Shown piece after piece: positions 1 through 59,223 of a DNA stretch of 59,223 nt. Location of the stretch: assembly GCA_030427255.1 (NCBI GenBank), contig JAUHWY010000021.1, forward strand, positions 1 to 59,223, given 5' to 3'. The position numbers and the translations under genes are program-made. The notes beneath the pieces were generated by a model, which searched no databases, was not told the origin of the DNA, and saw only the letters and a program-made list of their open reading frames with translations. The stretch's first letter is position 1. The number at the start of each line of letters is the position of its first letter. Origin of the DNA: Bacteroidia bacterium (GTDB lineage Bacteria > Bacteroidota > Bacteroidia > CAIKAF01).

Positions 1-81
1 AAGGAAGAGATGCCCCTCGACTTGCATGTATTAAGCCTGCCGCTAGCGTTCATCCTGAGCCAGGATCAAACTCTTCATTGT
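1..81 (-). rRNA. rrs: 16S ribosomal RNA, 5' end only
   Basis: Read on the minus strand, this is the universal start of 16S rRNA: AGAGTTTGATCCTGGCTCAG, followed by GATGAACGCTAGCGGCAGGC and the CTTAATACATGCAAGTCGA segment. Aligning AGAGTTTGATC with E. coli position 8 places mature nucleotide 1 near position 81. The rest of the gene lies outside the window, so an rrn operon runs leftward from here. Confidence 0.97.
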
Positions 82-228
82 ACAAAATGAATGAATCTCA
101 CTCAGAGTGAGCTATCGGTTTATTAATCCTCTTCCGAAAATTAATCTTTCGATGCTTGCTTGTTATGTCAATTAAGTCAAAGATCGTCAGCCAATCAAAA
201 ACCCGCTGGTTTATCGTTTTGGCGGGTG

Positions 229-258
229 CAAAGATAATCACTTAAATTAAAAAAGCAA
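229..258 (-). promoter_or_regulatory. rrn promoter P2 (proximal)
   Basis: On the minus strand TTG (256-258) is followed by 19 nt and TATCTTTG (229-236), matching the Bacteroidota sigma-A consensus TTTG-N19-TAnnTTTG. The predicted start near 224 gives a leader of roughly 140 nt ahead of 16S rRNA. A hairpin (ACCCGC at 201-206 with GCGGGT at 222-227) lies at the predicted start. The element is tandem with a second promoter about 80 bp upstream. Confidence 0.7.
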
Positions 259-309
259 TAGCTCTGCATTTTTTTTCGCCTCGAATGAACGTGTTCCCGA
301 TTGGGAGCG

Positions 310-340
310 CAAACATACAAGCTTCCTTTTAGCCTCCAAA
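310..340 (-). promoter_or_regulatory. rrn promoter P1 (distal)
   Basis: On the minus strand TTTG (337-340), exactly 19 nt, then TATGTTTG (310-317): a full match to the Bacteroidota -33/-7 consensus. With the 229-258 element it forms a tandem promoter pair driving the rRNA operon. The stretch 82-410 contains no gene; it is AT-rich and holds only these promoters and the rRNA leader. Confidence 0.72.
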
Positions 341-410
341 GGTTATGGACAACTTTCTACAAACAAAATATACAAGTTCCTGAATAACAGGACGAAAAAA
401 TAGTTTACGC

Positions 411-1097
411 TTACATTGGATCGGTCAAGGCCACAGGCAAAACCCGTCCATTAAAGCAAACATTGCCCTCCAACACAAAAGAAGCAATCCATGCTCCCAA
501 AGCATCGGCATCCATTCCTGTGGCGGAATCCGGAAATGCCGACCGCAACATTTCGGTATCACAAGCTCCAAGAGCTAAGCCATTTACTTGAATATTTCTT
601 TCAACCAATTCTACTGCCCAACTTTCGGCAAAAGACATTAAGGCTGCTTTACTCGCACCATAAGCCGATAAGCCGGGATACTTTTTTGCGCCGGAATAGC
701 CCGACATACTGCCAATCAACACCACATGGCCCCCCGGCCGTATCTTAGGTAATAGAGCCTTGGTTACTAATGCAGGCACGGTTACATGCAAACGCATCAT
801 TTTATCCAAATCATCCTCTCTAAGGTCCTGCAAGGAAGCCTTGGCTAACATTCCCGCATTATGGACAACAGCATCGAGCAAAAGCGATTTCACATGTGTT
901 TCGAGCGAGCTTATGGCATCCTTATCCAACAAATCAAGACTGAAACCTAAAAAACCCTCAGGTTTATCGGCCCAAGCATCTAAATTTCGAGAAACTCCTA
1001 CAACCCGGTGGCCCTTTTTTAAAAGCGCCCTCGCCAAGGCATATCCTATGCCTTTACCCACTCCGGTAACCAAGACCACTTTTGCTTCTTTAGCCAT
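411..1097 (-). CDS. SDR family NAD(P)-dependent oxidoreductase
   Basis: A 228-residue classical short-chain dehydrogenase/reductase with a single Rossmann domain. The cofactor loop TGVGKGIG is at residues 11-18, the NNAG-type motif appears as HNAG (79-82), a serine pair lies at S130/S132, and the catalytic YGASK has Y146 and K150. The substrate cannot be told; the sequence resembles 3-oxoacyl-ACP reductase-like or sepiapterin-type SDRs. It overlaps the end of hutU by 8 bp on the same strand, so the two are almost certainly co-transcribed and translationally coupled. A role in histidine catabolism is not known for this family, so the pairing may simply be operon convenience. Confidence 0.88.
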
Positions 1098-2778
1098 TTA
1101 AACGGCCCTCTAAATCTAAGCCATGTTGCTTGGCTGTTTCTTCCGCCAATGCATAACCTGCATCGGCATGACGTATTACACCCATGCCGGGGTCGTTGTG
1201 CAAAACACGTGCTAAACGGGCATCTGCCTCGGCACTCCCATCAGCAACAACTACCATGCCGGCATGAATGGAATAGCCCATGCCTACCCCACCGCCGTGG
1301 TGCAAACTTACCCAAGTAGCTCCTCCGGCGGTATTAACCAAGGCATTTAGGATGGGCCAATCGGCTACGGCATCTGAACCGTCCATCATGGCCTCGGTTT
1401 CTCTATTGGGTGAAGCCACCGACCCCGTGTCTAAATGATCCCTTCCTATAACAATAGGAGCTTTTAATTTCCCTTCCCTAACCAAGCGGTTGAACTCCAA
1501 GCCGGCCTTTTGCCGATCTCCTTGGCCCAACCAACAAATACGTGAAGGCAAACCTTGAAAAGCAATCCGCTCACGGGCCATCCTTAACCAACGCATGAGG
1601 CCTTCGTCTTCAGGAAAAAGCCGCTTTAAAGCTTCGTCTAACACATAAATATCTTGTGGATCTCCACTCAGAGCTGCAAACCTAAAAGGACCTTTGCCCT
1701 GACAAAACAAGGGGCGAATAAAGGCCGGCACAAAACCAGGAAAGTCAAAAGCATGTTCCACACCACGGCGGTCGTGCGCTTGCCCGCGCAAATTATTGCC
1801 ATAATCGAATACCACGGACCCTTTCTTTTGAAGGGTAAGCATCAACTGCACATGGTGGGCCATGGTATCCAAACTTTTCTCCATATAGGTATCCGGATCA
1901 GACTCCCTTAAGCGATTGGCTTCCTCCACATCCATATGCTCCGGAAAGTATCCTACCAATGGGTCGTGGGCCGAAGTTTGGTCGGTCAGGGTCTCCGGCA
2001 CCACTCCCCGAGCTATAATCCGCTCCAGCAGATCTACCGCATTGCAGAGTACTCCAATACTTTTTGCCTCACCGGCAGCTCGATACGCCAAGGCCTGATC
2101 TATAGCTTGGTCTATGTCCAAATGCTTCTCATCCAAATACCTTGTTTCCAACCGCTTGTCAATCCTCCACTCTTCCATTTCAGCCGCCAAGCACACTCCT
2201 TCGTTCATGGTAATGGCCAGCGGCTGAGCACCGCCCATGCCTCCAAGACCCGCAGTAACGTTTAAGGTTCCTTTTAAACTTCCCCCAAAATGCTGCCGGG
2301 CACATTCCGCATAGGTTTCATAGGTCCCCTGCACAATTCCTTGGCTACCAATATAAATCCAAGACCCTGCCGTCATTTGGCCATACATCATTAGCCCCTT
2401 TTTGTCGAGCTCATCAAAATGCTTCCAATTGGCCCAATTGGGCACCAGCATGGAATTGGAAATCAGCACCCGAGGAGCGTCTTTATGGGTTTTCATAATA
2501 CCCACGGGCTTTCCTGACTGAATAAGCAAACTTTCATCGTCTTCCAGTTGCTCCAAAGCCTTAATAATTTTATAAAATGCCTCGGGATTTCTTGCGGCCT
2601 TACCTCGACCTCCATAAACAATCAGCTCTTCGGGGCGCTCGGCAACCTCCGGATCCAAATTATTCAGCAGCATGCGCAAGGCGGCCTCTTGCAGCCAGCC
2701 TTTGCAGCGCAGCTCCGTTCCATGGGGTGTTTTAAACTGCTTTAAATCAATCGTTTCTTTTTGATTCACCTGTTCCAT
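1090..2778 (-). CDS. hutU: Urocanate hydratase
   Basis: A 562-residue urocanase, the second enzyme of histidine degradation, converting urocanate to imidazolone propionate with tightly bound NAD+. Family hallmarks are present throughout: the N-terminal [10 protein letters not shown] segment, [40 protein letters not shown], the [17 protein letters not shown] region holding the cysteine close to the active site, and [17 protein letters not shown]. Length matches the family (about 550-565). Other hut genes (hutH, hutI, hutG) are not in the window, so this copy is separated from them or they lie elsewhere. Its start overlaps the upstream DUF5522 gene by 32 bp. Confidence 0.97.
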
Positions 2779-2965
2779 GCTTGTTATTTTTTAAAGAAAT
2801 GCCGGGCTTTTTAAAACCGTAAGGGCAGTGACGGCAGCCGTTCTTACAGCAATAACCGCGTTTTAAAAGGTATTGTTCGGTGAACACCAAATAGCCCTCC
2901 GGCGAGGTATAGGCATCGCCGGGCTCCAACTGCGGTGCAAAACCGTAGTAATCATCTGTCACCAT
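2747..2965 (-). CDS. DUF5522 domain small Cys-rich protein
   Basis: A 72-residue protein of a small Bacteroidota family with the signature [19 protein letters not shown]: a CC-x3-C-x2-C cluster suggesting zinc or iron-sulfur binding. Function unknown. The start is placed at the ATG reading MVTDDYYG rather than 15 bp upstream, because a TATCTTTG promoter box (2970-2977 on the minus strand) ends exactly 5 nt before this ATG; transcription would then begin at the start codon (leaderless). It overlaps hutU by 32 bp and is first in the DUF5522-hutU-SDR transcription unit. Confidence 0.85.
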
Positions 2966-3000
2966 AAAACAAAGATACAAAAAGGGAAAAGGAAGATTTG

Positions 3001-3165
3001 GGCCGCTATCCGGCTATCCGCAGTAGCTTCCGATTGGCGCACCTCCCCAAGCCAGGAGGCTGCGGGGTCTCCTCCTAGGGTCGGAGCCGCCACCCCTCCG
3101 GCTTGGGGGGCGCCCCAAACGGCAGGCTACTTGCTGCTATCCGGGCGGCAGCCTACCCGCCGGCC
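3001..3165. repeat. GC-rich long imperfect hairpin element (type A)
   Basis: This gap between divergent genes is much richer in G+C than its surroundings and folds on itself. GGCGCACCTCCCCAAGCC (3036-3053) is matched by its near-complement at 3100-3114. GTAGC (3023-3027) pairs with GCTAC (3126-3130), and outer GGCCG/CGGCC copies lie near 3001 and 3161. Small inner hairpins (AGGAG..CTCCT) lie in between. No coding signal is seen. It resembles in style, but not clearly in sequence, the repeat family at 16.4, 23.4, 28.1, 37.7 and 51.7 kb. Confidence 0.6.
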
Positions 3166-3279
3166 AACATGCGCCTGTGGACAAATTGACGCCAACAAGG
3201 ATTCCTACGCACTTACTGCGCCTAATTTTGTACTTGGGAAAATACACTTCCTTCCATTTCGTTAAAGCATTATTAGGTT

Positions 3280-4254
3280 ATGCGCATATATCTTTCCCTC
3301 CTGTTTACCATGCCCATCTTGGGTTTATTGGCTCAGCAAAACAACAAGCTCACTACCGAAGAGTACATCGAAGCCTATGCGGCCGCTGCCATTCAAAACA
3401 TGGAGCAAAGCCGGGTGCCTGCCTCCATTACCTTAGCTCAAGGAATTTTGGAAAGCGGCAATGGGAATTCCGATTTGGCCAAACAGGCCAACAACCACTT
3501 TGGCATAAAATGCCACAAAGGTTGGACCGGGCGCACCTACCATATGGACGACGATGCCCCAAACGAGTGCTTTAGAGCCTATGACGATGTGTTGGACAGC
3601 TATAAAGACCATGCCGAATTTCTGACCGGAAGATCGCGCTATGCCGCGCTTTTTGAGCTGGAAATTACCGATTATAAGGGTTGGGCCAAAGGACTTAAAG
3701 CGGCAGGCTATGCCACCAATCCCAAATATGCTGACTTACTCATTTCCCTCATTGAGCGTTACCAATTGCACCAATACGACCAACCCGGAGCCTTAGCCAA
3801 ATTAAAAACCGGCAAAAAAGAAGGAAGACCGGATGTGGAAGAAAACCGACCGCCTAAAATCGAAGTTCCCGAAACACCCGGCGGCTTGGATAAGGTGATT
3901 TTCGTGAACGGGCTAAAAGCTATTGTGCTAAGTCAAAACCGGAGCCGGCTTTCATTTATGGAAGCCTATGAAATAAAAGAAAAGCACTTGCTTAAGTACA
4001 ACGAACTGGGGCCTTTGGACAGTTTGGAAGCCGGGCAAGTTATTTTCTTAGAGCCTAAAAGGGCTTCTGCAGCACGCGGTAACGACTACCACACCGTTAA
4101 AGCAGGCGAGACTTGGTATTCCATAGCACATAGCTATGGGATGAAAACCGAAAAGCTTATGAAAAAGAACGGTGCTTGGCATGGAAGTCCACTGGAACCG
4201 GGAGAAAAACTCTGGTTGCGTAAAAACAAGCATAAAAAAAGCCTCTTCTTCTGA
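3280..4254 (+). CDS. Secreted glucosaminidase with LysM domain
   Basis: A 324-residue exported murein hydrolase. A short signal peptide (residues 1 to about 18, ending LLAQ) precedes a glucosaminidase (mannosyl-glycoprotein endo-beta-N-acetylglucosaminidase-like) domain at about 25-165, with SITLAQGILESGNGNSDLA carrying the catalytic glutamate region and NNHFGIKCH. A C-terminal LysM domain (about 265-315, YHTVKAGETWYSIAHSYGM) would bind peptidoglycan, and a second weaker LysM-like segment precedes it. A TAATTTTG box at 3223-3230 is a likely promoter with a normal leader. The last codons (KKSLFF) are encoded by a terminator hairpin, and the TGA stop lies in its loop/stem. Confidence 0.9.
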   Translation: MRIYLSLLFTMPILGLLAQQNNKLTTEEYIEAYAAAAIQNMEQSRVPASITLAQGILESGNGNSDLAKQANNHFGIKCHKGWTGRTYHMDDDAPNECFRAYDDVLDSYKDHAEFLTGRSRYAALFELEITDYKGWAKGLKAAGYATNPKYADLLISLIERYQLHQYDQPGALAKLKTGKKEGRPDVEENRPPKIEVPETPGGLDKVIFVNGLKAIVLSQNRSRLSFMEAYEIKEKHLLKYNELGPLDSLEAGQVIFLEPKRASAARGNDYHTVKAGETWYSIAHSYGMKTEKLMKKNGAWHGSPLEPGEKLWLRKNKHKKSLFF

Positions 4255-4266
4255 AGAGGCTTTTCT
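4234..4266. terminator. Bidirectional rho-independent terminator inside a coding end
   Basis: An 8-bp stem GCCTCTTC (4241-4248) / GAAGAGGC (4253-4260) with loop TTCT is flanked by A7 on the left and T4 on the right. It can end atpDC (minus strand, U7 tract) and the glucosaminidase transcript (plus strand). The stop codon of the latter (4252-4254) is inside the hairpin. Confidence 0.85.
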
Positions 4267-4286
4267 ACATTATTTCCGATTAAAAC

Positions 4287-4535
4287 TTAGGTATCTTGCT
4301 TTTCTGCTAGAATGCTCACCTTGTTTCCGGACATTTCTACTACTCCTGTTTTAACAGGGAGTTCCATGGTTTCCCCACCAGAAGTAACCACCCGAATATT
4401 TCCCGTGCTTAGCGTAGAAATTATGGGTGCATGTCGGTCGAGCAACTCAAAAGAGCCATCAGAACCGGGAAGCTGCACCAATTTAGCTTCGCCATGAAAC
4501 AGGGTCTCGTCGGGAGTAATAATGCTTAATTCCAT
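4287..4535 (-). CDS. atpC: ATP synthase F1 subunit epsilon (short form)
   Basis: An 82-residue epsilon subunit consisting only of the N-terminal beta-sandwich (LSIITPDETLFHGEAKLVQLPG, then GSFELLDRHAPIISTL). The C-terminal helical pair of the E. coli protein is absent; short forms of this kind are usual in Bacteroidota and imply that helix-mediated autoinhibition is lacking. It follows atpD after 2 bp, forming the atpDC pair typical of the phylum, separated from the main atp operon. Confidence 0.95.
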   Translation of the reverse strand: MELSIITPDETLFHGEAKLVQLPGSDGSFELLDRHAPIISTLSTGNIRVVTSGGETMELPVKTGVVEMSGNKVSILAEKQDT

Positions 4536-4537
4536 AC

Positions 4538-6073
<1,536 letters not shown>

Positions 6074-6167
6074 TTACGGTAATAAGTTTCCGGGCGCAAA
6101 AGTAAGAACAAAAGGAAGATAATCCTATGAAAAATTAAAAAGAGGAAAAAAAGAACTACAGAGGATC

Positions 6168-6330
6168 AAGGCCCCCGGATTGCAGCGGCAGCCTTTTGCA
6201 GCAGCTTGGCATTTGTACCGGGCTGAGCCGGGCGGAGCGCCAGCAAGCCCCGGAGAAGCCAAGGAACAAAGCCAAGGTGCAAAAAAGCTATAGCGGAAAG
6301 CCGGAAAAGGGCCCCAAAACCAATTTTTAG
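6168..6330. repeat. GC-rich intergenic element (type B)
   Basis: The gap between divergent atpD and ribF holds a G+C-rich block with short self-complementary pieces (GCAGCGGCAGCC.., ACCGGGCTGAGCCGGGCGGAGC). The string GCGCCAGCAAGCCCCGGAG is close to GCGCAGCAAGCACCCGGAG in the element near 45.17 kb, which suggests shared ancestry. No convincing coding sequence. Confidence 0.4.
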
Positions 6331-6376
6331 TAAAGGTTTGTAATGTACTTGTACCTTTGTTTCATAATTGAGCAGT

Positions 6377-7309
6377 ATGAAGGTACACCATGGGCGGGAA
6401 GGCTTGCCCTCGTTTGCACAAGCGGTAGTCACTACCGGAACCTTTGATGGGGTTCATGTGGGTCACCGAAAAATTTTGCAACGTATTCAGGAGTTGGCTC
6501 TGGGGTGCGGAGGGGAGTCTGTGCTGGTTACTTTTGATCCTCATCCACGGTTGGTTTTGTTTCCGGACGACAACGACTTACGCCTATTGAGTACTTTGGA
6601 TGAGAAGCTACGGTTGCTCGAGGCCATGGGTTTAGACCATGTGGTTGTCGTGCCATTTGATCGTGCTTTTAGCCGGCTTACGGCCATGCAATATGTCAAG
6701 GATTTTTTGGTAGACCAGTTGGGTGTGCATCAATTGGTGATTGGCTACGACCATCATTTTGGAAGAAACCGGGAAGGGCACATAGGTCAATTGCGTGATT
6801 TTGGCAAGAGCTTTGGGTTTAGTGTTGAAGAAATTCCGGCACAGGATATTGATGATGTGAAGGTTTCGAGTACAAAAATCAGAAATGCCTTGTTGGAGGG
6901 TGATGTTGAGACCGCAGAAACCTTTTTGACTTATCCCTACGCATTGGAAGGAGTGGTTGGTCACGGCGAAAAAAAAGGACAGGGCTTGGGCTATCCTACG
7001 GCAAACATTCATGTGAGTAATCCGTATAAGTTAGTACCGGCCCGCGGCGTTTATGCTGTTCGGGCTAAAACGGCGTTTGGTTCTGCCTATGGCATGATGA
7101 ATATTGGTGTACGGCCGACCGTGTCCGATGGCAATACAGAGACATTAGAAGTGCATTTACTGAACTATACAGGCAATTTATATGGGACCCATTTGCAGGT
7201 GGAATTTGTGCGTCGGTTAAGACCCGAAGTCCGCTTTGGTTCGGCACAGGAATTGCAGCTGCAATTGGCAAAAGACGCACAAGAAACCCGAAACCTATTT
7301 GGTTTATGA
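6377..7309 (+). CDS. ribF: Bifunctional riboflavin kinase / FAD synthetase
   Basis: A 310-residue RibF that phosphorylates riboflavin to FMN and adenylylates FMN to FAD. The N-terminal nucleotidyltransferase domain has GTFDGVHVGH (21-30) and the IRNALLEGDVETA segment. The C-terminal flavokinase domain has LGYPTANIHV near residue 205 and VRPTVSDGNTETLEVHLLN. The start is the ATG at 6377; an in-frame TTG nine bases earlier adds only three residues. A TACCTTTG box at 6352-6359 is a likely promoter. Its stop overlaps the start of the LRR gene (ATGA). Confidence 0.95.
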   Translation: MKVHHGREGLPSFAQAVVTTGTFDGVHVGHRKILQRIQELALGCGGESVLVTFDPHPRLVLFPDDNDLRLLSTLDEKLRLLEAMGLDHVVVVPFDRAFSRLTAMQYVKDFLVDQLGVHQLVIGYDHHFGRNREGHIGQLRDFGKSFGFSVEEIPAQDIDDVKVSSTKIRNALLEGDVETAETFLTYPYALEGVVGHGEKKGQGLGYPTANIHVSNPYKLVPARGVYAVRAKTAFGSAYGMMNIGVRPTVSDGNTETLEVHLLNYTGNLYGTHLQVEFVRRLRPEVRFGSAQELQLQLAKDAQETRNLFGL

Positions 7310-7911
7310 TTCAAAAAACCCTCCATAGCATAGTCCTTTGGCTTGTGCTGCTCATTATGGCCCAGTCCGGGGCGCATGCCCAATTGTTTCGCGAAGAGCC
7401 GCTCTATACAGATTTGGAAATTGCCTTAAAAAACCCCTTGCAGGTAAAGCGTTTGGCATTAACTAAGGAGAAATTTAAGCGGTTTCCAAAAGAAGTGTTT
7501 CGTTTTCCTAATTTGATAGAGCTGGACTTATCGCGGAACAAAATCCGTGAAATTCCTCCGGAAATTCAGCAGCTGAAAAAGTTGGAGGTACTGTTGTTGG
7601 AGCGTAACGATATAGAAGAGTTGCCGGCCTTTATTTGCGAAATGCCCAGACTCCGGCATTTGGATTTGCGCAAAAATGAGCTCTTTAAAATACCGGATTG
7701 TTTGGGCAAAATGTATAAACTACATCGCTTGATACTGGCCAGCAACCCTATATTTAGACTTCCGCCGGATTTTGAACATATGAGTCAATTGGAGTTTTTG
7801 GATTTAAGGAGCACCGACATTCATCCGGAGATTTTAAAGGCATTGGGCGAGGCCCTTCCGGCTACGGAGTTTTTGTGGGACTCAGATTGCAATTGCGGAC
7901 CTAATCACTGA
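7306..7911 (+). CDS. Exported leucine-rich-repeat protein
   Basis: 201 residues. A signal peptide (about 1-25, ending AHAQ) is followed by five 23-residue leucine-rich repeats between about residues 60 and 180, of the type LIELDLSRNKIREIPPEIQ, LEVLLLERNDIEELPAFI and LRHLDLRKNELFKIPDCL. The C-terminal tail has CNCG. LRR proteins bind other proteins; the partner here is unknown. The 4-bp overlap with ribF indicates translational coupling. The gene ends convergently with the TonB-dependent receptor (7 bp overlap). Confidence 0.85.
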   Translation: MIQKTLHSIVLWLVLLIMAQSGAHAQLFREEPLYTDLEIALKNPLQVKRLALTKEKFKRFPKEVFRFPNLIELDLSRNKIREIPPEIQQLKKLEVLLLERNDIEELPAFICEMPRLRHLDLRKNELFKIPDCLGKMYKLHRLILASNPIFRLPPDFEHMSQLEFLDLRSTDIHPEILKALGEALPATEFLWDSDCNCGPNH

Positions 7912-10301
7912 GCCTCCCACCGGAGCTGAATGCCTCCCATAATGTGGATTCCGGCTTGAGGATAGAGGTAATTTTCGGTAACCAATGCTTGATTCAAAAA
8001 ATAGCTAAAGGTGTATCCGTTAGGTGCGTAAAGGGCGTTAAACATATTGTAAACACCCAAATTTAAGCGGCAGACCAAGGGGCCTTTGAGGGGCAATTGG
8101 TAGTTGGTCAGAAAATCTGCTGTGTAAAAAGGATCCAATCGACGGTTGTTGAGTCCGGTGTTATCTAAAAACTGGGGACCAACATATTTGTGGCGCCATT
8201 GCATGGTCCAGCCTTTGATTGGTTTTAATTCCAGTGTGGCGGCTGCGAGCCATTCGGGAGAAAAGGCAATTGGAGTTTCCCCGAGAAAGCGCTGCTGCTG
8301 TCCCCCATTGTCAAAGTCATCGATAAATTCTGTGAAGTTTAGGATTCTATTTCGGCTCCAAGTTCCGTTGGCCTGAAGGCTCATCCAAGGCAGCAATTGC
8401 CAAGCGGCTTCGAGTTCTAGCCCCAAGCGGTAGCTGCGGTCTGCGTTGGTGCGGGTGTACGCTCCCACATCGTTCACCTGGCCGGTGAGGACAAGCTGGT
8501 CGGTGTAATCCATCCAAAAGAAGCCTCCTTGCAGTTGGAATTTTGAGGACTGAAATCGGTAAGAGAGCTCCAAATCGCGGAGTACTTCTGCCCGTGGTAA
8601 ATTAGCGGCGGAGTTTTCGTAGTCGACCCGATTTGGCTCTTTGTGCGCTATTCCATAATAGGCATTTATGCGGTGTTTAGGAGAGGGATTAAAGGTAAAG
8701 CCAAGCTTTGGGTTTGGGAAAAGAAAGGATTCATCGACTTGAATGTTGGGGTTGTCCGGAAATCCAAAAATTCGGTACCTCAGGCCGCGCAGTTGCATAT
8801 CGGCAAAAAGTAGCCATTTTTTTCCGGCGCCGTATTGGGCTCTAAAAAAGCCATTGTATTCCAGTTTGTCGGCGTTTTGGTAGTAATACCGGGTTCCCGG
8901 AGGAGAATCTTGCGCAATTTCGGCCCAAATAACCTCGCCGTAATGGTCGTTTTGGTAATAATAAACGCCGGTACCACCGGTTAACTCCCAAGCTTTGCGT
9001 TGCCAATTGAGCGAAGCTTGTCCGCCCACATAGTGGTTGTCGAGCCAAAGTTGCCTAATGAGGTCGCTTTGGCTTAGCGTATCTTGCCCTACAAGCAATG
9101 GAGGCATTTGATAGGCGGTAATGTCTTGATCGACTTTATATTGTTCGTAATAGCCCCTTCCACGGGTATAAAAAGCGGCCAAATGCATTTCCAGTTCTGA
9201 GGAAAGCTTTTGGTCTAGGAACAGCTGGTAGTGGTCTTGCTGGTAATTGTCGGTTTCGTTGGCATAGGGTTGCTCCCGCAGTCCAAAATCGGTTCCTGCG
9301 CTATTGAATCGAGGCTGATCTTTCCAAATGGCTTCCGGCACGCCATACCAGGCTTGATAGGTTTGTTCAGCGCCGGAGAAAATATTGAAGCGCAGGCGCG
9401 TTTTTTCTTTAAGATACCCTCCTTTGATGAAAAAAGATTTTAAATCGCTAAAAGATCTATCGATAAATCCGTCGGAATTGGTTTTAGAGAGTCTTCCTTC
9501 GACAAAAAAGCCCCCGGGAAGTTGGCCCGTGCCAAATTCAGCAGAATGGCGCAGGGTATTAAACATCCCGCCATCGAATCGGTAAGCCGCAAAAGCCTTG
9601 GGGTTAAATTCGTTGGTGTTGATGTTAATGGAGGCTCCAAATGCACCGGCTCCTTGGGCTGAAGTGCCCACGCCTCGTTGGATTTGGACCGAATTCATGG
9701 AGCTGCTTAAGTCGGGCATATTGACCCAAAACACGCCCATGGATTCCGGGTCGTTGATTGGAATTCCATTGATGGTGACGTTGATTCGGGTTTGGTCGGT
9801 TCCACGAATTCGCAGGCCGGTATAACCAATGCCGGCTCCTGCATCGGAATGGGTAACCACAGAAGGGGTTTGGTCTAGGAGCATGGGGAAGTCCTTGCCG
9901 TAATTTAGGGCCTCGATTTGATCTTCGCTTAAGTTGGTTTGGGCAACAGGTTGGTAAGATTGGGCGCGTACGCTAACCAATTCAAAGGAGGGAGCCACAA
10001 TGGTAGCCGGAGCAAGGTGCAATTGGTGAAATGTGGGGTCTCCTGGAAAAAAACGCACGGTGTCGGTTTGGTATCCAAGGGACCGAAGAATAAACTTAGC
10101 GGTATCTTTTCCGGAAGCAAGAGCAAACTTTCCTTCTCCGTTGGTAAGGGCAAATCGAAAACCACCAAGTTCTTGGAGCGTAACTCCAGAGAGTGGCTTT
10201 TCGGTTTTGGCATCGAACACTTGTCCGTTCCATTGGGCATGAACATTGGTCATAGAGAGACCAAAGCAGAGCATGCATGCGGTTTGGCGCAACAGTTGCA
10301 T
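7905..10301 (-). CDS. TonB-dependent receptor, probable thiamin transporter (OMR1-type)
   Basis: A 798-residue outer-membrane active transporter. A signal peptide (MQLLRQTACMLCFGLSMTNV, cleaved after HA) precedes a carboxypeptidase-regulatory-like domain (about 25-95), a plug domain (about 125-235, with GLRIRGTDQTRINVTINGIP and QIQRGVGTSAQGAGAFG) and a 22-strand-type barrel. The start is placed at 10301, not at the in-frame ATG at 10361, because the longer version would translate the riboswitch's 3' side and lacks a proper signal peptide. A TPP riboswitch lies directly upstream. In Bacteroidota, TPP-regulated receptors (omr1) are associated with thiamin uptake, so substrate assignment rests on the riboswitch; pnuT and a kinase are not adjacent. 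Confidence 0.9.
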   Translation of the reverse strand: MQLLRQTACMLCFGLSMTNVHAQWNGQVFDAKTEKPLSGVTLQELGGFRFALTNGEGKFALASGKDTAKFILRSLGYQTDTVRFFPGDPTFHQLHLAPATIVAPSFELVSVRAQSYQPVAQTNLSEDQIEALNYGKDFPMLLDQTPSVVTHSDAGAGIGYTGLRIRGTDQTRINVTINGIPINDPESMGVFWVNMPDLSSSMNSVQIQRGVGTSAQGAGAFGASININTNEFNPKAFAAYRFDGGMFNTLRHSAEFGTGQLPGGFFVEGRLSKTNSDGFIDRSFSDLKSFFIKGGYLKEKTRLRFNIFSGAEQTYQAWYGVPEAIWKDQPRFNSAGTDFGLREQPYANETDNYQQDHYQLFLDQKLSSELEMHLAAFYTRGRGYYEQYKVDQDITAYQMPPLLVGQDTLSQSDLIRQLWLDNHYVGGQASLNWQRKAWELTGGTGVYYYQNDHYGEVIWAEIAQDSPPGTRYYYQNADKLEYNGFFRAQYGAGKKWLLFADMQLRGLRYRIFGFPDNPNIQVDESFLFPNPKLGFTFNPSPKHRINAYYGIAHKEPNRVDYENSAANLPRAEVLRDLELSYRFQSSKFQLQGGFFWMDYTDQLVLTGQVNDVGAYTRTNADRSYRLGLELEAAWQLLPWMSLQANGTWSRNRILNFTEFIDDFDNGGQQQRFLGETPIAFSPEWLAAATLELKPIKGWTMQWRHKYVGPQFLDNTGLNNRRLDPFYTADFLTNYQLPLKGPLVCRLNLGVYNMFNALYAPNGYTFSYFLNQALVTENYLYPQAGIHIMGGIQLRWEAQ

Positions 10302-10315
10302 AGCAAATCGTTTTA

Positions 10316-10329
10316 GCACCCGAGGGTGC
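10316..10329 (-). promoter_or_regulatory. Hairpin between TPP aptamer and receptor start (expression platform candidate)
   Basis: The perfectly self-complementary 14-mer GCACCCTCGGGTGC on the minus strand lies 14 nt upstream of the receptor ATG. Its halves are also complementary to the 5' edge of the aptamer (GCACCTCGGGGTGC, 10439-10452). This makes it a candidate switching partner that blocks initiation or frees it. No U-tract follows, so a translational rather than terminator mechanism is more likely. Confidence 0.5.
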
Positions 10330-10365
10330 GGTTCCACAAAAAGCGGTAAATGGAGATGCATTTAC

Positions 10366-10452
10366 CTTTACCTACGCCGGCATTACCCGGATCAGGTTCT
10401 GTCCAGAAAGGACGTCGGGTATAATCTCAGCCAAAAAGGCACCCCGAGGTGC
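10366..10452 (-). ncRNA. TPP (thiamin pyrophosphate) riboswitch aptamer
   Basis: On the minus strand the THI-element consensus is clear: GGGGTGCC, then GGCTGAGATTATACCC, a variable stem (GTCCTTTCTGGAC), GAACCTGATCCGGGTAATGC and CGGCGTAGGT. The closing helix P1 can form between ACCT near 10449 and AGGT near 10370. It lies in the leader of the TonB-dependent receptor and predicts repression when thiamin pyrophosphate is abundant. Confidence 0.96.
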
Positions 10453-10470
10453 AATGCGCACATTGCGCTG

Positions 10471-10500
10471 CAAAAGTAGTTTATTCGGGAAAAAAAGCAA
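10471..10500 (-). promoter_or_regulatory. Promoter of the TPP-riboswitch/receptor transcript
   Basis: On the minus strand TTG (10498-10500), 19 nt, then TACTTTTG (10471-10478), a full Bacteroidota-type promoter. The predicted start near 10466 lies about 14 nt before the aptamer, as expected for a riboswitch leader. Confidence 0.75.
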
Positions 10501-10681
10501 GAACTAAACGGTTCTCTTGAATACGAGGTAAAGAAGGTTGGGGGTAGCGCAAGAAAGGGAAAAGAAGATTCCTGAGTATTGTCTAGAGCTATGGAATTAG
10601 ACCAAGGAATGATTCAATGAAAAAGAGTAAATAAAAACCAAAATGGCCTATCTTCGTTTTACAGCCATTGAAATTGAATGC

Positions 10682-11137
10682 ATGAAATTGGAAGAGGCGC
10701 TAAAATCGAGTTTTGCCAGCGAGGGAATCAAGGCCTATTTGAATGTTTTATACACGGCAGAAACCGTTGGATTAATTATTGCTCGCTTTTTTAGAAAGTG
10801 GGGTTTATCGAACCAGCAATACAATATCCTAAGGATATTGAGGGGAAGTAAAGACCAACCTTTGCAGGTGAAAGAAATTTCGGTGCGCATGATTCACCGG
10901 AGCAGCAATACTACGCGTATTATAGATCGTCTGGATGCCAAAGGTCTTACATGCCGCGAGAATTGTCCGCACGACGGTCGATCGCAATGGGTGCACATTA
11001 CTAAGAAAGGCCTGAAGTTATTGGAAGAGATTGATGCCGAGATGGACAAAGGCTTTCCGGTAGAAATGTTGGATGAGTTGGAGTCCAAGCAGTTGAATGA
11101 GTTATTAGATAGGTTTAGAGGGTTGAACGAGACCTAA
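10682..11137 (+). CDS. MarR family transcriptional regulator
   Basis: A 151-residue winged-helix regulator of the Bacteroidota MarR type. The recognition region is LSNQQYNILRILRG..PLQVKEISVRMIHRSSNTTRIIDRLDAKGL, with the wing segment CPHDGRSQWVHITKKGLKLLEE. The start is set at the ATG reading MKLEEAL, matching family N termini; a TATCTTCG promoter box at 10650-10657 lies inside the only longer alternative (from 10643), which argues against it. A terminator follows immediately. Target genes are unknown; it converges on a peroxiredoxin gene, so redox or stress sensing is possible but unproven. Confidence 0.9.
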   Translation: MKLEEALKSSFASEGIKAYLNVLYTAETVGLIIARFFRKWGLSNQQYNILRILRGSKDQPLQVKEISVRMIHRSSNTTRIIDRLDAKGLTCRENCPHDGRSQWVHITKKGLKLLEEIDAEMDKGFPVEMLDELESKQLNELLDRFRGLNET

Positions 11138-11166
11138 AAAAAAAGGCCGCTTTGCGGCCTTTTTTT
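11138..11166. terminator. Bidirectional rho-independent terminator
   Basis: AAAAAGGCCGC / TTT / GCGGCCTTTTT forms a strong G+C stem flanked by A and T runs. It lies between the convergent MarR and peroxiredoxin genes, starting at the MarR stop and overlapping the peroxiredoxin stop codon (11165-11167). Confidence 0.92.
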
Positions 11167-11827
11167 ACAAGGATTTCTTAGCAAGATAGAAATCAACCAT
11201 GTCCAGCTCCTTATCGGCCAGACGGGCGTCTAGATCTTCCAAAGTTTTTGGTGGAGGTACAATTACGGGGTCACCCGGTTGCCAATCTACCGGCATAGCT
11301 ACTTTATGGGCATCAGAAGTTTGGAGCGCTTTTAAGGCTCTAAGTATTTCGTCCATATTTCTTCCCACATTGAGGGGATAGTACATAATGAGCCGAACTT
11401 TTAACTCGGGGTCAATAAAAAAGACAGCACGCACCGCAGCGGTTTCGCTCTCGTTGGGTTGAAGCATGCCATAGAGCTTAGATACGCTCATATCCAAATC
11501 TGCAATGATGGGGAAGTCAAGATAAACGCCGGTTTTTTCGCGAACGTTTTGAACCCAGGCGATATGGCTATGGATGCTATCTATAGATAGCCCAATAAGC
11601 TGCGTGTTGAGGTCGCTAAACTCTTGTTTACGCAAGGCAAAAGCACTCATTTCTGTAGTACATACCGGTGTAAAATCAGCAGGGTGCGAAAACAGGACGA
11701 GCCATTGTCCTTTGGCGTACTTATGCAGGTTCAATTTTCCTTTGGTGGTGATTGCCTCAAAATTTGGGGCAATATCTCCAATGCGGGGCATTGAAATTGG
11801 GTTTGTATGGGTTTCGTTGGAATCCAT
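11165..11827 (-). CDS. 1-Cys (Prx6-type) peroxiredoxin
   Basis: A 220-residue thiol peroxidase reducing H2O2 and organic peroxides. The peroxidatic site is HPADFTPVCTTE with C56; no second conserved resolving cysteine is present, so this is the 1-Cys Prx6 class. The long C-terminal domain (MPVDWQPGDPVIVPPPKTLE) is also typical of Prx6. The start is taken at MDSNETHTNP; an upstream in-frame ATG (11929) would add 34 residues with no homology. An inverted repeat GTTGG..CCAAC upstream (about 11841-11860) could be an operator. Confidence 0.92.
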   Translation of the reverse strand: MDSNETHTNPISMPRIGDIAPNFEAITTKGKLNLHKYAKGQWLVLFSHPADFTPVCTTEMSAFALRKQEFSDLNTQLIGLSIDSIHSHIAWVQNVREKTGVYLDFPIIADLDMSVSKLYGMLQPNESETAAVRAVFFIDPELKVRLIMYYPLNVGRNMDEILRALKALQTSDAHKVAMPVDWQPGDPVIVPPPKTLEDLDARLADKELDMVDFYLAKKSL

Positions 11828-11982
11828 GATGAAGTATTTAATTTGTTGGTACAAATATCCAACGTCCTTATGGAAGCAGTCGTGATGGTTGTCACCAAAA
11901 ACCTCCACATTAACATAAAGGAGGTACAAAAATGTAAGCCTTCCATTCCGTTGGCCTATGGAAAGAGTCCTATATTTGAGCT

Positions 11983-12390
11983 ATGCGAATATTACCCGTC
12001 TTACTGTTCCTTGGCGCCTTGCTTTTCCATAGCGGGTTGCACAGCCAAAGCCTTAGTTTTTCCCAAGCCAAATTGGTGAGCCAAACCGAAACCGTGCCCT
12101 CGGGTAGGGTTTGGAAAGTGGTAAATATTTTGCCTTCGGCGCGTTTGACCACCACTACCTTCAGTTCGGGAGGTTCTACCCGAGATTTTATCCTTACCAT
12201 CAACGGACAAACCGTTTATTATTTAAGTGCGGAATCAAGAGGGAATTTAAATGGCAATGGCCAAACCGGCATAACTTCGGTTACGGAAAGCATTAACCAG
12301 GCTCCCATTTGGTTGCCGGCGGGAACCACCCTTGCGGCAGGCACCAATGTGCTTTCGGTTTCGGTGCTGGAGTTTATTGTAAACCCCTAG
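11983..12390 (+). CDS. Exported protein of unknown function
   Basis: 135 residues. A signal peptide (about 1-21, MRILPVLLFLGALLFHSGLHS) is followed by a Thr/Ser/Gly-rich, probably beta-rich mature region ending WLPAGTTLAAGTNVLSVSVL. No family recognised. A TATATTTG box at 11971-11978 ends exactly 5 nt before the ATG, so the mRNA is probably leaderless. Followed after 3 bp by the CCC-motif membrane protein, so likely co-transcribed. Confidence 0.7.
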   Translation: MRILPVLLFLGALLFHSGLHSQSLSFSQAKLVSQTETVPSGRVWKVVNILPSARLTTTTFSSGGSTRDFILTINGQTVYYLSAESRGNLNGNGQTGITSVTESINQAPIWLPAGTTLAAGTNVLSVSVLEFIVNP

Positions 12391-12393
12391 AGG

Positions 12394-12735
12394 ATGACTG
12401 ATTTAAGAAATAGCCTTCGGCCACAAGCTCCGAATGCCACCGCTATTCTAATTTTGGGCATATTATCCATAGTGCTTTCCTGTCTTGGAGGGGGAATTGT
12501 AGGTTTGGTCTTGGGCATTATTTGCTTAATCTTAACGACACAGTCGAAGCGAATGATTCGTGCATCGGAGGAAAGCTATGATGAAAGCTCCATAAAAAAT
12601 GTGGAAGCGGGAAGGATTTGTGCTATTGTTGGGGTTTGTTTGGGAGGCTTGCTGATGGTCTTTTGGATTCTGTATGTCTTGTTTTTCTTTTCTCTTTTCA
12701 CAGCAGCAGTTAGCTCTTCCGGGATTCCGCACTAG
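12394..12735 (+). CDS. CCC-motif / DUF4190-like membrane protein
   Basis: 113 residues with two to three membrane segments: ATAILILGILSIVLSCLGGG, IVGLVLGIICLILTT, and IVGVCLGGLLMVFWILYVLF near the C terminus. The pattern NATAIL..LGI..GLVLGII..K..EAGRICAIVGVCLG is typical of a small Bacteroidota integral membrane family (CCC motif / DUF4190 relatives). Function unknown; these genes often sit beside DUF2752 and DUF4190 genes, exactly as here. Its stop overlaps the convergent DUF2752 gene. Confidence 0.8.
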   Translation: MTDLRNSLRPQAPNATAILILGILSIVLSCLGGGIVGLVLGIICLILTTQSKRMIRASEESYDESSIKNVEAGRICAIVGVCLGGLLMVFWILYVLFFFSLFTAAVSSSGIPH

Positions 12736-13034
12736 CACAATTCACCCATAAGTTTGCTCAACCAAGCTCCAATCAAAAGTGCGGCATCTAAAATGGTAAG
12801 CCTTAATAGCCACTGATGCATTTTGGGCTTGTTGTAAATGGCTGTGAGCAATGCCAAAAAGAAGGTAAGGATTAGGGGAATTAAAGCCGGGAAGTGTTGG
12901 ATAGAAGTCCACAGGTCTCCTTCGAGTAAAGCAATAACCGACCTTTGAAAACCACAACCGGGGCACGAGACCCCGGTTGTAGACTTTACCTGACACGGCA
13001 GAGCCGCTTCTTTAAGCCACTGAATGAGTGACAT
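12732..13034 (-). CDS. DUF2752 domain membrane protein
   Basis: 100 residues with the DUF2752 signature CPGCGFQRSVIALLEGDL (residues about 24-41) followed by two hydrophobic segments (ALIPLILTFFLALLTAIY and LLRLTILDAALLIGAWL). Function unknown. It lies 3 bp from the DUF4190 gene on the same strand, giving a two-gene operon, and converges with the CCC-motif gene. This trio is a recurrent Bacteroidota cluster as far as I recall. Confidence 0.85.
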   Translation of the reverse strand: MSLIQWLKEAALPCQVKSTTGVSCPGCGFQRSVIALLEGDLWTSIQHFPALIPLILTFFLALLTAIYNKPKMHQWLLRLTILDAALLIGAWLSKLMGELC

Positions 13035-13037
13035 TCA

Positions 13038-13352
13038 TTAAAATGCTTTAATAGGCAAACTTGCCATAAAGGCTGCTCCTAAAATGGCTACAATTATGGC
13101 AAGGACAATTGTAATTCCAAGTCCCACAATACCAGTTACTAATCCGGCGGTACCCATTCCTGTGGGCTGACCGGCATTTTTTGCTTTCTTACTTGCTATT
13201 GCGCCCAGAACTATGGCCACAATACCACAAATTGGTGCTGTAATATTCAAATAAGGAATGCATAAACCGACAATAGACCATATGCCTAAGACAAGTGAGG
13301 CAATCATCATGCCTTTACCGGTATTTTGGTTTGGTTCGTTTAAGTTTTCCAT
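13038..13352 (-). CDS. DUF4190 domain membrane protein
   Basis: 104 residues. A hydrophilic N terminus (MENLNEPNQNTGKGMM) is followed by two long hydrophobic hairpins (IASLVLGIWSIVGLCIPYL, ICGIVAIVLGAIASKKA, then GTAGLVTGIVGLGITIVLAI). The GxxxG-rich LVLGI...GIVAIVLG pattern is DUF4190-like. Function unknown. First gene of the DUF4190-DUF2752 pair. The 196 bp upstream is AT-rich with two copies of ATTTGCCTAAC (near 13411 and 13493) and no gene. Confidence 0.8.
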   Translation of the reverse strand: MENLNEPNQNTGKGMMIASLVLGIWSIVGLCIPYLNITAPICGIVAIVLGAIASKKAKNAGQPTGMGTAGLVTGIVGLGITIVLAIIVAILGAAFMASLPIKAF

Positions 13353-13548
13353 AGGAAATAAATTAGTGTTGCGGCTAAATTAACTTTTACGAATGTAAAA
13401 CCTCTGAAAAAAGAAAGACATTTGCCTAACAAAGCTGAAAAGACAAAAACGTGTGGCTTGAAGCCAAAAGAACAAGGAATTCTATATTAAATATTTGCCT
13501 AACGCATTGACAATAAATTTATTTATCTAAATTCGTAAAAAAAAAATC

Positions 13549-13935
13549 ATGATTATAATTGTTGCAATTCTTGCGTACCTACTACTGATTGGCATTTTTG
13601 TATTACAAATTGTTGGCCAATGGAAAACCTTCAAAAAAGCCGGGAAACCCGGTTGGGCATGTATCATTCCCATATATAATATGGTGGTGATGTTAGAAAT
13701 TGCCAAAAAGCCCGTTTGGTGGGTCGTTATTATTTTGCTTGTGCCTATCGTTAACCTCATTTTTGCCATCATGACTATTCATGGGGTTTCTCAGGCGTTT
13801 GGAAAAGGAGGCGGTTTTACTGCCGGACTCATATTTTTCCCCTTCATTTTTTGGCCAATTCTTGGCATGTCCAAAGACATTCATTACCAGTTTGACCGGG
13901 CGGAAGATGTTTCTGAGCTCGCCAAAAACGCCTAA
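13549..13935 (+). CDS. DUF5684 family membrane protein
   Basis: A 128-residue integral membrane protein: N-terminal segment (IIVAILAYLLLIGIFVLQIVG), the family motif WKTFKKAGKPGWACIIPIYNMVVMLEIA, a second segment (WWVVIILLVPIVNLIFAI) and a third (GLIFFPFIFWPILGM). DUF5684 proteins are small multi-pass proteins of unknown role, sometimes fused to signal peptidase I. A TAAATTCG box at 13528-13535 may be the promoter. A terminator follows. Confidence 0.85.
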   Translation: MIIIVAILAYLLLIGIFVLQIVGQWKTFKKAGKPGWACIIPIYNMVVMLEIAKKPVWWVVIILLVPIVNLIFAIMTIHGVSQAFGKGGGFTAGLIFFPFIFWPILGMSKDIHYQFDRAEDVSELAKNA

Positions 13936-13951
13936 AACAAGACAGTTCATT

Positions 13952-13985
13952 AAAAAAAGCCGATGGTTTCCATCGGCTTTTTTAT
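13952..13985. terminator. Bidirectional rho-independent terminator
   Basis: GCCGATGG / TTT / CCATCGGC with A7 before and T6 after, between the convergent DUF5684 and nitroreductase genes; it overlaps the nitroreductase stop. Confidence 0.92.
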
Positions 13986-14659
13986 TTTATGACCATTATC
14001 TCCTCCAAGGGCTTTCGCTTCAAATCAGGAACCCAAGCCTCCTCTGCCGCATAACCTACCGGAATCAATAAAAAAGGCTTTTCGTTGGCCGGTCGTTCCA
14101 ATAGTTCTGTTAAAAAACCCATGGGCGAAGGCGTATGGGTTAGGGCAACCAAACCCAATCGGTGGATGGCCGCCAGCAAAAAACCACAAGCCAGTCCCAC
14201 CGACTCTTGCACGTAGTAATTGGGGATTTTTTCGCCATTATTTCCCTCACGCCACACTTGACGAAACACCACTATCAACCATGGCGCTGTGGTTAAAAAG
14301 GGCTTCTGCCAATCGGTTCCCAAAGGTTTTAGGTCTTCCAACCATTGCTCCGACATGCGCTGGTTGTACGAAAGCTTTTCTTCTTGTTCTGCGGCCTCTC
14401 GTATCTTAGCTTTTAATTGCTTGTCTTGCACGGCCACAAAGGTCCAGGGTTGTTGATGTGCTCCGGAGGGAGCAGTGCCGGCAATTTGAATCAAGTTTTC
14501 GATTACTTGTTTAGGAATGGGCCGATCTGAAAAGTCTCTTAAACTGCGACGTTTGGACAATTCCTCTGCGATATGTAAAGATGCTTCCGCGATGTTTGGC
14601 GTGGAGCTTGCGGAATGGTAGCGCACAAAGGGGTGACCGTTTATGTCTTTGCGCTCCAT
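13982..14659 (-). CDS. Nitroreductase family FMN-dependent oxidoreductase
   Basis: A 225-residue nitroreductase-fold flavoprotein. The FMN-binding RRSLRDFSDRPIP (about 36-48), GTAPSGAHQQPWTFV (about 57-71) and the C-terminal IPVGYAAEEAWVPDLKRKPL are characteristic of the IYD/BluB-like branch of the superfamily, which also contains iodotyrosine deiodinase-like enzymes. The exact substrate is not predictable. It follows the upstream Tat-like protein gene after 3 bp on the same strand. Confidence 0.9.
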   Translation of the reverse strand: MERKDINGHPFVRYHSASSTPNIAEASLHIAEELSKRRSLRDFSDRPIPKQVIENLIQIAGTAPSGAHQQPWTFVAVQDKQLKAKIREAAEQEEKLSYNQRMSEQWLEDLKPLGTDWQKPFLTTAPWLIVVFRQVWREGNNGEKIPNYYVQESVGLACGFLLAAIHRLGLVALTHTPSPMGFLTELLERPANEKPFLLIPVGYAAEEAWVPDLKRKPLEEIMVIK

Positions 14660-14662
14660 GAT

Positions 14663-15289
14663 TTAAGCCTTCTGCAGCTCAAAAGTCGCCGTCCAAACCT
14701 TTTGGTAAGCAGCGGTGGTACTGTGGTCGTAGCCTCCATGGCCATTTTCAAAGTCATCGCGGCCTTGCAATTGGTGCAGATGTATTTGGTTTAACCCACG
14801 ATGTTCACAAGCCTTGTGGAGTTTCGAAAACACGAGTTCTTGACTTTGGATATAGGTTTGTTGTGTGCCATGCGCCAGGTCGCTGCTTCCCAGCACCAAA
14901 ACCTGAGGTAGATCGGGAGATTTTGCCAATGCATCCAGCAAGGATAAATCCGCTTCCAACCCCATGTACTCTGAGGCTAAAACCTGTGTTTTGGGAACCG
15001 AAGCCTTTTTGAGCAAGTTTTGCCAAACTTCTTTGTGGGGCGTATGGGGTGCAGCTATTGCGGATCGGTATTGCAGCTGTTGCAATTTCCCTAATTGGGG
15101 TAAGCTCATTCCTTCATAGGGCAACCAATGCTTGGGATGTCCGGGAGCCAAACCCGCGGGAAGCAACACATGCAATACTTTAGTGGAGTCTTTGGCACTC
15201 CAAACGCCTGCATTTGCTAAGCCGGGTGCAGCCAAGAGTCCAATGCCCATCCATCCACTACGCTTCAAAAATCCTTTTCTGTTCATCAT
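14663..15289 (-). CDS. Exported protein with Tat-like leader, possible reduced DUF1501-type protein
   Basis: 208 residues. The N terminus MMNRKGFLKRSGWMGIGLLA resembles a twin-arginine or related export leader (a K/R-S-G motif rather than RR). The rest has no family I can name with confidence. The C-terminal ENGHGGYDHSTTAAYQKVW is reminiscent of the end of alkaline-phosphatase-superfamily/DUF1501 proteins, but the core metal ligands of those enzymes are not evident in a protein this short. It is the first gene of a two-gene operon with the nitroreductase. Confidence 0.6.
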   Translation of the reverse strand: MMNRKGFLKRSGWMGIGLLAAPGLANAGVWSAKDSTKVLHVLLPAGLAPGHPKHWLPYEGMSLPQLGKLQQLQYRSAIAAPHTPHKEVWQNLLKKASVPKTQVLASEYMGLEADLSLLDALAKSPDLPQVLVLGSSDLAHGTQQTYIQSQELVFSKLHKACEHRGLNQIHLHQLQGRDDFENGHGGYDHSTTAAYQKVWTATFELQKA

Positions 15290-15437
15290 ATCTTCCGCAT
15301 TTGGTCGTTCATAAATGTACGCAATCGAGACCTTTTAGCCCATTGCTATATTTGATATCCTGTCAAAAAATCCAAAAATCATGCCCAATAGAAACAAATG
15401 CACGCCAAGAGTCAAACCGGCAATGTACCTTTGATGT

Positions 15438-16232
15438 ATGCGGCGCATATTGTTTTGTCTATTGCCGGTAGTTAGCTCCTTGAGCTTATTTGCTCAACAA
15501 ACCGGGGTTATCCGGTCGGAACCGGTAAAAGAAGATCAAAAGGTTTTTGTAACGGTAGGCCCTGAGGTAAACCTTACCATTCCCACAAGTTTTGGTAGCG
15601 ACCAAACCAGTTTGGCTTCCGACACCCTGTTTACGGTAAATTCGGCCTTTCGATTTCGTTTTGGGATAAACCTGCGCATTGATTTTTCGAGCCGTTTTTC
15701 TTTACAAACCGGACTATATTACCACAGTCGTCAGCATCTAATCCAAGTAGGCCGAACCAGTGGCACCAACCAACAAATCGACAGCCTCATTTTTGAAAAC
15801 ACCGTAAATTACATAGGCTACGAAATTCCTATTATGGCCTTGGTGTATGTACGCTTGGGAGAACGAAGCTTTTTAAATAATGCAGTAGGTGTAAGCCTGG
15901 ATTTTTTTCCTTCCAGCTCCCAGCGCCTCGATCCTGAGAAGGAATTTAAAATATACAACGGCAGAAACTCATGGTTTATTCCATCGGCGCGTGCCAGTGT
16001 AGGGTTTGAATACCGCACCCGAAATTCAGGCTACCTATATTTTGGAGGCAGCTTTCATCAGCCGTTTTTTGATTTAACCGACATTTTTATTGAACGCAAT
16101 CAGCCACCGGGCCCCATTGGGTTTCAAACTCAAGTTATTCCAATTTCGGGCACCTATTTCAGCATTGACATAAAGTACTTTTTCCCTCCTGGCAAGGACA
16201 ATAAGTTCCTCAAAAGCACGGGAGGTCGGTAG
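15438..16232 (+). CDS. Outer-membrane beta-barrel protein (PorT-like)
   Basis: 264 residues. A signal peptide (about 1-19, ending LFAQ) is followed by alternating amphipathic strands (FRFGINLRIDFSSRFSLQTG, GYEIPIMALVYVRL, ASVGFEYRTRN, GTYFSIDIKYFF), ending in an aromatic strand and a basic tail. This is the general pattern of the outer membrane protein beta-barrel (PorT-like) families common in Bacteroidota; function unknown. A TACCTTTG box at 15426-15433 ends 5 nt before this ATG (leaderless pattern). A second possible box, TATATTTG, lies at 15347-15354. Confidence 0.75.
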   Translation: MRRILFCLLPVVSSLSLFAQQTGVIRSEPVKEDQKVFVTVGPEVNLTIPTSFGSDQTSLASDTLFTVNSAFRFRFGINLRIDFSSRFSLQTGLYYHSRQHLIQVGRTSGTNQQIDSLIFENTVNYIGYEIPIMALVYVRLGERSFLNNAVGVSLDFFPSSSQRLDPEKEFKIYNGRNSWFIPSARASVGFEYRTRNSGYLYFGGSFHQPFFDLTDIFIERNQPPGPIGFQTQVIPISGTYFSIDIKYFFPPGKDNKFLKSTGGR

Positions 16233-16349
16233 TATTTTTGGCTTTATGGGAGAAGGCTTGTTGGCTTTAGTTACTTAGTTTTTTACTCCTTTGGCACTAA
16301 ACACCAGAGAGAGGCAGTCACTCTAAGAAAAGCTTCATAGAATCCGTGC

Positions 16350-16496
16350 GGCCCTGACCGACCGATTACCCTGCAGGGCTGCGCCCCTTAGGGCTTGGCG
16401 GGCGGAGGCCCCAATTAAAAGGGGCCCACGCAGCGCTTAGCCCTAAGTGGGCGGAGGCCGAAGCGTAAAAGGGAAGGCAGGAAAAGCCGCCCAAAA
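16350..16496. repeat. GC-rich hairpin repeat, main family copy 1
   Basis: Arms TTAGGGCTTGGCGGGCGGAG.. (16388-16412) and its near-complement at 16421-16446 form a long hairpin with loop AATTAAAA. The flanks match the 37.7-kb copy in reverse: CCTGACCGACCGATTACCC (from 16353) against a version with two changes, and GGGAAGGCAGGAAAAGCCGC (from 16471) against one with one change. It lies between convergent genes. The rest of 16233-16553 holds no gene. Confidence 0.75.
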
Positions 16497-16506
16497 CATT
16501 TCATCC

Positions 16507-16535
16507 AAAAAAAAAGCCTCCCGAAGGAGGCTTTT
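16507..16535. terminator. Bidirectional rho-independent terminator
   Basis: GCCTCC / CGAA / GGAGGC (16516-16531) with A9 on the left and T4 on the right; it ends ahcY on the minus strand. Confidence 0.9.
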
Positions 16536-16553
16536 CTGTATTGCGTATGGATA

Positions 16554-17870
16554 TCAATAACGGTAGTATTCCGGCTTGAAAGGTCCTTCGACTTCCACGC
16601 CAATGTAATCGGCTTGGTCTTTGGAAAGTTCTTCCAATTCTACACCGATTTTTGCGAGGTGCAATTTGGCCACTTTTTCGTCCAAATGCTTAGGCAGCAT
16701 GTATACTTGGTTCTCGTAATTGCTGTGGTTGGTCCACAATTCAAGTTGAGCCAAGGTTTGGTTCGTAAAGGAGTTGGACATCACAAAAGAGGGGTGACCG
16801 GTGGCGCAACCCAAGTTCACCAAACGGCCTTCGGCTAAAAGAATGATGTCGTTACCATTCACATTAAACAAGTCCACCTGGGGCTTGATGTTCACATGGC
16901 TGCTGCCATGGTTATTTTTCAACCAAGCTACATCGATTTCGTTATCGAAGTGCCCAATATTACAGACAATGGTTTTGTCTTTCATGGCCTCGAAGTGCTC
17001 ACCGCGAACAATGTCTTTGTTGCCGGTGGCGGTTACCACGATATCGGCTTCAGCAATGCAGGTGTTTAGTTTTTTCACCTCAAAACCGTCCATAGCTGCT
17101 TGAAGGGCACAAATGGGATCGATTTCGGTAACAATTACCCGAGCACCAGCGCCACGCAAAGAAGCGGCAGAACCTTTACCTACGTCGCCGTAACCGCAAA
17201 CTACGGCTACCTTTCCTGCGATCATAACGTCAGTAGCACGACGAATGGCGTCAACCAAAGACTCTTTGCAACCGTATTTGTTGTCGAACTTGGACTTGGT
17301 TACGGAGTCGTTTACGTTGATGGCAGGCATGGGCAGGGTTCCCTTTTTCATGCGCTCGTAGAGGCGGTGCACGCCGGTGGTTGTTTCCTCGGACAGGCCA
17401 CGGATGTCGCTAACCAGTTCAGGGTAACGATCGAGGACCATGTTGGTAAGGTCACCGCCATCGTCCAAAATCATATTCAAAGGTTTGCGGTCCTCGCCAA
17501 AGAAAAGGGTTTGCTCGATGCACCAGTCAAACTCTTCTTCGTTCATTCCTTTCCAAGCATACACAGAAATTCCACGAGCGGCAATAGCGGCAGCGGCGTG
17601 GTCTTGCGTTGAGAAAATATTGCAGGAAGACCAGGTAACTTCAGCACCTAATTCAACCAAAGTTTCAATCAAAACAGCCGTTTGAATGGTCATGTGCAAG
17701 CAACCGGCAATGCGTGCTCCTTTGAGCGGTTTGCTTTCGCCATACTCTTCTCTGAGCGCCATTAATCCGGGCATTTCGGCTTCGGCAAGACGAATTTCGT
17801 TGCGGCCCCATTCGGCCATGCTGATGTCTTTTACTTTGTAAGGCACGTAGGCCGTTGTCGTTTGCGACAT
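16554..17870 (-). CDS. ahcY: Adenosylhomocysteinase
   Basis: A 438-residue SAH hydrolase that splits S-adenosylhomocysteine into adenosine and homocysteine, closing the methyl cycle. NAD-binding [17 protein letters not shown], the active-site [15 protein letters not shown] region (catalytic lysine and aspartate), and the C-terminal [10 protein letters not shown] with the cofactor-contacting K and Y are all intact. The start is [10 protein letters not shown]; an upstream ATG would add 7 residues. A TATCTTTG box (17889-17896, minus strand) is a probable -7 element. I see no SAH or SAM riboswitch upstream. Confidence 0.98.
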
Positions 17871-17942
17871 ATTGTATAAAATTTGGTGCAAAGATAAGGA
17901 TTACATTGGAGTAGCCATGAGCAAAAGGTCATGCGTAAAACC

Positions 17943-17972
17943 AAAAAAGGGAGCTGTATTACAACTCCCTTT
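17943..17972 (-). terminator. Rho-independent terminator of the OmpA/TPR gene
   Basis: On the minus strand GGGAG..CTCCC (17949-17953 / 17965-17969), extended by TTG/CAG pairs and followed by U6; just after the stop of the OmpA/TPR lipoprotein. Confidence 0.8.
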
Positions 17973-17992
17973 CCTGTTCTCCTTCAAAAAAC

Positions 17993-19678
17993 TTAGTTGA
18001 TAAGCGATTGAAACTCGCTGTTTGAGCGCATTTTCAAGAACTCCAAATCTTTCTTGGCTTTTTCTTTCAAAGAGGCGTCTTTTCCAATGGCTTTTCCAAG
18101 GTTGTCGTAGACTGCTTGCTGAGAATTGGTGCGGGCAGCAGCAACGGCTTTCAGGTAATAGCTTAGAGCCAATTCTTTTTGATCGCCGCAGTCCAAGGTA
18201 GGTCCGGCTTTCTCAGGAGAGCCTGCCAATACTTTAGCCAAGGCCGCGTTGAAGGAGCACTCATCGCCAAACAAAGAAACCGCTTCGGTATACTTAGCCA
18301 TGCGAATGTAGAGGCTTCCCAAGTTGTGGTTGTTTTCTTGGCTTCCACCTTGCGCTTTTTTGTAGTGGGCTAAGGCTTTGTCGCGGTTGCCTAGCTTCAT
18401 GTAGCAAGCGCCGAGGTTGGTTTGCACATCAGAAGCGCTACCATTTACCTTTTCGGCTTTTTCGAATTCGGTTTTGGCTTCTTGGATTTTTCCTTGACGG
18501 GCCAAAATTACTCCACGGTTATTGTAGGCGCGGTAGTCGTCAGGATAGCGACGAGCGGCAAAGTCCAGCACTTTGAGTCGGGTGGCATCGTCTTTAATCA
18601 AAGTTTCGGCAGTGTAGAGGAACTCTTCCAAGCTCAAAGCAGAGTCTGCTGAAGCATAAGCTACCAATTCCTCATTGGTTTTTTGACGTTCTTTAACCGT
18701 TAGCACAACTTCGGCGCGACGCAGGGGAGTAAACACTTCTTTCTCCAAAGTGGAGTATGTTTCCCGTCCTAAGCTTTTAAGTTCGGCATTAAAAGCACCG
18801 GAATTGATTTGGCTGCTTACTTGTGCCTTGTCGCCTACTTGCGACTCGCTCAATAAGCGTGAGAAGCCGCTTTTGTCTTCGCCTTTGCCATTTACGGTGT
18901 ATTGAATCGTAGCAATATCCAATTGACGCGTAAAGTACGACTCCATCATGTCTTTAACTGCAGTAGCACGATCTGAGGAAAGCCCTTGATTATTGGCTTC
19001 TTCCCCATCAGGAGATGCCCAGCCATTCACTTCCACTTTTTCAAACGTTCCGCCATCGGCTTTTTGAGCTTCGGCAAAACTTTGGAAGCTTTCCATTTCA
19101 TCAGAACTACGTTCACCCGGCCGAATTCTAGCGCTGTTGTAAGGGAAATATACATGTACGGTGCTGTTTTTGTAAATAGGACCGTAATTGTGCTCGCTGT
19201 AATCAAAACGCTCATCGCCCATTACAAGCGTTGGGGTCATGATGGTTCCCAAAGCAATAGGCTGGCTGGTGGTTTCGTTGAATTTTTCTTTGCCTTTAAC
19301 GCTACCTACCGCACGGATGTGAAGCTCAGCTTCTTCCATGCCATTGGCAAAGGCAACGATATCGTTATACCCATTAATGGAACCTCCGGAGTGGCTAAGA
19401 ATTTCTCCGCTTCCGGTGGATTTTTCTCCACGATAGCTGGTTGCCTTAAGAGCCACTTCACCACCTTTGTATTTAATCACCGGTGTAAGTGTAACTTCAG
19501 CCTTTTTGGGCACTACTTTTTCCGGATAAGACGCAGTAATGGTCACTTCTACTGAGTCGTTATGGTATTCAAGTGGGCTTGGACTAACGTTGTATTCTAC
19601 AAGATCGAGGTTAAATTTTCCACAGCCGGCTGCGGAAAGTGCTGCAAATGCGACAAGGCCTAACGATTTTGGGCTCAT
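17993..19678 (-). CDS. OmpA-like / TPR lipoprotein
   Basis: 561 residues. A lipoprotein signal ends in the lipobox SAAG-C19. An N-terminal beta-rich region (about 25-170) is followed by an OmpA-type peptidoglycan-binding segment (VYFPYNSARIRPGE, then EVNGWASPDGEEANNQGLSSDRATAVKDMM, about 175-250) and a C-terminal block of TPR repeats (about 370-545). It probably anchors the outer membrane to the wall and offers a protein-docking scaffold. The same architecture (OmpA core plus TPR) is common in Bacteroidota envelope assembly proteins. A TATTTTCG box on the minus strand at 19705-19712 is a plausible promoter. Confidence 0.87.
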   Translation of the reverse strand: MSPKSLGLVAFAALSAAGCGKFNLDLVEYNVSPSPLEYHNDSVEVTITASYPEKVVPKKAEVTLTPVIKYKGGEVALKATSYRGEKSTGSGEILSHSGGSINGYNDIVAFANGMEEAELHIRAVGSVKGKEKFNETTSQPIALGTIMTPTLVMGDERFDYSEHNYGPIYKNSTVHVYFPYNSARIRPGERSSDEMESFQSFAEAQKADGGTFEKVEVNGWASPDGEEANNQGLSSDRATAVKDMMESYFTRQLDIATIQYTVNGKGEDKSGFSRLLSESQVGDKAQVSSQINSGAFNAELKSLGRETYSTLEKEVFTPLRRAEVVLTVKERQKTNEELVAYASADSALSLEEFLYTAETLIKDDATRLKVLDFAARRYPDDYRAYNNRGVILARQGKIQEAKTEFEKAEKVNGSASDVQTNLGACYMKLGNRDKALAHYKKAQGGSQENNHNLGSLYIRMAKYTEAVSLFGDECSFNAALAKVLAGSPEKAGPTLDCGDQKELALSYYLKAVAAARTNSQQAVYDNLGKAIGKDASLKEKAKKDLEFLKMRSNSEFQSLIN

Positions 19679-19760
19679 AGTTTATGGCTATTTAAATATA
19701 GGTGCGAAAATAAGACTTTGTTTTCAATAAAGAAATTCTAAGGCGCTTGACTCCTTAAAA

Positions 19761-20534
19761 TTACCTTAAATCTGCGCTTTGGAAAAAGTGCATTGAGCGA
19801 TCAAAAAAAGGATTCGGAGCTTCGGCATGCAACCAATGGCCCGCTTGATCTATAGTATCCAATTCGGCATTTGGAAAGTGGTTAAGCACTTCAGGCCAGC
19901 GGTTTTGGGGGACATAAGCACTTAAGCCCCCTTTCAAAAACAAGCATGGGCCATCAAAACCGGCAGATTCGGGCAGTGCTCGGCCCACCTCTTCAATTTC
20001 TTGGGACAAGCCATCTAAATTAAACCGCCAAGCAAAAGCTCCACTTTTTCGGTATATGGATTTCAATAAAAACATACGGGTAGCCGCATCCAAACCGGAT
20101 TGTGCAAATGCATCTTCTACTTCGCTTCTACGCTTGTACTCCCCAAGATTGAGCGCCTTCATGGCTTGAATAATGCTGCCATGGTGCACCGGATAACTCC
20201 AAGGACCAATGTCTGCAACCAACAAACGTTCTACCCTTTCCGGATAATCTGCCGCAAAAAACATAGCGGTCTTTCCGCCCATGGAATGCCCAATAATACG
20301 CACCTTTCCAAGGTCATGATCGTCTAAATACTCCATCAAATCCTCTGCCATTGCCGGGTAGCTATGCTTCGGATGGTGGGGCGATCTTCCATGGTTGCGC
20401 TGGTCTATACAATGCACTTGGAAATGTTCGCCGTAACGTTTGGCAAGGCTTGCCCAGTTGTCGCCTGATCCAAATAGTCCGTGCAAAATAAGTAAGGCAG
20501 GTCCTTCACCGTATTTCTGTGCGTGCAGCTTCAT
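19761..20534 (-). CDS. Alpha/beta hydrolase (YbfF/esterase type)
   Basis: A 257-residue alpha/beta-hydrolase. Oxyanion-loop motif HGLFGSGDNW (18-27), nucleophile elbow GHSMGGK with S84, and the late histidine in AGHWLHAEAP complete a Ser-Asp-His triad pattern close to E. coli YbfF-type acyl esterases. Natural substrate unknown. Its ATG overlaps the stop of pdxJ by 4 bp (ATGA), so it is the second gene of a coupled pair. Confidence 0.88.
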   Translation of the reverse strand: MKLHAQKYGEGPALLILHGLFGSGDNWASLAKRYGEHFQVHCIDQRNHGRSPHHPKHSYPAMAEDLMEYLDDHDLGKVRIIGHSMGGKTAMFFAADYPERVERLLVADIGPWSYPVHHGSIIQAMKALNLGEYKRRSEVEDAFAQSGLDAATRMFLLKSIYRKSGAFAWRFNLDGLSQEIEEVGRALPESAGFDGPCLFLKGGLSAYVPQNRWPEVLNHFPNAELDTIDQAGHWLHAEAPNPFFDRSMHFFQSADLR

Positions 20535-21262
20535 GGTAAATCTGTTGGGGGATTACAAATGGCCAAATACATTCCAATGGTATTTTGCAAGCCATAATAT
20601 AAGGCGTCGCAAACCAAGGCATGGCCGATAGATACCTCTAACACATGGGGTACTTCTTGGACAAAAGTTTTAAGGTTATTCAAATTTAGGTCGTGGCCTG
20701 CGTTTACTCCCAAACCACACGCATGTGCAGCCTCGGCAGCAGCAGCAAATGCTTTGGCTGCATTTGCTCCTATTTCCGGAAAATGCTTGGCATAGCTTTC
20801 GGTATACAACTCTACTCTGTCTGTTCCGGTTTCGGCAGCGGATTCCATTAAAGAGGCGTCCGGCTCCATAAAAATACTAACCCGTATGCCCTCCTTCTGC
20901 AAACGAGCCACCGTCTCCTTTAAAAAGTCGAGATGCTTCAGCACATCCCAACCGGCATTAGAGGTCAATGCCTCCGGTGGATCCGGAACCAAGGTAACCT
21001 GGTGGGGTTTGACCTTTAAAACCAAATCTAGAAAATCCGGACTGGGATATCCTTCCACATTAAACTCGGTGCGCACCAATGGCTTTAAATCCAACACATC
21101 CTGGTATTTAATGTGCCGCTCATCGGGTCGCGGATGAACCGTTATGCCATGGGCACCAAAGGCTTCACAATCCCTGGCAACCCGCAGTACGTCCGGCATG
21201 TTTCCCCCTCTGGCATTTCTAAGGGTGGCAATTTTGTTGATATTGACACTAAGTCTAACCAT
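20531..21262 (-). CDS. pdxJ: Pyridoxine 5'-phosphate synthase
   Basis: A 243-residue PdxJ that condenses 1-deoxyxylulose 5-phosphate with aminoacetone phosphate in DXP-dependent vitamin B6 synthesis. Landmarks: RLSVNINKIATLRNARGG at the N terminus, ITVHPRPDERHI, NVEGYPS, VTLVPDPPEALTSNAGWD and GLGVNAGHDLNLNNL. A TAGTTTTG box on the minus strand (21268-21275) ends 6 nt before the ATG, close to the leaderless spacing seen elsewhere in this window. Confidence 0.97.
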   Translation of the reverse strand: MVRLSVNINKIATLRNARGGNMPDVLRVARDCEAFGAHGITVHPRPDERHIKYQDVLDLKPLVRTEFNVEGYPSPDFLDLVLKVKPHQVTLVPDPPEALTSNAGWDVLKHLDFLKETVARLQKEGIRVSIFMEPDASLMESAAETGTDRVELYTESYAKHFPEIGANAAKAFAAAAEAAHACGLGVNAGHDLNLNNLKTFVQEVPHVLEVSIGHALVCDALYYGLQNTIGMYLAICNPPTDLP

Positions 21263-21336
21263 GAGGGCAAAACTATAACAAAGCTTAATTGTTTTAAGTT
21301 TGATGCGAAAAGCATGATTCTTACGTTATATACTCT

Positions 21337-21996
21337 ATGATAGCCGCAGACTTAATATCGGCCGAAATACCTCCCCTCCGCACCAGCGACAATGGCTTAA
21401 AAGCCCTTACCTGGATGGAAGAATTTAAGTTGGAGCACCTGCCCATCGTAAATCACTTGGAGTATTTGGGGCTATTCTCCGAAGAAGATTTGTACAAAAT
21501 GAACGCCCCTGAAGAAGCCTTGGGAGCGCATGAATTAAGTCTGCCCAAACCCCACGTATTGGCTCAAGACCATATTCTGGAAGTACTAAAATTTGCCAAT
21601 CAATGGCAGCTTTCGGCCGTTCCTGTGCTAAACGAAGAAAAGCATTATCTGGGTATGATAACCCTCAGGGACTTAGTTAAAGGCCTAGCCAAAATTAAGG
21701 GAGTTCAAGAACCCGGAGCAATTGTGGTGTTGGAAGTGCTTAACCGAGACTACAGCCTTAGTCAAATCGCCCAAATTGTAGAAAGCAACGACGCCAAAAT
21801 CACCTCTGTCTTTTTGTCTGAAACCAACGAAAAAGGGCAAATGGAGGTTCATATAAAACTCAATGTTTCAGACATTACGGGCATCTTAGCTACTTTTGAA
21901 CGCTACAGCTATCAAATCAAAGGTTCCTATTTCGGTACCGGAAGAGACGACTTGGACGACCGATACGATCTTTTGATGAATTATTTAAATATGTAA
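21337..21996 (+). CDS. CBS-pair domain protein
   Basis: 219 residues. A tandem CBS pair (about 1-125; LEHLPIVNHLEYLGLFSEEDL and LSAVPVLNEEKHYLGMITLRDLV) is followed by an ACT-like region (about 128-200) beginning GAIVVLEVLNRDYSLSQIAQIVE. CBS pairs bind adenine nucleotides and act as energy sensors; the ACT-like tail suggests a second ligand. Divergent from pdxJ and just upstream of the barrel gene. In many Bacteroidota this CBS gene sits in the pdxJ/nadK/bamA neighbourhood, which fits here. Confidence 0.85.
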   Translation: MIAADLISAEIPPLRTSDNGLKALTWMEEFKLEHLPIVNHLEYLGLFSEEDLYKMNAPEEALGAHELSLPKPHVLAQDHILEVLKFANQWQLSAVPVLNEEKHYLGMITLRDLVKGLAKIKGVQEPGAIVVLEVLNRDYSLSQIAQIVESNDAKITSVFLSETNEKGQMEVHIKLNVSDITGILATFERYSYQIKGSYFGTGRDDLDDRYDLLMNYLNM

Positions 21997-22016
21997 AGGC
22001 GGCGTACTTTTGCCCC

Positions 22017-23384
22017 ATGAGGGTTTGGCTCCCGTTTCTTTTTCTTTTTCCATTTGCCTGCAGCTTGGCCCAAACCCATGTAGTGGAGTTTATAGAATTG
22101 CAGGGCAATAAAATAACCAAAGACCACATTGTGCTGCGGGAGCTCACTTTGGGTGTTGGCGACACCCTCACCGGCCCCAAAGACGAGCGCATCCTTCGCT
22201 CCCAAGAAAACCTCATGAACACCGCGCTGTTCAATAGCGTAGAAATTAAAGACAGCCTCATAAATAATCGCCATGGCATAGTGGTGAAGCTCCAGGAACG
22301 TTGGTACATTTGGCCCCAACCCATTTTAGAACATGCCGACCGCAACCTCAATGCGTTTTTAGATGCCAAGCAATGGGATCGAATCAATTATGGAGTCCAC
22401 CTGGTTTGGGTCAATTTTAGAGGAAGACGCGAGCAACTCGACCTAAAACTCCGCTGGGGCTTTAACCGCGAATTGGGCATTGAATACGGCGCTCCCTTTT
22501 TGAACAAAAAAAAGACCTTTGGTCTGGGCGGCTTTTTTAAATACAATGCCTTACGCGAAATGCCCGTAGCCACCAACCTCAACAACCAAAGGGTGTTCTT
22601 CGAAAGCCCCGGCACCGGCTACCAAAGCTACCGCGCGGCGCTCAGCATGGCCTATCGACCCAAATTTTGGCAGCACCTAAGCACCACATTAATGTGGCAA
22701 GGCATTGCCTTGGACGACAGCCTTGCCCTACTCTTTCCGGAACTGCTGGGCGATGGCGCCCAAAGCGCAAACCTACTTACCGCGGCCATAAGCCTCCGCC
22801 ACGACAGACGCGATTATCAACCTTACCCTTGGAACGGCTACATGCTCAGCACCGGCCTCATAAGGCAAGGCAGCTTGGACCGGGGAAGCCTAAACCGTTG
22901 GGTTTGGAGCATTTCCGCCGATGCGGCCTGGGCTTTTAGGCCACGTTGGAGCCTACGAGGGCGTCTTGGAGCAAACACCAGTGCCGGCGACCGGGCCCCT
23001 TACCTCTTTCGCCAAGGCTTGGGCTATGGACTTTGGGTTCGAGGATATGAACTGTATGTAATTGATGGAGAGCATAGTGCTTTAGGAAAAGTCGACCTGA
23101 ATTTCCAATTGTTCCCTACTTGGAAACTAAAACTGCCGTGGATTAAAACGCCCAAATTCAACCCCGTTCCGCTGCGCTTTCACGCCCGCATTTTTGCCGA
23201 CGCCGGCATCACCCGCGACCTGCACACGCGCCAAAGCAACCCTCTTGGCAACCGCTGGCTCACCGGCTGGGGCGGCGGCATCGACCTGGTGAGCTACTAC
23301 GATTGGGTGTTTCAATTTTACATCGCCACCAACGACCGACAGCAAACCGGCTTTTTTATGCACTTTTCCGGCCCCCTGTTCTAA
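22017..23384 (+). CDS. Omp85-like outer-membrane protein with one POTRA domain
   Basis: 455 residues. Signal peptide (about 1-18, ending SLAQ), one POTRA domain (about 20-100, VEFIELQGNKITKDHIVLRELTL.. LFNSVEIKD), then an Omp85/surface-antigen-like barrel (about 120-455) finishing IATNDRQQTGFFMHFSGPLF with a C-terminal aromatic signature. It is much shorter than BamA (several POTRAs) and resembles the TamA/PatA-like or ShlB-like minority forms; partner and cargo are unknown. A TACTTTTG box at 22005-22012 ends 5 nt before the ATG (leaderless pattern). Confidence 0.82.
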   Translation: MRVWLPFLFLFPFACSLAQTHVVEFIELQGNKITKDHIVLRELTLGVGDTLTGPKDERILRSQENLMNTALFNSVEIKDSLINNRHGIVVKLQERWYIWPQPILEHADRNLNAFLDAKQWDRINYGVHLVWVNFRGRREQLDLKLRWGFNRELGIEYGAPFLNKKKTFGLGGFFKYNALREMPVATNLNNQRVFFESPGTGYQSYRAALSMAYRPKFWQHLSTTLMWQGIALDDSLALLFPELLGDGAQSANLLTAAISLRHDRRDYQPYPWNGYMLSTGLIRQGSLDRGSLNRWVWSISADAAWAFRPRWSLRGRLGANTSAGDRAPYLFRQGLGYGLWVRGYELYVIDGEHSALGKVDLNFQLFPTWKLKLPWIKTPKFNPVPLRFHARIFADAGITRDLHTRQSNPLGNRWLTGWGGGIDLVSYYDWVFQFYIATNDRQQTGFFMHFSGPLF

Positions 23385-23413
23385 TCATTGCGCTTTTTGA
23401 TTGTTTTTTTGGG

Positions 23414-23576
23414 TTGGATTAGGGCGCCTTTTCCGTCTCCGGCGTCAAGTCCTCAGTTCCGCCTCAGGGCAGGCTAAGCGGTGCGTGGGCTTCTTAGGTC
23501 GCCTCCGCCCGCCAAGCCTGCCCAAGAGCCGTAACTTCCGGGCTTTCTGCCTCCGCCGGGGCGCATTACCCTCCGT
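23414..23576. repeat. GC-rich hairpin repeat, main family copy 2
   Basis: Begins TTGGATTAGGGCGCC and ends CCTCCGCCGGGGCGCA; both ends recur in reverse at 28.04-28.20 kb and in the same orientation at 51.70-51.86 kb. Inner arms GGGCAGGCTAAGCGGTGCGT.. (23467-23490) and its near-complement (23507-23523) carry the GGCTAAGCGGTGCGTGGGC core shared with the 16.4- and 37.7-kb copies. Confidence 0.78.
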
Positions 23577-23676
23577 GTGGCGTTACGGAGGTTTCGCCCC
23601 GATGGGGCTGGGGGCTGTTCTCCCATGGGTGTAGGTTCAGTCCACCCTGGGCAGCGCAGCATTGACCCGAAACAAT
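23577..23676. other. Structured G+C-rich spacer between two repeat families
   Basis: Contains short palindromic pieces (CCTCCG..CGGAGG near 23570-23590, CCCCGATGGGG, CCCATGGG). No gene, promoter or known RNA recognised. Confidence 0.4.
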
Positions 23677-24055
23677 CATGGAGAGACGGGAGATATCCCG
23701 TCTTTACCTCATCATTCAGAGACGGGAGATATCCCGTCTTTACCTCATCATTCATCATGGAGAGACGGGAGGCATCCCGTCTTTACCTCATCATTCATTA
23801 TGGAGAGACGGGAGGCATCCCGTCTTTACCTCATCATTCATCATGGAGAGACGGGAGGCATCCCGTCTTTACCTCATCATTCATCATGGAGAGACGGGAG
23901 GCATCCCGTCTTTACCTCATCATTCATCATGGAGAGGCGGGAGGCATCCCGTCTTTACCTCATCATTCATCATGGAGAGACGGGAGGCATCCCGTCTTTA
24001 CCTCATCATTCATCATGGAGAGACGGGAGGCATCCCGTCTTTACCTCATCATTCA
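23677..24055. repeat. 43-bp tandem array of a small hairpin (9 units)
   Basis: GACGGGA-4nt-TCCCGTC hairpins start at 23685, 23721, 23764, 23807, 23850, 23893, 23936, 23979 and 24022. Spacing is 36 once and then exactly 43 seven times. The first two have loop GATA, the rest GGCA; the seventh has a stem A-to-G change that keeps a G-U pair. Each unit is followed by TTTACCTCATCATTCATCAT. Because 43 is not a multiple of 3, all plus-strand frames stay open, but nothing indicates coding. It abuts the 3' end of tadA through a degenerate CATCATT tract (24046-24085). Confidence 0.95.
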
Positions 24056-24076
24056 TCACTCATCATTCATCATTCA

Positions 24077-24532
24077 TCATTCACCATTTGCCCTGCGTCT
24101 TTCCTGAAAGAATCGACTGAGTAAAAGCCCGCAATCCTCGGCATACACCCCTCCTTTCACTTTGGTTTTGGGATGCAGGCGCCCTTCTTCCGTAGAATCA
24201 AATCCGTATTTTAAATCAGCGGCGCCATACACCAGTTCCAGGGGTCGAGCCCAACGAATGGCTCCGGCACACATGGGACAAGGCTCCAAGGTCACAAACA
24301 ATCGGCATTCCGTTAAATATTTTGCTCCCAAAAAATTGGCAGCGGCAGTAATGGCCTGCATTTCGGCATGGGCCGTTACATCGTTCAACTGCTCCGTGAG
24401 GTTATGCGCACGGGCAATGATTCGATGGCCCGAAACTACCACCGCTCCCACGGGTACTTCTTGCAAATCAAAGGCTTTTTGCGCCTCCCGTAAGGCCTCG
24501 CGCATAAACCATTCGTCGCTGAACATTTCCAT
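24077..24532 (-). CDS. tadA: tRNA-specific adenosine deaminase (TadA-like)
   Basis: A 151-residue CDA-fold deaminase. Zinc site: TAHAE (H55, catalytic E57) and PCPMC (C85, C88), with NDVTAHAEMQA and CGLLLSRFFQERR. Most likely TadA, converting A34 to inosine in tRNA-Arg(ACG); guanine deaminase-like relatives are the alternative. The last codons run into the CATCATT tract of the tandem array, so the C terminus (RRANGE) may be repeat-derived. A TATCTTTG box (24537-24544, minus strand) ends 5 nt before the ATG. Confidence 0.9.
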   Translation of the reverse strand: MEMFSDEWFMREALREAQKAFDLQEVPVGAVVVSGHRIIARAHNLTEQLNDVTAHAEMQAITAAANFLGAKYLTECRLFVTLEPCPMCAGAIRWARPLELVYGAADLKYGFDSTEEGRLHPKTKVKGGVYAEDCGLLLSRFFQERRRANGE

Positions 24533-24680
24533 AGCTCAAAGATACACTACCCAAAAAAGCTTGGCGTGCTGCAGCAAAAACTCTATGGGAATCTTTACAG
24601 ACTTTCCCGATAAAGTCCTGATTTTGTTAGAACCTACACACACCAAGCCGCCCAACAAAGCCGTTATTAAAATAAAAACC

Positions 24681-25403
24681 ATGAAAAGAAATCCCTCCAA
24701 TCGGATGCTGCGCTTCACCATAGGCGTAGGCATTTCAAGCACCCTCGCCCTCATGGCCTTTGAATGGAGAAGTCCTCAAGGCAAAAAAATGGCCTTTTTT
24801 CAGGAAAACAGCCAAGAGGAACCCTTCATTACAGCGTCATACTTTCCAGAACCAAAAGTAAAGAAACAGGTTAGCTCCAAGCCCATCCAAAGTCCTAAAG
24901 AAATCATAGATGAATTTAAACTAAGTCCCGAACCATTGCCGGAACCCAAGCCTGAGCAGAATCCCGACCCTGATTTTAAAGAAGGTCCGGAAATTGAGCA
25001 AGGTTTCACGAATGAAGGGCCAACCATTGATGACGAGCCGAGCGTTTCAAATCCCATGGCGGTGCACGATCTACCCTACTTTAAAAGTTGTGGACGCCAA
25101 GGCAAGAAAGAGCATCAGGAAGCTTGCTTAAATGATGGTCTACGGAACCATTTGGCCCAACACCTCAGGTATCCGGAAGAGGCCAAAAGGCACAAAATCG
25201 AGAGCAAAATATATGTTCAGTTTATTATTGAGAAAGATGGCAGCATTCAGCTGCAAGAGATTGCAGGCAAGCAAAAGGAGTACTTTCAAGTAGAAGTGGA
25301 ACGGGTATTTTCCTTACTACCCACCTTGGAACCCGGCAAAGTGCAAGGGCGTCCGGTGCGGGTTTCCTATGCCTTGCCCATAAGCTTCAAACTGCAACCT
25401 TAG
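24681..25403 (+). CDS. Energy transducer TonB-like protein
   Basis: 240 residues. Short cytoplasmic start (MKRNPSNRML), one membrane anchor (RFTIGVGISSTLALMAFEW), a long acidic/proline-rich periplasmic linker (about 60-140, repeated EPxP, with PLPEPKPEQNPDPD), and a C-terminal TonB_C domain (about 165-240, RYPEEAKRHKIESKIYVQFI, GRPVRVSYALPISFKLQP). The start is the ATG at 24681; the reading frame stays open far upstream over tadA, but only as antisense. Likely powers outer-membrane receptors with ExbBD. Stops convergently with the response regulator (4 bp overlap). Confidence 0.88.
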   Translation: MKRNPSNRMLRFTIGVGISSTLALMAFEWRSPQGKKMAFFQENSQEEPFITASYFPEPKVKKQVSSKPIQSPKEIIDEFKLSPEPLPEPKPEQNPDPDFKEGPEIEQGFTNEGPTIDDEPSVSNPMAVHDLPYFKSCGRQGKKEHQEACLNDGLRNHLAQHLRYPEEAKRHKIESKIYVQFIIEKDGSIQLQEIAGKQKEYFQVEVERVFSLLPTLEPGKVQGRPVRVSYALPISFKLQP

Positions 25404-26062
25404 GAAAACAAGCCCATGCCCCGGGCTTTTTTTAGCGCCTCGGTGCGGTTGTGTGCTTCCAATTTGCGGTACAAGTTCTCCACATGCTTGCGCACCGTAC
25501 CCTGACTAATGAATAAGTTTTGGGCAATGCCTTCGTAGGTCAGCCCGGCGTCTAAGCTTTTCAGCACTTCGAGCTCTCGGCCGGTTAAGTCGGGGGCTTG
25601 CTCTTGATTTAGTTTTGCCGGTCTGCCCTCCCGAAGCATGGAAAACAACCTTCCGCGCAAATGATCGGGAATGGGATGGCGGTCTTCCATAACGGCTTCA
25701 ATGGCTTCTTGCAGCTCGGTGGAAGGCAAATCTTTGAGCACATAGCCCGAAGCGCCGGCTTTAATGGCCTCAAAAATGTGGTGGTCGTCGTCAAATACAG
25801 TAATGACCAAGACCCGAACATGTGGGTACTTGCTTTTGACTTGGGCAGTAGCCTCTACCCCATCCATTAGAGGCATTTGCAAGTCCATCAATACCAAATC
25901 TATACCACAATACTCCTGAAGCATGTCGAGCAACTCACGCCCATTTCTGGCGACATACTTTACCACATATTGGCTGTTTTGCTCCAGTTTCATCCTTAGG
26001 CTTTGGAGCAATTGGGGATGATCTTCGGCTATGGCCAGTTTTATTTGAGATTGGATTGCCAT
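25400..26062 (-). CDS. NarL/LuxR-type response regulator
   Basis: 220 residues. Receiver domain (about 8-125; acidic pair E13 D14, phospho-acceptor D60 in LVLMDLQMP, K110-region) and a C-terminal LuxR helix-turn-helix (about 153-215; LTGRELEVLKSLDAGLTYEG then IAQNLFISQGTVRKHVENLY). It follows the histidine kinase gene after 70 bp on the same strand, so the two form a two-component system; target genes are unknown. Confidence 0.94.
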   Translation of the reverse strand: MAIQSQIKLAIAEDHPQLLQSLRMKLEQNSQYVVKYVARNGRELLDMLQEYCGIDLVLMDLQMPLMDGVEATAQVKSKYPHVRVLVITVFDDDHHIFEAIKAGASGYVLKDLPSTELQEAIEAVMEDRHPIPDHLRGRLFSMLREGRPAKLNQEQAPDLTGRELEVLKSLDAGLTYEGIAQNLFISQGTVRKHVENLYRKLEAHNRTEALKKARGMGLFS

Positions 26063-26132
26063 GCTACAAAGTTGAATAGAGCAAAAACCATACCCAATAC
26101 GCAGAATATCCCAAAATTATTAGAGGACATAG

Positions 26133-27971
26133 TTATTCTATAGGAAGCAGCACCTCAAAAGAGCTTCCTTTGCCCACTTGGCTCTCCCAGGAAAAGGTGC
26201 CGCCCACATTTAAAATGCGCTCATTAAGGCCATCGAGTCCTCCCCCTGACTGCATTTGATTGGGCTCCATTCCGCGGCCATTATCGCTAATGCTTGCCCT
26301 CATTTGCTTTTGATCAAATGCCAATTGCACCTGAATTCTTTGGGCATTTGCATGCTTTAGGGCATTGTTTATCAGCTCTTGAACAACCCGCAGCATGTGC
26401 ATGGCCAAGTGGGGAGGAAGGGGGGCATCATAGTCGATTTTCACTTCCCAGTCCATTTTGGGGTCCCGGATTCGACCAAATTGGTTTTGAAGGCGTTGAA
26501 CCAAGCGCCGGGCATCCAAAGACTCTTCTCGAATAAGCCAAACGGCTTGGCGCAAGTCTTGCAAGGTTTCCCGCGCAGCAAGGTGCAAATCAGGCGCATC
26601 GCCCGTTGCATCTAACTGGTGAATAAGTACGGTAAGTCGACTGCCAACATTGTCGTGCAAGTCTTGAGAAATGCGCTGCTTTTCCTCTTGATGTTTTTGC
26701 CTTAGGTGCAGCAAATTCTTTTCCTCTTCCCATTTGGCTTGCCTTTGGGTCCACTTTTGGCGTTCTCTACTTCGCAGAAAAAAGGCAAGAAATACCAACA
26801 AGGACAACAATAAGGCCGAAGAAAGGACAATGAGTTGCAGCTGTTGCTGCTCTTTTTTAAGGGCATCCTCCGCAATTTGAACATCTTTAAGCGCATTTTC
26901 GGAAGCCAGTTGTTCTTCTTCCAAGCTGTGCCGTAAGGCCTCTATTTCCACTCGGTCGTCCTCGGCGTATAAACTATCGTTAAGGGCATCGGCGCGTAAT
27001 CGACTTAAATAGGCCTGCTTATATAGGCCTAAATTTCCGTAAGTGGTTGCCAAAAGATCGGCGGCCTTTTGTTGGCTGTATCCCTGATCGTTAAGTTCGG
27101 CTAAGGCTAAGGCCTCCTCCAGCAAGGGTTTGGCCCGAGTAAAATCTTCTTTTTGCACATGCAACCATCCCAAAGAATAGACCGATTGCCCCAACATTTC
27201 TAAGTCGTTTATGGCGCGTGAGCTCTCTAGAGCTTTTGAAAAATTTATTTCGGCAGAATCCAATTGGTTCCACCGCATATATACGTTACCGATGTTTAGA
27301 TAATTGGCGCCGATGTTGGGAACCCCCATGGCCAACTTAATACGTAGGCTTTGCTTTACGGCAAGCAAAGAAAGACTGTCTCTTTCCTTTTCGTAAAGCA
27401 AGACCGAAAGATTGTTGAGTTCGTTGGCATAGGGTATCCATTGGTCTAAAGACCAAAAAAGCCGAGCGGCTTTGATGTGATAATTGAGGGCTTGGAGTGG
27501 CAAGTCTATGCGTTGCAAGGCAAAACCCAGATTGCTGGAGGCATAGGCTTCCAACATGAGGTTGGTATCGACCCGTGCTTCTCGAATGGCATCGTAAAAG
27601 GCCAGAGCCGCGGCTTTAAAATCGCCTCTATAGTTGCTGTTGATGCCCTGATTCATCTTGATTTTTTGGAGCGTTTCTCGGACTTCATGCCTTTTTGCAA
27701 CCACTAAGGCTTGTTGATAATACCAGTCTGAGGAGTCCAACATGCCTAAAGAGGCGGAAAGAATGCCGGCAATGTTGCCTGCCCAAGCTTGCATTTCGGG
27801 CACCTCTTTGGATTCAAAAAACAAGGTTCTGGCCAGTGCGTAGGTTTCGGCGGGGGCAATGCGCCAATTGGCCTCAATACGCGCTTTTTTAGCTTCCAGT
27901 GAATCTAAGGAAGGCGTGGCCCAAAGCAGACCGGCATAAAAGCAACAGAGAAGGGCAAGTAGAGATTTCAC
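26133..27971 (-). CDS. TPR-containing sensor histidine kinase (NarX/DesK class)
   Basis: 612 residues, GTG start. Signal peptide (about 1-18), periplasmic TPR array (about 40-340), a membrane helix (LIVLSSALLLSLLVFLAFFL, about 378-398), a coiled-coil linker, HisKA_3 dimerisation domain with the phospho-acceptor H439 in QDLHDNVGSRL, and an HATPase_c domain with NNALKHANA (N box) and ISDNGRGM (G1 box). This exported-TPR/HisKA_3 layout is typical of Bacteroidota. An inverted repeat lies just upstream. The response regulator is next to it. Confidence 0.93.
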   Translation of the reverse strand: MKSLLALLCCFYAGLLWATPSLDSLEAKKARIEANWRIAPAETYALARTLFFESKEVPEMQAWAGNIAGILSASLGMLDSSDWYYQQALVVAKRHEVRETLQKIKMNQGINSNYRGDFKAAALAFYDAIREARVDTNLMLEAYASSNLGFALQRIDLPLQALNYHIKAARLFWSLDQWIPYANELNNLSVLLYEKERDSLSLLAVKQSLRIKLAMGVPNIGANYLNIGNVYMRWNQLDSAEINFSKALESSRAINDLEMLGQSVYSLGWLHVQKEDFTRAKPLLEEALALAELNDQGYSQQKAADLLATTYGNLGLYKQAYLSRLRADALNDSLYAEDDRVEIEALRHSLEEEQLASENALKDVQIAEDALKKEQQQLQLIVLSSALLLSLLVFLAFFLRSRERQKWTQRQAKWEEEKNLLHLRQKHQEEKQRISQDLHDNVGSRLTVLIHQLDATGDAPDLHLAARETLQDLRQAVWLIREESLDARRLVQRLQNQFGRIRDPKMDWEVKIDYDAPLPPHLAMHMLRVVQELINNALKHANAQRIQVQLAFDQKQMRASISDNGRGMEPNQMQSGGGLDGLNERILNVGGTFSWESQVGKGSSFEVLLPIE

Positions 27972-27981
27972 AAGATGAATT

Positions 27982-28004
27982 TAGCTAAGCTTTAGCAAAC
28001 TTAG
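27982..28004. promoter_or_regulatory. Inverted repeat at the kinase promoter
   Basis: GCTAAG-10 nt-CTTAGC, with a wider near-palindromic context, lies 11-33 bp before the kinase GTG and overlaps a TAAGTTTG promoter box (27996-28003, minus strand). A candidate autoregulatory binding site. Confidence 0.45.
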
Positions 28005-28035
28005 CTTAGGAAGGTCAAGAATCTTAATTTGGGAC

Positions 28036-28196
28036 GATGATTTGCGCCCCGGCGGAGGCCAATTAGCCTACCGATGTGGGTTGCCCAGCCGCTGCGGGGG
28101 CAAGAGCGACCGGAGGAAGCTCCTTGCCTACGCAAGGCGGCGTAGCAAACCCACAAGGTAGCTAATGGCCGGAGACGGAAAAGGCGCCCTAATCCA
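28036..28196. repeat. GC-rich hairpin repeat, main family copy 3
   Basis: Reverse orientation relative to the 23.4-kb copy: starts TGCGCCCCGGCGGAGGCC and ends GCCGGAGACGGAAAAGGC then GCCCTAATCCAA. Long arms 28057-28084 and 28145-28170 pair over about 25 bp with small mismatches; an inner perfect hairpin CCTTGC/CTAC/GCAAGG lies near 28122-28137. The stop codon of the downstream methyltransferase gene (28189-28191) lies inside the element. Confidence 0.78.
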
Positions 28197-28710
28197 ACAC
28201 ATATTTGGCCATAGCTATTCCTGCCGCCACGGCAACATTTAAAGAATGTTTGGTTCCAAATTGAGGAATTTCCAAAGCGGCATCGCATAAGGCCAAAGCC
28301 TCCTCCGATACGCCATCGATTTCGTGGCCGAGGACCAACACCAAGGGTTGAGGATTGCGGAGCGTCCATTGAGGCAAGGAAATGCTGCCGTGCACCTGTT
28401 CCAAAGCCCACAAGGCATAGCCCTCCTGTTGGTAAAACTGCAGCGCTTCCGTGACCGACTCCCAGTATTTCCAAGGCACCGTAAGCTCTGCGCCCAGCGA
28501 AACTTTTCGGATTTCGGGACGCGGAGGCCGTGGACTAATGCCACAAATATCCATACCTTCCAAACCAAAGGCATCTGCTGTTCTAAACAGGCTTCCCACA
28601 TTGGCCATGCTGCGGACCTGATCGAGCAGAATACGCATGGGAAAACGGGGAGCTTGGGAGGCTTGGTGGGGCAATAGCCTTCCCAGTTCGTCCATTTGCT
28701 TTTTTTGCAT
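28189..28710 (-). CDS. SpoU/TrmH family RNA 2'-O-methyltransferase
   Basis: A 173-residue SPOUT methyltransferase. Motif 1 NVGSLFRTADAFGLEGMDIC, motif 2 LVLVLGHEIDGVSEEAL and motif 3 KHSLNVAVAAGIAMAKYVL (SAM knot) are all present. Short, without an N-terminal substrate-binding extension; probably methylates tRNA or rRNA ribose, target not predictable. Its last residues and TAG stop are encoded by the edge of a dispersed repeat, which may have replaced the original end. A TACCTTTG box (28715-28722, minus strand) ends 5 nt before the ATG. Confidence 0.92.
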   Translation of the reverse strand: MQKKQMDELGRLLPHQASQAPRFPMRILLDQVRSMANVGSLFRTADAFGLEGMDICGISPRPPRPEIRKVSLGAELTVPWKYWESVTEALQFYQQEGYALWALEQVHGSISLPQWTLRNPQPLVLVLGHEIDGVSEEALALCDAALEIPQFGTKHSLNVAVAAGIAMAKYVLD

Positions 28711-28751
28711 GTGGCAAAGGTAGGGTATCGAAGGAAAGAAGGTCCAAGGCC

Positions 28752-28782
28752 TTGAACCAATGCAAAGGAATAGTTACTTTCG
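28752..28782 (+). promoter_or_regulatory. Probable mutS promoter
   Basis: TTG (28752-28754), 20 nt, TACTTTCG (28775-28782); predicted start near 28787, about 11 nt before the mutS GTG. It overlaps the divergent methyltransferase promoter region. Confidence 0.55.
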
Positions 28783-28797
28783 AGAAAAATCCAAGAC

Positions 28798-31413
28798 GTG
28801 GCAAAAACCGGGAAGCAGGCGGTAAAGGAAACCCCTTTGATGAAGCAATTTTATGAAATCAAGGCAAAGCATCCGGATGCATTGTTGCTGTTTCGAGTTG
28901 GGGACTTTTACGAAACCTTTGGCGAAGATGCCATAGAGGCTTCCAAAGTATTGGGAATAACGCTAACCAAGCGCAAAAACGGTGCGGCTTCTTCGGTTGA
29001 ATTGGCGGGGTTTCCTTACCACAGTTTGGACGCCTATTTGCCTCGCCTTGTGCGTGCGGGATTAAGGGTAGCGATTTGCGAGCAATTGGAAGATCCCAAA
29101 GCCACCAAAACCATTGTAAAGCGGGGAATAACCGAATTGGTTACGCCGGGAGTAGCCTTGAATGAAAAAGTGTTGGACGGGCAAAACAGCCATTACTTAG
29201 CCGCCTTGGTGCCCATGGGTGAACGCTACGGCATGGCCTTGTTGGATGTATCTACCGGTGCCTTTTTTGCCGGAGAAGGCGGTTTTGATTTCATGCACCA
29301 TTTGCTGGGCTCATTTGAACCCAGGGAAGTATTGGTGCCCAGGGCCCATGAGGAGAAGCTCAGAAATCGGATGAGCAAAGCCTATTACATGTATCCGCTG
29401 GAGGCATGGATTTTTGAACGTGACTTTGCTGAGCCTTTACTTAACAGACACTTTGGCACCCAAAGCATGAAAGGGTTTGGTATTGACCATATGGATGCTG
29501 CTGTGGTTGCCGCCGGCACCATATTGCACTATTTGGCCCAAACCCGCCATGAAAAACTTCCGCACCTCAATGTAATTACCAGGTTAGAACGTGCAGATCA
29601 CTTATGGCTGGATCCGTTTACCATTCGCAACCTGGAATTGGTAGAGAGCCTTCAAGGCAATGGGGTGAGTTTATTTGATGTGCTTAATGAAACCCAAACG
29701 CCCATGGGCGCAAGGAAGCTTAGGCACTGGCTATTGATGCCTCTTCGGTCTCCGGAGGCCATTGAAGAGCGACTAAACCGAGTACAATGGTTGGTTAAGC
29801 AACCGGAAAAAATAGAGGCCTGGAAAAGCCGATTGTCGCTGTGCGGTGATGTGGAACGGCTCACCGGAAGACTGGCCACCGGCCGTTTATCGCCTCGAGA
29901 ACTCCCGCGATTGGCCGCTGCCATTCGTGAGGCACAAGCTTTAGGCAAAGAAATGGCAGCAGAGGGAGGAAGAGATTGGGAAACATTTGCCCAAGCCTTT
30001 CCAAATTTGGAGCACCTGGCCGAACGCATTGAGCAAAGTATGGTGGAGGAGCCCCCGGCTCAACCGGGCAAAAGCCCTGTTTTTGCGGATGGCTTTGATC
30101 CCGAATTGGATGAATACCGCAAACTGGCCTATTCCGGTAAAGACGTATTGCTTAAACTCCAGGAAAATGAGGCCGAACGGACGGGCATAAACTCGCTTAA
30201 ACTAGGGTTTAACCAAGTGTTCGGCTATTATTTGGAGGTGACCAATGCCCACAAAAGCAAAGTGCCGGAAGAGTGGATTCGGAAGCAAACTTTGGTGAAC
30301 GCGGAGCGCTACATTACCCCGGAACTCAAAACCTGGGAAGAAAAGATTCTTGGTGCCGAAGAAAAAATTCTAGGTCTGGAGACCCGCTTGTATCAGGAGT
30401 TTTTAGAAGAAATGCTGCCCTTTTTAAACGAGGTAAAACAGACCGCGCAGCAATTAGCCTCCCTTGATGTGCTGTGCAATTTTGCAGGCATTGCCTACAG
30501 TCGGGGCTACCGCAAGCCGGAGATATTGGAGAACCATCAAATCACTATTTTAGAGGGCAGGCATCCGGTGATAGAACATCAGCTGCCTGCCGGAGAGAAA
30601 TACATTCCGAATAGCCTTCAGCTGGATGGTGATAACCAACAAATACTCATTATTACCGGTCCCAATATGGCCGGTAAAAGTGCCCTGCTACGTCAAACTG
30701 CGCTTATAGTGCTTATGGCACAAGCCGGCAGTTTTGTGCCTGCTGAACAAGCTCGAATTGGCTGGACCGACCGCATTTTTACACGCGTAGGTGCCAGCGA
30801 CAACCTGAGCCAAGGGGAGTCTACATTTATGGTAGAAATGAGCGAAACAGCGGCCATAATGAACAACCTAAGCGACCGCAGCTTGGTTTTGTTGGACGAA
30901 ATAGGCCGGGGCACAAGCACTTATGACGGCATAAGCATTGCTTGGAGTTTGGTGGAATTTTTACACGATCACCCCAAGGCCAAAGCCAAAACCCTTTTTG
31001 CAACCCACTACCACGAGCTAAATGATTTAGAGCGTCACTTGAAACGGGTCAAAAATTACCACGTTTCGGTCAAGGAATCGAATGGCCATATGGTATTTTT
31101 GCGCAAATTGGCTCCGGGAGGAACGGCCCACAGTTTTGGGATTCAAGTAGCGCGCATGGCCGGAATGCCTTTGCAGGTGGTTAGAAGAAGCGAGCAGGTT
31201 TTGAAAGAGCTGGAAGCAAGCCGCGAAAGCAAACATGCCGGGCAAAAAGGAGTTCAGCTAAGTTTCATTCAATTGGATGACCCGGGACTTGTATCTTTAC
31301 GTGACGCGGTTGAAAATGTAGACGTAGACCATTTAACACCGGTTGAAGCACTGGTTAAACTTCACGAAATCAAACGACTGGTTGGAGTTAAGGAAACAAA
31401 ATCAAAAAAGTAA
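28798..31413 (+). CDS. mutS: DNA mismatch repair protein MutS
   Basis: An 871-residue MutS with GTG start. The mismatch-reading Phe-x-Glu is F37-Y38-E39 in VGDFYETFG; domains I-III and clamp occupy about 1-560; the ABC-type ATPase has Walker A GPNMAGKSALLRQ (621-633), the VGASDNLSQGESTFMVEM signature, Walker B LVLLDEIGRGTSTYDG (about 697-712) and FATHYHEL. All features of the housekeeping MutS1 are present, so post-replicative mismatch repair is expected. Followed by tRNA-Gly. Confidence 0.98.
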   Translation: MAKTGKQAVKETPLMKQFYEIKAKHPDALLLFRVGDFYETFGEDAIEASKVLGITLTKRKNGAASSVELAGFPYHSLDAYLPRLVRAGLRVAICEQLEDPKATKTIVKRGITELVTPGVALNEKVLDGQNSHYLAALVPMGERYGMALLDVSTGAFFAGEGGFDFMHHLLGSFEPREVLVPRAHEEKLRNRMSKAYYMYPLEAWIFERDFAEPLLNRHFGTQSMKGFGIDHMDAAVVAAGTILHYLAQTRHEKLPHLNVITRLERADHLWLDPFTIRNLELVESLQGNGVSLFDVLNETQTPMGARKLRHWLLMPLRSPEAIEERLNRVQWLVKQPEKIEAWKSRLSLCGDVERLTGRLATGRLSPRELPRLAAAIREAQALGKEMAAEGGRDWETFAQAFPNLEHLAERIEQSMVEEPPAQPGKSPVFADGFDPELDEYRKLAYSGKDVLLKLQENEAERTGINSLKLGFNQVFGYYLEVTNAHKSKVPEEWIRKQTLVNAERYITPELKTWEEKILGAEEKILGLETRLYQEFLEEMLPFLNEVKQTAQQLASLDVLCNFAGIAYSRGYRKPEILENHQITILEGRHPVIEHQLPAGEKYIPNSLQLDGDNQQILIITGPNMAGKSALLRQTALIVLMAQAGSFVPAEQARIGWTDRIFTRVGASDNLSQGESTFMVEMSETAAIMNNLSDRSLVLLDEIGRGTSTYDGISIAWSLVEFLHDHPKAKAKTLFATHYHELNDLERHLKRVKNYHVSVKESNGHMVFLRKLAPGGTAHSFGIQVARMAGMPLQVVRRSEQVLKELEASRESKHAGQKGVQLSFIQLDDPGLVSLRDAVENVDVDHLTPVEALVKLHEIKRLVGVKETKSKK

Positions 31414-31422
31414 GCCGAAATG

Positions 31423-31453
31423 TTGGCAAAAAAGAAATTGGAGATTACTTTTG
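31423..31453 (+). promoter_or_regulatory. tRNA-Gly promoter
   Basis: TTG (31423-31425), 20 nt, TACTTTTG (31446-31453); the tRNA starts 11 nt further. A clear Bacteroidota consensus. Confidence 0.7.
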
Positions 31454-31463
31454 CATCCCACTT

Positions 31464-31539
<76 letters not shown>

Positions 31540-31566
31540 AAAGCTCCGAATTTCGGAGCTTTTTTT
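31540..31566 (+). terminator. Rho-independent terminator of tRNA-Gly
   Basis: AGCTCCGA / AATT / TCGGAGCT followed by T7. The T-run overlaps the stop codon of the convergent Lacal_2735 gene. Confidence 0.92.
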
Positions 31567-31738
31567 ATTTAGATTCTTTTAAAGCCTCTATTTTCTTCCA
31601 AATTTCTTCGGCCTTGGCCGTTAAGGCATCTGAAGCTTTTCTGTCGGTATGCGACAATTCATAGGCTTCCTTTTTGAGCTTTTCGTATTCCTTTTGCAAC
31701 TTTTTTGCAGGATCTTGAGATTTAAATAGCTTGAGCAT
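31565..31738 (-). CDS. Lacal_2735 family small protein
   Basis: 57 residues, fully translated by hand: MLKLFKSQDPAKK at the start, a charged helix with KEYEKLKKEAYELSHTDRKA, and an EEIWKKIEALKES tail. The LxKEYxxLxxEAxxLSxxDRxxSDxxxxxAEEI pattern matches the Lacal_2735 family of short Bacteroidota proteins, predicted all-helical; function unknown. It is convergent with tRNA-Gly and shares its terminator T-run. Easily missed because of its length. Confidence 0.85.
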   Translation of the reverse strand: MLKLFKSQDPAKKLQKEYEKLKKEAYELSHTDRKASDALTAKAEEIWKKIEALKESK

Positions 31739-31792
31739 AACTTGTTTACTATGGAAACAGGTGGTCTAAGACAATTGTTCCATGTGTTTTCC

Positions 31793-31822
31793 TTGAAGAT
31801 AGCTTTTCTAGCCTTACCTTTG
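31793..31822 (+). promoter_or_regulatory. Promoter of the MbnP/MbnH operon, leaderless type
   Basis: TTG (31793-31795), exactly 19 nt, TACCTTTG (31815-31822). The final G lies 5 nt before the ATG at 31827, so transcription should start on the start codon. Confidence 0.75.
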
Positions 31823-31826
31823 TGCC

Positions 31827-32216
31827 ATGCGTTTAGGCTTCGCATGGATGTTATTGGTGGTGCTTACCACCCCTTTGGTTTTAAGCCAATGGCTGCAACT
31901 TGATTTTTTAATCAACCGCAACCGCTATGCCGAGGCTTGTGTTCAAAAGAAAACCATTCCTTTATGTAAGGGAACCTGCCAACTCAATTACGAATTGTCC
32001 TTGGTTCAATGGTCGCCCGAAGCCTCCCAAGGAACAGAAACTCCAACAACAGAAAAGCCTTTACGCTTTGATTTTATTGCATTTTTACCCATTATCTTCC
32101 ATTTGGAAACCCCATCCGGCGGATTGTTTTTCCTAAAATCGGAGGGCTCTAGTCCAAAGGTCTTTGGAACAGAGCATCAACCGGAATCCCCACCTCCGGA
32201 GCTATTGTTGGCTTAA
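31827..32216 (+). CDS. Small exported Cys-motif protein of unknown function
   Basis: 129 residues. An N-terminal hydrophobic anchor or signal (about 1-21) precedes the motif FLINRNRYAEACVQKKTIPL and CKGTCQL (C38, C47, C51), a pattern I recognise from small Bacteroidota proteins encoded beside metal or heme uptake genes; three cysteines could bind a metal. A second hydrophobic stretch (FDFIAFLPIIFHLE) and a proline-rich tail ending PPPELLLA follow. It precedes mbnP by 138 bp on the same strand. Confidence 0.7.
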   Translation: MRLGFAWMLLVVLTTPLVLSQWLQLDFLINRNRYAEACVQKKTIPLCKGTCQLNYELSLVQWSPEASQGTETPTTEKPLRFDFIAFLPIIFHLETPSGGLFFLKSEGSSPKVFGTEHQPESPPPELLLA

Positions 32217-32354
32217 TGGCTTAAGCCTTTCCCCTTTCCAAGAAACCTTGGATTACCATTTTTTTAATTTTCGGTCCTACGACCCCTAGCCTGCACATGT
32301 TGAAGCCGGGCCTAAGACTCAAGTCGTGACCGCAACCAATTTAGCACTTTATTT

Positions 32355-33110
32355 ATGTCTACTATTTCAAAACTCCTTATAATAGCGAGTGCCGTAGCAC
32401 TCACCTTTGCCTCCTGTTCAGATGAGGACCCCACAACCAACGATGGTACTAGTGGTGAAGTTGTTCTAAAGTTAGATCACCGCTGGAATGGGAACCCCTT
32501 TGCTTTAAATCAAAGTCTTACCCACCCTGTAAATGCAGAAGGGCTAAGCTTTACTACTTTAAAGTACTACATTTCTAATGTAGAGCTAAAGTCGACCGAG
32601 GGCGATTGGCATAAAGCCACCGACCAATATTTTTTAGCGGATGCAGCCCAGGGAGAAAATCAGTTGACGGTAAAGGATGTTCCTACCGGAAGCTATACCG
32701 ATATTCGCTTTATGCTTGGCGTAGATTCGCTGCGGAATGTTTCCGGGGCACAGGAAGGAGCGCTGGCGGTTAGTAACAATATGTTCTGGAGCTGGAACAC
32801 CGGCTACATTTTTGTAAAAGCCGAAGGCACCTCCTCTACCAGCAACTCCGGACAATTTACCTACCATTTGGGCGGGTTTTCCGGACCCAACGCGGCTAAC
32901 CCCGTCATTGAGCTCAGTTTCAATGGTGCTTTATTGGAGGTAGAAGGAGGTAGTGCTCCCCAAGTACACTTAATGGTTGACCCTTCTCATTTATGGAACG
33001 GAGGCGAAACTACCGCATCTACTCCCATGGTACACATGCCCGGTGCCAAAGCCAAAGCCCTTATGATGGCCTTTAAAAACGGCATCACATGGGACCACAA
33101 CCACAATTGA
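32355..33110 (+). CDS. MbnP-like lipoprotein
   Basis: 251 residues. A lipoprotein signal ends at C21 (TFAS-C). The mature part has the MbnP-like core: VVLKLDHRWNGNPFALNQ, FTTLKYYISNVELKS, GSYTDIRFMLGVDSLRN, MFWSWNTGYIFVKAEG, FTYHLGGFSG, and the His-rich end WDHNHN. In methanotrophs MbnP is a copper-binding periplasmic partner whose tryptophan is oxidised to kynurenine by the di-heme enzyme MbnH. Here the next gene is a di-heme peroxidase that overlaps the stop (TGATG), so the pair appears conserved. Metal specificity is inferred. Confidence 0.88.
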   Translation: MSTISKLLIIASAVALTFASCSDEDPTTNDGTSGEVVLKLDHRWNGNPFALNQSLTHPVNAEGLSFTTLKYYISNVELKSTEGDWHKATDQYFLADAAQGENQLTVKDVPTGSYTDIRFMLGVDSLRNVSGAQEGALAVSNNMFWSWNTGYIFVKAEGTSSTSNSGQFTYHLGGFSGPNAANPVIELSFNGALLEVEGGSAPQVHLMVDPSHLWNGGETTASTPMVHMPGAKAKALMMAFKNGITWDHNHN

Positions 33111-34123
33111 TGTTGATTCGAATGTTGCGTGCATTACCCATCTTTGGATGGGTAATGCTTGCTTCTTGCAGTCCGGACACCGAGGAGCTTGGTAATCCCT
33201 ATGCCTTTAATCCTCCGGAGCATTTTCCATCCCCGGTATATGGTTTAGGCGACCAAAGGCCAAGCCCTATGGGTTTTAAACTAGGGAAAAAGCTGTTTTA
33301 CGACAGGCAACTTTCCTCCGACGGTACGGTATCTTGCGGAAGCTGCCATGCGCAAGTGCACGCCTTTGCCGATCATAATACCAAACTAAGCATGGGGGTG
33401 GAAGGGCGTTTGGGCATTCGAAATGCACCGCCTGTATTTAATATGGCCTGGCACCCGGCCTTTATGTGGGACGGTGGCATAAACCATTTAGAATTGGTTC
33501 CGGTTGCCCCCTTTACGCATCCCTTAGAAATGAACCTGACCATGGCTCAGGTAGTACAAAAAGTAAACCAAGACAGCAGCTATCGCTCCTTGGTGCAACA
33601 GGCGTTTGGCACAAGCCAATTGCAAGACCACCACATACTTATATCGCTGGCTCAATTTATGACGTTGATTGTCTCCGCCGGTTCCAGGTACGACATGCAC
33701 CTAAGCACAGGAAAAGGCCTAAATGCCTTAGAAATGGAAGGCCTAAGCCTATTCAAACAACATTGCAGCCATTGCCATAGCGAACCTTTGCTGAGCGACT
33801 TCAGCTACCGAAACAACGGCTTAGACAGCCTAAGCGAAGATGAAGGAAGGGCCCTCATTAGTTTAAACCCCTCGGATCGAGGAAAATTTAAAGTGCCTAG
33901 CCTGCGCAATGCAGCATTAACTTACCCCTACATGCACGATGGCAGATTTATGACTTTGGAGCAGGCCATTGCGCATTATCGCTCTCCCAAAGCCACACCA
34001 AATCTTGACCCCTCTTTAAGCGCAGGCATTCCGCTTAGCGACCAAGATATTGAAGCCTTAGTTGCCTTTATAAAAAGCACAACCGATGAAACACTTATTT
34101 CCGATACCCGGTGGATGGAGTAA
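33110..34123 (+). CDS. Di-heme cytochrome c peroxidase family protein (MbnH-like)
   Basis: 337 residues. A lipoprotein signal (lipobox LAS-C20) is followed by two c-type heme sites, CGSCH (76-80) and CSHCH (near residue 220), with the bCcP/MauG family landmarks LGKKLFYDRQLSSDGTVSC, RNAPPVFNMAW, FMWDGG, FKVPSLRNAALTYPYMHDGR and FMTLEQAIAHY. The start is the ATG at 33110, which shares bases with the mbnP stop; an in-frame ATG 21 bp earlier would spoil the lipoprotein signal. Likely acts on MbnP. It overlaps the next gene by 38 bp. Confidence 0.92.
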   Translation: MLIRMLRALPIFGWVMLASCSPDTEELGNPYAFNPPEHFPSPVYGLGDQRPSPMGFKLGKKLFYDRQLSSDGTVSCGSCHAQVHAFADHNTKLSMGVEGRLGIRNAPPVFNMAWHPAFMWDGGINHLELVPVAPFTHPLEMNLTMAQVVQKVNQDSSYRSLVQQAFGTSQLQDHHILISLAQFMTLIVSAGSRYDMHLSTGKGLNALEMEGLSLFKQHCSHCHSEPLLSDFSYRNNGLDSLSEDEGRALISLNPSDRGKFKVPSLRNAALTYPYMHDGRFMTLEQAIAHYRSPKATPNLDPSLSAGIPLSDQDIEALVAFIKSTTDETLISDTRWME

Positions 34124-35030
34124 AGCCTTTGTTCTACTGAATCTTCTTTTGCTCATCCCAAATGGAGCAAGTGCCTGCGATGTTTGCGGCTGTATGGCTC
34201 CCTTCAATGCAGGCGGATTTTTACCGGTGGTGCGCACCAATTTGGTAGGCATAAGGTATCAATTTCGCAGTTTTGAACATCCAAATACCCCCCTAAACTA
34301 CAACGGAAGCAACCGTGTGCTCCAAGACCAAATGCACAGCACTGAGCTGTGGTTTCGAGTATTTCCTCACCAAAGGTTTCAATTGCTCGGAAGCCTTCCC
34401 TTTAGCTACCACAAACGCATAGAAAGCCAACAAAGCTATGCCATTTATGGTCCCGGAGACGCGCAAATACAAGGCTCTTGGATTGCCTTTATGACTCCCG
34501 ACAGTTCCACCTCCAAATGGAAACATGGACTAATGACCGGCCTTGATTTGCAGCTTCCCTTAGGGAATTACCGGCAAAGAGACCCCAAGGGCACCGTTTT
34601 GCCTTTGGGCTTTCAGACCGGAAGCGGCAGCTGGGGGGCCGGTGCGCACATCAATTATACGCTTCGGTACAAAAAATTCGGTCTAAACTTTGACAGCCGC
34701 ATTCGGATGTTTGCCCAAAACGAGTCAAGTTACCTACCCGGATGGCGCATGAGTCAACAGCTGCAGCTGTTTTACTGGAAACAAGGCAACAAAGTGCAAT
34801 GGATTCCCATGGGCGGTTTGCTTTTGGAACATTACGGCCGCGACCGCTCCTTTGATATACCGGAAGCCACCACCGGAGGTACCATGGCCAAAGTAAGCCT
34901 TGGTTTAGACGTCTATTTAAACCGTTGGTTTATTAGCGGACATTGGCAGCAAGCGGTATGGCAGCAAGTTCCGGCGGCACAGCCCATAGCCCTCGGAAGA
35001 TTTCAAACAACTTTAGCTTACCGGTTCTAG
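34086..35030 (+). CDS. Outer-membrane barrel with CDVCGC motif, metal-associated
   Basis: 314 residues. The signal peptide ends at ASA-30 so that the mature protein begins CDVCGCM (C31, C34, C36), a likely metal or heme-binding tag. The rest is amphipathic strand-rich (VGIRYQFRSFEHP, RFQLLGSLPFSYHKRI, HGLMTGLDLQLPLGNY, SWGAGAHINYTLRYKKFG) and ends in an aromatic strand (FQTTLAYRF), as in transporter-type outer-membrane proteins. Proteins with N-terminal CDxCGC next to MbnP/MbnH genes recur in Bacteroidota as far as I recall; a copper or iron surface role is inferred. Confidence 0.8.
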   Translation: MKHLFPIPGGWSKAFVLLNLLLLIPNGASACDVCGCMAPFNAGGFLPVVRTNLVGIRYQFRSFEHPNTPLNYNGSNRVLQDQMHSTELWFRVFPHQRFQLLGSLPFSYHKRIESQQSYAIYGPGDAQIQGSWIAFMTPDSSTSKWKHGLMTGLDLQLPLGNYRQRDPKGTVLPLGFQTGSGSWGAGAHINYTLRYKKFGLNFDSRIRMFAQNESSYLPGWRMSQQLQLFYWKQGNKVQWIPMGGLLLEHYGRDRSFDIPEATTGGTMAKVSLGLDVYLNRWFISGHWQQAVWQQVPAAQPIALGRFQTTLAYRF

Positions 35031-35066
35031 GATTAAAGGAATTTTGTACTTTAGCCGCCCCAAGGC

Positions 35067-35152
35067 GCCCGGGTGGTGGAATTGGTAGACACGCAGGACT
35101 TAAAATCCTGTGGGCAGTAATGTCCGTGCGGGTTCAAGTCCCGCCCCGGGTA
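35067..35152 (+). tRNA. tRNA-Leu (TAA)
   Basis: An 86-nt class II tRNA: acceptor GCCCGGG/CCCGGGT (one G-U pair), D-arm TGGTGGAATTGGTAGACACG, anticodon stem CAGGACT-TAA-AATCCTG, long variable arm, T-arm GCGGGTTCAAGTCCCGC, A73. CCA is not encoded. It marks the left border of an accessory region. Confidence 0.97.
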
Positions 35153-35170
35153 CAAAAACAGAATGAGAAA

Positions 35171-35204
35171 CAGAATGAGAATGATGTTTTTCATTCTGTT
35201 TTTT
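35171..35204 (+). terminator. Probable terminator of tRNA-Leu
   Basis: CAGAATGA (35171-35178) pairs with TCATTCTG (35191-35198) and is followed by T6. The surroundings are made of repeated GAATGAGA / TCATTCTC motifs. Confidence 0.6.
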
Positions 35205-35247
35205 CTTCATTCTCTCCCTCATTCTCGCTCTAAATTCTTAAGAATTT

Positions 35248-35598
35248 ATGATGAAGTTTGAGTTTCAAAATCTGACCGTTTACAAAAAGGCAAAGATTTT
35301 TCACCAAGATGCCAAGAAATTAATTGCCGTCAAGAAATTATCTTCTTATGAAAAGGATCAGCTGTCTAGAGCATCCTTTAGTGTTGTCTTAAATATAGCC
35401 GAGGGTTCCGGTCGGTTTACTAAAAAAGATAGACGTGGTTTTTTTGTAATTGCTCGAAGTTCGGTGTTTGAATGTGTAGCTATATTGGATGTATTGAAGG
35501 ATGAAAATATCTTTTCTGTTGAAGAGTTCGAGGTTCTGGCGAATCAGGCAGATGAGTTATCTCGAATTCTTTACACAATGATTAAAAACCTTTCCTAG
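35248..35598 (+). CDS. Four helix bundle protein (23S rRNA IVS family)
   Basis: A 116-residue S23-type four-helix bundle: FEFQNLTVYKKAKIFHQDAK, KLSSYEKDQLSRASFSVVLN, IAEGSGRFTKKDRRGFFVIA, RSSVFECVAILDVL. The family was first found in intervening sequences of 23S rRNA genes and is scattered in Bacteroidota genomes, often as singletons in variable loci; molecular function unknown. The start could be either of two adjacent ATGs. Lies directly after tRNA-Leu in the island. Confidence 0.93.
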   Translation: MMKFEFQNLTVYKKAKIFHQDAKKLIAVKKLSSYEKDQLSRASFSVVLNIAEGSGRFTKKDRRGFFVIARSSVFECVAILDVLKDENIFSVEEFEVLANQADELSRILYTMIKNLS

Positions 35599-35673
35599 CC
35601 CATGTCGAGCAAAAGGCAAGTTTCAAAATGCAATTCCCCCTTTTCTCTTGCTCCACTCCCCAAACCCACCCTG

Positions 35674-35860
35674 TATTTGGGCGCCATTTCCTGCCTTCCC
35701 TACTACGCTCCGTTGGTTAAGCACGCAGAGACCATTGACGCGTTGTGTTTTCAAGTTTATAACCCTGACCAAGGCGTCAGGGGCGAATTAAGGCACGGTC
35801 AATTTAAAAGTCCGCAGTTTACTTGTTGTAAATGAGGACCCCTGACGCTTCGGTCAGGGT
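35674..35860. repeat. Left flank repeat: half copy of the main family plus CCTGAC hairpins
   Basis: Positions 35679-35731 match 37703-37757 almost base for base (TTGGGCGCC..TTTCCTGCCTTCC, CTACTACGCTCCGTTGGTTA), then the inner hairpin present on the right is missing. Next come CCTGAC-6nt-GTCAGG hairpins at 35764-35781 and 35841-35858, which also pair with each other over about 22 bp. The stretch 35599-36139 otherwise has no gene. Confidence 0.75.
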
Positions 35861-35984
35861 AAAAAACTTGAGAATTGGCCGTAACGCAAAGTCGCCGCCA
35901 GAATAGCAAGGTGTCAACGGTCTCATTTAGCAAAAGGCACTTTTCGTTATATGTGAATTGCAATTCCTCTACAAAACAACTGCG

Positions 35985-36057
35985 TACGCATATATTTTAG
36001 CCGAATAGGATTCGTTTGTTCCGGAGAGCTTAGCTATAATTCAGTATTATATGCGTA
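35985..36057. promoter_or_regulatory. Candidate HipB operators upstream of the toxin-antitoxin module
   Basis: TACGCATATA (35985-35994) and its exact reverse complement TATATGCGTA (36048-36057) lie 53 bp apart. Between them, CGAAT-AGG-ATTCG (36002-36014) is a perfect palindrome. Palindromic sites upstream of hipB are expected for autoregulation by a HipB dimer. Confidence 0.5.
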
Positions 36058-36139
36058 TAAATAAAAATATTCAAGATTAATTTAGTAAAATTGCAACACG
36101 AACAGCAGTCTTACGTTTTTATATGTAAATGCATAAAGA

Positions 36140-36364
36140 ATGCGCGAACTAAAGGACATAGTAAAATATCACAGAAAACAGGCCGGGCTTTCAAGAAGAG
36201 CGTTATCTGAATTGTCAGGCGTAAGTACAACCTTCTTATCAGATTTAGAAGGAGGTAAAGAAACACTTCAATATGATAAAGTTTTAGATGTGCTAAAAAC
36301 ACTCAACATATCCCTGGTTTTTGAAAGTCCTATAATGAAAGAACTGAACAATGAGAAAAGCTAA
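36140..36364 (+). CDS. hipB: HipB-like antitoxin / XRE regulator
   Basis: A 74-residue single-domain helix-turn-helix protein: KYHRKQAGLSRRALSELSGV then STTFLSDLEGGKETLQYDKV. Closest in layout to HipB of HipBA/HipBST modules: binds the operator and, in the complex, tethers the toxin side. Codon use and base composition are markedly more A+T-rich than the flanking housekeeping genes, which points to acquisition. Overlaps hipS by 14 bp. Confidence 0.9.
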   Translation: MRELKDIVKYHRKQAGLSRRALSELSGVSTTFLSDLEGGKETLQYDKVLDVLKTLNISLVFESPIMKELNNEKS

Positions 36365-36668
36365 AGTTTCAATGTATGGAAAAGAAGCAGGAGTGCTGAT
36401 TGAACACTCAAGGAACATGTACACTTTTCAATACTTGTCTGACTATTCTGGTGAGCCAATTTCCTTAACAATGCCTGTGAGAGAGGAACAATATATCTAT
36501 GATTCCTTTCCTCCATTTTTCGAGGGGTTATTGCCAGAGGGATATAACAGAAATCAACTTTTAAGACTTAGAAAGATTGATTCAAAAGATTATTTCTCAA
36601 TGTTAATGTACCTGGGACAAAACGTAGTTGGAGCAACAACAATCACTGAAATCCTCGACAATGAGTAA
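36351..36668 (+). CDS. hipS: HipS-like protein (HipA N-terminal subdomain 1)
   Basis: 105 residues equal to the N-subdomain 1 of HipA encoded on its own: VSMYGKEAGVLIEHSRNMYT, FQYLSDYSGEPISLTMPV, FPPFFEGLLPEGYNRNQLL, YFSMLMYLGQNVVGA. In the tripartite HipBST system (described in E. coli O127), this separate piece, HipS, is the antitoxin that neutralises the kinase HipT. The gene overlaps both hipB (14 bp) and hipT (8 bp), implying tight translational coupling. Confidence 0.87.
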   Translation: MRKAKVSMYGKEAGVLIEHSRNMYTFQYLSDYSGEPISLTMPVREEQYIYDSFPPFFEGLLPEGYNRNQLLRLRKIDSKDYFSMLMYLGQNVVGATTITEILDNE

Positions 36669-37584
36669 GTGCTTGATTACATATAATGGATGTAATGGGG
36701 ATTATTCCAAAGAAGGATTAAAGCTATTGAACAAAAATTTGGAGAACATTGCTCCATTTAATTTTACTCAGTCCGAGCTTAGAACAGAAGCACTCGCCAT
36801 AAGTGATAAAATATCCATCCAAGGGATTCAGCCAAAACTAAGTGCAAGACTCAATGTCAAAGAAGGGAAATTTGATATTGTTGAACAACATGGCACATAC
36901 ATCATTAAGGTGCAAGTTCCAGACAGGCCACAAATGCCAGAGAATGAGGATTTGACAATGAAACTGGCAAAAGCGATTGGGATAGACGTGCCCGTTCATG
37001 GTCTGGTTAGGGATAAAGAAGGGCAACTCAATTATTTTATCAAAAGATTTGATAGATATAGTCAGAAATCAAAGTATGCAGTTGAAGATTTCGCTCAACT
37101 TACAGAACGTCCCAGTGATACTAAGTACGATGCAAGTACCGAGTCACTTATTCCCATAATCACTCGCTTTTGTACTTTCCCTGCTATTGAAATGCTAAAA
37201 TTATACAAGAGAATCTTCTTTTCATTCATGGTAGGCAATGAAGATATGCACCTAAAGAACTTTAGCTTGATAAGCAAAGAAGCTAAAACCTATTTATCTC
37301 CAGCATACGACCTATTGAATTCAACCATCGCTATGAAGAGAACCAAAGAGGAGTTAGCCTTGCCAATTATGGGGACTAAAGCCAGATTTAAACCGTTTCA
37401 TCTCAGGGAGTATCTTGGAATTGAACGCATGGAACTACAACAGAAAATAGTAGAAAAAGTATTTACTGAAGTGTATGGAGCGAGAAGTTCCTGGGAGGGA
37501 TTAATAGAGAAGTCATTTTTATCGGACAAATTGAAAGAGGATTACCTTAATATTCTGAACAACCGATTTAAAAGAATGTACTAA
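36661..37584 (+). CDS. hipT: HipT-like serine/threonine kinase toxin
   Basis: A 307-residue HipA-type kinase lacking the N-terminal subdomain that here is HipS. Glycine-rich/autophosphorylation loop KISIQGIQPKLSA with S52, ATP-lysine region TYIIKVQ, catalytic loop VGNEDMHLKNFSLI, and the metal-binding LSPAYDLLNS. In known HipA/HipT toxins the kinase phosphorylates an aminoacyl-tRNA synthetase (GltX for HipA, TrpS for HipT); the target here is unknown. The start is the ATG at 36661, overlapping the hipS stop. A+T-rich. Confidence 0.9.
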   Translation: MSKCLITYNGCNGDYSKEGLKLLNKNLENIAPFNFTQSELRTEALAISDKISIQGIQPKLSARLNVKEGKFDIVEQHGTYIIKVQVPDRPQMPENEDLTMKLAKAIGIDVPVHGLVRDKEGQLNYFIKRFDRYSQKSKYAVEDFAQLTERPSDTKYDASTESLIPIITRFCTFPAIEMLKLYKRIFFSFMVGNEDMHLKNFSLISKEAKTYLSPAYDLLNSTIAMKRTKEELALPIMGTKARFKPFHLREYLGIERMELQQKIVEKVFTEVYGARSSWEGLIEKSFLSDKLKEDYLNILNNRFKRMY

Positions 37585-37699
37585 GCCCATTTAATTTGGT
37601 TCCAAAACGCAATCACTAGGGGAACAATACAGAGTGAGTTTGAGAGCAAGAGCGACGACGCGCACGCTGATTTTTCTTCACTCCCTCTCCCCAATCCCA

Positions 37700-37965
37700 T
37701 TCCTTATTTGGGCGCCTTTTCCTGCCTTCCCTACTACGCTTCGTTGGTTAAGCACGCAGGGCTAAGCGGTGCGTGGGCCCCTCTCAAAGGTCGGGGCCTC
37801 CACTCGCTAAGCCCTGCGGCTCTCCCAACTGCAGGGTAGCCGGTCGGTCAGGGGCGCAGTTTATCCTTCATAAAAAAACCTACGAACCCATTGTCGCCTT
37901 GTGTTTTCAAGACGAAGTTCCTGACCGAAGCGTCAGGTCTTTGATCCTGACCGAAGCGTCAGGAA
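37700..37965. repeat. Right flank repeat: GC-rich hairpin, main family copy 4, plus CCTGAC hairpins
   Basis: Core arms 37756-37781 and 37793-37817 carry GGCTAAGCGGTGCGTGGGC. The element aligns end to end, reversed, with the 16.4-kb copy, and its left part with 35679-35731. It is followed by CCTGAC-CGAAGC-GTCAGG hairpins at 37920-37937 and 37946-37963, the same 18-mer type as on the left side of hipBST. No gene in 37585-38047. Confidence 0.78.
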
Positions 37966-38047
37966 CAGGATGGCCGCCAGAAAAACATTGCATCAACATC
38001 CTCAAAGTGTTTTCCTCTTCGCCATGGCTTACACCTTTCTTAAAGCC

Positions 38048-38587
38048 CTACCATAATCTTGGGTCGGCCAATTCAGGAATACATTGCGATGGCCCGCTAA
38101 TGCTTAAGGGAATCGACGAATCCAAGGCACAGGCCAACCAACCTTCGGGATAGCTTAATGTAAACGGAGCTGCAATAGACTCCTCAGAAACCTGTTGATA
38201 CCCGGATTTGGAATAAAACCGCACATCACCATAGGTTAGGGCCACCTGAGCGCCCTCCTTTCGTAGCGCTTTGTGGCCAAACAAAATAAGAGACTGCCCA
38301 ATTCCTTTGCCTTGAGCATCGGTTTTAACCGCCATGGGCGAAAGCAGAAAGGCTTGCCGTTCGGACGCTGGAAAATTAAGCTTTGAAAAGAACACACAGC
38401 CCACCAACCGACCTCTGTCTGTGGCCGCAAAACCCTTTAATTCCTTTCTAGGGTAGTTTTTAAGATACTTCTCCACCAGCCCGCTTACTGTAACCGCCTC
38501 TTCCTCATTTTCCGAAGCCTTAAATGTCTCAAAAAAAAGCTGCACAACTTCCTTTCCTAGGTTCTTATCCAATGGCGAAATTTCCAT
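38048..38587 (-). CDS. GNAT family N-acetyltransferase
   Basis: 179 residues. GNAT fold with the acetyl-CoA pyrophosphate loop VKTDAQGKGIGQSLI (motif A, Q/R-x-x-G-x-G/A form) preceded by the strand FLLSPMAV, and the later YGDVRFYSKSGYQQV typical of the YhbS-like branch, which acetylates small molecules or proteins. Substrate unknown. Its upstream region is a 130-bp polypurine repeat, so expression may vary with repeat length. Confidence 0.9.
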   Translation of the reverse strand: MEISPLDKNLGKEVVQLFFETFKASENEEEAVTVSGLVEKYLKNYPRKELKGFAATDRGRLVGCVFFSKLNFPASERQAFLLSPMAVKTDAQGKGIGQSLILFGHKALRKEGAQVALTYGDVRFYSKSGYQQVSEESIAAPFTLSYPEGWLACALDSSIPLSISGPSQCIPELADPRLW

Positions 38588-38622
38588 GCTGTAAAAATAA
38601 AGAGTTTCAATAAAAGCTCTAT

Positions 38623-38758
38623 CGGGAGAAGGAGAGGGAGAGGGAGAGGGAGAGGGAGAAGGGAGAGGGAGAGCGAGAGGGAGAGCGAGAGGGAGAGCGA
38701 GAGGGAGAGCGAGAGGGAGAGCGAGAGGGAGAGCGAGAGGGAGAGCGAGAGGGAGAGC
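38623..38758. repeat. Polypurine microsatellite (12-bp and 6-bp units)
   Basis: Almost pure G/A on the plus strand: imperfect GGGAGA hexamers, then eight exact 12-bp steps of GAGAGGGAGAGC (GAGC at 38671, 38683, 38695, 38707, 38719, 38731, 38743, 38755). Reads as Ser-Leu or Arg-Ser-Pro-Ser repeats on the minus strand but has no coding character. It lies 36 bp before the GNAT start. Confidence 0.97.
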
Positions 38759-38929
38759 AACGACACGTAAACTGTTTATGGTTCACGCTCACAGCCTCCC
38801 CCACTCTGTATCTTGGTGCGGGTTATCTTTGAACAAAAGACGTATGAAAAACACAACAAAGGCTCAAGCCGAAAATATAATAAGGTTTATCATTTGATAA
38901 TGAGGGCAAAACAAAGAAGCTAAAAGAGA

Positions 38930-38960
38930 TTTGCTCAGCCGAAAAATTAGGTTACTTTTG
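38930..38960 (+). promoter_or_regulatory. Promoter of the DUF2795 gene
   Basis: TTTG (38930-38933), 19 nt, TACTTTTG (38953-38960): a perfect Bacteroidota consensus, with a leader of about 70 nt before the ATG at 39034. The segment 38759-38929 shows no gene. Confidence 0.8.
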
Positions 38961-39033
38961 CGGACTTCGAAAGATTTTGGAACAAATTAGACGGACTTTC
39001 GTTACCAAAAACAACAGCTAAAACGATTGCCCC

Positions 39034-39255
39034 ATGTACTGGACACTTGAACTGGCCTCTTATTTGGAAGATGCACCCTGGCCCGCCACCAAGGACGAGC
39101 TCATCGACTTTGCCATGCGTACAGGCGCACCCATGGAGGTTATCGAAAACTTGCAAGAACTGGAAGACGATGGAGAATCCTTCGAAACCATCGAGGATAT
39201 CTGGCCCGATTACCCCACCAAAGAGGATTTCTTCTTCAACGAAGACGAATACTAA
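39034..39255 (+). CDS. DUF2795 domain protein
   Basis: A 73-residue acidic protein: MYWTLELASYLEDAPWPATK, DELIDFAMRTGAPMEVIENL, then an acidic tail ending FFFNEDEY. Highly conserved in Bacteroidota and commonly located just upstream of secA, as here; function unknown. The sequence resembles the DUF2795 module, a helical domain also seen in longer actinobacterial proteins. Confidence 0.93.
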   Translation: MYWTLELASYLEDAPWPATKDELIDFAMRTGAPMEVIENLQELEDDGESFETIEDIWPDYPTKEDFFFNEDEY

Positions 39256-39401
39256 ACCTTGGCCTATCTCCTTCCTTAAAGCTTCAGCCCAACCACATAG
39301 ACCTTCCTCTTTGGAAGGTCTTAAGGTTTTTTTATCCGTAAACCCACATTTCTATCTTAACTTCGCAGCTGGTCTCTTGTAGACCATAAGCTTGTTTGCA
39401 C

Positions 39402-42400
39402 ATGGGTATTTTAGACACTATACTTTCCGGAATTCTTGGTTCCAAAAACGAAAAAGACGTTAAGGAACTCCAAAAATACGCTACTGAGGTCAACGCAGCC
39501 TGGGAACCCTTAAGGTCCTTAAGCCACGACGCCCTGCGCGAAAAATCAGAACAGCTCAAACAAAAAATCCGACAAGGGATTGCCGGGCATCAAAGCACCA
39601 TTGATGAACTGCGCAATAAAACCGAGGATTCCAGTGTTTCAGACGAAGAAAAAGAAGCCATTTTTGAGGCAATAGACAAGGAAGAAAAAGCCTTGCTCGA
39701 AACCCTCGATAAACTGCTCGACAATTCTATGGCAGAGGCCTTTGCCATAATGAAAGAAACCGCAAAACGGTTTAAAGAAAACGAGGTAATTGAGGTGCAG
39801 GCCACCCCTTTTGATGAGGAAATTGCGCTCGAAAAGGGCTACATGAAAGTGGAAAACGGAAAGGCCTACTGGCCGAACTCCTGGACCGCAGCCGGAGGCG
39901 AAATTACTTGGGACATGGTGCATTACGATGTCCAGCTCATCGGTGGGGCGGTGCTTCATACCGGTAAAATTGCCGAAATGGCCACCGGGGAAGGTAAAAC
40001 TTTGGTAGCCACCCTGCCTATTTTCTTAAATGCACTCAGCGGAAGAGGGGTTCATGTAGTAACCGTAAACGACTACCTGGCGCGAAGAGACTCTGAATGG
40101 ATGGGGCCAATCTTTGAGTTTCACGGCTTAAGAATCGATTGCATTGACAAACACCAGCCCAATTCCGAAGCCCGAAGAAAAGCCTACAGATCAGATATTG
40201 TATACGGAACCAACAACGAATTTGGTTTCGATTACCTTCGAGATAACATGGCAACACACCCCGACCAATTGGTCCAAAGGGTGCATCAATTCGCCATCAT
40301 TGATGAGGTCGACTCTGTGCTTATTGATGAAGCCAGAACACCCCTTATTATTTCCGGCCCAACCCCAAGGGGCGACAACCAAGAGTTTATCCAATTAAAA
40401 CCATTGGTAGAGAAATTGGTGGCGGCTCAACGCAAACTCATCAATATTCAACTCACCGATGCCAAAAAGGTGTTGAGCCGAGACGACGCCAGCAAAGAGG
40501 AAAATAAAAAAGGCAGCGAAATGCTGTTGCGCTCCTACCGCGGTTTGCCTAAAAATACAGCCCTTATTAAATTCCTCAGTGAGCCCGGAATACGCTCGGT
40601 ATTGCAAAAAACCGAGAACTACTTTATGCAAGACCAGTCCAAGGAAATGCATAAAATCGACGACGAACTCTTTTTCGTTATCGAAGAAAAAACAAACAGC
40701 ATTGACCTTACCGAAAAAGGCATCAATCTAATTAGTCAAGGCATTGAAGACGACAATTTCTTTGTTTTGCCCGACATCGCTACTGAATTATCGGAAATTG
40801 ATAATCAATACAGCGATGCCGAAGAACGCAGCAAGAAAAAAGACGCGCTGCTTCGTGACTTTTCGGTAAAATCCGAACGCATACATACCATTCAACAACT
40901 GCTTAAGGCTTACGCTTTGTTTGACCGCGACAAAGATTATGTGGTCATGGATGGTAAGGTGAAAATTGTAGACGAACAAACCGGCCGTATCCTAGACGGT
41001 CGCAGGTACTCCGATGGATTGCACCAAGCCATTGAAGCAAAAGAAAATGTGAAGGTGGAAGCGGCAACACAAACCTATGCCACCATCACCTTGCAAAATT
41101 ACTTTAGAATGTATCATAAGCTGGCTGGTATGACCGGTACAGCCGAAACCGAAGCCAAAGAGTTTTGGGACATTTACAAACTAGAAGTAATTGTAATTCC
41201 CACCAATCGCCCAATACAGCGCAAGGATATGGAAGACTTGGTGTATAAAACCAAGCGGGAAAAATACAATGCGGTTATCGACAAAACCATAGAATACGTG
41301 GAGGCCGGCAGACCCGTATTGGTGGGTACTACTTCGGTAGAAATTTCGGAGCTTCTGAGCCGAATGCTCAAACTGAGAAATATTAAGCACCAAGTACTTA
41401 ACGCAAAACTCCACCAAAAAGAGGCTGAAATTGTTGCCGAAGCCGGTAAAGCCGGAACAGTAACCATTGCAACCAATATGGCCGGACGGGGTACCGACAT
41501 TAAGTTGGGGGCCGGAGTTAAGGATTCGGGCGGTTTAGCTATTATTGGTACCGAACGTCACGATTCCCGACGTGTGGACCGCCAGTTGAGAGGACGTTCA
41601 GGAAGGCAAGGAGACCCCGGTAGTTCTGTTTTCTTTGTGTCTTTAGAAGACGATTTGATGCGGATTTTCGGCTCAGAACGGATTTCTAAACTCATGGACC
41701 GAATGGGAATCAAAGAAGGAGAGGTAATTACCCACCGCATGATTACCCGCTCCATCGAAAGAGCCCAGAAAAAAGTAGAGGAAAACAACTTTGGCATGCG
41801 TAAACGTCTGTTGGAATACGACGACGTTATGAACCTTCAAAGAGAAGCTGTTTACCGCAAACGAAAGAACTCTTTGTTCGGAGAACGGGTAAGCCTTGAC
41901 ATTTCAAACACCATTTACGACGTTTGCGACCAATTGGTGGACTCTTTTTACGAATCCAGAGACTATCCTGGTTTCAGCCTCGAAGTCTTTCGGCAACTTT
42001 CCATGGAACCGCCCATGGACGAAGCTGCATTCCTCGAAATGTCGCCCGAAGCAATCGCTGCTAAGCTTCACGAAGCTGTGATTCAGTCCATGCAACACCG
42101 CATGGAAACCATACGAAATGCTGTGTGGCCCGTAATTGAAAAGGTCTATTTGGAACAAGGCCAGCAGTACCAAAACATTATGATTCCTTTGAGCGACGGC
42201 ATGAAAACCATGCAAATTCAAGTGCCGCTTAAAATGGCCTACGAAAGCCAAGGAAAAGAAGTGATTCGATACCTACAAAAATCCATCATTCTTGCCTTAA
42301 TTGACCTTCATTGGAAAGATCACCTTAGGGAAATGGACGATCTAAAATCATCGGTAAGCCATGCTTCCTATGAGCAAAAAGATCCTTTATTGGTATACAA

Positions 42401-42740
42401 ACAAGAGGCATTTACCCTATTCCAGCAGTTCTTGGCCAAGTTAAATCAAGAAATGCTTGCCTTTTTAATGAAAGCAGATTTACCCAGGGAAAATCCTCAA
42501 CAGCAAAAACCTGTTGCTCCGGCTCCCACGGTGAACAAGCCTATGGCACCGCCTCCCGGAGTGGCAGCAAAAGCTCCTGTACCCGGACAAGCAGGAAACC
42601 ACCCTGCCGGCAATCTTCCCAACCCCTCGAAAATGGCTCAGCCTAGTTCGGCTCCTCTAAAAGCCGACGAGAAAATTGGAAGAAATGACCCATGTCCTTG
42701 CGGATCAGGCAAAAAATACAAAAACTGCCACGGTGCTTAA
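39402..42740 (+). CDS. secA: Protein translocase subunit SecA
   Basis: 1112 residues, the ATPase motor of the Sec pathway. NBD1 Walker [15 protein letters not shown], the [20 protein letters not shown] segment, NBD2 [13 protein letters not shown], the [20 protein letters not shown] motif, and a C-terminal zinc-binding SEC-C motif [19 protein letters not shown]. Longer than E. coli SecA because of the insertions common in Bacteroidota and a Pro/Ala-rich linker before the zinc tail. Start at the [13 protein letters not shown]. Confidence 0.98.
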
Positions 42741-43822
42741 GTTCCCCACACCTGTCCCCTGCTTCCGCTTTGTCGGGCTCCGGTAACCTCTTTCCATACA
42801 TTAGGCTTGTGGGAAAGCTTTAGCCAAGCTAAAAAGGCAAAAATGAGTGCCTCTTTGAAATCTACCAAAGAGCCGTCCGGGACTATCCATTCTATATTGG
42901 GGGCCAAATTACCTAAGCCTTCCATCAATATGGGATGCTTGGCTCCGCCACCCGTTACTAAAACCTTGGGCTGGACTTGAGAAGCACCTGCAGGCGATTG
43001 GCAAAGCGACTGAATGGTTTCGGCTAGGTAATGAGCCATCCAATAGGTGCAACTTGCCAAGGCATTAGGCACCGAAGGATATTCTGAAACTAGGGGCCAC
43101 ACCTGAGCATCTACATCCTCCCTACCAAAGGAGCGAGGAAAGGGCCGTTGCCACAAGTCTAAGGACTGAAGTGCCTGGACCAAGTCTTTATCTACCACTC
43201 CCCGAGCCGCCAAATGTCCATCTTTATCCATGCTAAAGCCAAGACGCTGAGCCAGCCGATTTAAAACCATGTTTACGGGAATCAAATCCGAGGCTCTACG
43301 CAGCCCTTGAGCATCGTTCCAGCTTAGGTTTGAAAAACCTCCCAGGTTTAAGCAAGCGGCATACTGAGGAAACAGCAAGGCATCGCCCACCGGCACTAAA
43401 GGTGCCCCCTGCCCTCCTTCCAGCACGTCTTCGATACGAAAATCGCAGATTACCGGAACTTGGCAATGCACATGGATAGCAGCACCATGGCCAATCTGAA
43501 GAGATAAGCCTTTATGCGGCGCATGAAAAACCGTGTGTCCATGGGAGGCAATGCAGTTTGGCCTATGATTTCCTAAAAACTGCTTCGCTTGCTCGCCCAG
43601 CCAATTCCCATAAGCGATATCAAGCGCATGCAATTCAAATCCCGACAAATTATGTGCTTCTGCCAATCTATTTCTCCACACTTCTGTGTAGGGTAATGTT
43701 TGGGCCTTTACTATTTCAAAGCCGTAGTTATCATGCACTTGCGAGAACTTCACAAGACATAAATCCAATCCATCCAGCGAAGTTCCGGACATCATTCCTA
43801 AAACCATTGGGTCAGGTTCCAT
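42737..43822 (-). CDS. anmK: Anhydro-N-acetylmuramic acid kinase
   Basis: A 361-residue AnmK that cleaves and phosphorylates 1,6-anhydro-MurNAc during murein recycling. Motifs: [18 protein letters not shown] at the N terminus, [40 protein letters not shown] and [16 protein letters not shown]. The start may be the second Met (MVLGMMSG). Converges with secA (4 bp overlap). Confidence 0.95.
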
Positions 43823-43881
43823 GTTTATCGAGGGGTTGCGTATCTTTAACGCCCATAATATCCGAAATAAAACAAGGCACC

Positions 43882-45021
43882 ATGCACTTTCAGCTTACCG
43901 AAGAACACGAAATGATTCGCAAAGCGGCACGCGATTTCACCCGCGAAGAGCTTCTGCCCGGCGTAATTGAGCGGGACGAAAAGCAGGAATTTCCTCACGA
44001 ACAAATCAAAAAACTGGGAGAACTAGGTTTCCTAGGCATGATGGTTCCCGAACAATGGGGAGGATCGGGTATGGACACCTTGTCCTACGTATTGGTTATG
44101 GAAGAGCTTTCTAAAATTGATGCCTCGGCCTCTGTAGTGGTTTCTGTGAACAACAGTTTGGTATGTTATGGTTTGGATGCCTACGGCAATGATTTTCAAA
44201 AAGAAAAATACCTAAAGCCATTGGCGGCCGGTTCTTGTATTGGAGCCTTTTGCTTGTCTGAACCGGAGGCCGGATCAGATGCCACCTCACAACGTACAAC
44301 GGCCATTGATATGGGCGATCATTACCTGCTAAACGGTACCAAAAACTGGATTACCAACGGTAAAAACGCCAAATATTATTTGGTAATGGCCCAAACGGAT
44401 GCCGAAAAAGGACACCGTGGAATCAATTGCCTAATTGTAGAGGACGGAATGCCCGGTTTTGAAAAAGGCGCCAAAGAAAATAAAATGGGAATTCGTGCCA
44501 GCGACACCTGTACCCTGCAATTTACAGACGTTAAAGTGCCTAAAGAAAACCGGATAGGCGAAGATGGTTTTGGGTTTAAGTTTGCCATGAAGACCTTAAG
44601 TGGCGGAAGAATTGGTATTGCCGCCCAAGCTTTGGGTATAGCCGCTGGAGCCTATGAATTCGCTAAAGAATATGCCAAGCAGCGTAAGGCATTCGGGAAA
44701 CCCATTGCCGACCATCAGGCCATTGCCTTCAAATTGGCCGACATGGCCACCAGAATAGAGGCGGCGCGCCTTATGGTATACAAAGCCGCTTGGATGAAAG
44801 ACCAAGGGATGGATTACGACCAAGCCTCTAGTATGGCTAAACTATATGCCTCAGAAACGGCCATGTGGGTCACTACAGAAGCCGTGCAAGTGCATGGAGG
44901 TTATGGCTATGTAAAAGAATACCATGTGGAGCGCCTCATGCGCGACGCTAAGATTACCCAGATTTACGAAGGTACCAGCGAAGTCCAAAGAATTGTTATT
45001 GGACGTAGTGTAACCAAGTAA
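43882..45021 (+). CDS. Acyl-CoA dehydrogenase (short-chain type)
   Basis: 379 residues, FAD-dependent first step of beta-oxidation. FCLSEPEAGSDATSQRTTA and WITNGKNAKYYLVMAQTD are the acyl-CoA dehydrogenase signatures; the catalytic glutamate is in ITQIYEGTSEVQR. Best matched in style to butyryl/short-chain acyl-CoA dehydrogenases. The start at 43882 (MHFQLTEEHEMIRK) is the family start; the upstream open frame overlaps anmK antisense. Separated from the downstream beta-oxidation operon by a repeat. Confidence 0.96.
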   Translation: MHFQLTEEHEMIRKAARDFTREELLPGVIERDEKQEFPHEQIKKLGELGFLGMMVPEQWGGSGMDTLSYVLVMEELSKIDASASVVVSVNNSLVCYGLDAYGNDFQKEKYLKPLAAGSCIGAFCLSEPEAGSDATSQRTTAIDMGDHYLLNGTKNWITNGKNAKYYLVMAQTDAEKGHRGINCLIVEDGMPGFEKGAKENKMGIRASDTCTLQFTDVKVPKENRIGEDGFGFKFAMKTLSGGRIGIAAQALGIAAGAYEFAKEYAKQRKAFGKPIADHQAIAFKLADMATRIEAARLMVYKAAWMKDQGMDYDQASSMAKLYASETAMWVTTEAVQVHGGYGYVKEYHVERLMRDAKITQIYEGTSEVQRIVIGRSVTK

Positions 45022-45039
45022 ACACGCCTCAAGGCGTGT
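45022..45039 (+). terminator. Stem-loop directly after the acyl-CoA dehydrogenase stop
   Basis: ACACGCCT-CA-AGGCGTGT, a perfect 8-bp stem starting 1 base after the stop. No T-run, so it is at most a weak terminator or a 3'-end stabiliser. Confidence 0.45.
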
Positions 45040-45059
45040 GTAGACCAACGGAGAGAATA

Positions 45060-45245
45060 GCGAAAGTTCCCGGGGAATAGAAGTTTTCCAGAAGATTACG
45101 GCCCAGGGACCGCACGTAAAGCCCGGAAAAGCAAAGCCTAGGGAATGCAGGAGCGAGGATGCGGCGCGCAGCAAGCACCCGGAGCCCGCATTCCCTTAGC
45201 TTTGCTATGAGGACTTGCAGTAAGGGCCCGGCCGAAGGGGGCCCA
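45060..45245. repeat. GC-rich hairpin element (separate family, type I)
   Basis: Arms AGCAAAGCCTAGGGAATGC (45130-45148) and GCATTCCCTTAGCTTTGCT (45188-45206) pair over 19 bp with two mismatches; the loop contains GCGGCGCGCAGCAAGCACCC. A second small inverted piece (GGGCCCGG..CCGAAGGGGGCCC) lies at the right end. Shares GCGC-AGCAAGC-CCCGGAG with the 6.2-kb element. Not coding. Confidence 0.65.
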
Positions 45246-45262
45246 AAAAAAGCGTCAATATA

Positions 45263-45276
45263 GTATGCCTGCATAC
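45263..45276 (+). promoter_or_regulatory. Palindromic operator candidate for the beta-oxidation MarR
   Basis: GTATGC-CT-GCATAC, a perfect palindrome, ends 11 bp before a TATATTTG box (45288-45295) that itself ends 4 nt before the MarR ATG. Its position over the -33 region fits repression of this regulator and its operon. Confidence 0.6.
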
Positions 45277-45298
45277 GTTTTTTTATGTATATTTGAGA

Positions 45299-45772
45299 AT
45301 GTGGTCAAAAGGCACAAAAAAACAGACCGTATGCGCTGGCGTTAAAAATGCGTGGCATGCCGTTTCGCGCATGTACAATCAGGTGGGAGCCGATAAAGAA
45401 TTAAGTACGGCGGTGGGCTTTGTGTTGCTCAATATTCCACCCGAGGGCATACCGGTAACGCATTTGGGGCCACAATTGGGTTTGGAAGCACGGAGTTTAT
45501 CCAGAATGCTGAACAATTTAGAGCGCAAAGGCTGGTTGAAACGTTCGGCGGATGCGAAAGACAAGCGCATGGTGCGCGTTACGCTTACCCAGGAAGGCGT
45601 ATTGATGCGGCAGCAATCGAGCAAGACCGTAAAGTCTTTTCACGAATACATTGCCGGTCAATGCAGTGCCGAAGAATTGGAAGCCTTTTTTAGGGTTTCC
45701 AATTTAATTGCTGAACACAGCAAAACCTTTGCAGAACAACAAAATAATGGACAAGAAATACAAGCGACATGA
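45299..45772 (+). CDS. MarR family regulator of the beta-oxidation operon
   Basis: A 157-residue winged-helix protein: AWHAVSRMYNQVGADKELST, LGLEARSLSRMLNNLERKGW, SADAKDKRMVRVTLTQEG. This subgroup is found ahead of fatty-acid degradation genes in Bacteroidota, so it probably senses acyl-CoA and represses the operon. A TTG two codons upstream is inside the promoter box and is less likely as start. Overlaps the fadB-like gene by 4 bp (ATGA). Confidence 0.9.
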   Translation: MWSKGTKKQTVCAGVKNAWHAVSRMYNQVGADKELSTAVGFVLLNIPPEGIPVTHLGPQLGLEARSLSRMLNNLERKGWLKRSADAKDKRMVRVTLTQEGVLMRQQSSKTVKSFHEYIAGQCSAEELEAFFRVSNLIAEHSKTFAEQQNNGQEIQAT

Positions 45773-48186
45773 CAGCAAAGTCTAGACATATTCGAAAAGC
45801 CGCCGTTTTGGGGTCGGGAGTTATGGGCTCTCAAATTGCTTGCCACTTGGCCAATATTGGGGTGGAAGTGCTGCTGCTGGATATTTTGCCACGGGAATTG
45901 ACCGATGAGGACCGAGCCAAAGGTTGGACAGAGACTTCGAAAGCATGGCGAAACAAAATTGTGCAACACCATTTTGAGGCAGCCAAAAAACTGAAACCGG
46001 CACCTTTGTATCACCCCGGTTTCGCGGATAGAATTCGCATTGGAAATTTTGAAGACGACTTGCCTTTGGTGGCAGAGGCCGATTGGATTATTGAAGCCGT
46101 AATTGAGCGCCGCGACATTAAACTAAAGGTATATGAATCGATAGAAAAACATAGGAAGCCCGGTACTTTAGTTTCCACAAACACCTCCGGAATTCCTATC
46201 AACAGTTTACTGGAGGGAAGAAGTGAAGATTTTAAACGCCATTTTATAGGCACGCACTTTTTTAATCCGCCACGGTATTTAAAGCTATTAGAAATTATTC
46301 CATCCAAAGAAACGGCCCCGGAGGTTCAGGAATTCTTTATGGAGTATGGCCGCAAGTTTTTGGGCAAGGACACGGTGGCTTGCCCCGACACCCCCGCCTT
46401 TATAGCCAATAGAATTGGGGTTTTCAGCATTATGCATTTGTTTCATTTGGTGCAAGAGTTGGGACTTACGGTTGAGCAAGTTGACAAACTAACGGGACCG
46501 GTGATTGGCCGCCCCAAATCGGCTACTTTTCGAACGGCAGATGTGGTGGGTTTGGATACCTTAATTAATGTGGCCCAAGGCCTTGCCGGTCATTTGCAAG
46601 GCAGTGAGGAAGCCAAGGTTTTTGCCTTGCCCCCTTTCCTTGAGCACATGCAGGCCCAGGGCTGGTTGGGTCAAAAATCGGGTCAGGGCTTTTACAAAAA
46701 AGTAAAAGACTCGGACGGAGGCAGCCAAATCCATGCTTTAGACTTAAAAACGTTGGCCTATCGTCCCTCGGAGCGGGTGAAGTTTGCCAGTTTGGAAGCG
46801 GCCAAGCCCATTGAAGACCTTAGAGAGCGGATGCGCTTTTTACTTTCAGCTAAAGACGAAGCGGGCAATTTCTACCGAAAGTCGACCTTCACCCTTTTGC
46901 ATTATTCTGCAGGTAGAATCCCCAAGTCGGCTGAAGCCTGTTATAAAATTGACCAGGCCCTTAAAGCAGGCTTTGGCTGGCAATTGGGTCCATTTGAGTT
47001 GTGGGATGCTTTAGGCATGGAAAGGGTGTTGGAAGGAGTGGAAAAGGAAGGTCTTCGTTTGCCGGATTGGGTATCCCAAATGCACAAAGAAGGTGCAAAG
47101 TCCTTCTATCGTCTCAAAAACAATAAAAAAGAATACTGGGACATTCATCAAAAAGCCTATGCAGAAATTCCGGGTCAAGAAGCCTTTTTGTTGCTCGAAA
47201 ACCTGGAAGAAAATCGATTGGTTTGGAAAAACAAGGGCTGCAGCCTTTACGACATCGGCGACGGGGTATTAAATCTTGCCTTCCATACCAAAATGAACTC
47301 CATTGGGTCGGAGGTTTTGCAAGGTTTGCAGCACAGCATTGATGTAGCAGAAAAAGAAGGTTGGAATGGATTGGTTATAGCCAATGAAGGCGAACAGTTT
47401 TCGGCCGGAGCCAACTTGGCCTTGATTTTGATGTTGGCCATTGAGCAGGAATGGGATGAGCTTTCTTTTGCCGTGCAAGCCTTTCAAAAGAGCACCATGC
47501 GGGTTAGGTACTCAGACATACCAGTGGTAGTGGCTCCTCACGGGCTCACTTTAGGTGGTGGCTGCGAATTGTGCTTGCATGCCGATGCCGTGGTGGCAGC
47601 TGCCGAAACCTATATTGGATTGGTAGAAGTGGGCGTTGGCCTAATACCCGGCGGAGGCGGTACCAAGGAGTTTGCCCTGCGTGCTTCCGATGAATACCGG
47701 GAGGGGGGAATCCGCACCAATGTGCTGCGTGAGCGTTTTTTAACCATGGGTCAAGCCAAAGTGGCCACCTCCGCTAAAGAAGCCTTTGATTTGGGCATTT
47801 TTGTGGAAGGCCGAGATCAGATTGCCTGGCATGGGGACAGACGCATTGCCCTAGCCAAACAAAAAGTGCTTCAATTGCACGAAGCGGGCTACACCAGACC
47901 CATACCCCGCAAAGACATTACCGTGCTCGGTCAGGAAGGCTTGGGTATTGTGTATGCCGGAGCCAACGCCATGAAAGCCGGACATTATATTTCGGAACAC
48001 GACCAAGTCATTTCCGAAAAATTGGGCTATGTAATGTGTGGAGGCGACCTATCTCAAGCTCAACAGGTTGATGAACAATACTTATTGGACTTAGAAAGGG
48101 AGGCCTTTTTGAGTCTTCTTGGCACGCGAGCCACCTTGGAAAGAGTTCAGCACATGCTCAAAACAGGAAAACCATTAAGAAATTAA
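45769..48186 (+). CDS. 3-hydroxyacyl-CoA dehydrogenase / enoyl-CoA hydratase fusion
   Basis: 805 residues, a trifunctional-enzyme-type protein with the dehydrogenase first: Rossmann VLGSGVMGSQIACHLANIG (13-31), 3HCDH_N then 3HCDH (about 185-290; GKDTVACPDTPAFIANRIGV), a second 3HCDH-like region, and a C-terminal enoyl-CoA hydratase/crotonase region (about 485-660; LGGGCELCLHADAVVAAAET, GVGLIPGGGGTKEFALRA). This order is opposite to E. coli FadB but normal for Bacteroidota and actinobacterial forms. Carries out steps 2 and 3 of beta-oxidation. Confidence 0.94.
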   Translation: MTAKSRHIRKAAVLGSGVMGSQIACHLANIGVEVLLLDILPRELTDEDRAKGWTETSKAWRNKIVQHHFEAAKKLKPAPLYHPGFADRIRIGNFEDDLPLVAEADWIIEAVIERRDIKLKVYESIEKHRKPGTLVSTNTSGIPINSLLEGRSEDFKRHFIGTHFFNPPRYLKLLEIIPSKETAPEVQEFFMEYGRKFLGKDTVACPDTPAFIANRIGVFSIMHLFHLVQELGLTVEQVDKLTGPVIGRPKSATFRTADVVGLDTLINVAQGLAGHLQGSEEAKVFALPPFLEHMQAQGWLGQKSGQGFYKKVKDSDGGSQIHALDLKTLAYRPSERVKFASLEAAKPIEDLRERMRFLLSAKDEAGNFYRKSTFTLLHYSAGRIPKSAEACYKIDQALKAGFGWQLGPFELWDALGMERVLEGVEKEGLRLPDWVSQMHKEGAKSFYRLKNNKKEYWDIHQKAYAEIPGQEAFLLLENLEENRLVWKNKGCSLYDIGDGVLNLAFHTKMNSIGSEVLQGLQHSIDVAEKEGWNGLVIANEGEQFSAGANLALILMLAIEQEWDELSFAVQAFQKSTMRVRYSDIPVVVAPHGLTLGGGCELCLHADAVVAAAETYIGLVEVGVGLIPGGGGTKEFALRASDEYREGGIRTNVLRERFLTMGQAKVATSAKEAFDLGIFVEGRDQIAWHGDRRIALAKQKVLQLHEAGYTRPIPRKDITVLGQEGLGIVYAGANAMKAGHYISEHDQVISEKLGYVMCGGDLSQAQQVDEQYLLDLEREAFLSLLGTRATLERVQHMLKTGKPLRN

Positions 48187-48193
48187 GCGCATC

Positions 48194-49375
48194 ATGGAAA
48201 CAGCATACATAGTTACCGGCTATCGCTCCGCGGTAGGTAAAGCCCCAAGGGGCAGTTTACGTTTTGTCCGTCCCGACGACTTGGCCGTTGCCGTCATCAG
48301 GCATTTGTTGGCTCAAGTTCCGGAGTTGGAAAAAGAACGCATAGACGATGTAATCGTAGGTAATGCTACCCCTGAGGCAGAACAAGGCTTAAACATTGGC
48401 CGCATGGTTTCGCTCATGGGCTTAGACACCGATAAAGTGCCCGGCATGACGGTAAATCGCTATTGCGCTTCGGGTTTGGAAAGCATTGCCATTGCCACCG
48501 CCAAAATTCAAAGCGGCATGGCCGATTGCATCTTGGCCGGAGGAGTGGAGAGCATGAGCCCCATTCCGTTTGGAGGTTGGAGAATTGTGCCCAACGCAAA
48601 AGTGGCTAAGGCCCACGAAGATTGGTACTGGGGCATGGGCTTAACGGCAGAAGAAGTAGCCAGGCGCTACCGAGTTTCTAGGGAAGAACAAGATTTGTTT
48701 GGCCTTAATTCCCACCAAAAGGCTATTGCCGCTATTGAAGCCGGAAAATTTAAAGACCAAATTGTGCCCATAGAAGTGGAAGAAATTTGGGTAGAAGAAG
48801 GCAAAAAGAAAAAGAAAAGTTACCTGTTTGACACCGACGAAGGGCCAAGAAAAGGCTCTAGTCCGGAAGCCTTGGCTCGGCTTAGGCCTGTATTTGATGC
48901 CAAGGGCTCGGTTACCGCAGGAAATGCCTCACAAACCTCCGACGGCGCTGCATTTGTATTGGTGATGTCCGAACGAATGGTTCACAGTCTGGGACTTAAG
49001 CCAAGAGCCCGACTGGCATCTTACCATGTTGTGGGCTTGGAGCCGGCCATTATGGGCGTTGGGCCCATTTATGCCATACCAAAAGCTTTGGAAAAGGCCG
49101 GTAAAAAACTCCAAGACGTGCATCTTATTGAATTAAACGAAGCCTTTGCAAGTCAAAGTCTGGCCATCCAAAAAGAGTTGGGTTTAGACCCCCAAACCTT
49201 AAATGTAAATGGAGGTGCCATAGCCTTAGGACACCCCTTGGGTTGCACCGGAGCCAAGCTCACGGTGCAAATCATGCATGAATTGGAAGCCCGGAACCAA
49301 ACAACCGGATTGGTTACCATGTGCGTTGGGACAGGACAAGGCGCTGCCGGTGTAATAGAACGTATCGCATCCTAA
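48194..49375 (+). CDS. fadA: Acetyl-CoA C-acyltransferase (3-ketoacyl-CoA thiolase)
   Basis: A 393-residue thiolase catalysing the last step of beta-oxidation. Acyl-binding C91 in VNRYCASGLES, the GNASQTSDGAAF segment, the catalytic His in NVNGGAIALGHPLGCTGA, and the second Cys in TMCVGTGQGAAGVIE. A Lys-rich insertion (GKKKKKSYLF) lies around residue 200. Follows the fadB-like gene after 7 bp. Confidence 0.96.
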   Translation: METAYIVTGYRSAVGKAPRGSLRFVRPDDLAVAVIRHLLAQVPELEKERIDDVIVGNATPEAEQGLNIGRMVSLMGLDTDKVPGMTVNRYCASGLESIAIATAKIQSGMADCILAGGVESMSPIPFGGWRIVPNAKVAKAHEDWYWGMGLTAEEVARRYRVSREEQDLFGLNSHQKAIAAIEAGKFKDQIVPIEVEEIWVEEGKKKKKSYLFDTDEGPRKGSSPEALARLRPVFDAKGSVTAGNASQTSDGAAFVLVMSERMVHSLGLKPRARLASYHVVGLEPAIMGVGPIYAIPKALEKAGKKLQDVHLIELNEAFASQSLAIQKELGLDPQTLNVNGGAIALGHPLGCTGAKLTVQIMHELEARNQTTGLVTMCVGTGQGAAGVIERIAS

Positions 49376-49386
49376 ATAAACGAACC

Positions 49387-51189
49387 ATGTCAGAACAAAA
49401 AAACACAACCATGGCCATTAAAGGCGGAGAATGGCTTATTCGAAAAACGGAACCGGAAGCGGTGTTTATTCCGGAGGAGTTTGACGAAGAGCAACAAATG
49501 ATTGCCGATACCTGTCAAGAGTTTATTGAAAAAGAGGTGTGGCCACAATTAGATGCCCTAGACAGCATGGAAGATCCTGAGCTGATGCCTTCGCTTCTGG
49601 ACAAAAGCGGCGCCTTGGGACTTCTTGGGGTTTCCATTCCCGAAGCCTATGGGGGTTTTGGCAAAAACTTCAATACGGCCATGCTGGTAACCGAAGTTAC
49701 CGGCGCAGGACACTCCTTTGCCGTTGCGCTTTCTGCCCACACCGGAATTGGCACCTTGCCCATTTTGCTTTACGGCAACGAAGCTCAAAAGGCCAAATAC
49801 CTGCCCAAACTAGCCACCGGCGAATGGAAAGCCAGCTATTGCTTAACAGAGCCGGGCTCAGGCTCGGATGCCAACAGCGGAAAAACCAAAGCCACCCCTT
49901 CTGCCGATGGCAAAAGCTATACCATTAATGGGCAAAAAATGTGGATTACCAACGGAGGTTTTGCCGACATATTTATTGTTTTTGCCAAAATTGAAGACGA
50001 TGAAAACCTTTCTGCATTTATTGTAGAAAAGGAAATGGGCGGCATACGGCTCAACCCCGAAGAGAAGAAAATGGGCATTAAAGGAAGCTCTACCCGTCAA
50101 GTGTTTTTTGAAGATACCGTAGTTCCGGCAGAAAACCTGCTCTTTGAGCGCGGCCAAGGCTTCAAAATTGCCGTAAATATCTTAAACATTGGCCGCATCA
50201 AGCTTTCCGCAGCTGCTATAGGCGCTTGCAAAGCTACCATTCACCGAGCGGTAGCTTATGCCAACGAAAGGCAACAGTTTGGCAGACCTATTTCTAAGTA
50301 TGGCGCCATCCGCCACAAAATCGGAGAACAAATCATCCGCACCTTTGCTTGCGAATCGGCCACTTACCGTGTGGGCCAAAACATAGAAGACGCCATTGCT
50401 GAGCTGAAAGCCCAAGGAATGTCGGAGCAAGAAGCCGAACTAAAGGGCGTAGAACAATTTGCCATTGAGTGCGCCATGATGAAAGTACATGGCTCCGAAA
50501 CCCTCGACTACGTAGTAGACGAAGGCGTTCAAATTTATGGAGGTATGGGCTATTCGGCTGAAGCTCCCATGGACAGAGCTTATCGCGATGCCCGCATCAA
50601 TCGCATTTTTGAGGGCACCAACGAAATCAACCGCATGCTCACCGTGGACATGATTCTTAAACGCGCCATGAAAGGGGAACTGGACTTGATGGGACCCGCA
50701 CAAAAAGTGGCCGGAGAATTGATGGAAATTCCTGACTTTGGTGCTGAAGCTACCGAAGACCCTTTGGAAAAAGCACACGAATCCATCGCAAAATTCAAAA
50801 AATCCATCCTACTGGTAGCCGGGGCTGCCGTTCAAAAACTCATGATGGAGCTGGCCAAAGAACAAGAAGTGCTTATGCACATTGCAGACATGGCTATCGA
50901 AACCTATGTGGCCGAAAGTACCCTGCTAAGGGTTCAAAAGCTCATGCAACGCGACGGAGCAGAAGCCCATCAAGATAAATTGGATATGCTCCAGGTGCTG
51001 GTATACGATACCGCCGACCGTCTCTGGGTTTCCGGCAAAAACGCACTCCATGGATTCGCAGAGGGCGACGAACTAAGAATGATGACCATGGGGCTAAAAC
51101 GCTTTACCAAAGTAGATCCCATAAATACCAAAGAGGCAAGACGCCGCATTGCTGCATTGGCCATCGAAAAAAATAAGTACCCTTACTAA
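49387..51189 (+). CDS. Acyl-CoA dehydrogenase with extended C-terminal domain (long-chain type)
   Basis: 600 residues. N-terminal acyl-CoA dehydrogenase domain (about 40-440; CLTEPGSGSDANSGKTKATP, WITNGGFADIFIVFAKI, YRDARINRIFEGTNEINRML with the catalytic Glu) and a 150-residue helical C-terminal extension (about 450-600) as in VLCAD/ACAD9-like bacterial proteins, suggesting long-chain substrates and membrane association. Completes the operon MarR-fadB-like-fadA-ACAD. Start at MSEQKNTTMAIKGGEW. Confidence 0.95.
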   Translation: MSEQKNTTMAIKGGEWLIRKTEPEAVFIPEEFDEEQQMIADTCQEFIEKEVWPQLDALDSMEDPELMPSLLDKSGALGLLGVSIPEAYGGFGKNFNTAMLVTEVTGAGHSFAVALSAHTGIGTLPILLYGNEAQKAKYLPKLATGEWKASYCLTEPGSGSDANSGKTKATPSADGKSYTINGQKMWITNGGFADIFIVFAKIEDDENLSAFIVEKEMGGIRLNPEEKKMGIKGSSTRQVFFEDTVVPAENLLFERGQGFKIAVNILNIGRIKLSAAAIGACKATIHRAVAYANERQQFGRPISKYGAIRHKIGEQIIRTFACESATYRVGQNIEDAIAELKAQGMSEQEAELKGVEQFAIECAMMKVHGSETLDYVVDEGVQIYGGMGYSAEAPMDRAYRDARINRIFEGTNEINRMLTVDMILKRAMKGELDLMGPAQKVAGELMEIPDFGAEATEDPLEKAHESIAKFKKSILLVAGAAVQKLMMELAKEQEVLMHIADMAIETYVAESTLLRVQKLMQRDGAEAHQDKLDMLQVLVYDTADRLWVSGKNALHGFAEGDELRMMTMGLKRFTKVDPINTKEARRRIAALAIEKNKYPY

Positions 51190-51238
51190 ATAATTTCGGC
51201 AAAGCAACGTTAGACTTCAAGAAAAAGGCAGGTTCTCT

Positions 51239-51649
51239 ATGAGCATGACATTACAACGTGCGGTTGAAATAGTTAGTCAGTATGGCCGTATTATGAAAGA
51301 AGCCAAAGAGGGCCAGTACTTTCAAGCCACTTCCAGTTTGCCATGTTCTGCTGCCCGGGTAAAATTTGCCATTTGCAGGGTGTTAATGGACAGGATTCGC
51401 CTCGGGCAGTTAGACATGGAAACCATGGAAAGTCTGGTAGTTGCCTATTCCCACCTCGCTTTTTTTGTAGACGAAGAAGCAGCAGCCGATTTAAACGCAC
51501 TTACCAAAAACCGCGGTCAAGACACGGAAAATCAAGAGGAGTTGGGCGACATGCTCAAGGTCATGAACAGCCGCAAACACCAACTCAGCAGAGAAATTCA
51601 ACAGTTCATACGAGAAGAGCTCAAAGAACGCTTGGGCCAAAACGGCTGA
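51239..51649 (+). CDS. Hypothetical helical protein at the end of the beta-oxidation operon
   Basis: 136 residues, mostly helical, no membrane segments: VEIVSQYGRIMKEAKEGQYF, SLPCSAARVKFAICRVLMDR, ESLVVAYSHLAFFVDEEAAA. No family recognised. Lies 49 bp after the acyl-CoA dehydrogenase on the same strand, so probably co-transcribed. It ends before a dispersed hairpin repeat. Confidence 0.7.
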   Translation: MSMTLQRAVEIVSQYGRIMKEAKEGQYFQATSSLPCSAARVKFAICRVLMDRIRLGQLDMETMESLVVAYSHLAFFVDEEAAADLNALTKNRGQDTENQEELGDMLKVMNSRKHQLSREIQQFIREELKERLGQNG

Positions 51650-51700
51650 GTTCCACCGGTAGGCTTTCAAGGCCCAAAAATCTTTCTTTAGGGGTTTATT

Positions 51701-51864
51701 GGGGCGCCTTATCCGTCTCCGTTTCCAAGTCCTCGGCCTCAACGCAAGTCAGGCTAAGCAGTACGGGGTCTTTCCAAAAAAATGAGAAAAGCCTCCGCCT
51801 GCTAAGCCTGTCTAGCGTCAAGGCCTGTGGGCTTTCCAACTCCGCCGGGGCGCATTGTCCTCCG
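51701..51864. repeat. GC-rich hairpin repeat, main family copy 5
   Basis: Starts GGGGCGCCTTATCCGTCTCC and ends ACTCCGCCGGGGCGCATT, the same ends and orientation as the 23.4-kb copy. Inner arms AGGCTAAGCAG (51751-51761) and CTGCTAAGCCT (51799-51809) flank a more divergent centre. Sits between convergent genes. Confidence 0.75.
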
Positions 51865-51877
51865 TTTTAAGTTTCGT

Positions 51878-52681
51878 TTACCGGAAAAAAGGCCGCCTCC
51901 AGGTCCAACTTCCCGGTGTTTTGTCCTTGCCCGAAATCCACCAACCCTGTCTTCCCAAATCCAACCATACATCGTTGGGTCGTTCCCGTTTTATTGTATT
52001 CCAAGCTTCCCACATTCCGGCCGACCAGCGAATGTCGTCAAAAACCACCGCCGAAATGGGTAGCTTGGAGTCCTGAAGCATCTTCCAATAGGCTAAAGTA
52101 GGTTCAAATTGGTGGTGTCCATCAATATACACCACAACGGATTGTTTTTGGTCCACCTTCCAATCATTCAGCACTTGTGGCAGCGTGTTAGAAAACAAGC
52201 CAAGCCTCAATTCAATGGAAGAAATATGGGCATAATCCCAACCCTGTTGAGCCAAATCCGCAATGGGCTTTACACCTTCCAAGCTTAAAACCTGAGCTTT
52301 TGGATTGGCAGCAGCAAAATAGGCAGCGGTAGTTCCTAAACAGGTGCCCATTTCAAGAATGGCATCGGGGGCAAAAAAAGCCACCATTTGTGCCAATCGT
52401 GCAGCTGCCTTCCCCGGCAACAGTGCACGTTTTGCTAAGGATGCCACCTCAATAGAGCGTTTCTGCTGCGTTCCCGGGTCATAATAGCTTAATTGCTCCC
52501 TATTTTTTTGAAGTTTCATTCGCCAGTTCTCCACCAGCTTATGCACCTCGGGTGAATCGGCATAAACCTCATAAAAGGCGCATAAAAAAGGGGGGTGCAA
52601 CCACCGGTTCCCTCTTGCCTTACGCAGGTATGCTGCCCATGCTTTTACGACCCTAAAAAAATCCCAAGACTTACGAAACAT
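51878..52681 (-). CDS. Class I SAM-dependent methyltransferase
   Basis: 267 residues. Rossmann-type methyltransferase: motif I AILEMGTCLGTTAAYFAAAN (about 109-128), motif II LSLEGV, then VVVYIDGHHQFEPTLAYWKM (an O-methyltransferase-like acidic motif) and AVVFDDIRWSAGMWEAW. Substrate unknown; the layout is like the methyltransf_24 group. A TATCTTCG box (52685-52692, minus strand) ends 4 nt before the ATG. Confidence 0.85.
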   Translation of the reverse strand: MFRKSWDFFRVVKAWAAYLRKARGNRWLHPPFLCAFYEVYADSPEVHKLVENWRMKLQKNREQLSYYDPGTQQKRSIEVASLAKRALLPGKAAARLAQMVAFFAPDAILEMGTCLGTTAAYFAAANPKAQVLSLEGVKPIADLAQQGWDYAHISSIELRLGLFSNTLPQVLNDWKVDQKQSVVVYIDGHHQFEPTLAYWKMLQDSKLPISAVVFDDIRWSAGMWEAWNTIKRERPNDVWLDLGRQGWWISGKDKTPGSWTWRRPFFR

Positions 52682-52853
52682 AGACGAAGATAAAAGCTAG
52701 CTACGGAATAAGATAACTAAGGTCAATTTGCCCGGACGTACATTAAAAAACTTTCCAAAAGGTAAGATGTCCTTTATTATTTTTCTATTAAGTGAAAACT
52801 AATTTCAAACTACTTTGTATTTTTGAGATAGTACGTTAATTAAAGAACTTCCT

Positions 52854-55800
52854 ATGGCAACCAACTCATACAATCTCAAATTTTTATTAATCCCCTTACT
52901 ATCAATTACGGCATACTCAAATGGCACAAGTCAAAGTTGCAGTACCCCGAGCACCCCGAGTGTGAACAACCCAAACATTACCTGCGGTCAAACCGCCACC
53001 CTTACTGCCGGAGGCAGCAGTGGCACCTATCGTTGGTTTAACCAAGCTAGCGGAGGCACTCCATTGAGCACGGGATCCAGCTTTACAACAGGTGCCATAA
53101 CCGCCCCTACCACCTATTATGTAGAGGCACAAACTACCGGAGGAGGCTCCGGGAGTTACAGCCATCAAACCGGCACATCCACGAGCTTCTCAACCGGAGG
53201 AAATATAACTCAAAACCACACCGGAGCAGTTACCGGAGCCACAGGAAATGCCACCCTTACCGTTTGGTATAATGGTGATTTAAACTCCAGCAGCGAACGA
53301 ATAGATATATACGGTGAAAACAACACCTTCATTGGCACGACGAACACCACCTCTCAATGCGGGGGATATACATCCCAAAACTTTAGTATTTCTGCAGCCA
53401 ATATAAACAACTGGGCATCCAATGGAACCATCACCATTACTTACGATTCCCGAAGCAGTGTAAATGCCATTTGCTCCCATTCTTTTCGGGTGTATGCCAG
53501 ACTGCAATACAATTACAGCACGGTTTCGACCTGCACTTCGAGCCGCCAGTCGGTAACCATAACTCCTAATCCACTTCCGGCACCTAGCATTACGGCAAAC
53601 GCTCCTTTAAGCTTTTGCTCCAACGATTCCATTCAATTGACCTCTAGTGCACCCATTGGTAACCTATGGAATACGGGAGACACTACACAAAGCATATATA
53701 TAAATCAGGCCGGGGCATACAGCGTAGATTTTACACTACCCAACGGATGCAGCAGCCTAAGCTCAACTCCAACCGTTACCAGTGTTTTGCCCCAACCGCA
53801 AGCCCCATCCATTCAGGCCTTGACGAATACCACGGTTTGTGCGTATGACACCGTAGTGCTTCAAGCCAACCAAAGCCAAGATTTGGAATGGAGCAACAAC
53901 GATACCACCCAAACCATTCAAGCCCTTAGCCAAGGAACATATACCGCTTTTGTTCGCGATCAAAACAACTGCCTTTCTCCTCCCTCCAATCCCATTCAAG
54001 TGGTTATAAACCCGGTTCCTAACATTCAAAGCCTAACGCTTCCTGCGCAATGCGAGGGATTGGCCAACAATCTGGGAACCAATATTCAATTGAACAATCA
54101 AAACAATGCTTCCATTCAACAAGTCCAATGGGATTTTGGGGATGGAAATGGTGGTACAGGGCAATCTACAAGCCACAATTACCAAACTCCCGGAGCCTAC
54201 AATGTGCAAGCCATTGCGGTGAGCAATCACGGCTGCTCCGATACTGCTTTTGGAACGGCTACCTTGAACCCCAAGCCTATCATCAACAGCACACTCGCCC
54301 CGGCAGTTTGCGATGGAAATGCGGTCAACTTCAGCCAAAGCAGCCAAGTAAGCAATACCAATAATGCCTCCTTGCAAAATTATTTCTGGTCTTTTGGTGA
54401 TGGCGCGCAAGACAATGCATCATCAAGCTCTCACTTGTACAATCAAGCAGGAAGCTATCAAGCGCAACTTCGCGTGGAAACCAATCATGGCTGCTCCGAC
54501 ACAAGTCAGTTTACCGTTTTGGTACAACCTAATCCAATCATAAGCAATATCCTTAGCCAAGCAGGATGTGAAGGCGGAAGTACTCCTTTGCAAGCGCAAG
54601 TAAACGTAGCCAACATCAACAACGCCTCCATACTTACCGAAACCTGGAATACCGGCGATGGAAATACAGCTAACGGGGCAAATACCACGCATACCTATGC
54701 CCAACCCGGAACCTACAATGCCCAATTGCTGGTCACAACCAATCACGGCTGTGTAGATTCAGCACAAGTTTCAGCCGTGGTAAATCCTACTCCACAGTTG
54801 GTTCAGTCCAGCTTCCCCGATGTGTGCCTTGGACAGCTTAGTCAGTTCTCTCAAAGCACTACCTTGGCTAATGTCAACAACGCACAAATCACAGGCTTTA
54901 GTTGGGACTTTGGCAACGGAAACCAAAGCAACTCGCTGAATCCAACACAACTCTACGCACAAACCGGAAGCTATATTGTGCAGCTAACCGTACAAACCAA
55001 TCAAAACTGCCCCATGGTAGTTACCGATACCGTATTGGTGAACCCCTATCCTGTTATTGCTTCCATTAACGCCAACGATGTGTGCCTCGGAAACGCCAGC
55101 AACTTTAGCCAGTCCAGCTCCGTGCCCAACACCAACGGCTCTACCATCAATCAATACCTTTGGAGCTTTGGCAATGGAAACACCAGCACAAACCCTAGCC
55201 CTGCCTATACCTATCCCAATGCAGGAAGTTATAATGCCCAGCTCATGGTTACCACCAACTTTGGCTGTGCAGATACCCTGCAAACCAACGTTCTGGTGAA
55301 TCCCAACCCTGTACTCAACAACCTTAGCCTTTCCAATGTGTGTATGGGAAATGCCACCGGTTTGAATGCGGGAATTTCTATTCCCAACATCAATGGAGCT
55401 TCTATTGCTTCCCAAAACTGGGATATGGGCGATGGAACCCAACTCAGCGGAAGCAACATTAGCCACAACTACCTCAATCCCGGACTTTTTGTGGTGCAAG
55501 GTACCATAAGCTCTAACCAAGGTTGTGCCTTACAGGTCACCGACACCGCTTTGGTATTCCCTAATCCCACCGCATCGCTTGCCTCCGCCAATACCGTATG
55601 CGAAGAAACTGCCACAAGCTTTAATGGGAACGCCTCCATTTCTGCCGTAAACGGCGCTGCTATTGCTGCCTACCAATGGAACTTTGGCGATGGAAACGCT
55701 GCAAATACCCAAAACCCTAGCCACAACTACGCCACTTGGGGCAACTACAACTTCCATATGGTGGTAAGCTCAAACCATGGGTGCCTCGACACCTTGTTTG

Positions 55801-56558
55801 GAAACGCTACCGTGCATCCTAAGCCCGTGGCCCAGTTTGACCTACCCGGACATTGCGGAGGAAGTCCTATGCCGCTTACCGACTTTTCAAGCATTCCGGC
55901 AGGTAGCATCGACAGCTATCTTTGGACCAGCTCCGATGGCCTAAACTCCGGTCAACAAAACCCCGTTTGGACCTTGGCCCAAGGTCAACAACAAGTAACT
56001 CTGCTGCTCACCAGCGACCAAGGCTGCACCGACACCCTTAGCAAGTCTATAGCCGTGGGACAGCCTTTCAACACCAGTTTTGCGCCTACCCTTATTGGCA
56101 CCGCTACCGTTCAGTTCTTGCCCGACACCTTAGACCCCTATTTGAATTATATGTGGGACTTCGGCGACGGCACCGTAAGCTATCAAATCAATCCTCAGCA
56201 CACCTATTGGAACAGCGGGATTTATACCGTGTGCCTCACCATTTCCGACAGCCTGTGCAGCTCTTCGTATTGCACCGACATGCAGTTGAATGCCACGGGA
56301 GTGGAAACTTTGGAGGCGCAATTCTTGGAAATCAAAGTTGGGCCAAACCCGTTCAATGACCAGCTCTTGATTCAGCTGCCTGAGTACAATGGAAACTGGA
56401 GCGTTTCTCTTAGAGATGCTCAGGGGCGATTGATTGGTCAAAAAAACAGCAACCAAAATCAGCTGTTTTGGAATGGCTTGGAGCACCTGTCGAGTGGCAT
56501 ATACTTATTGCAAGTAGAGACCAGGGAAGGAACCAAGTTTGTAAAGGTTCTGAAATAA
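52854..56558 (+). CDS. Giant PKD-repeat protein with T9SS C-terminal sorting domain
   Basis: 1234 residues. Signal peptide (about 1-27), an Ig-like SprB/gliding-type CSTPSTPSVNNPNITCGQTA domain (about 28-95), a carbohydrate-binding-like section, two Ig-like repeats, then about nine PKD domains (about 395-1140) seen as W-D/S-F-G-D/N-G-N with H/Y-Y..PG-Y/S-Y-N-V/A-Q, one degenerate (near residue 1020), and a C-terminal type A sorting domain (about 1160-1234: VGPNPFNDQLLIQLP, ending GTKFVKVLK). Predicted to be secreted by the type IX system and attached to the surface or released; adhesin-like. A TATTTTTG box at 52818-52825 is a likely promoter. Confidence 0.92.
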   Translation: MATNSYNLKFLLIPLLSITAYSNGTSQSCSTPSTPSVNNPNITCGQTATLTAGGSSGTYRWFNQASGGTPLSTGSSFTTGAITAPTTYYVEAQTTGGGSGSYSHQTGTSTSFSTGGNITQNHTGAVTGATGNATLTVWYNGDLNSSSERIDIYGENNTFIGTTNTTSQCGGYTSQNFSISAANINNWASNGTITITYDSRSSVNAICSHSFRVYARLQYNYSTVSTCTSSRQSVTITPNPLPAPSITANAPLSFCSNDSIQLTSSAPIGNLWNTGDTTQSIYINQAGAYSVDFTLPNGCSSLSSTPTVTSVLPQPQAPSIQALTNTTVCAYDTVVLQANQSQDLEWSNNDTTQTIQALSQGTYTAFVRDQNNCLSPPSNPIQVVINPVPNIQSLTLPAQCEGLANNLGTNIQLNNQNNASIQQVQWDFGDGNGGTGQSTSHNYQTPGAYNVQAIAVSNHGCSDTAFGTATLNPKPIINSTLAPAVCDGNAVNFSQSSQVSNTNNASLQNYFWSFGDGAQDNASSSSHLYNQAGSYQAQLRVETNHGCSDTSQFTVLVQPNPIISNILSQAGCEGGSTPLQAQVNVANINNASILTETWNTGDGNTANGANTTHTYAQPGTYNAQLLVTTNHGCVDSAQVSAVVNPTPQLVQSSFPDVCLGQLSQFSQSTTLANVNNAQITGFSWDFGNGNQSNSLNPTQLYAQTGSYIVQLTVQTNQNCPMVVTDTVLVNPYPVIASINANDVCLGNASNFSQSSSVPNTNGSTINQYLWSFGNGNTSTNPSPAYTYPNAGSYNAQLMVTTNFGCADTLQTNVLVNPNPVLNNLSLSNVCMGNATGLNAGISIPNINGASIASQNWDMGDGTQLSGSNISHNYLNPGLFVVQGTISSNQGCALQVTDTALVFPNPTASLASANTVCEETATSFNGNASISAVNGAAIAAYQWNFGDGNAANTQNPSHNYATWGNYNFHMVVSSNHGCLDTLFGNATVHPKPVAQFDLPGHCGGSPMPLTDFSSIPAGSIDSYLWTSSDGLNSGQQNPVWTLAQGQQQVTLLLTSDQGCTDTLSKSIAVGQPFNTSFAPTLIGTATVQFLPDTLDPYLNYMWDFGDGTVSYQINPQHTYWNSGIYTVCLTISDSLCSSSYCTDMQLNATGVETLEAQFLEIKVGPNPFNDQLLIQLPEYNGNWSVSLRDAQGRLIGQKNSNQNQLFWNGLEHLSSGIYLLQVETREGTKFVKVLK

Positions 56559-56575
56559 ACAGGAGACCAAAAACT

Positions 56576-56614
56576 AAAAAGGCATAGATGGAAGCGCCCA
56601 TCTATGCCTTTTTG
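56576..56614 (+). terminator. Rho-independent terminator
   Basis: GGCATAGATGG / CCATCTATGCC (56581-56591 / 56598-56608), an 11-bp stem followed by T5, after the stop of the first PKD gene. The stretch 56615-56908 is A+T-rich and holds no gene. Confidence 0.93.
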
Positions 56615-56908
56615 TTTACCCAAAAATACGAGACCCATTCACCCGAATAAAACAAATAAGTAAATCTAAAGTACCGATTTAAATAAAAAAGAGCACTGAG
56701 AAAACAGTCCCAAAGTTCAAAATCTACAGATTATCAATATTTTAAGATAAAAATCCGGAGTGGAGACCTTCATTAGCTAAACCCAATAGCACCTGAAGTA
56801 CTTCATTACCACAATCTAAAAACAAACTTAAATCAAGTAAGATTTGCATGTGATTGTATTTTAGTTTAACTTTAGTTAACCTATTCCTAAGCTAAAGAAA
56901 GTGGGCCT

Positions 56909-59223
56909 ATGAAAACAATGTTTACCCAAAAGATTGGCACAACCGTATTAATTGCAGCAGGCTTATGTCTAGCTATTGAAAACACCAAAGGGCAATGCCC
57001 TACCTCCAATGGAGCCACCATTACATGTGGGCAAACCGCCACCCTAACGGCAAGCGGAGGGAGCTCATACAATTGGTATTCTAGCGCATCGGGGGGAACG
57101 CCCTTGGGAACGGGCCCGAGCTTTACAACTCCGGTAATTAATTCAAACACGAATTATTATGTGGGCTCACCAGGGCAGCCGACCCAATCAAGTGGCTTCT
57201 CAAGTTGCTATGCCGCCCAAAATTGGAGTCTCATCCAACAAGGAGGCGCCAATGGTAGCGTCAATTCTGGTGGCATGCCTAGCAGCATGACCTTAACAGG
57301 CCCAAACAATACATCAGGAGGGGCTTATACCTTTTATTCGGTGACCGTTCCTGTAGCTGGCACCATTAGTTTCAACTGGTCTGTTTCACATAGTGATCCC
57401 GGCTGGGACAATTTTGGATACTCCATTAACGGCAACAACAACAACATTACCTCATCCAGTGGAAGTGGATTCCTATCCGTAAGTGTTCCTGCTGGCGCCA
57501 CGTTCAGGCTGTATGGATATACAGTAGACGGGTGCTGTGGAACGTTCACGGCTACCATTAGCAATTTTAGCGGCCCTTGCATTGGAGAATGCATTGTCCC
57601 CTCACCAATCACTGTAAACCCAGTTCCTGCGCCTAGTATTTCTTTTGTTAGCGACACTGTTCTTTGCGCCGGGGACTCCGTAGAGCTTCAGATCAACCAA
57701 CAAGGCAATGTAACTTGGAACACAGGAGCTACCACTCCTACCATTTTTGTAAATCAAGGAGGCTCTTATACAGCAAGCTATACTACTCCGCCAGGGTGTA
57801 ATAGCAATATTTCTCAACCGTTTGCCATAAGCACCGCTCCTTCTCCATCAGCGCCAGTCATCAGTGCAATCACAGGAACCTCCATTTGCGGTAACGACTC
57901 CGTAATTCTTCAAGCAAACCAAAATCAAGGAATTGAATGGAGCAACCAAGATACCGGCCAAACCATAGTGGTAAACGCCCAAGGGAATTATTACGCCACT
58001 TACACAAATGTGCAAGGCTGCTCTTCCCAACCCTCAAACTCAATTTCAGTTACGGTAAACCCCGCACCAAATATTCAGCTGTCAGCCAACCTAACGAGTT
58101 GCGAAGGCTCACTCACTGCTTTTAATCCAACCGTGCAACTGAGCAACACCAACAATCCAAGCATAGCCCAAACCCTTTGGACCTATGGAGATGGAAACCA
58201 ATCTAATACCCTTCAGCAACCTTATGCCTATGGACAACCGGGAAACTATACCGCCCAATTGGTGGTTCAAACCAATCACGGATGCTCCGACACGGCACAA
58301 ACTAGTGTTACGGTAAATCCCAAACCTGTTATCAACTCCACCTCCAACTCCCCTGTTTGCCAAGGCCAAAGCATGTCTTTCAGCCAAAACAGTCAGGTTG
58401 CCAACACCAACAATGCCTCCATCCAAACCTACACTTGGCACTTTGGCGACAATAGTCAAGGAAGTGGAAGCTCCATTAACCATACCTATTCCCAGGCCGG
58501 TAACTACCAAGGAAACCTAATTATTACTACCAATCATGGCTGTAGAGATACGGCTTTCATGAATTTACTGGTGCACCCAAACCCTGTTATTCAGTCGCCT
58601 ACCGTTAGCTCAGGCTGTCAAGGAGCCGCCACCGCCTTTGGCGCACAAGTGTCCATTCCCAACGTCAATAACGCCTCCATAATCGCCGAAACTTGGAATA
58701 CCGGCGATGGAAATACAGCTAACGGGGCAAATACGACGCATACCTATGCCCAACCCGGAACCTACAATGCTCAATTGATTGTTAGCTCCAACCATGGCTG
58801 TGTAGATTCTGCCCAAGTTTCAGCCGTGGTAAATCCTACTCCACAGTTGGTTCAGTCCAGCTTCCCCGATGTGTGCCTTGGACAGCTTAGTCAGTTCTCC
58901 CAAAGCACCACCTTGGCCAACGTCAACAACGCACAAATTACAGGCTTCGCTTGGGACTTTGGCAACGGAAACCAAAGCAACTCCTTGAATCCTACACAAC
59001 TCTACGCACAAACCGGAAGCTATATTGTGCAGCTAACCGTACAAACCAATCAAAACTGCCCCATGGTAGTTACCGATACCGTATTGGTGAACCCCTATCC
59101 TGTTATTGCTTCCATTAACGCCAACGATGTGTGCCTCGGAAACGCCAGCAACTTTAGCCAGTCCAGCTCCGTACCCAACACCAACGGCTCTACCATTAAT
59201 CAATACCTCTGGAGCTTTGGCAA
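56909..59223 (+). CDS. Second giant PKD-repeat protein, truncated by window end
   Basis: An open frame of 771 codons from ATG 56909 (MKTMFTQKIGTTVLIAAGLC) with no stop before the window ends. Signal peptide (about 1-29), Ig-like domain (CPTSNGATITCGQTATLTAS, about 30-90), a jelly-roll-like section (about 95-220), two Ig-like repeats, then at least five PKD domains. Paralogue of the preceding gene: positions 58694-59223 align without gaps to 54645-55174 at about 95 percent identity, far more than the rest of the two genes. A C-terminal sorting domain should lie beyond the window. Confidence 0.9.
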   Translation, partial: MKTMFTQKIGTTVLIAAGLCLAIENTKGQCPTSNGATITCGQTATLTASGGSSYNWYSSASGGTPLGTGPSFTTPVINSNTNYYVGSPGQPTQSSGFSSCYAAQNWSLIQQGGANGSVNSGGMPSSMTLTGPNNTSGGAYTFYSVTVPVAGTISFNWSVSHSDPGWDNFGYSINGNNNNITSSSGSGFLSVSVPAGATFRLYGYTVDGCCGTFTATISNFSGPCIGECIVPSPITVNPVPAPSISFVSDTVLCAGDSVELQINQQGNVTWNTGATTPTIFVNQGGSYTASYTTPPGCNSNISQPFAISTAPSPSAPVISAITGTSICGNDSVILQANQNQGIEWSNQDTGQTIVVNAQGNYYATYTNVQGCSSQPSNSISVTVNPAPNIQLSANLTSCEGSLTAFNPTVQLSNTNNPSIAQTLWTYGDGNQSNTLQQPYAYGQPGNYTAQLVVQTNHGCSDTAQTSVTVNPKPVINSTSNSPVCQGQSMSFSQNSQVANTNNASIQTYTWHFGDNSQGSGSSINHTYSQAGNYQGNLIITTNHGCRDTAFMNLLVHPNPVIQSPTVSSGCQGAATAFGAQVSIPNVNNASIIAETWNTGDGNTANGANTTHTYAQPGTYNAQLIVSSNHGCVDSAQVSAVVNPTPQLVQSSFPDVCLGQLSQFSQSTTLANVNNAQITGFAWDFGNGNQSNSLNPTQLYAQTGSYIVQLTVQTNQNCPMVVTDTVLVNPYPVIASINANDVCLGNASNFSQSSSVPNTNGSTINQYLWSFG

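Follow-up and report, generated by a model that had tools for sequence, protein, structure and literature searches.

The MbnP-MbnH pair encoded in the 59,223-nucleotide contig analysed here (the window; JAUHWY010000021.1 of assembly GCA_030427255.1) appears to belong to a modular Bacteroidota operon, in which a small Cys protein and an outer-membrane beta-barrel form a chassis for exchangeable metal-binding lipoproteins. We give roughly even chances to the operon handling copper at the outer membrane, with acquisition as its likeliest purpose. Given its conserved neighbourhood, the four-gene set is far beyond chance. An earlier note on this DNA, which had singled out the pair and its two flanking genes, overlooked the larger pattern, namely that the Cys protein and barrel are constant, whereas the lipoprotein modules are exchangeable and number at least two, MbnPH among them.

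The four-gene operon in the window

The four genes lie on the forward strand between positions 31827 and 35030, where the earlier note had placed them, and come after mutS and tRNA-Gly. The first (31827..32216) encodes a small membrane-anchored or exported protein of 129 aa with the motif C38-x8-C47-x-G-x-C51, the three cysteines being exactly those previously listed; Pfam and PDB searches assigned it to no Pfam family and returned no convincing relative. The second (32355..33110) encodes an MbnP family lipoprotein of 251 aa (PF20243, E 5.1e-52, 177 bits against a cut-off of 27), as had been proposed, in which the lipobox residue Cys21 is the sole cysteine and is followed by SDED, reading C-S-D-E-D. 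The His-rich tail ascribed to this protein is modest, although it does have an HxH-type end (...WDHNHN), present in 25 of the 48 MbnPs of the census described below. The mbnH start at 33110 overlaps the MbnP stop codon (TGATG), and the gene (33110..34123) encodes the anticipated MbnH-like di-heme lipoprotein, with a lipobox at Cys20, CXXCH motifs at 76-80 and 219-223, and Tyr290. The ATG of the barrel gene (34086..35030) falls 38 nt inside the 3' end of mbnH, and its product is predicted from model and fold match to be an outer-membrane beta-barrel with CDVCGC at its mature N terminus, again as the earlier note had it. By MbnP similarity search, the closest named relative is Flavobacteriales bacterium M30B58 (L033), with 88% MbnP identity and the same four genes.

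Searched against the PDB, neither the single MbnP sequence nor a narrow profile (A1) gave a relevant match. The structural model (pLDDT 85, pTM 0.80) matched six chains of 7L6G, the MbnP of M. trichosporium OB3b, and nothing else closely in Foldseek, and VIA-align superposed the two with Z 17.8 (rmsd 2.8, 205 residues; next entry Z 5.4). A broader profile built from diverse MbnP relatives (A5) picked up 7L6G by sequence (E 0.00043), with M143, W145, W147, and H171 falling on the Met, Trp, Trp, and His of 7L6G (WNW). In the study of 7L6G, the first Trp of WxW is reportedly converted to kynurenine, with the Met and His near the copper. W145 and W147 were invariant in 25 aligned MbnPs, and WxW was intact in 46 of the 48 census MbnPs, the exceptions being one broken sequence and one contig-edge fragment; the family-wide absence of this tryptophan, which the earlier note had named as evidence against its reading, was not found. 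M143 is replaced in some divergent MbnPs.

MbnH matched CCP_MauG (E 2.3e-48), and its profile found 6E1C as the best PDB entry (E 7.9e-71). Tyr290 aligns with the Tyr of 6E1C, in the column that holds the peroxidase Met ligand of the second heme in 1IQC and 3O5C, and both CXXCH heme motifs were invariant among aligned relatives. The window pair shares with that of M. trichosporium OB3b the MbnP fold, the same M-x-W-x-W and H columns, and an adjacent di-heme partner with Tyr at the ligand position. Unlike the OB3b pair, both window proteins are lipoproteins and are accompanied by Cys and barrel genes with no methanobactin genes found, and MbnP has its one lipobox Cys rather than the four-Cys motif. 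Both are members of their wider families and score below the equivalog cut-offs (MbnP, 43 bits against 140 for TIGR04052; MbnH, 189.8 bits against 362.85 for TIGR04039). mbnB had no match in the window's own genome, a Flavobacteriales-type MAG that is 99.6% complete, in line with its reported absence from the window; mbnC had no match there either, but its control search also matched nothing anywhere. That MbnP-MbnH occurs without methanobactin genes, which the earlier note had treated as remarkable, is not news, the pair being known to be conserved far beyond methanobactin producers (PMC3621798). The window's own genome carries a second, divergent MbnP-MbnH pair on contig C42 (L121 6738-8379), of a type found genus-wide and with no Cys or barrel genes.

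A simple rule recognised lipoboxes in 41 of 48 MbnPs, 30 of 37 MbnHs, and 21 of 22 members of a second lipoprotein type, F4 (see below), usually with acidic residues next; several proteins that the rule missed are plainly lipoproteins as well. Bacteroidota lipoproteins can be directed to the cell surface when the lipobox Cys is succeeded by a polar or Lys residue and then acids (PMC5080379), and MbnP may be exposed there. The proposal that MbnP and MbnH are anchored in the outer membrane as lipoproteins thus gains from the lipoboxes of most family members; the contrast it drew with soluble periplasmic forms needs correcting, as MopE, SACCP, and CorA are already established as surface or outer-membrane proteins (PMC3912023).

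The AlphaFold2 model of the barrel (pLDDT 79, pTM 0.75, 13 strands listed) found the COG4313 channel 4RL8 as its best Foldseek match (E 7.3e-10, TM 0.72 by target) and also resembled FapF (TM 0.66 by target), pointing to an outer-membrane channel fold. Identity to these proteins is at most 13%, however, and the window barrel differs in having an N-terminal CxxCxC. It had no Pfam match, PF13557 included; among 13 barrel relatives, one matched PF13557 (6.3e-05). CxxC is present at the N terminus of most homologues. In the window barrel the Cys motif precedes the first strand, within a low-confidence stretch of the model, and would be expected on the periplasmic side.

Elsewhere in the window, a 23S rRNA-intervening-sequence type four-helix protein (PF05635; 35248-35598) is encoded right after tRNA-Leu, and three overlapping genes at 36140-37584 (HTH_3, Couple_hipA, and HipA_C) resemble a tripartite HipBST toxin-antitoxin module, with a similar split HipA pair on contig C42 (L121 4257-5523). 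A Flavo-1 RNA match at 6166-6311 scored 43 bits against a gathering score of 42.

Conserved neighbourhood and operon start across Bacteroidia

The neighbourhood was surveyed from both ends. Among 23 loci, comprising the window and 22 fetched by MbnP similarity, the Cys gene was present in 19 and the barrel in 13. For the independent barrel-side census, 217 Bacteroidia genomes were searched and the surroundings of each strong match (E < 1e-25; 64 barrel loci) were read. Its frequencies carry a bias, since the profile had been built from loci with MbnP and so favours MbnP-type barrels. In 57 of the 64, a Cys gene lay on the same strand no more than 4 kb away. The earlier note had also held that its reading would suffer if the barrel and Cys gene were not conserved neighbours, and conserved neighbours they are. 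MbnP occurred in 43 of these 57 loci and F4 in 20, with both in seven and neither in one, so that 56 carried MbnP and/or F4. Common orders were Cys-MbnP-MbnH-barrel, Cys-barrel-MbnP-MbnH, Cys-MbnP-barrel, and Cys-barrel-F4. Named carriers of the operon include Hymenobacter profundi (L051). Because F4 takes the place of MbnP in relatives, the Cys protein and barrel seem to make up a general-purpose chassis. A mutual exclusion of MbnP and F4 (p 4e-7 by simple counts) is not claimed, as it comes down to four independent pairs on a barrel tree in which many branches are weak. A third small lipoprotein type, with a conserved HH (GxVxHHxKxIxxAxVYIKF), was seen in or beside the operons of L095, L100, L103, L106, L111, and L112.

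F4 is a His-rich lipoprotein of ~130 aa with conserved LHGY and HxH motifs and an NFHCHPM end. Several members have a DUF4625/Ig-like match: L056, L060, and L082 exceed the 27-bit DUF4625 (PF15418) cut-off, whereas the other members tried score lower or give no match. The F4 profile also gave weak matches on MbnPs, which may reflect only the common lipoprotein signal.

Occurrence within the genus is patchy. Among six genomes searched with MbnP, this type was found in the window's genome and G004 only, and barrel and Cys searches in the congeners G001 and G002 returned none. In G001, G002, and G005, a kynureninase-like gene, and not the operon, comes after mutS and tRNA-Gly (L127, L128, and L129; Pfam-checked in G001), probably by coincidence.

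MbnH is not always next to MbnP. Of the loci whose MbnP could be read, 13 have no adjacent MbnH; WxW was intact in all 13, and modification there would need an MbnH encoded elsewhere. Since those genomes carry MbnH-like genes elsewhere, among the matches listed, it is possible that MbnP is modified in trans by a distant MbnH.

A further shared feature lies at the operon start. In the window, a predicted Bacteroidota promoter on the forward strand (31793..31822) consists of TTG (31793-31795), 19 nt, and the -7 box TACCTTTG (31815-31822), an exact fit placed 4 nt before the Cys ATG. Across 59 loci, a TAnnTTTG -7 box ended 3-10 nt upstream of the Cys start codon in 41, most commonly at 4 nt, the start codon often being GTG. 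The same box position was seen for 20 of 377 other long ORFs (5%) and in a mean of 0.8 of 59 shuffled upstream sequences, and before the other operon genes it was almost absent (MbnP, 0/48; MbnH, 1/39; barrel, 2/64; F4, 0/22). The single conserved promoter before the Cys gene supports one predicted transcript for the set. In flavobacteria, the -7 box spans -12 to -5 relative to the transcription start, and no more than 5.5% of mRNAs are leaderless (PMC9723704). With its box 4 nt upstream of the ATG, the window mRNA is thus predicted to begin at the start codon itself and, as the box position is conserved, a leaderless Cys gene seems to open the operon class-wide. Inverted repeats in the 64 upstream regions, searched for a metal-responsive operator, did not exceed shuffles, only the -7 box standing out, and the sequence upstream of the operon showed neither a regulator nor a metal-box.

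Candidate metals, direction of transport, and proposed mechanism

Several observations place the operon in a copper context. SCO1-SenC and a cytochrome c are encoded directly downstream of the operon in L091, an arrangement shared by L092 on sequence; with MbnP itself, these genes suggest copper. MopE-SACCP of Methylococcus capsulatus and CorA-CorB of Methylomicrobium album, compared here by functional analogy, likewise combine a kynurenine copper protein with a di-heme peroxidase-like partner, and the copper site of CorA and MopE comprises kynurenine and two His, whereas a Cys/barrel chassis is not described for these systems in the accessible part of PMC3912023.

In the mechanism that we propose, MbnP and MbnH would be outer-membrane lipoproteins, possibly on the outer face, and MbnH would oxidise W145, the first Trp of WxW in MbnP, to kynurenine, as suggested by the M. 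trichosporium MbnPH. The modified MbnP would then bind a single Cu(I) close to the conserved residues M143 and H171. The barrel would provide the passage across the outer membrane, its periplasmic N-terminal CxxCxC end taking the ion and handing it to the CxGxC protein, presumably anchored in the periplasm. The lipoprotein, whether MbnP or F4, looks like the metal-choosing part on the Cys/barrel chassis.

The earlier note had suggested an acquisition complex, which is plausible, but the direction of transport is not fixed by sequence. The opposite direction, copper export or tolerance, would have these parts trap or eject excess Cu(I) at the outer membrane, the Cys protein collecting periplasmic Cu(I) and the barrel releasing it to surface MbnP or F4. 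This reading is unlikely, though it draws on the secretion channel FapF being among the barrel's best structural neighbours, on CxxC and CxGxC motifs that suit Cu(I) scavenging, and on the lack of a recognised TonB-dependent receptor among the operon-extending genes listed. Those same genes include no recognised efflux gene (P-type ATPase, CusA/B), however, and the MbnP relatives CorA and MopE are copper-repressible, a corA mutant growing very poorly (PMC3912023). A lead within the window's own genome also argues for uptake. On contig C50 (L133 3412-6638), a DUF4625 lipoprotein gene overlaps by 4 nt the gene of a TonB receptor that has His-rich stretches and ZnuD as its best PDB match, possibly a metal uptake pair. 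F4 resembles this DUF4625 lipoprotein, while the operon in the window differs in having a small porin-like barrel in place of the TonB receptor and MbnP in place of F4. Uptake is favoured over export because of the copper repression of CorA and MopE and this ZnuD lead, neither of which is proof.

We consider it equally improbable that the chassis serves mainly another metal, such as zinc, MbnPH being an alternative binder that certain lineages have recruited. F4 is rich in His (HxH and the FHCHPM end), a ZnuD-like receptor adjoins the DUF4625 lipoprotein, and in L060 a Fur-type regulator gene and a CobW GTPase adjoin Cys-barrel-F4, which hints at zinc over copper for the F4 type. Set against this, MbnP outnumbers F4 as the partner (43 of the 57 loci), its characterised homologue binds copper, and SCO1 comes after the operon in L091. 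Least credible, and in our estimate very unlikely, is a role for the di-heme protein as a conventional cytochrome c peroxidase against H2O2, with MbnP as a mere structural partner, since, although the CCP_MauG domain is common to bacterial peroxidases, the closest structure by profile search is MbnH 6E1C and not a peroxidase, Tyr replaces the Met ligand, and the target WxW is invariant.

Copper acquisition by the operon thus remains our preferred reading. A more novel reading, which we rate as less likely than not, is that the CxGxC protein and CxxCxC channel, begun from a leaderless transcript, constitute a Bacteroidota-wide outer-membrane metal-import chassis on which a swappable surface lipoprotein picks the metal, with kynurenine-MbnP for copper and F4 for another metal or copper form. 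A literature search found no study of DUF4625, nor any of MbnP in Bacteroidetes. Within the searchable literature, what looks new is the constant pairing of Cys protein and barrel as a chassis, F4 as an alternative to MbnP, and the leaderless start shared across loci; the operon itself may be included in the neighbourhood analysis of the 2021 MbnP study.

MbnPH pairs are known to be widespread, and across Bacteroidia the operon gives those outside methanotrophs fixed partners, namely an outer-membrane channel and a Cys protein. Its natural variants, with or without MbnH and with F4 for MbnP, make the role of the kynurenine copper site testable, as they do the action of MbnH in trans and the entry of copper through the outer membrane without a TonB receptor in Bacteroidota. 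If the metal-import chassis is real, it would represent a porin-type, TonB-independent route of metal uptake.
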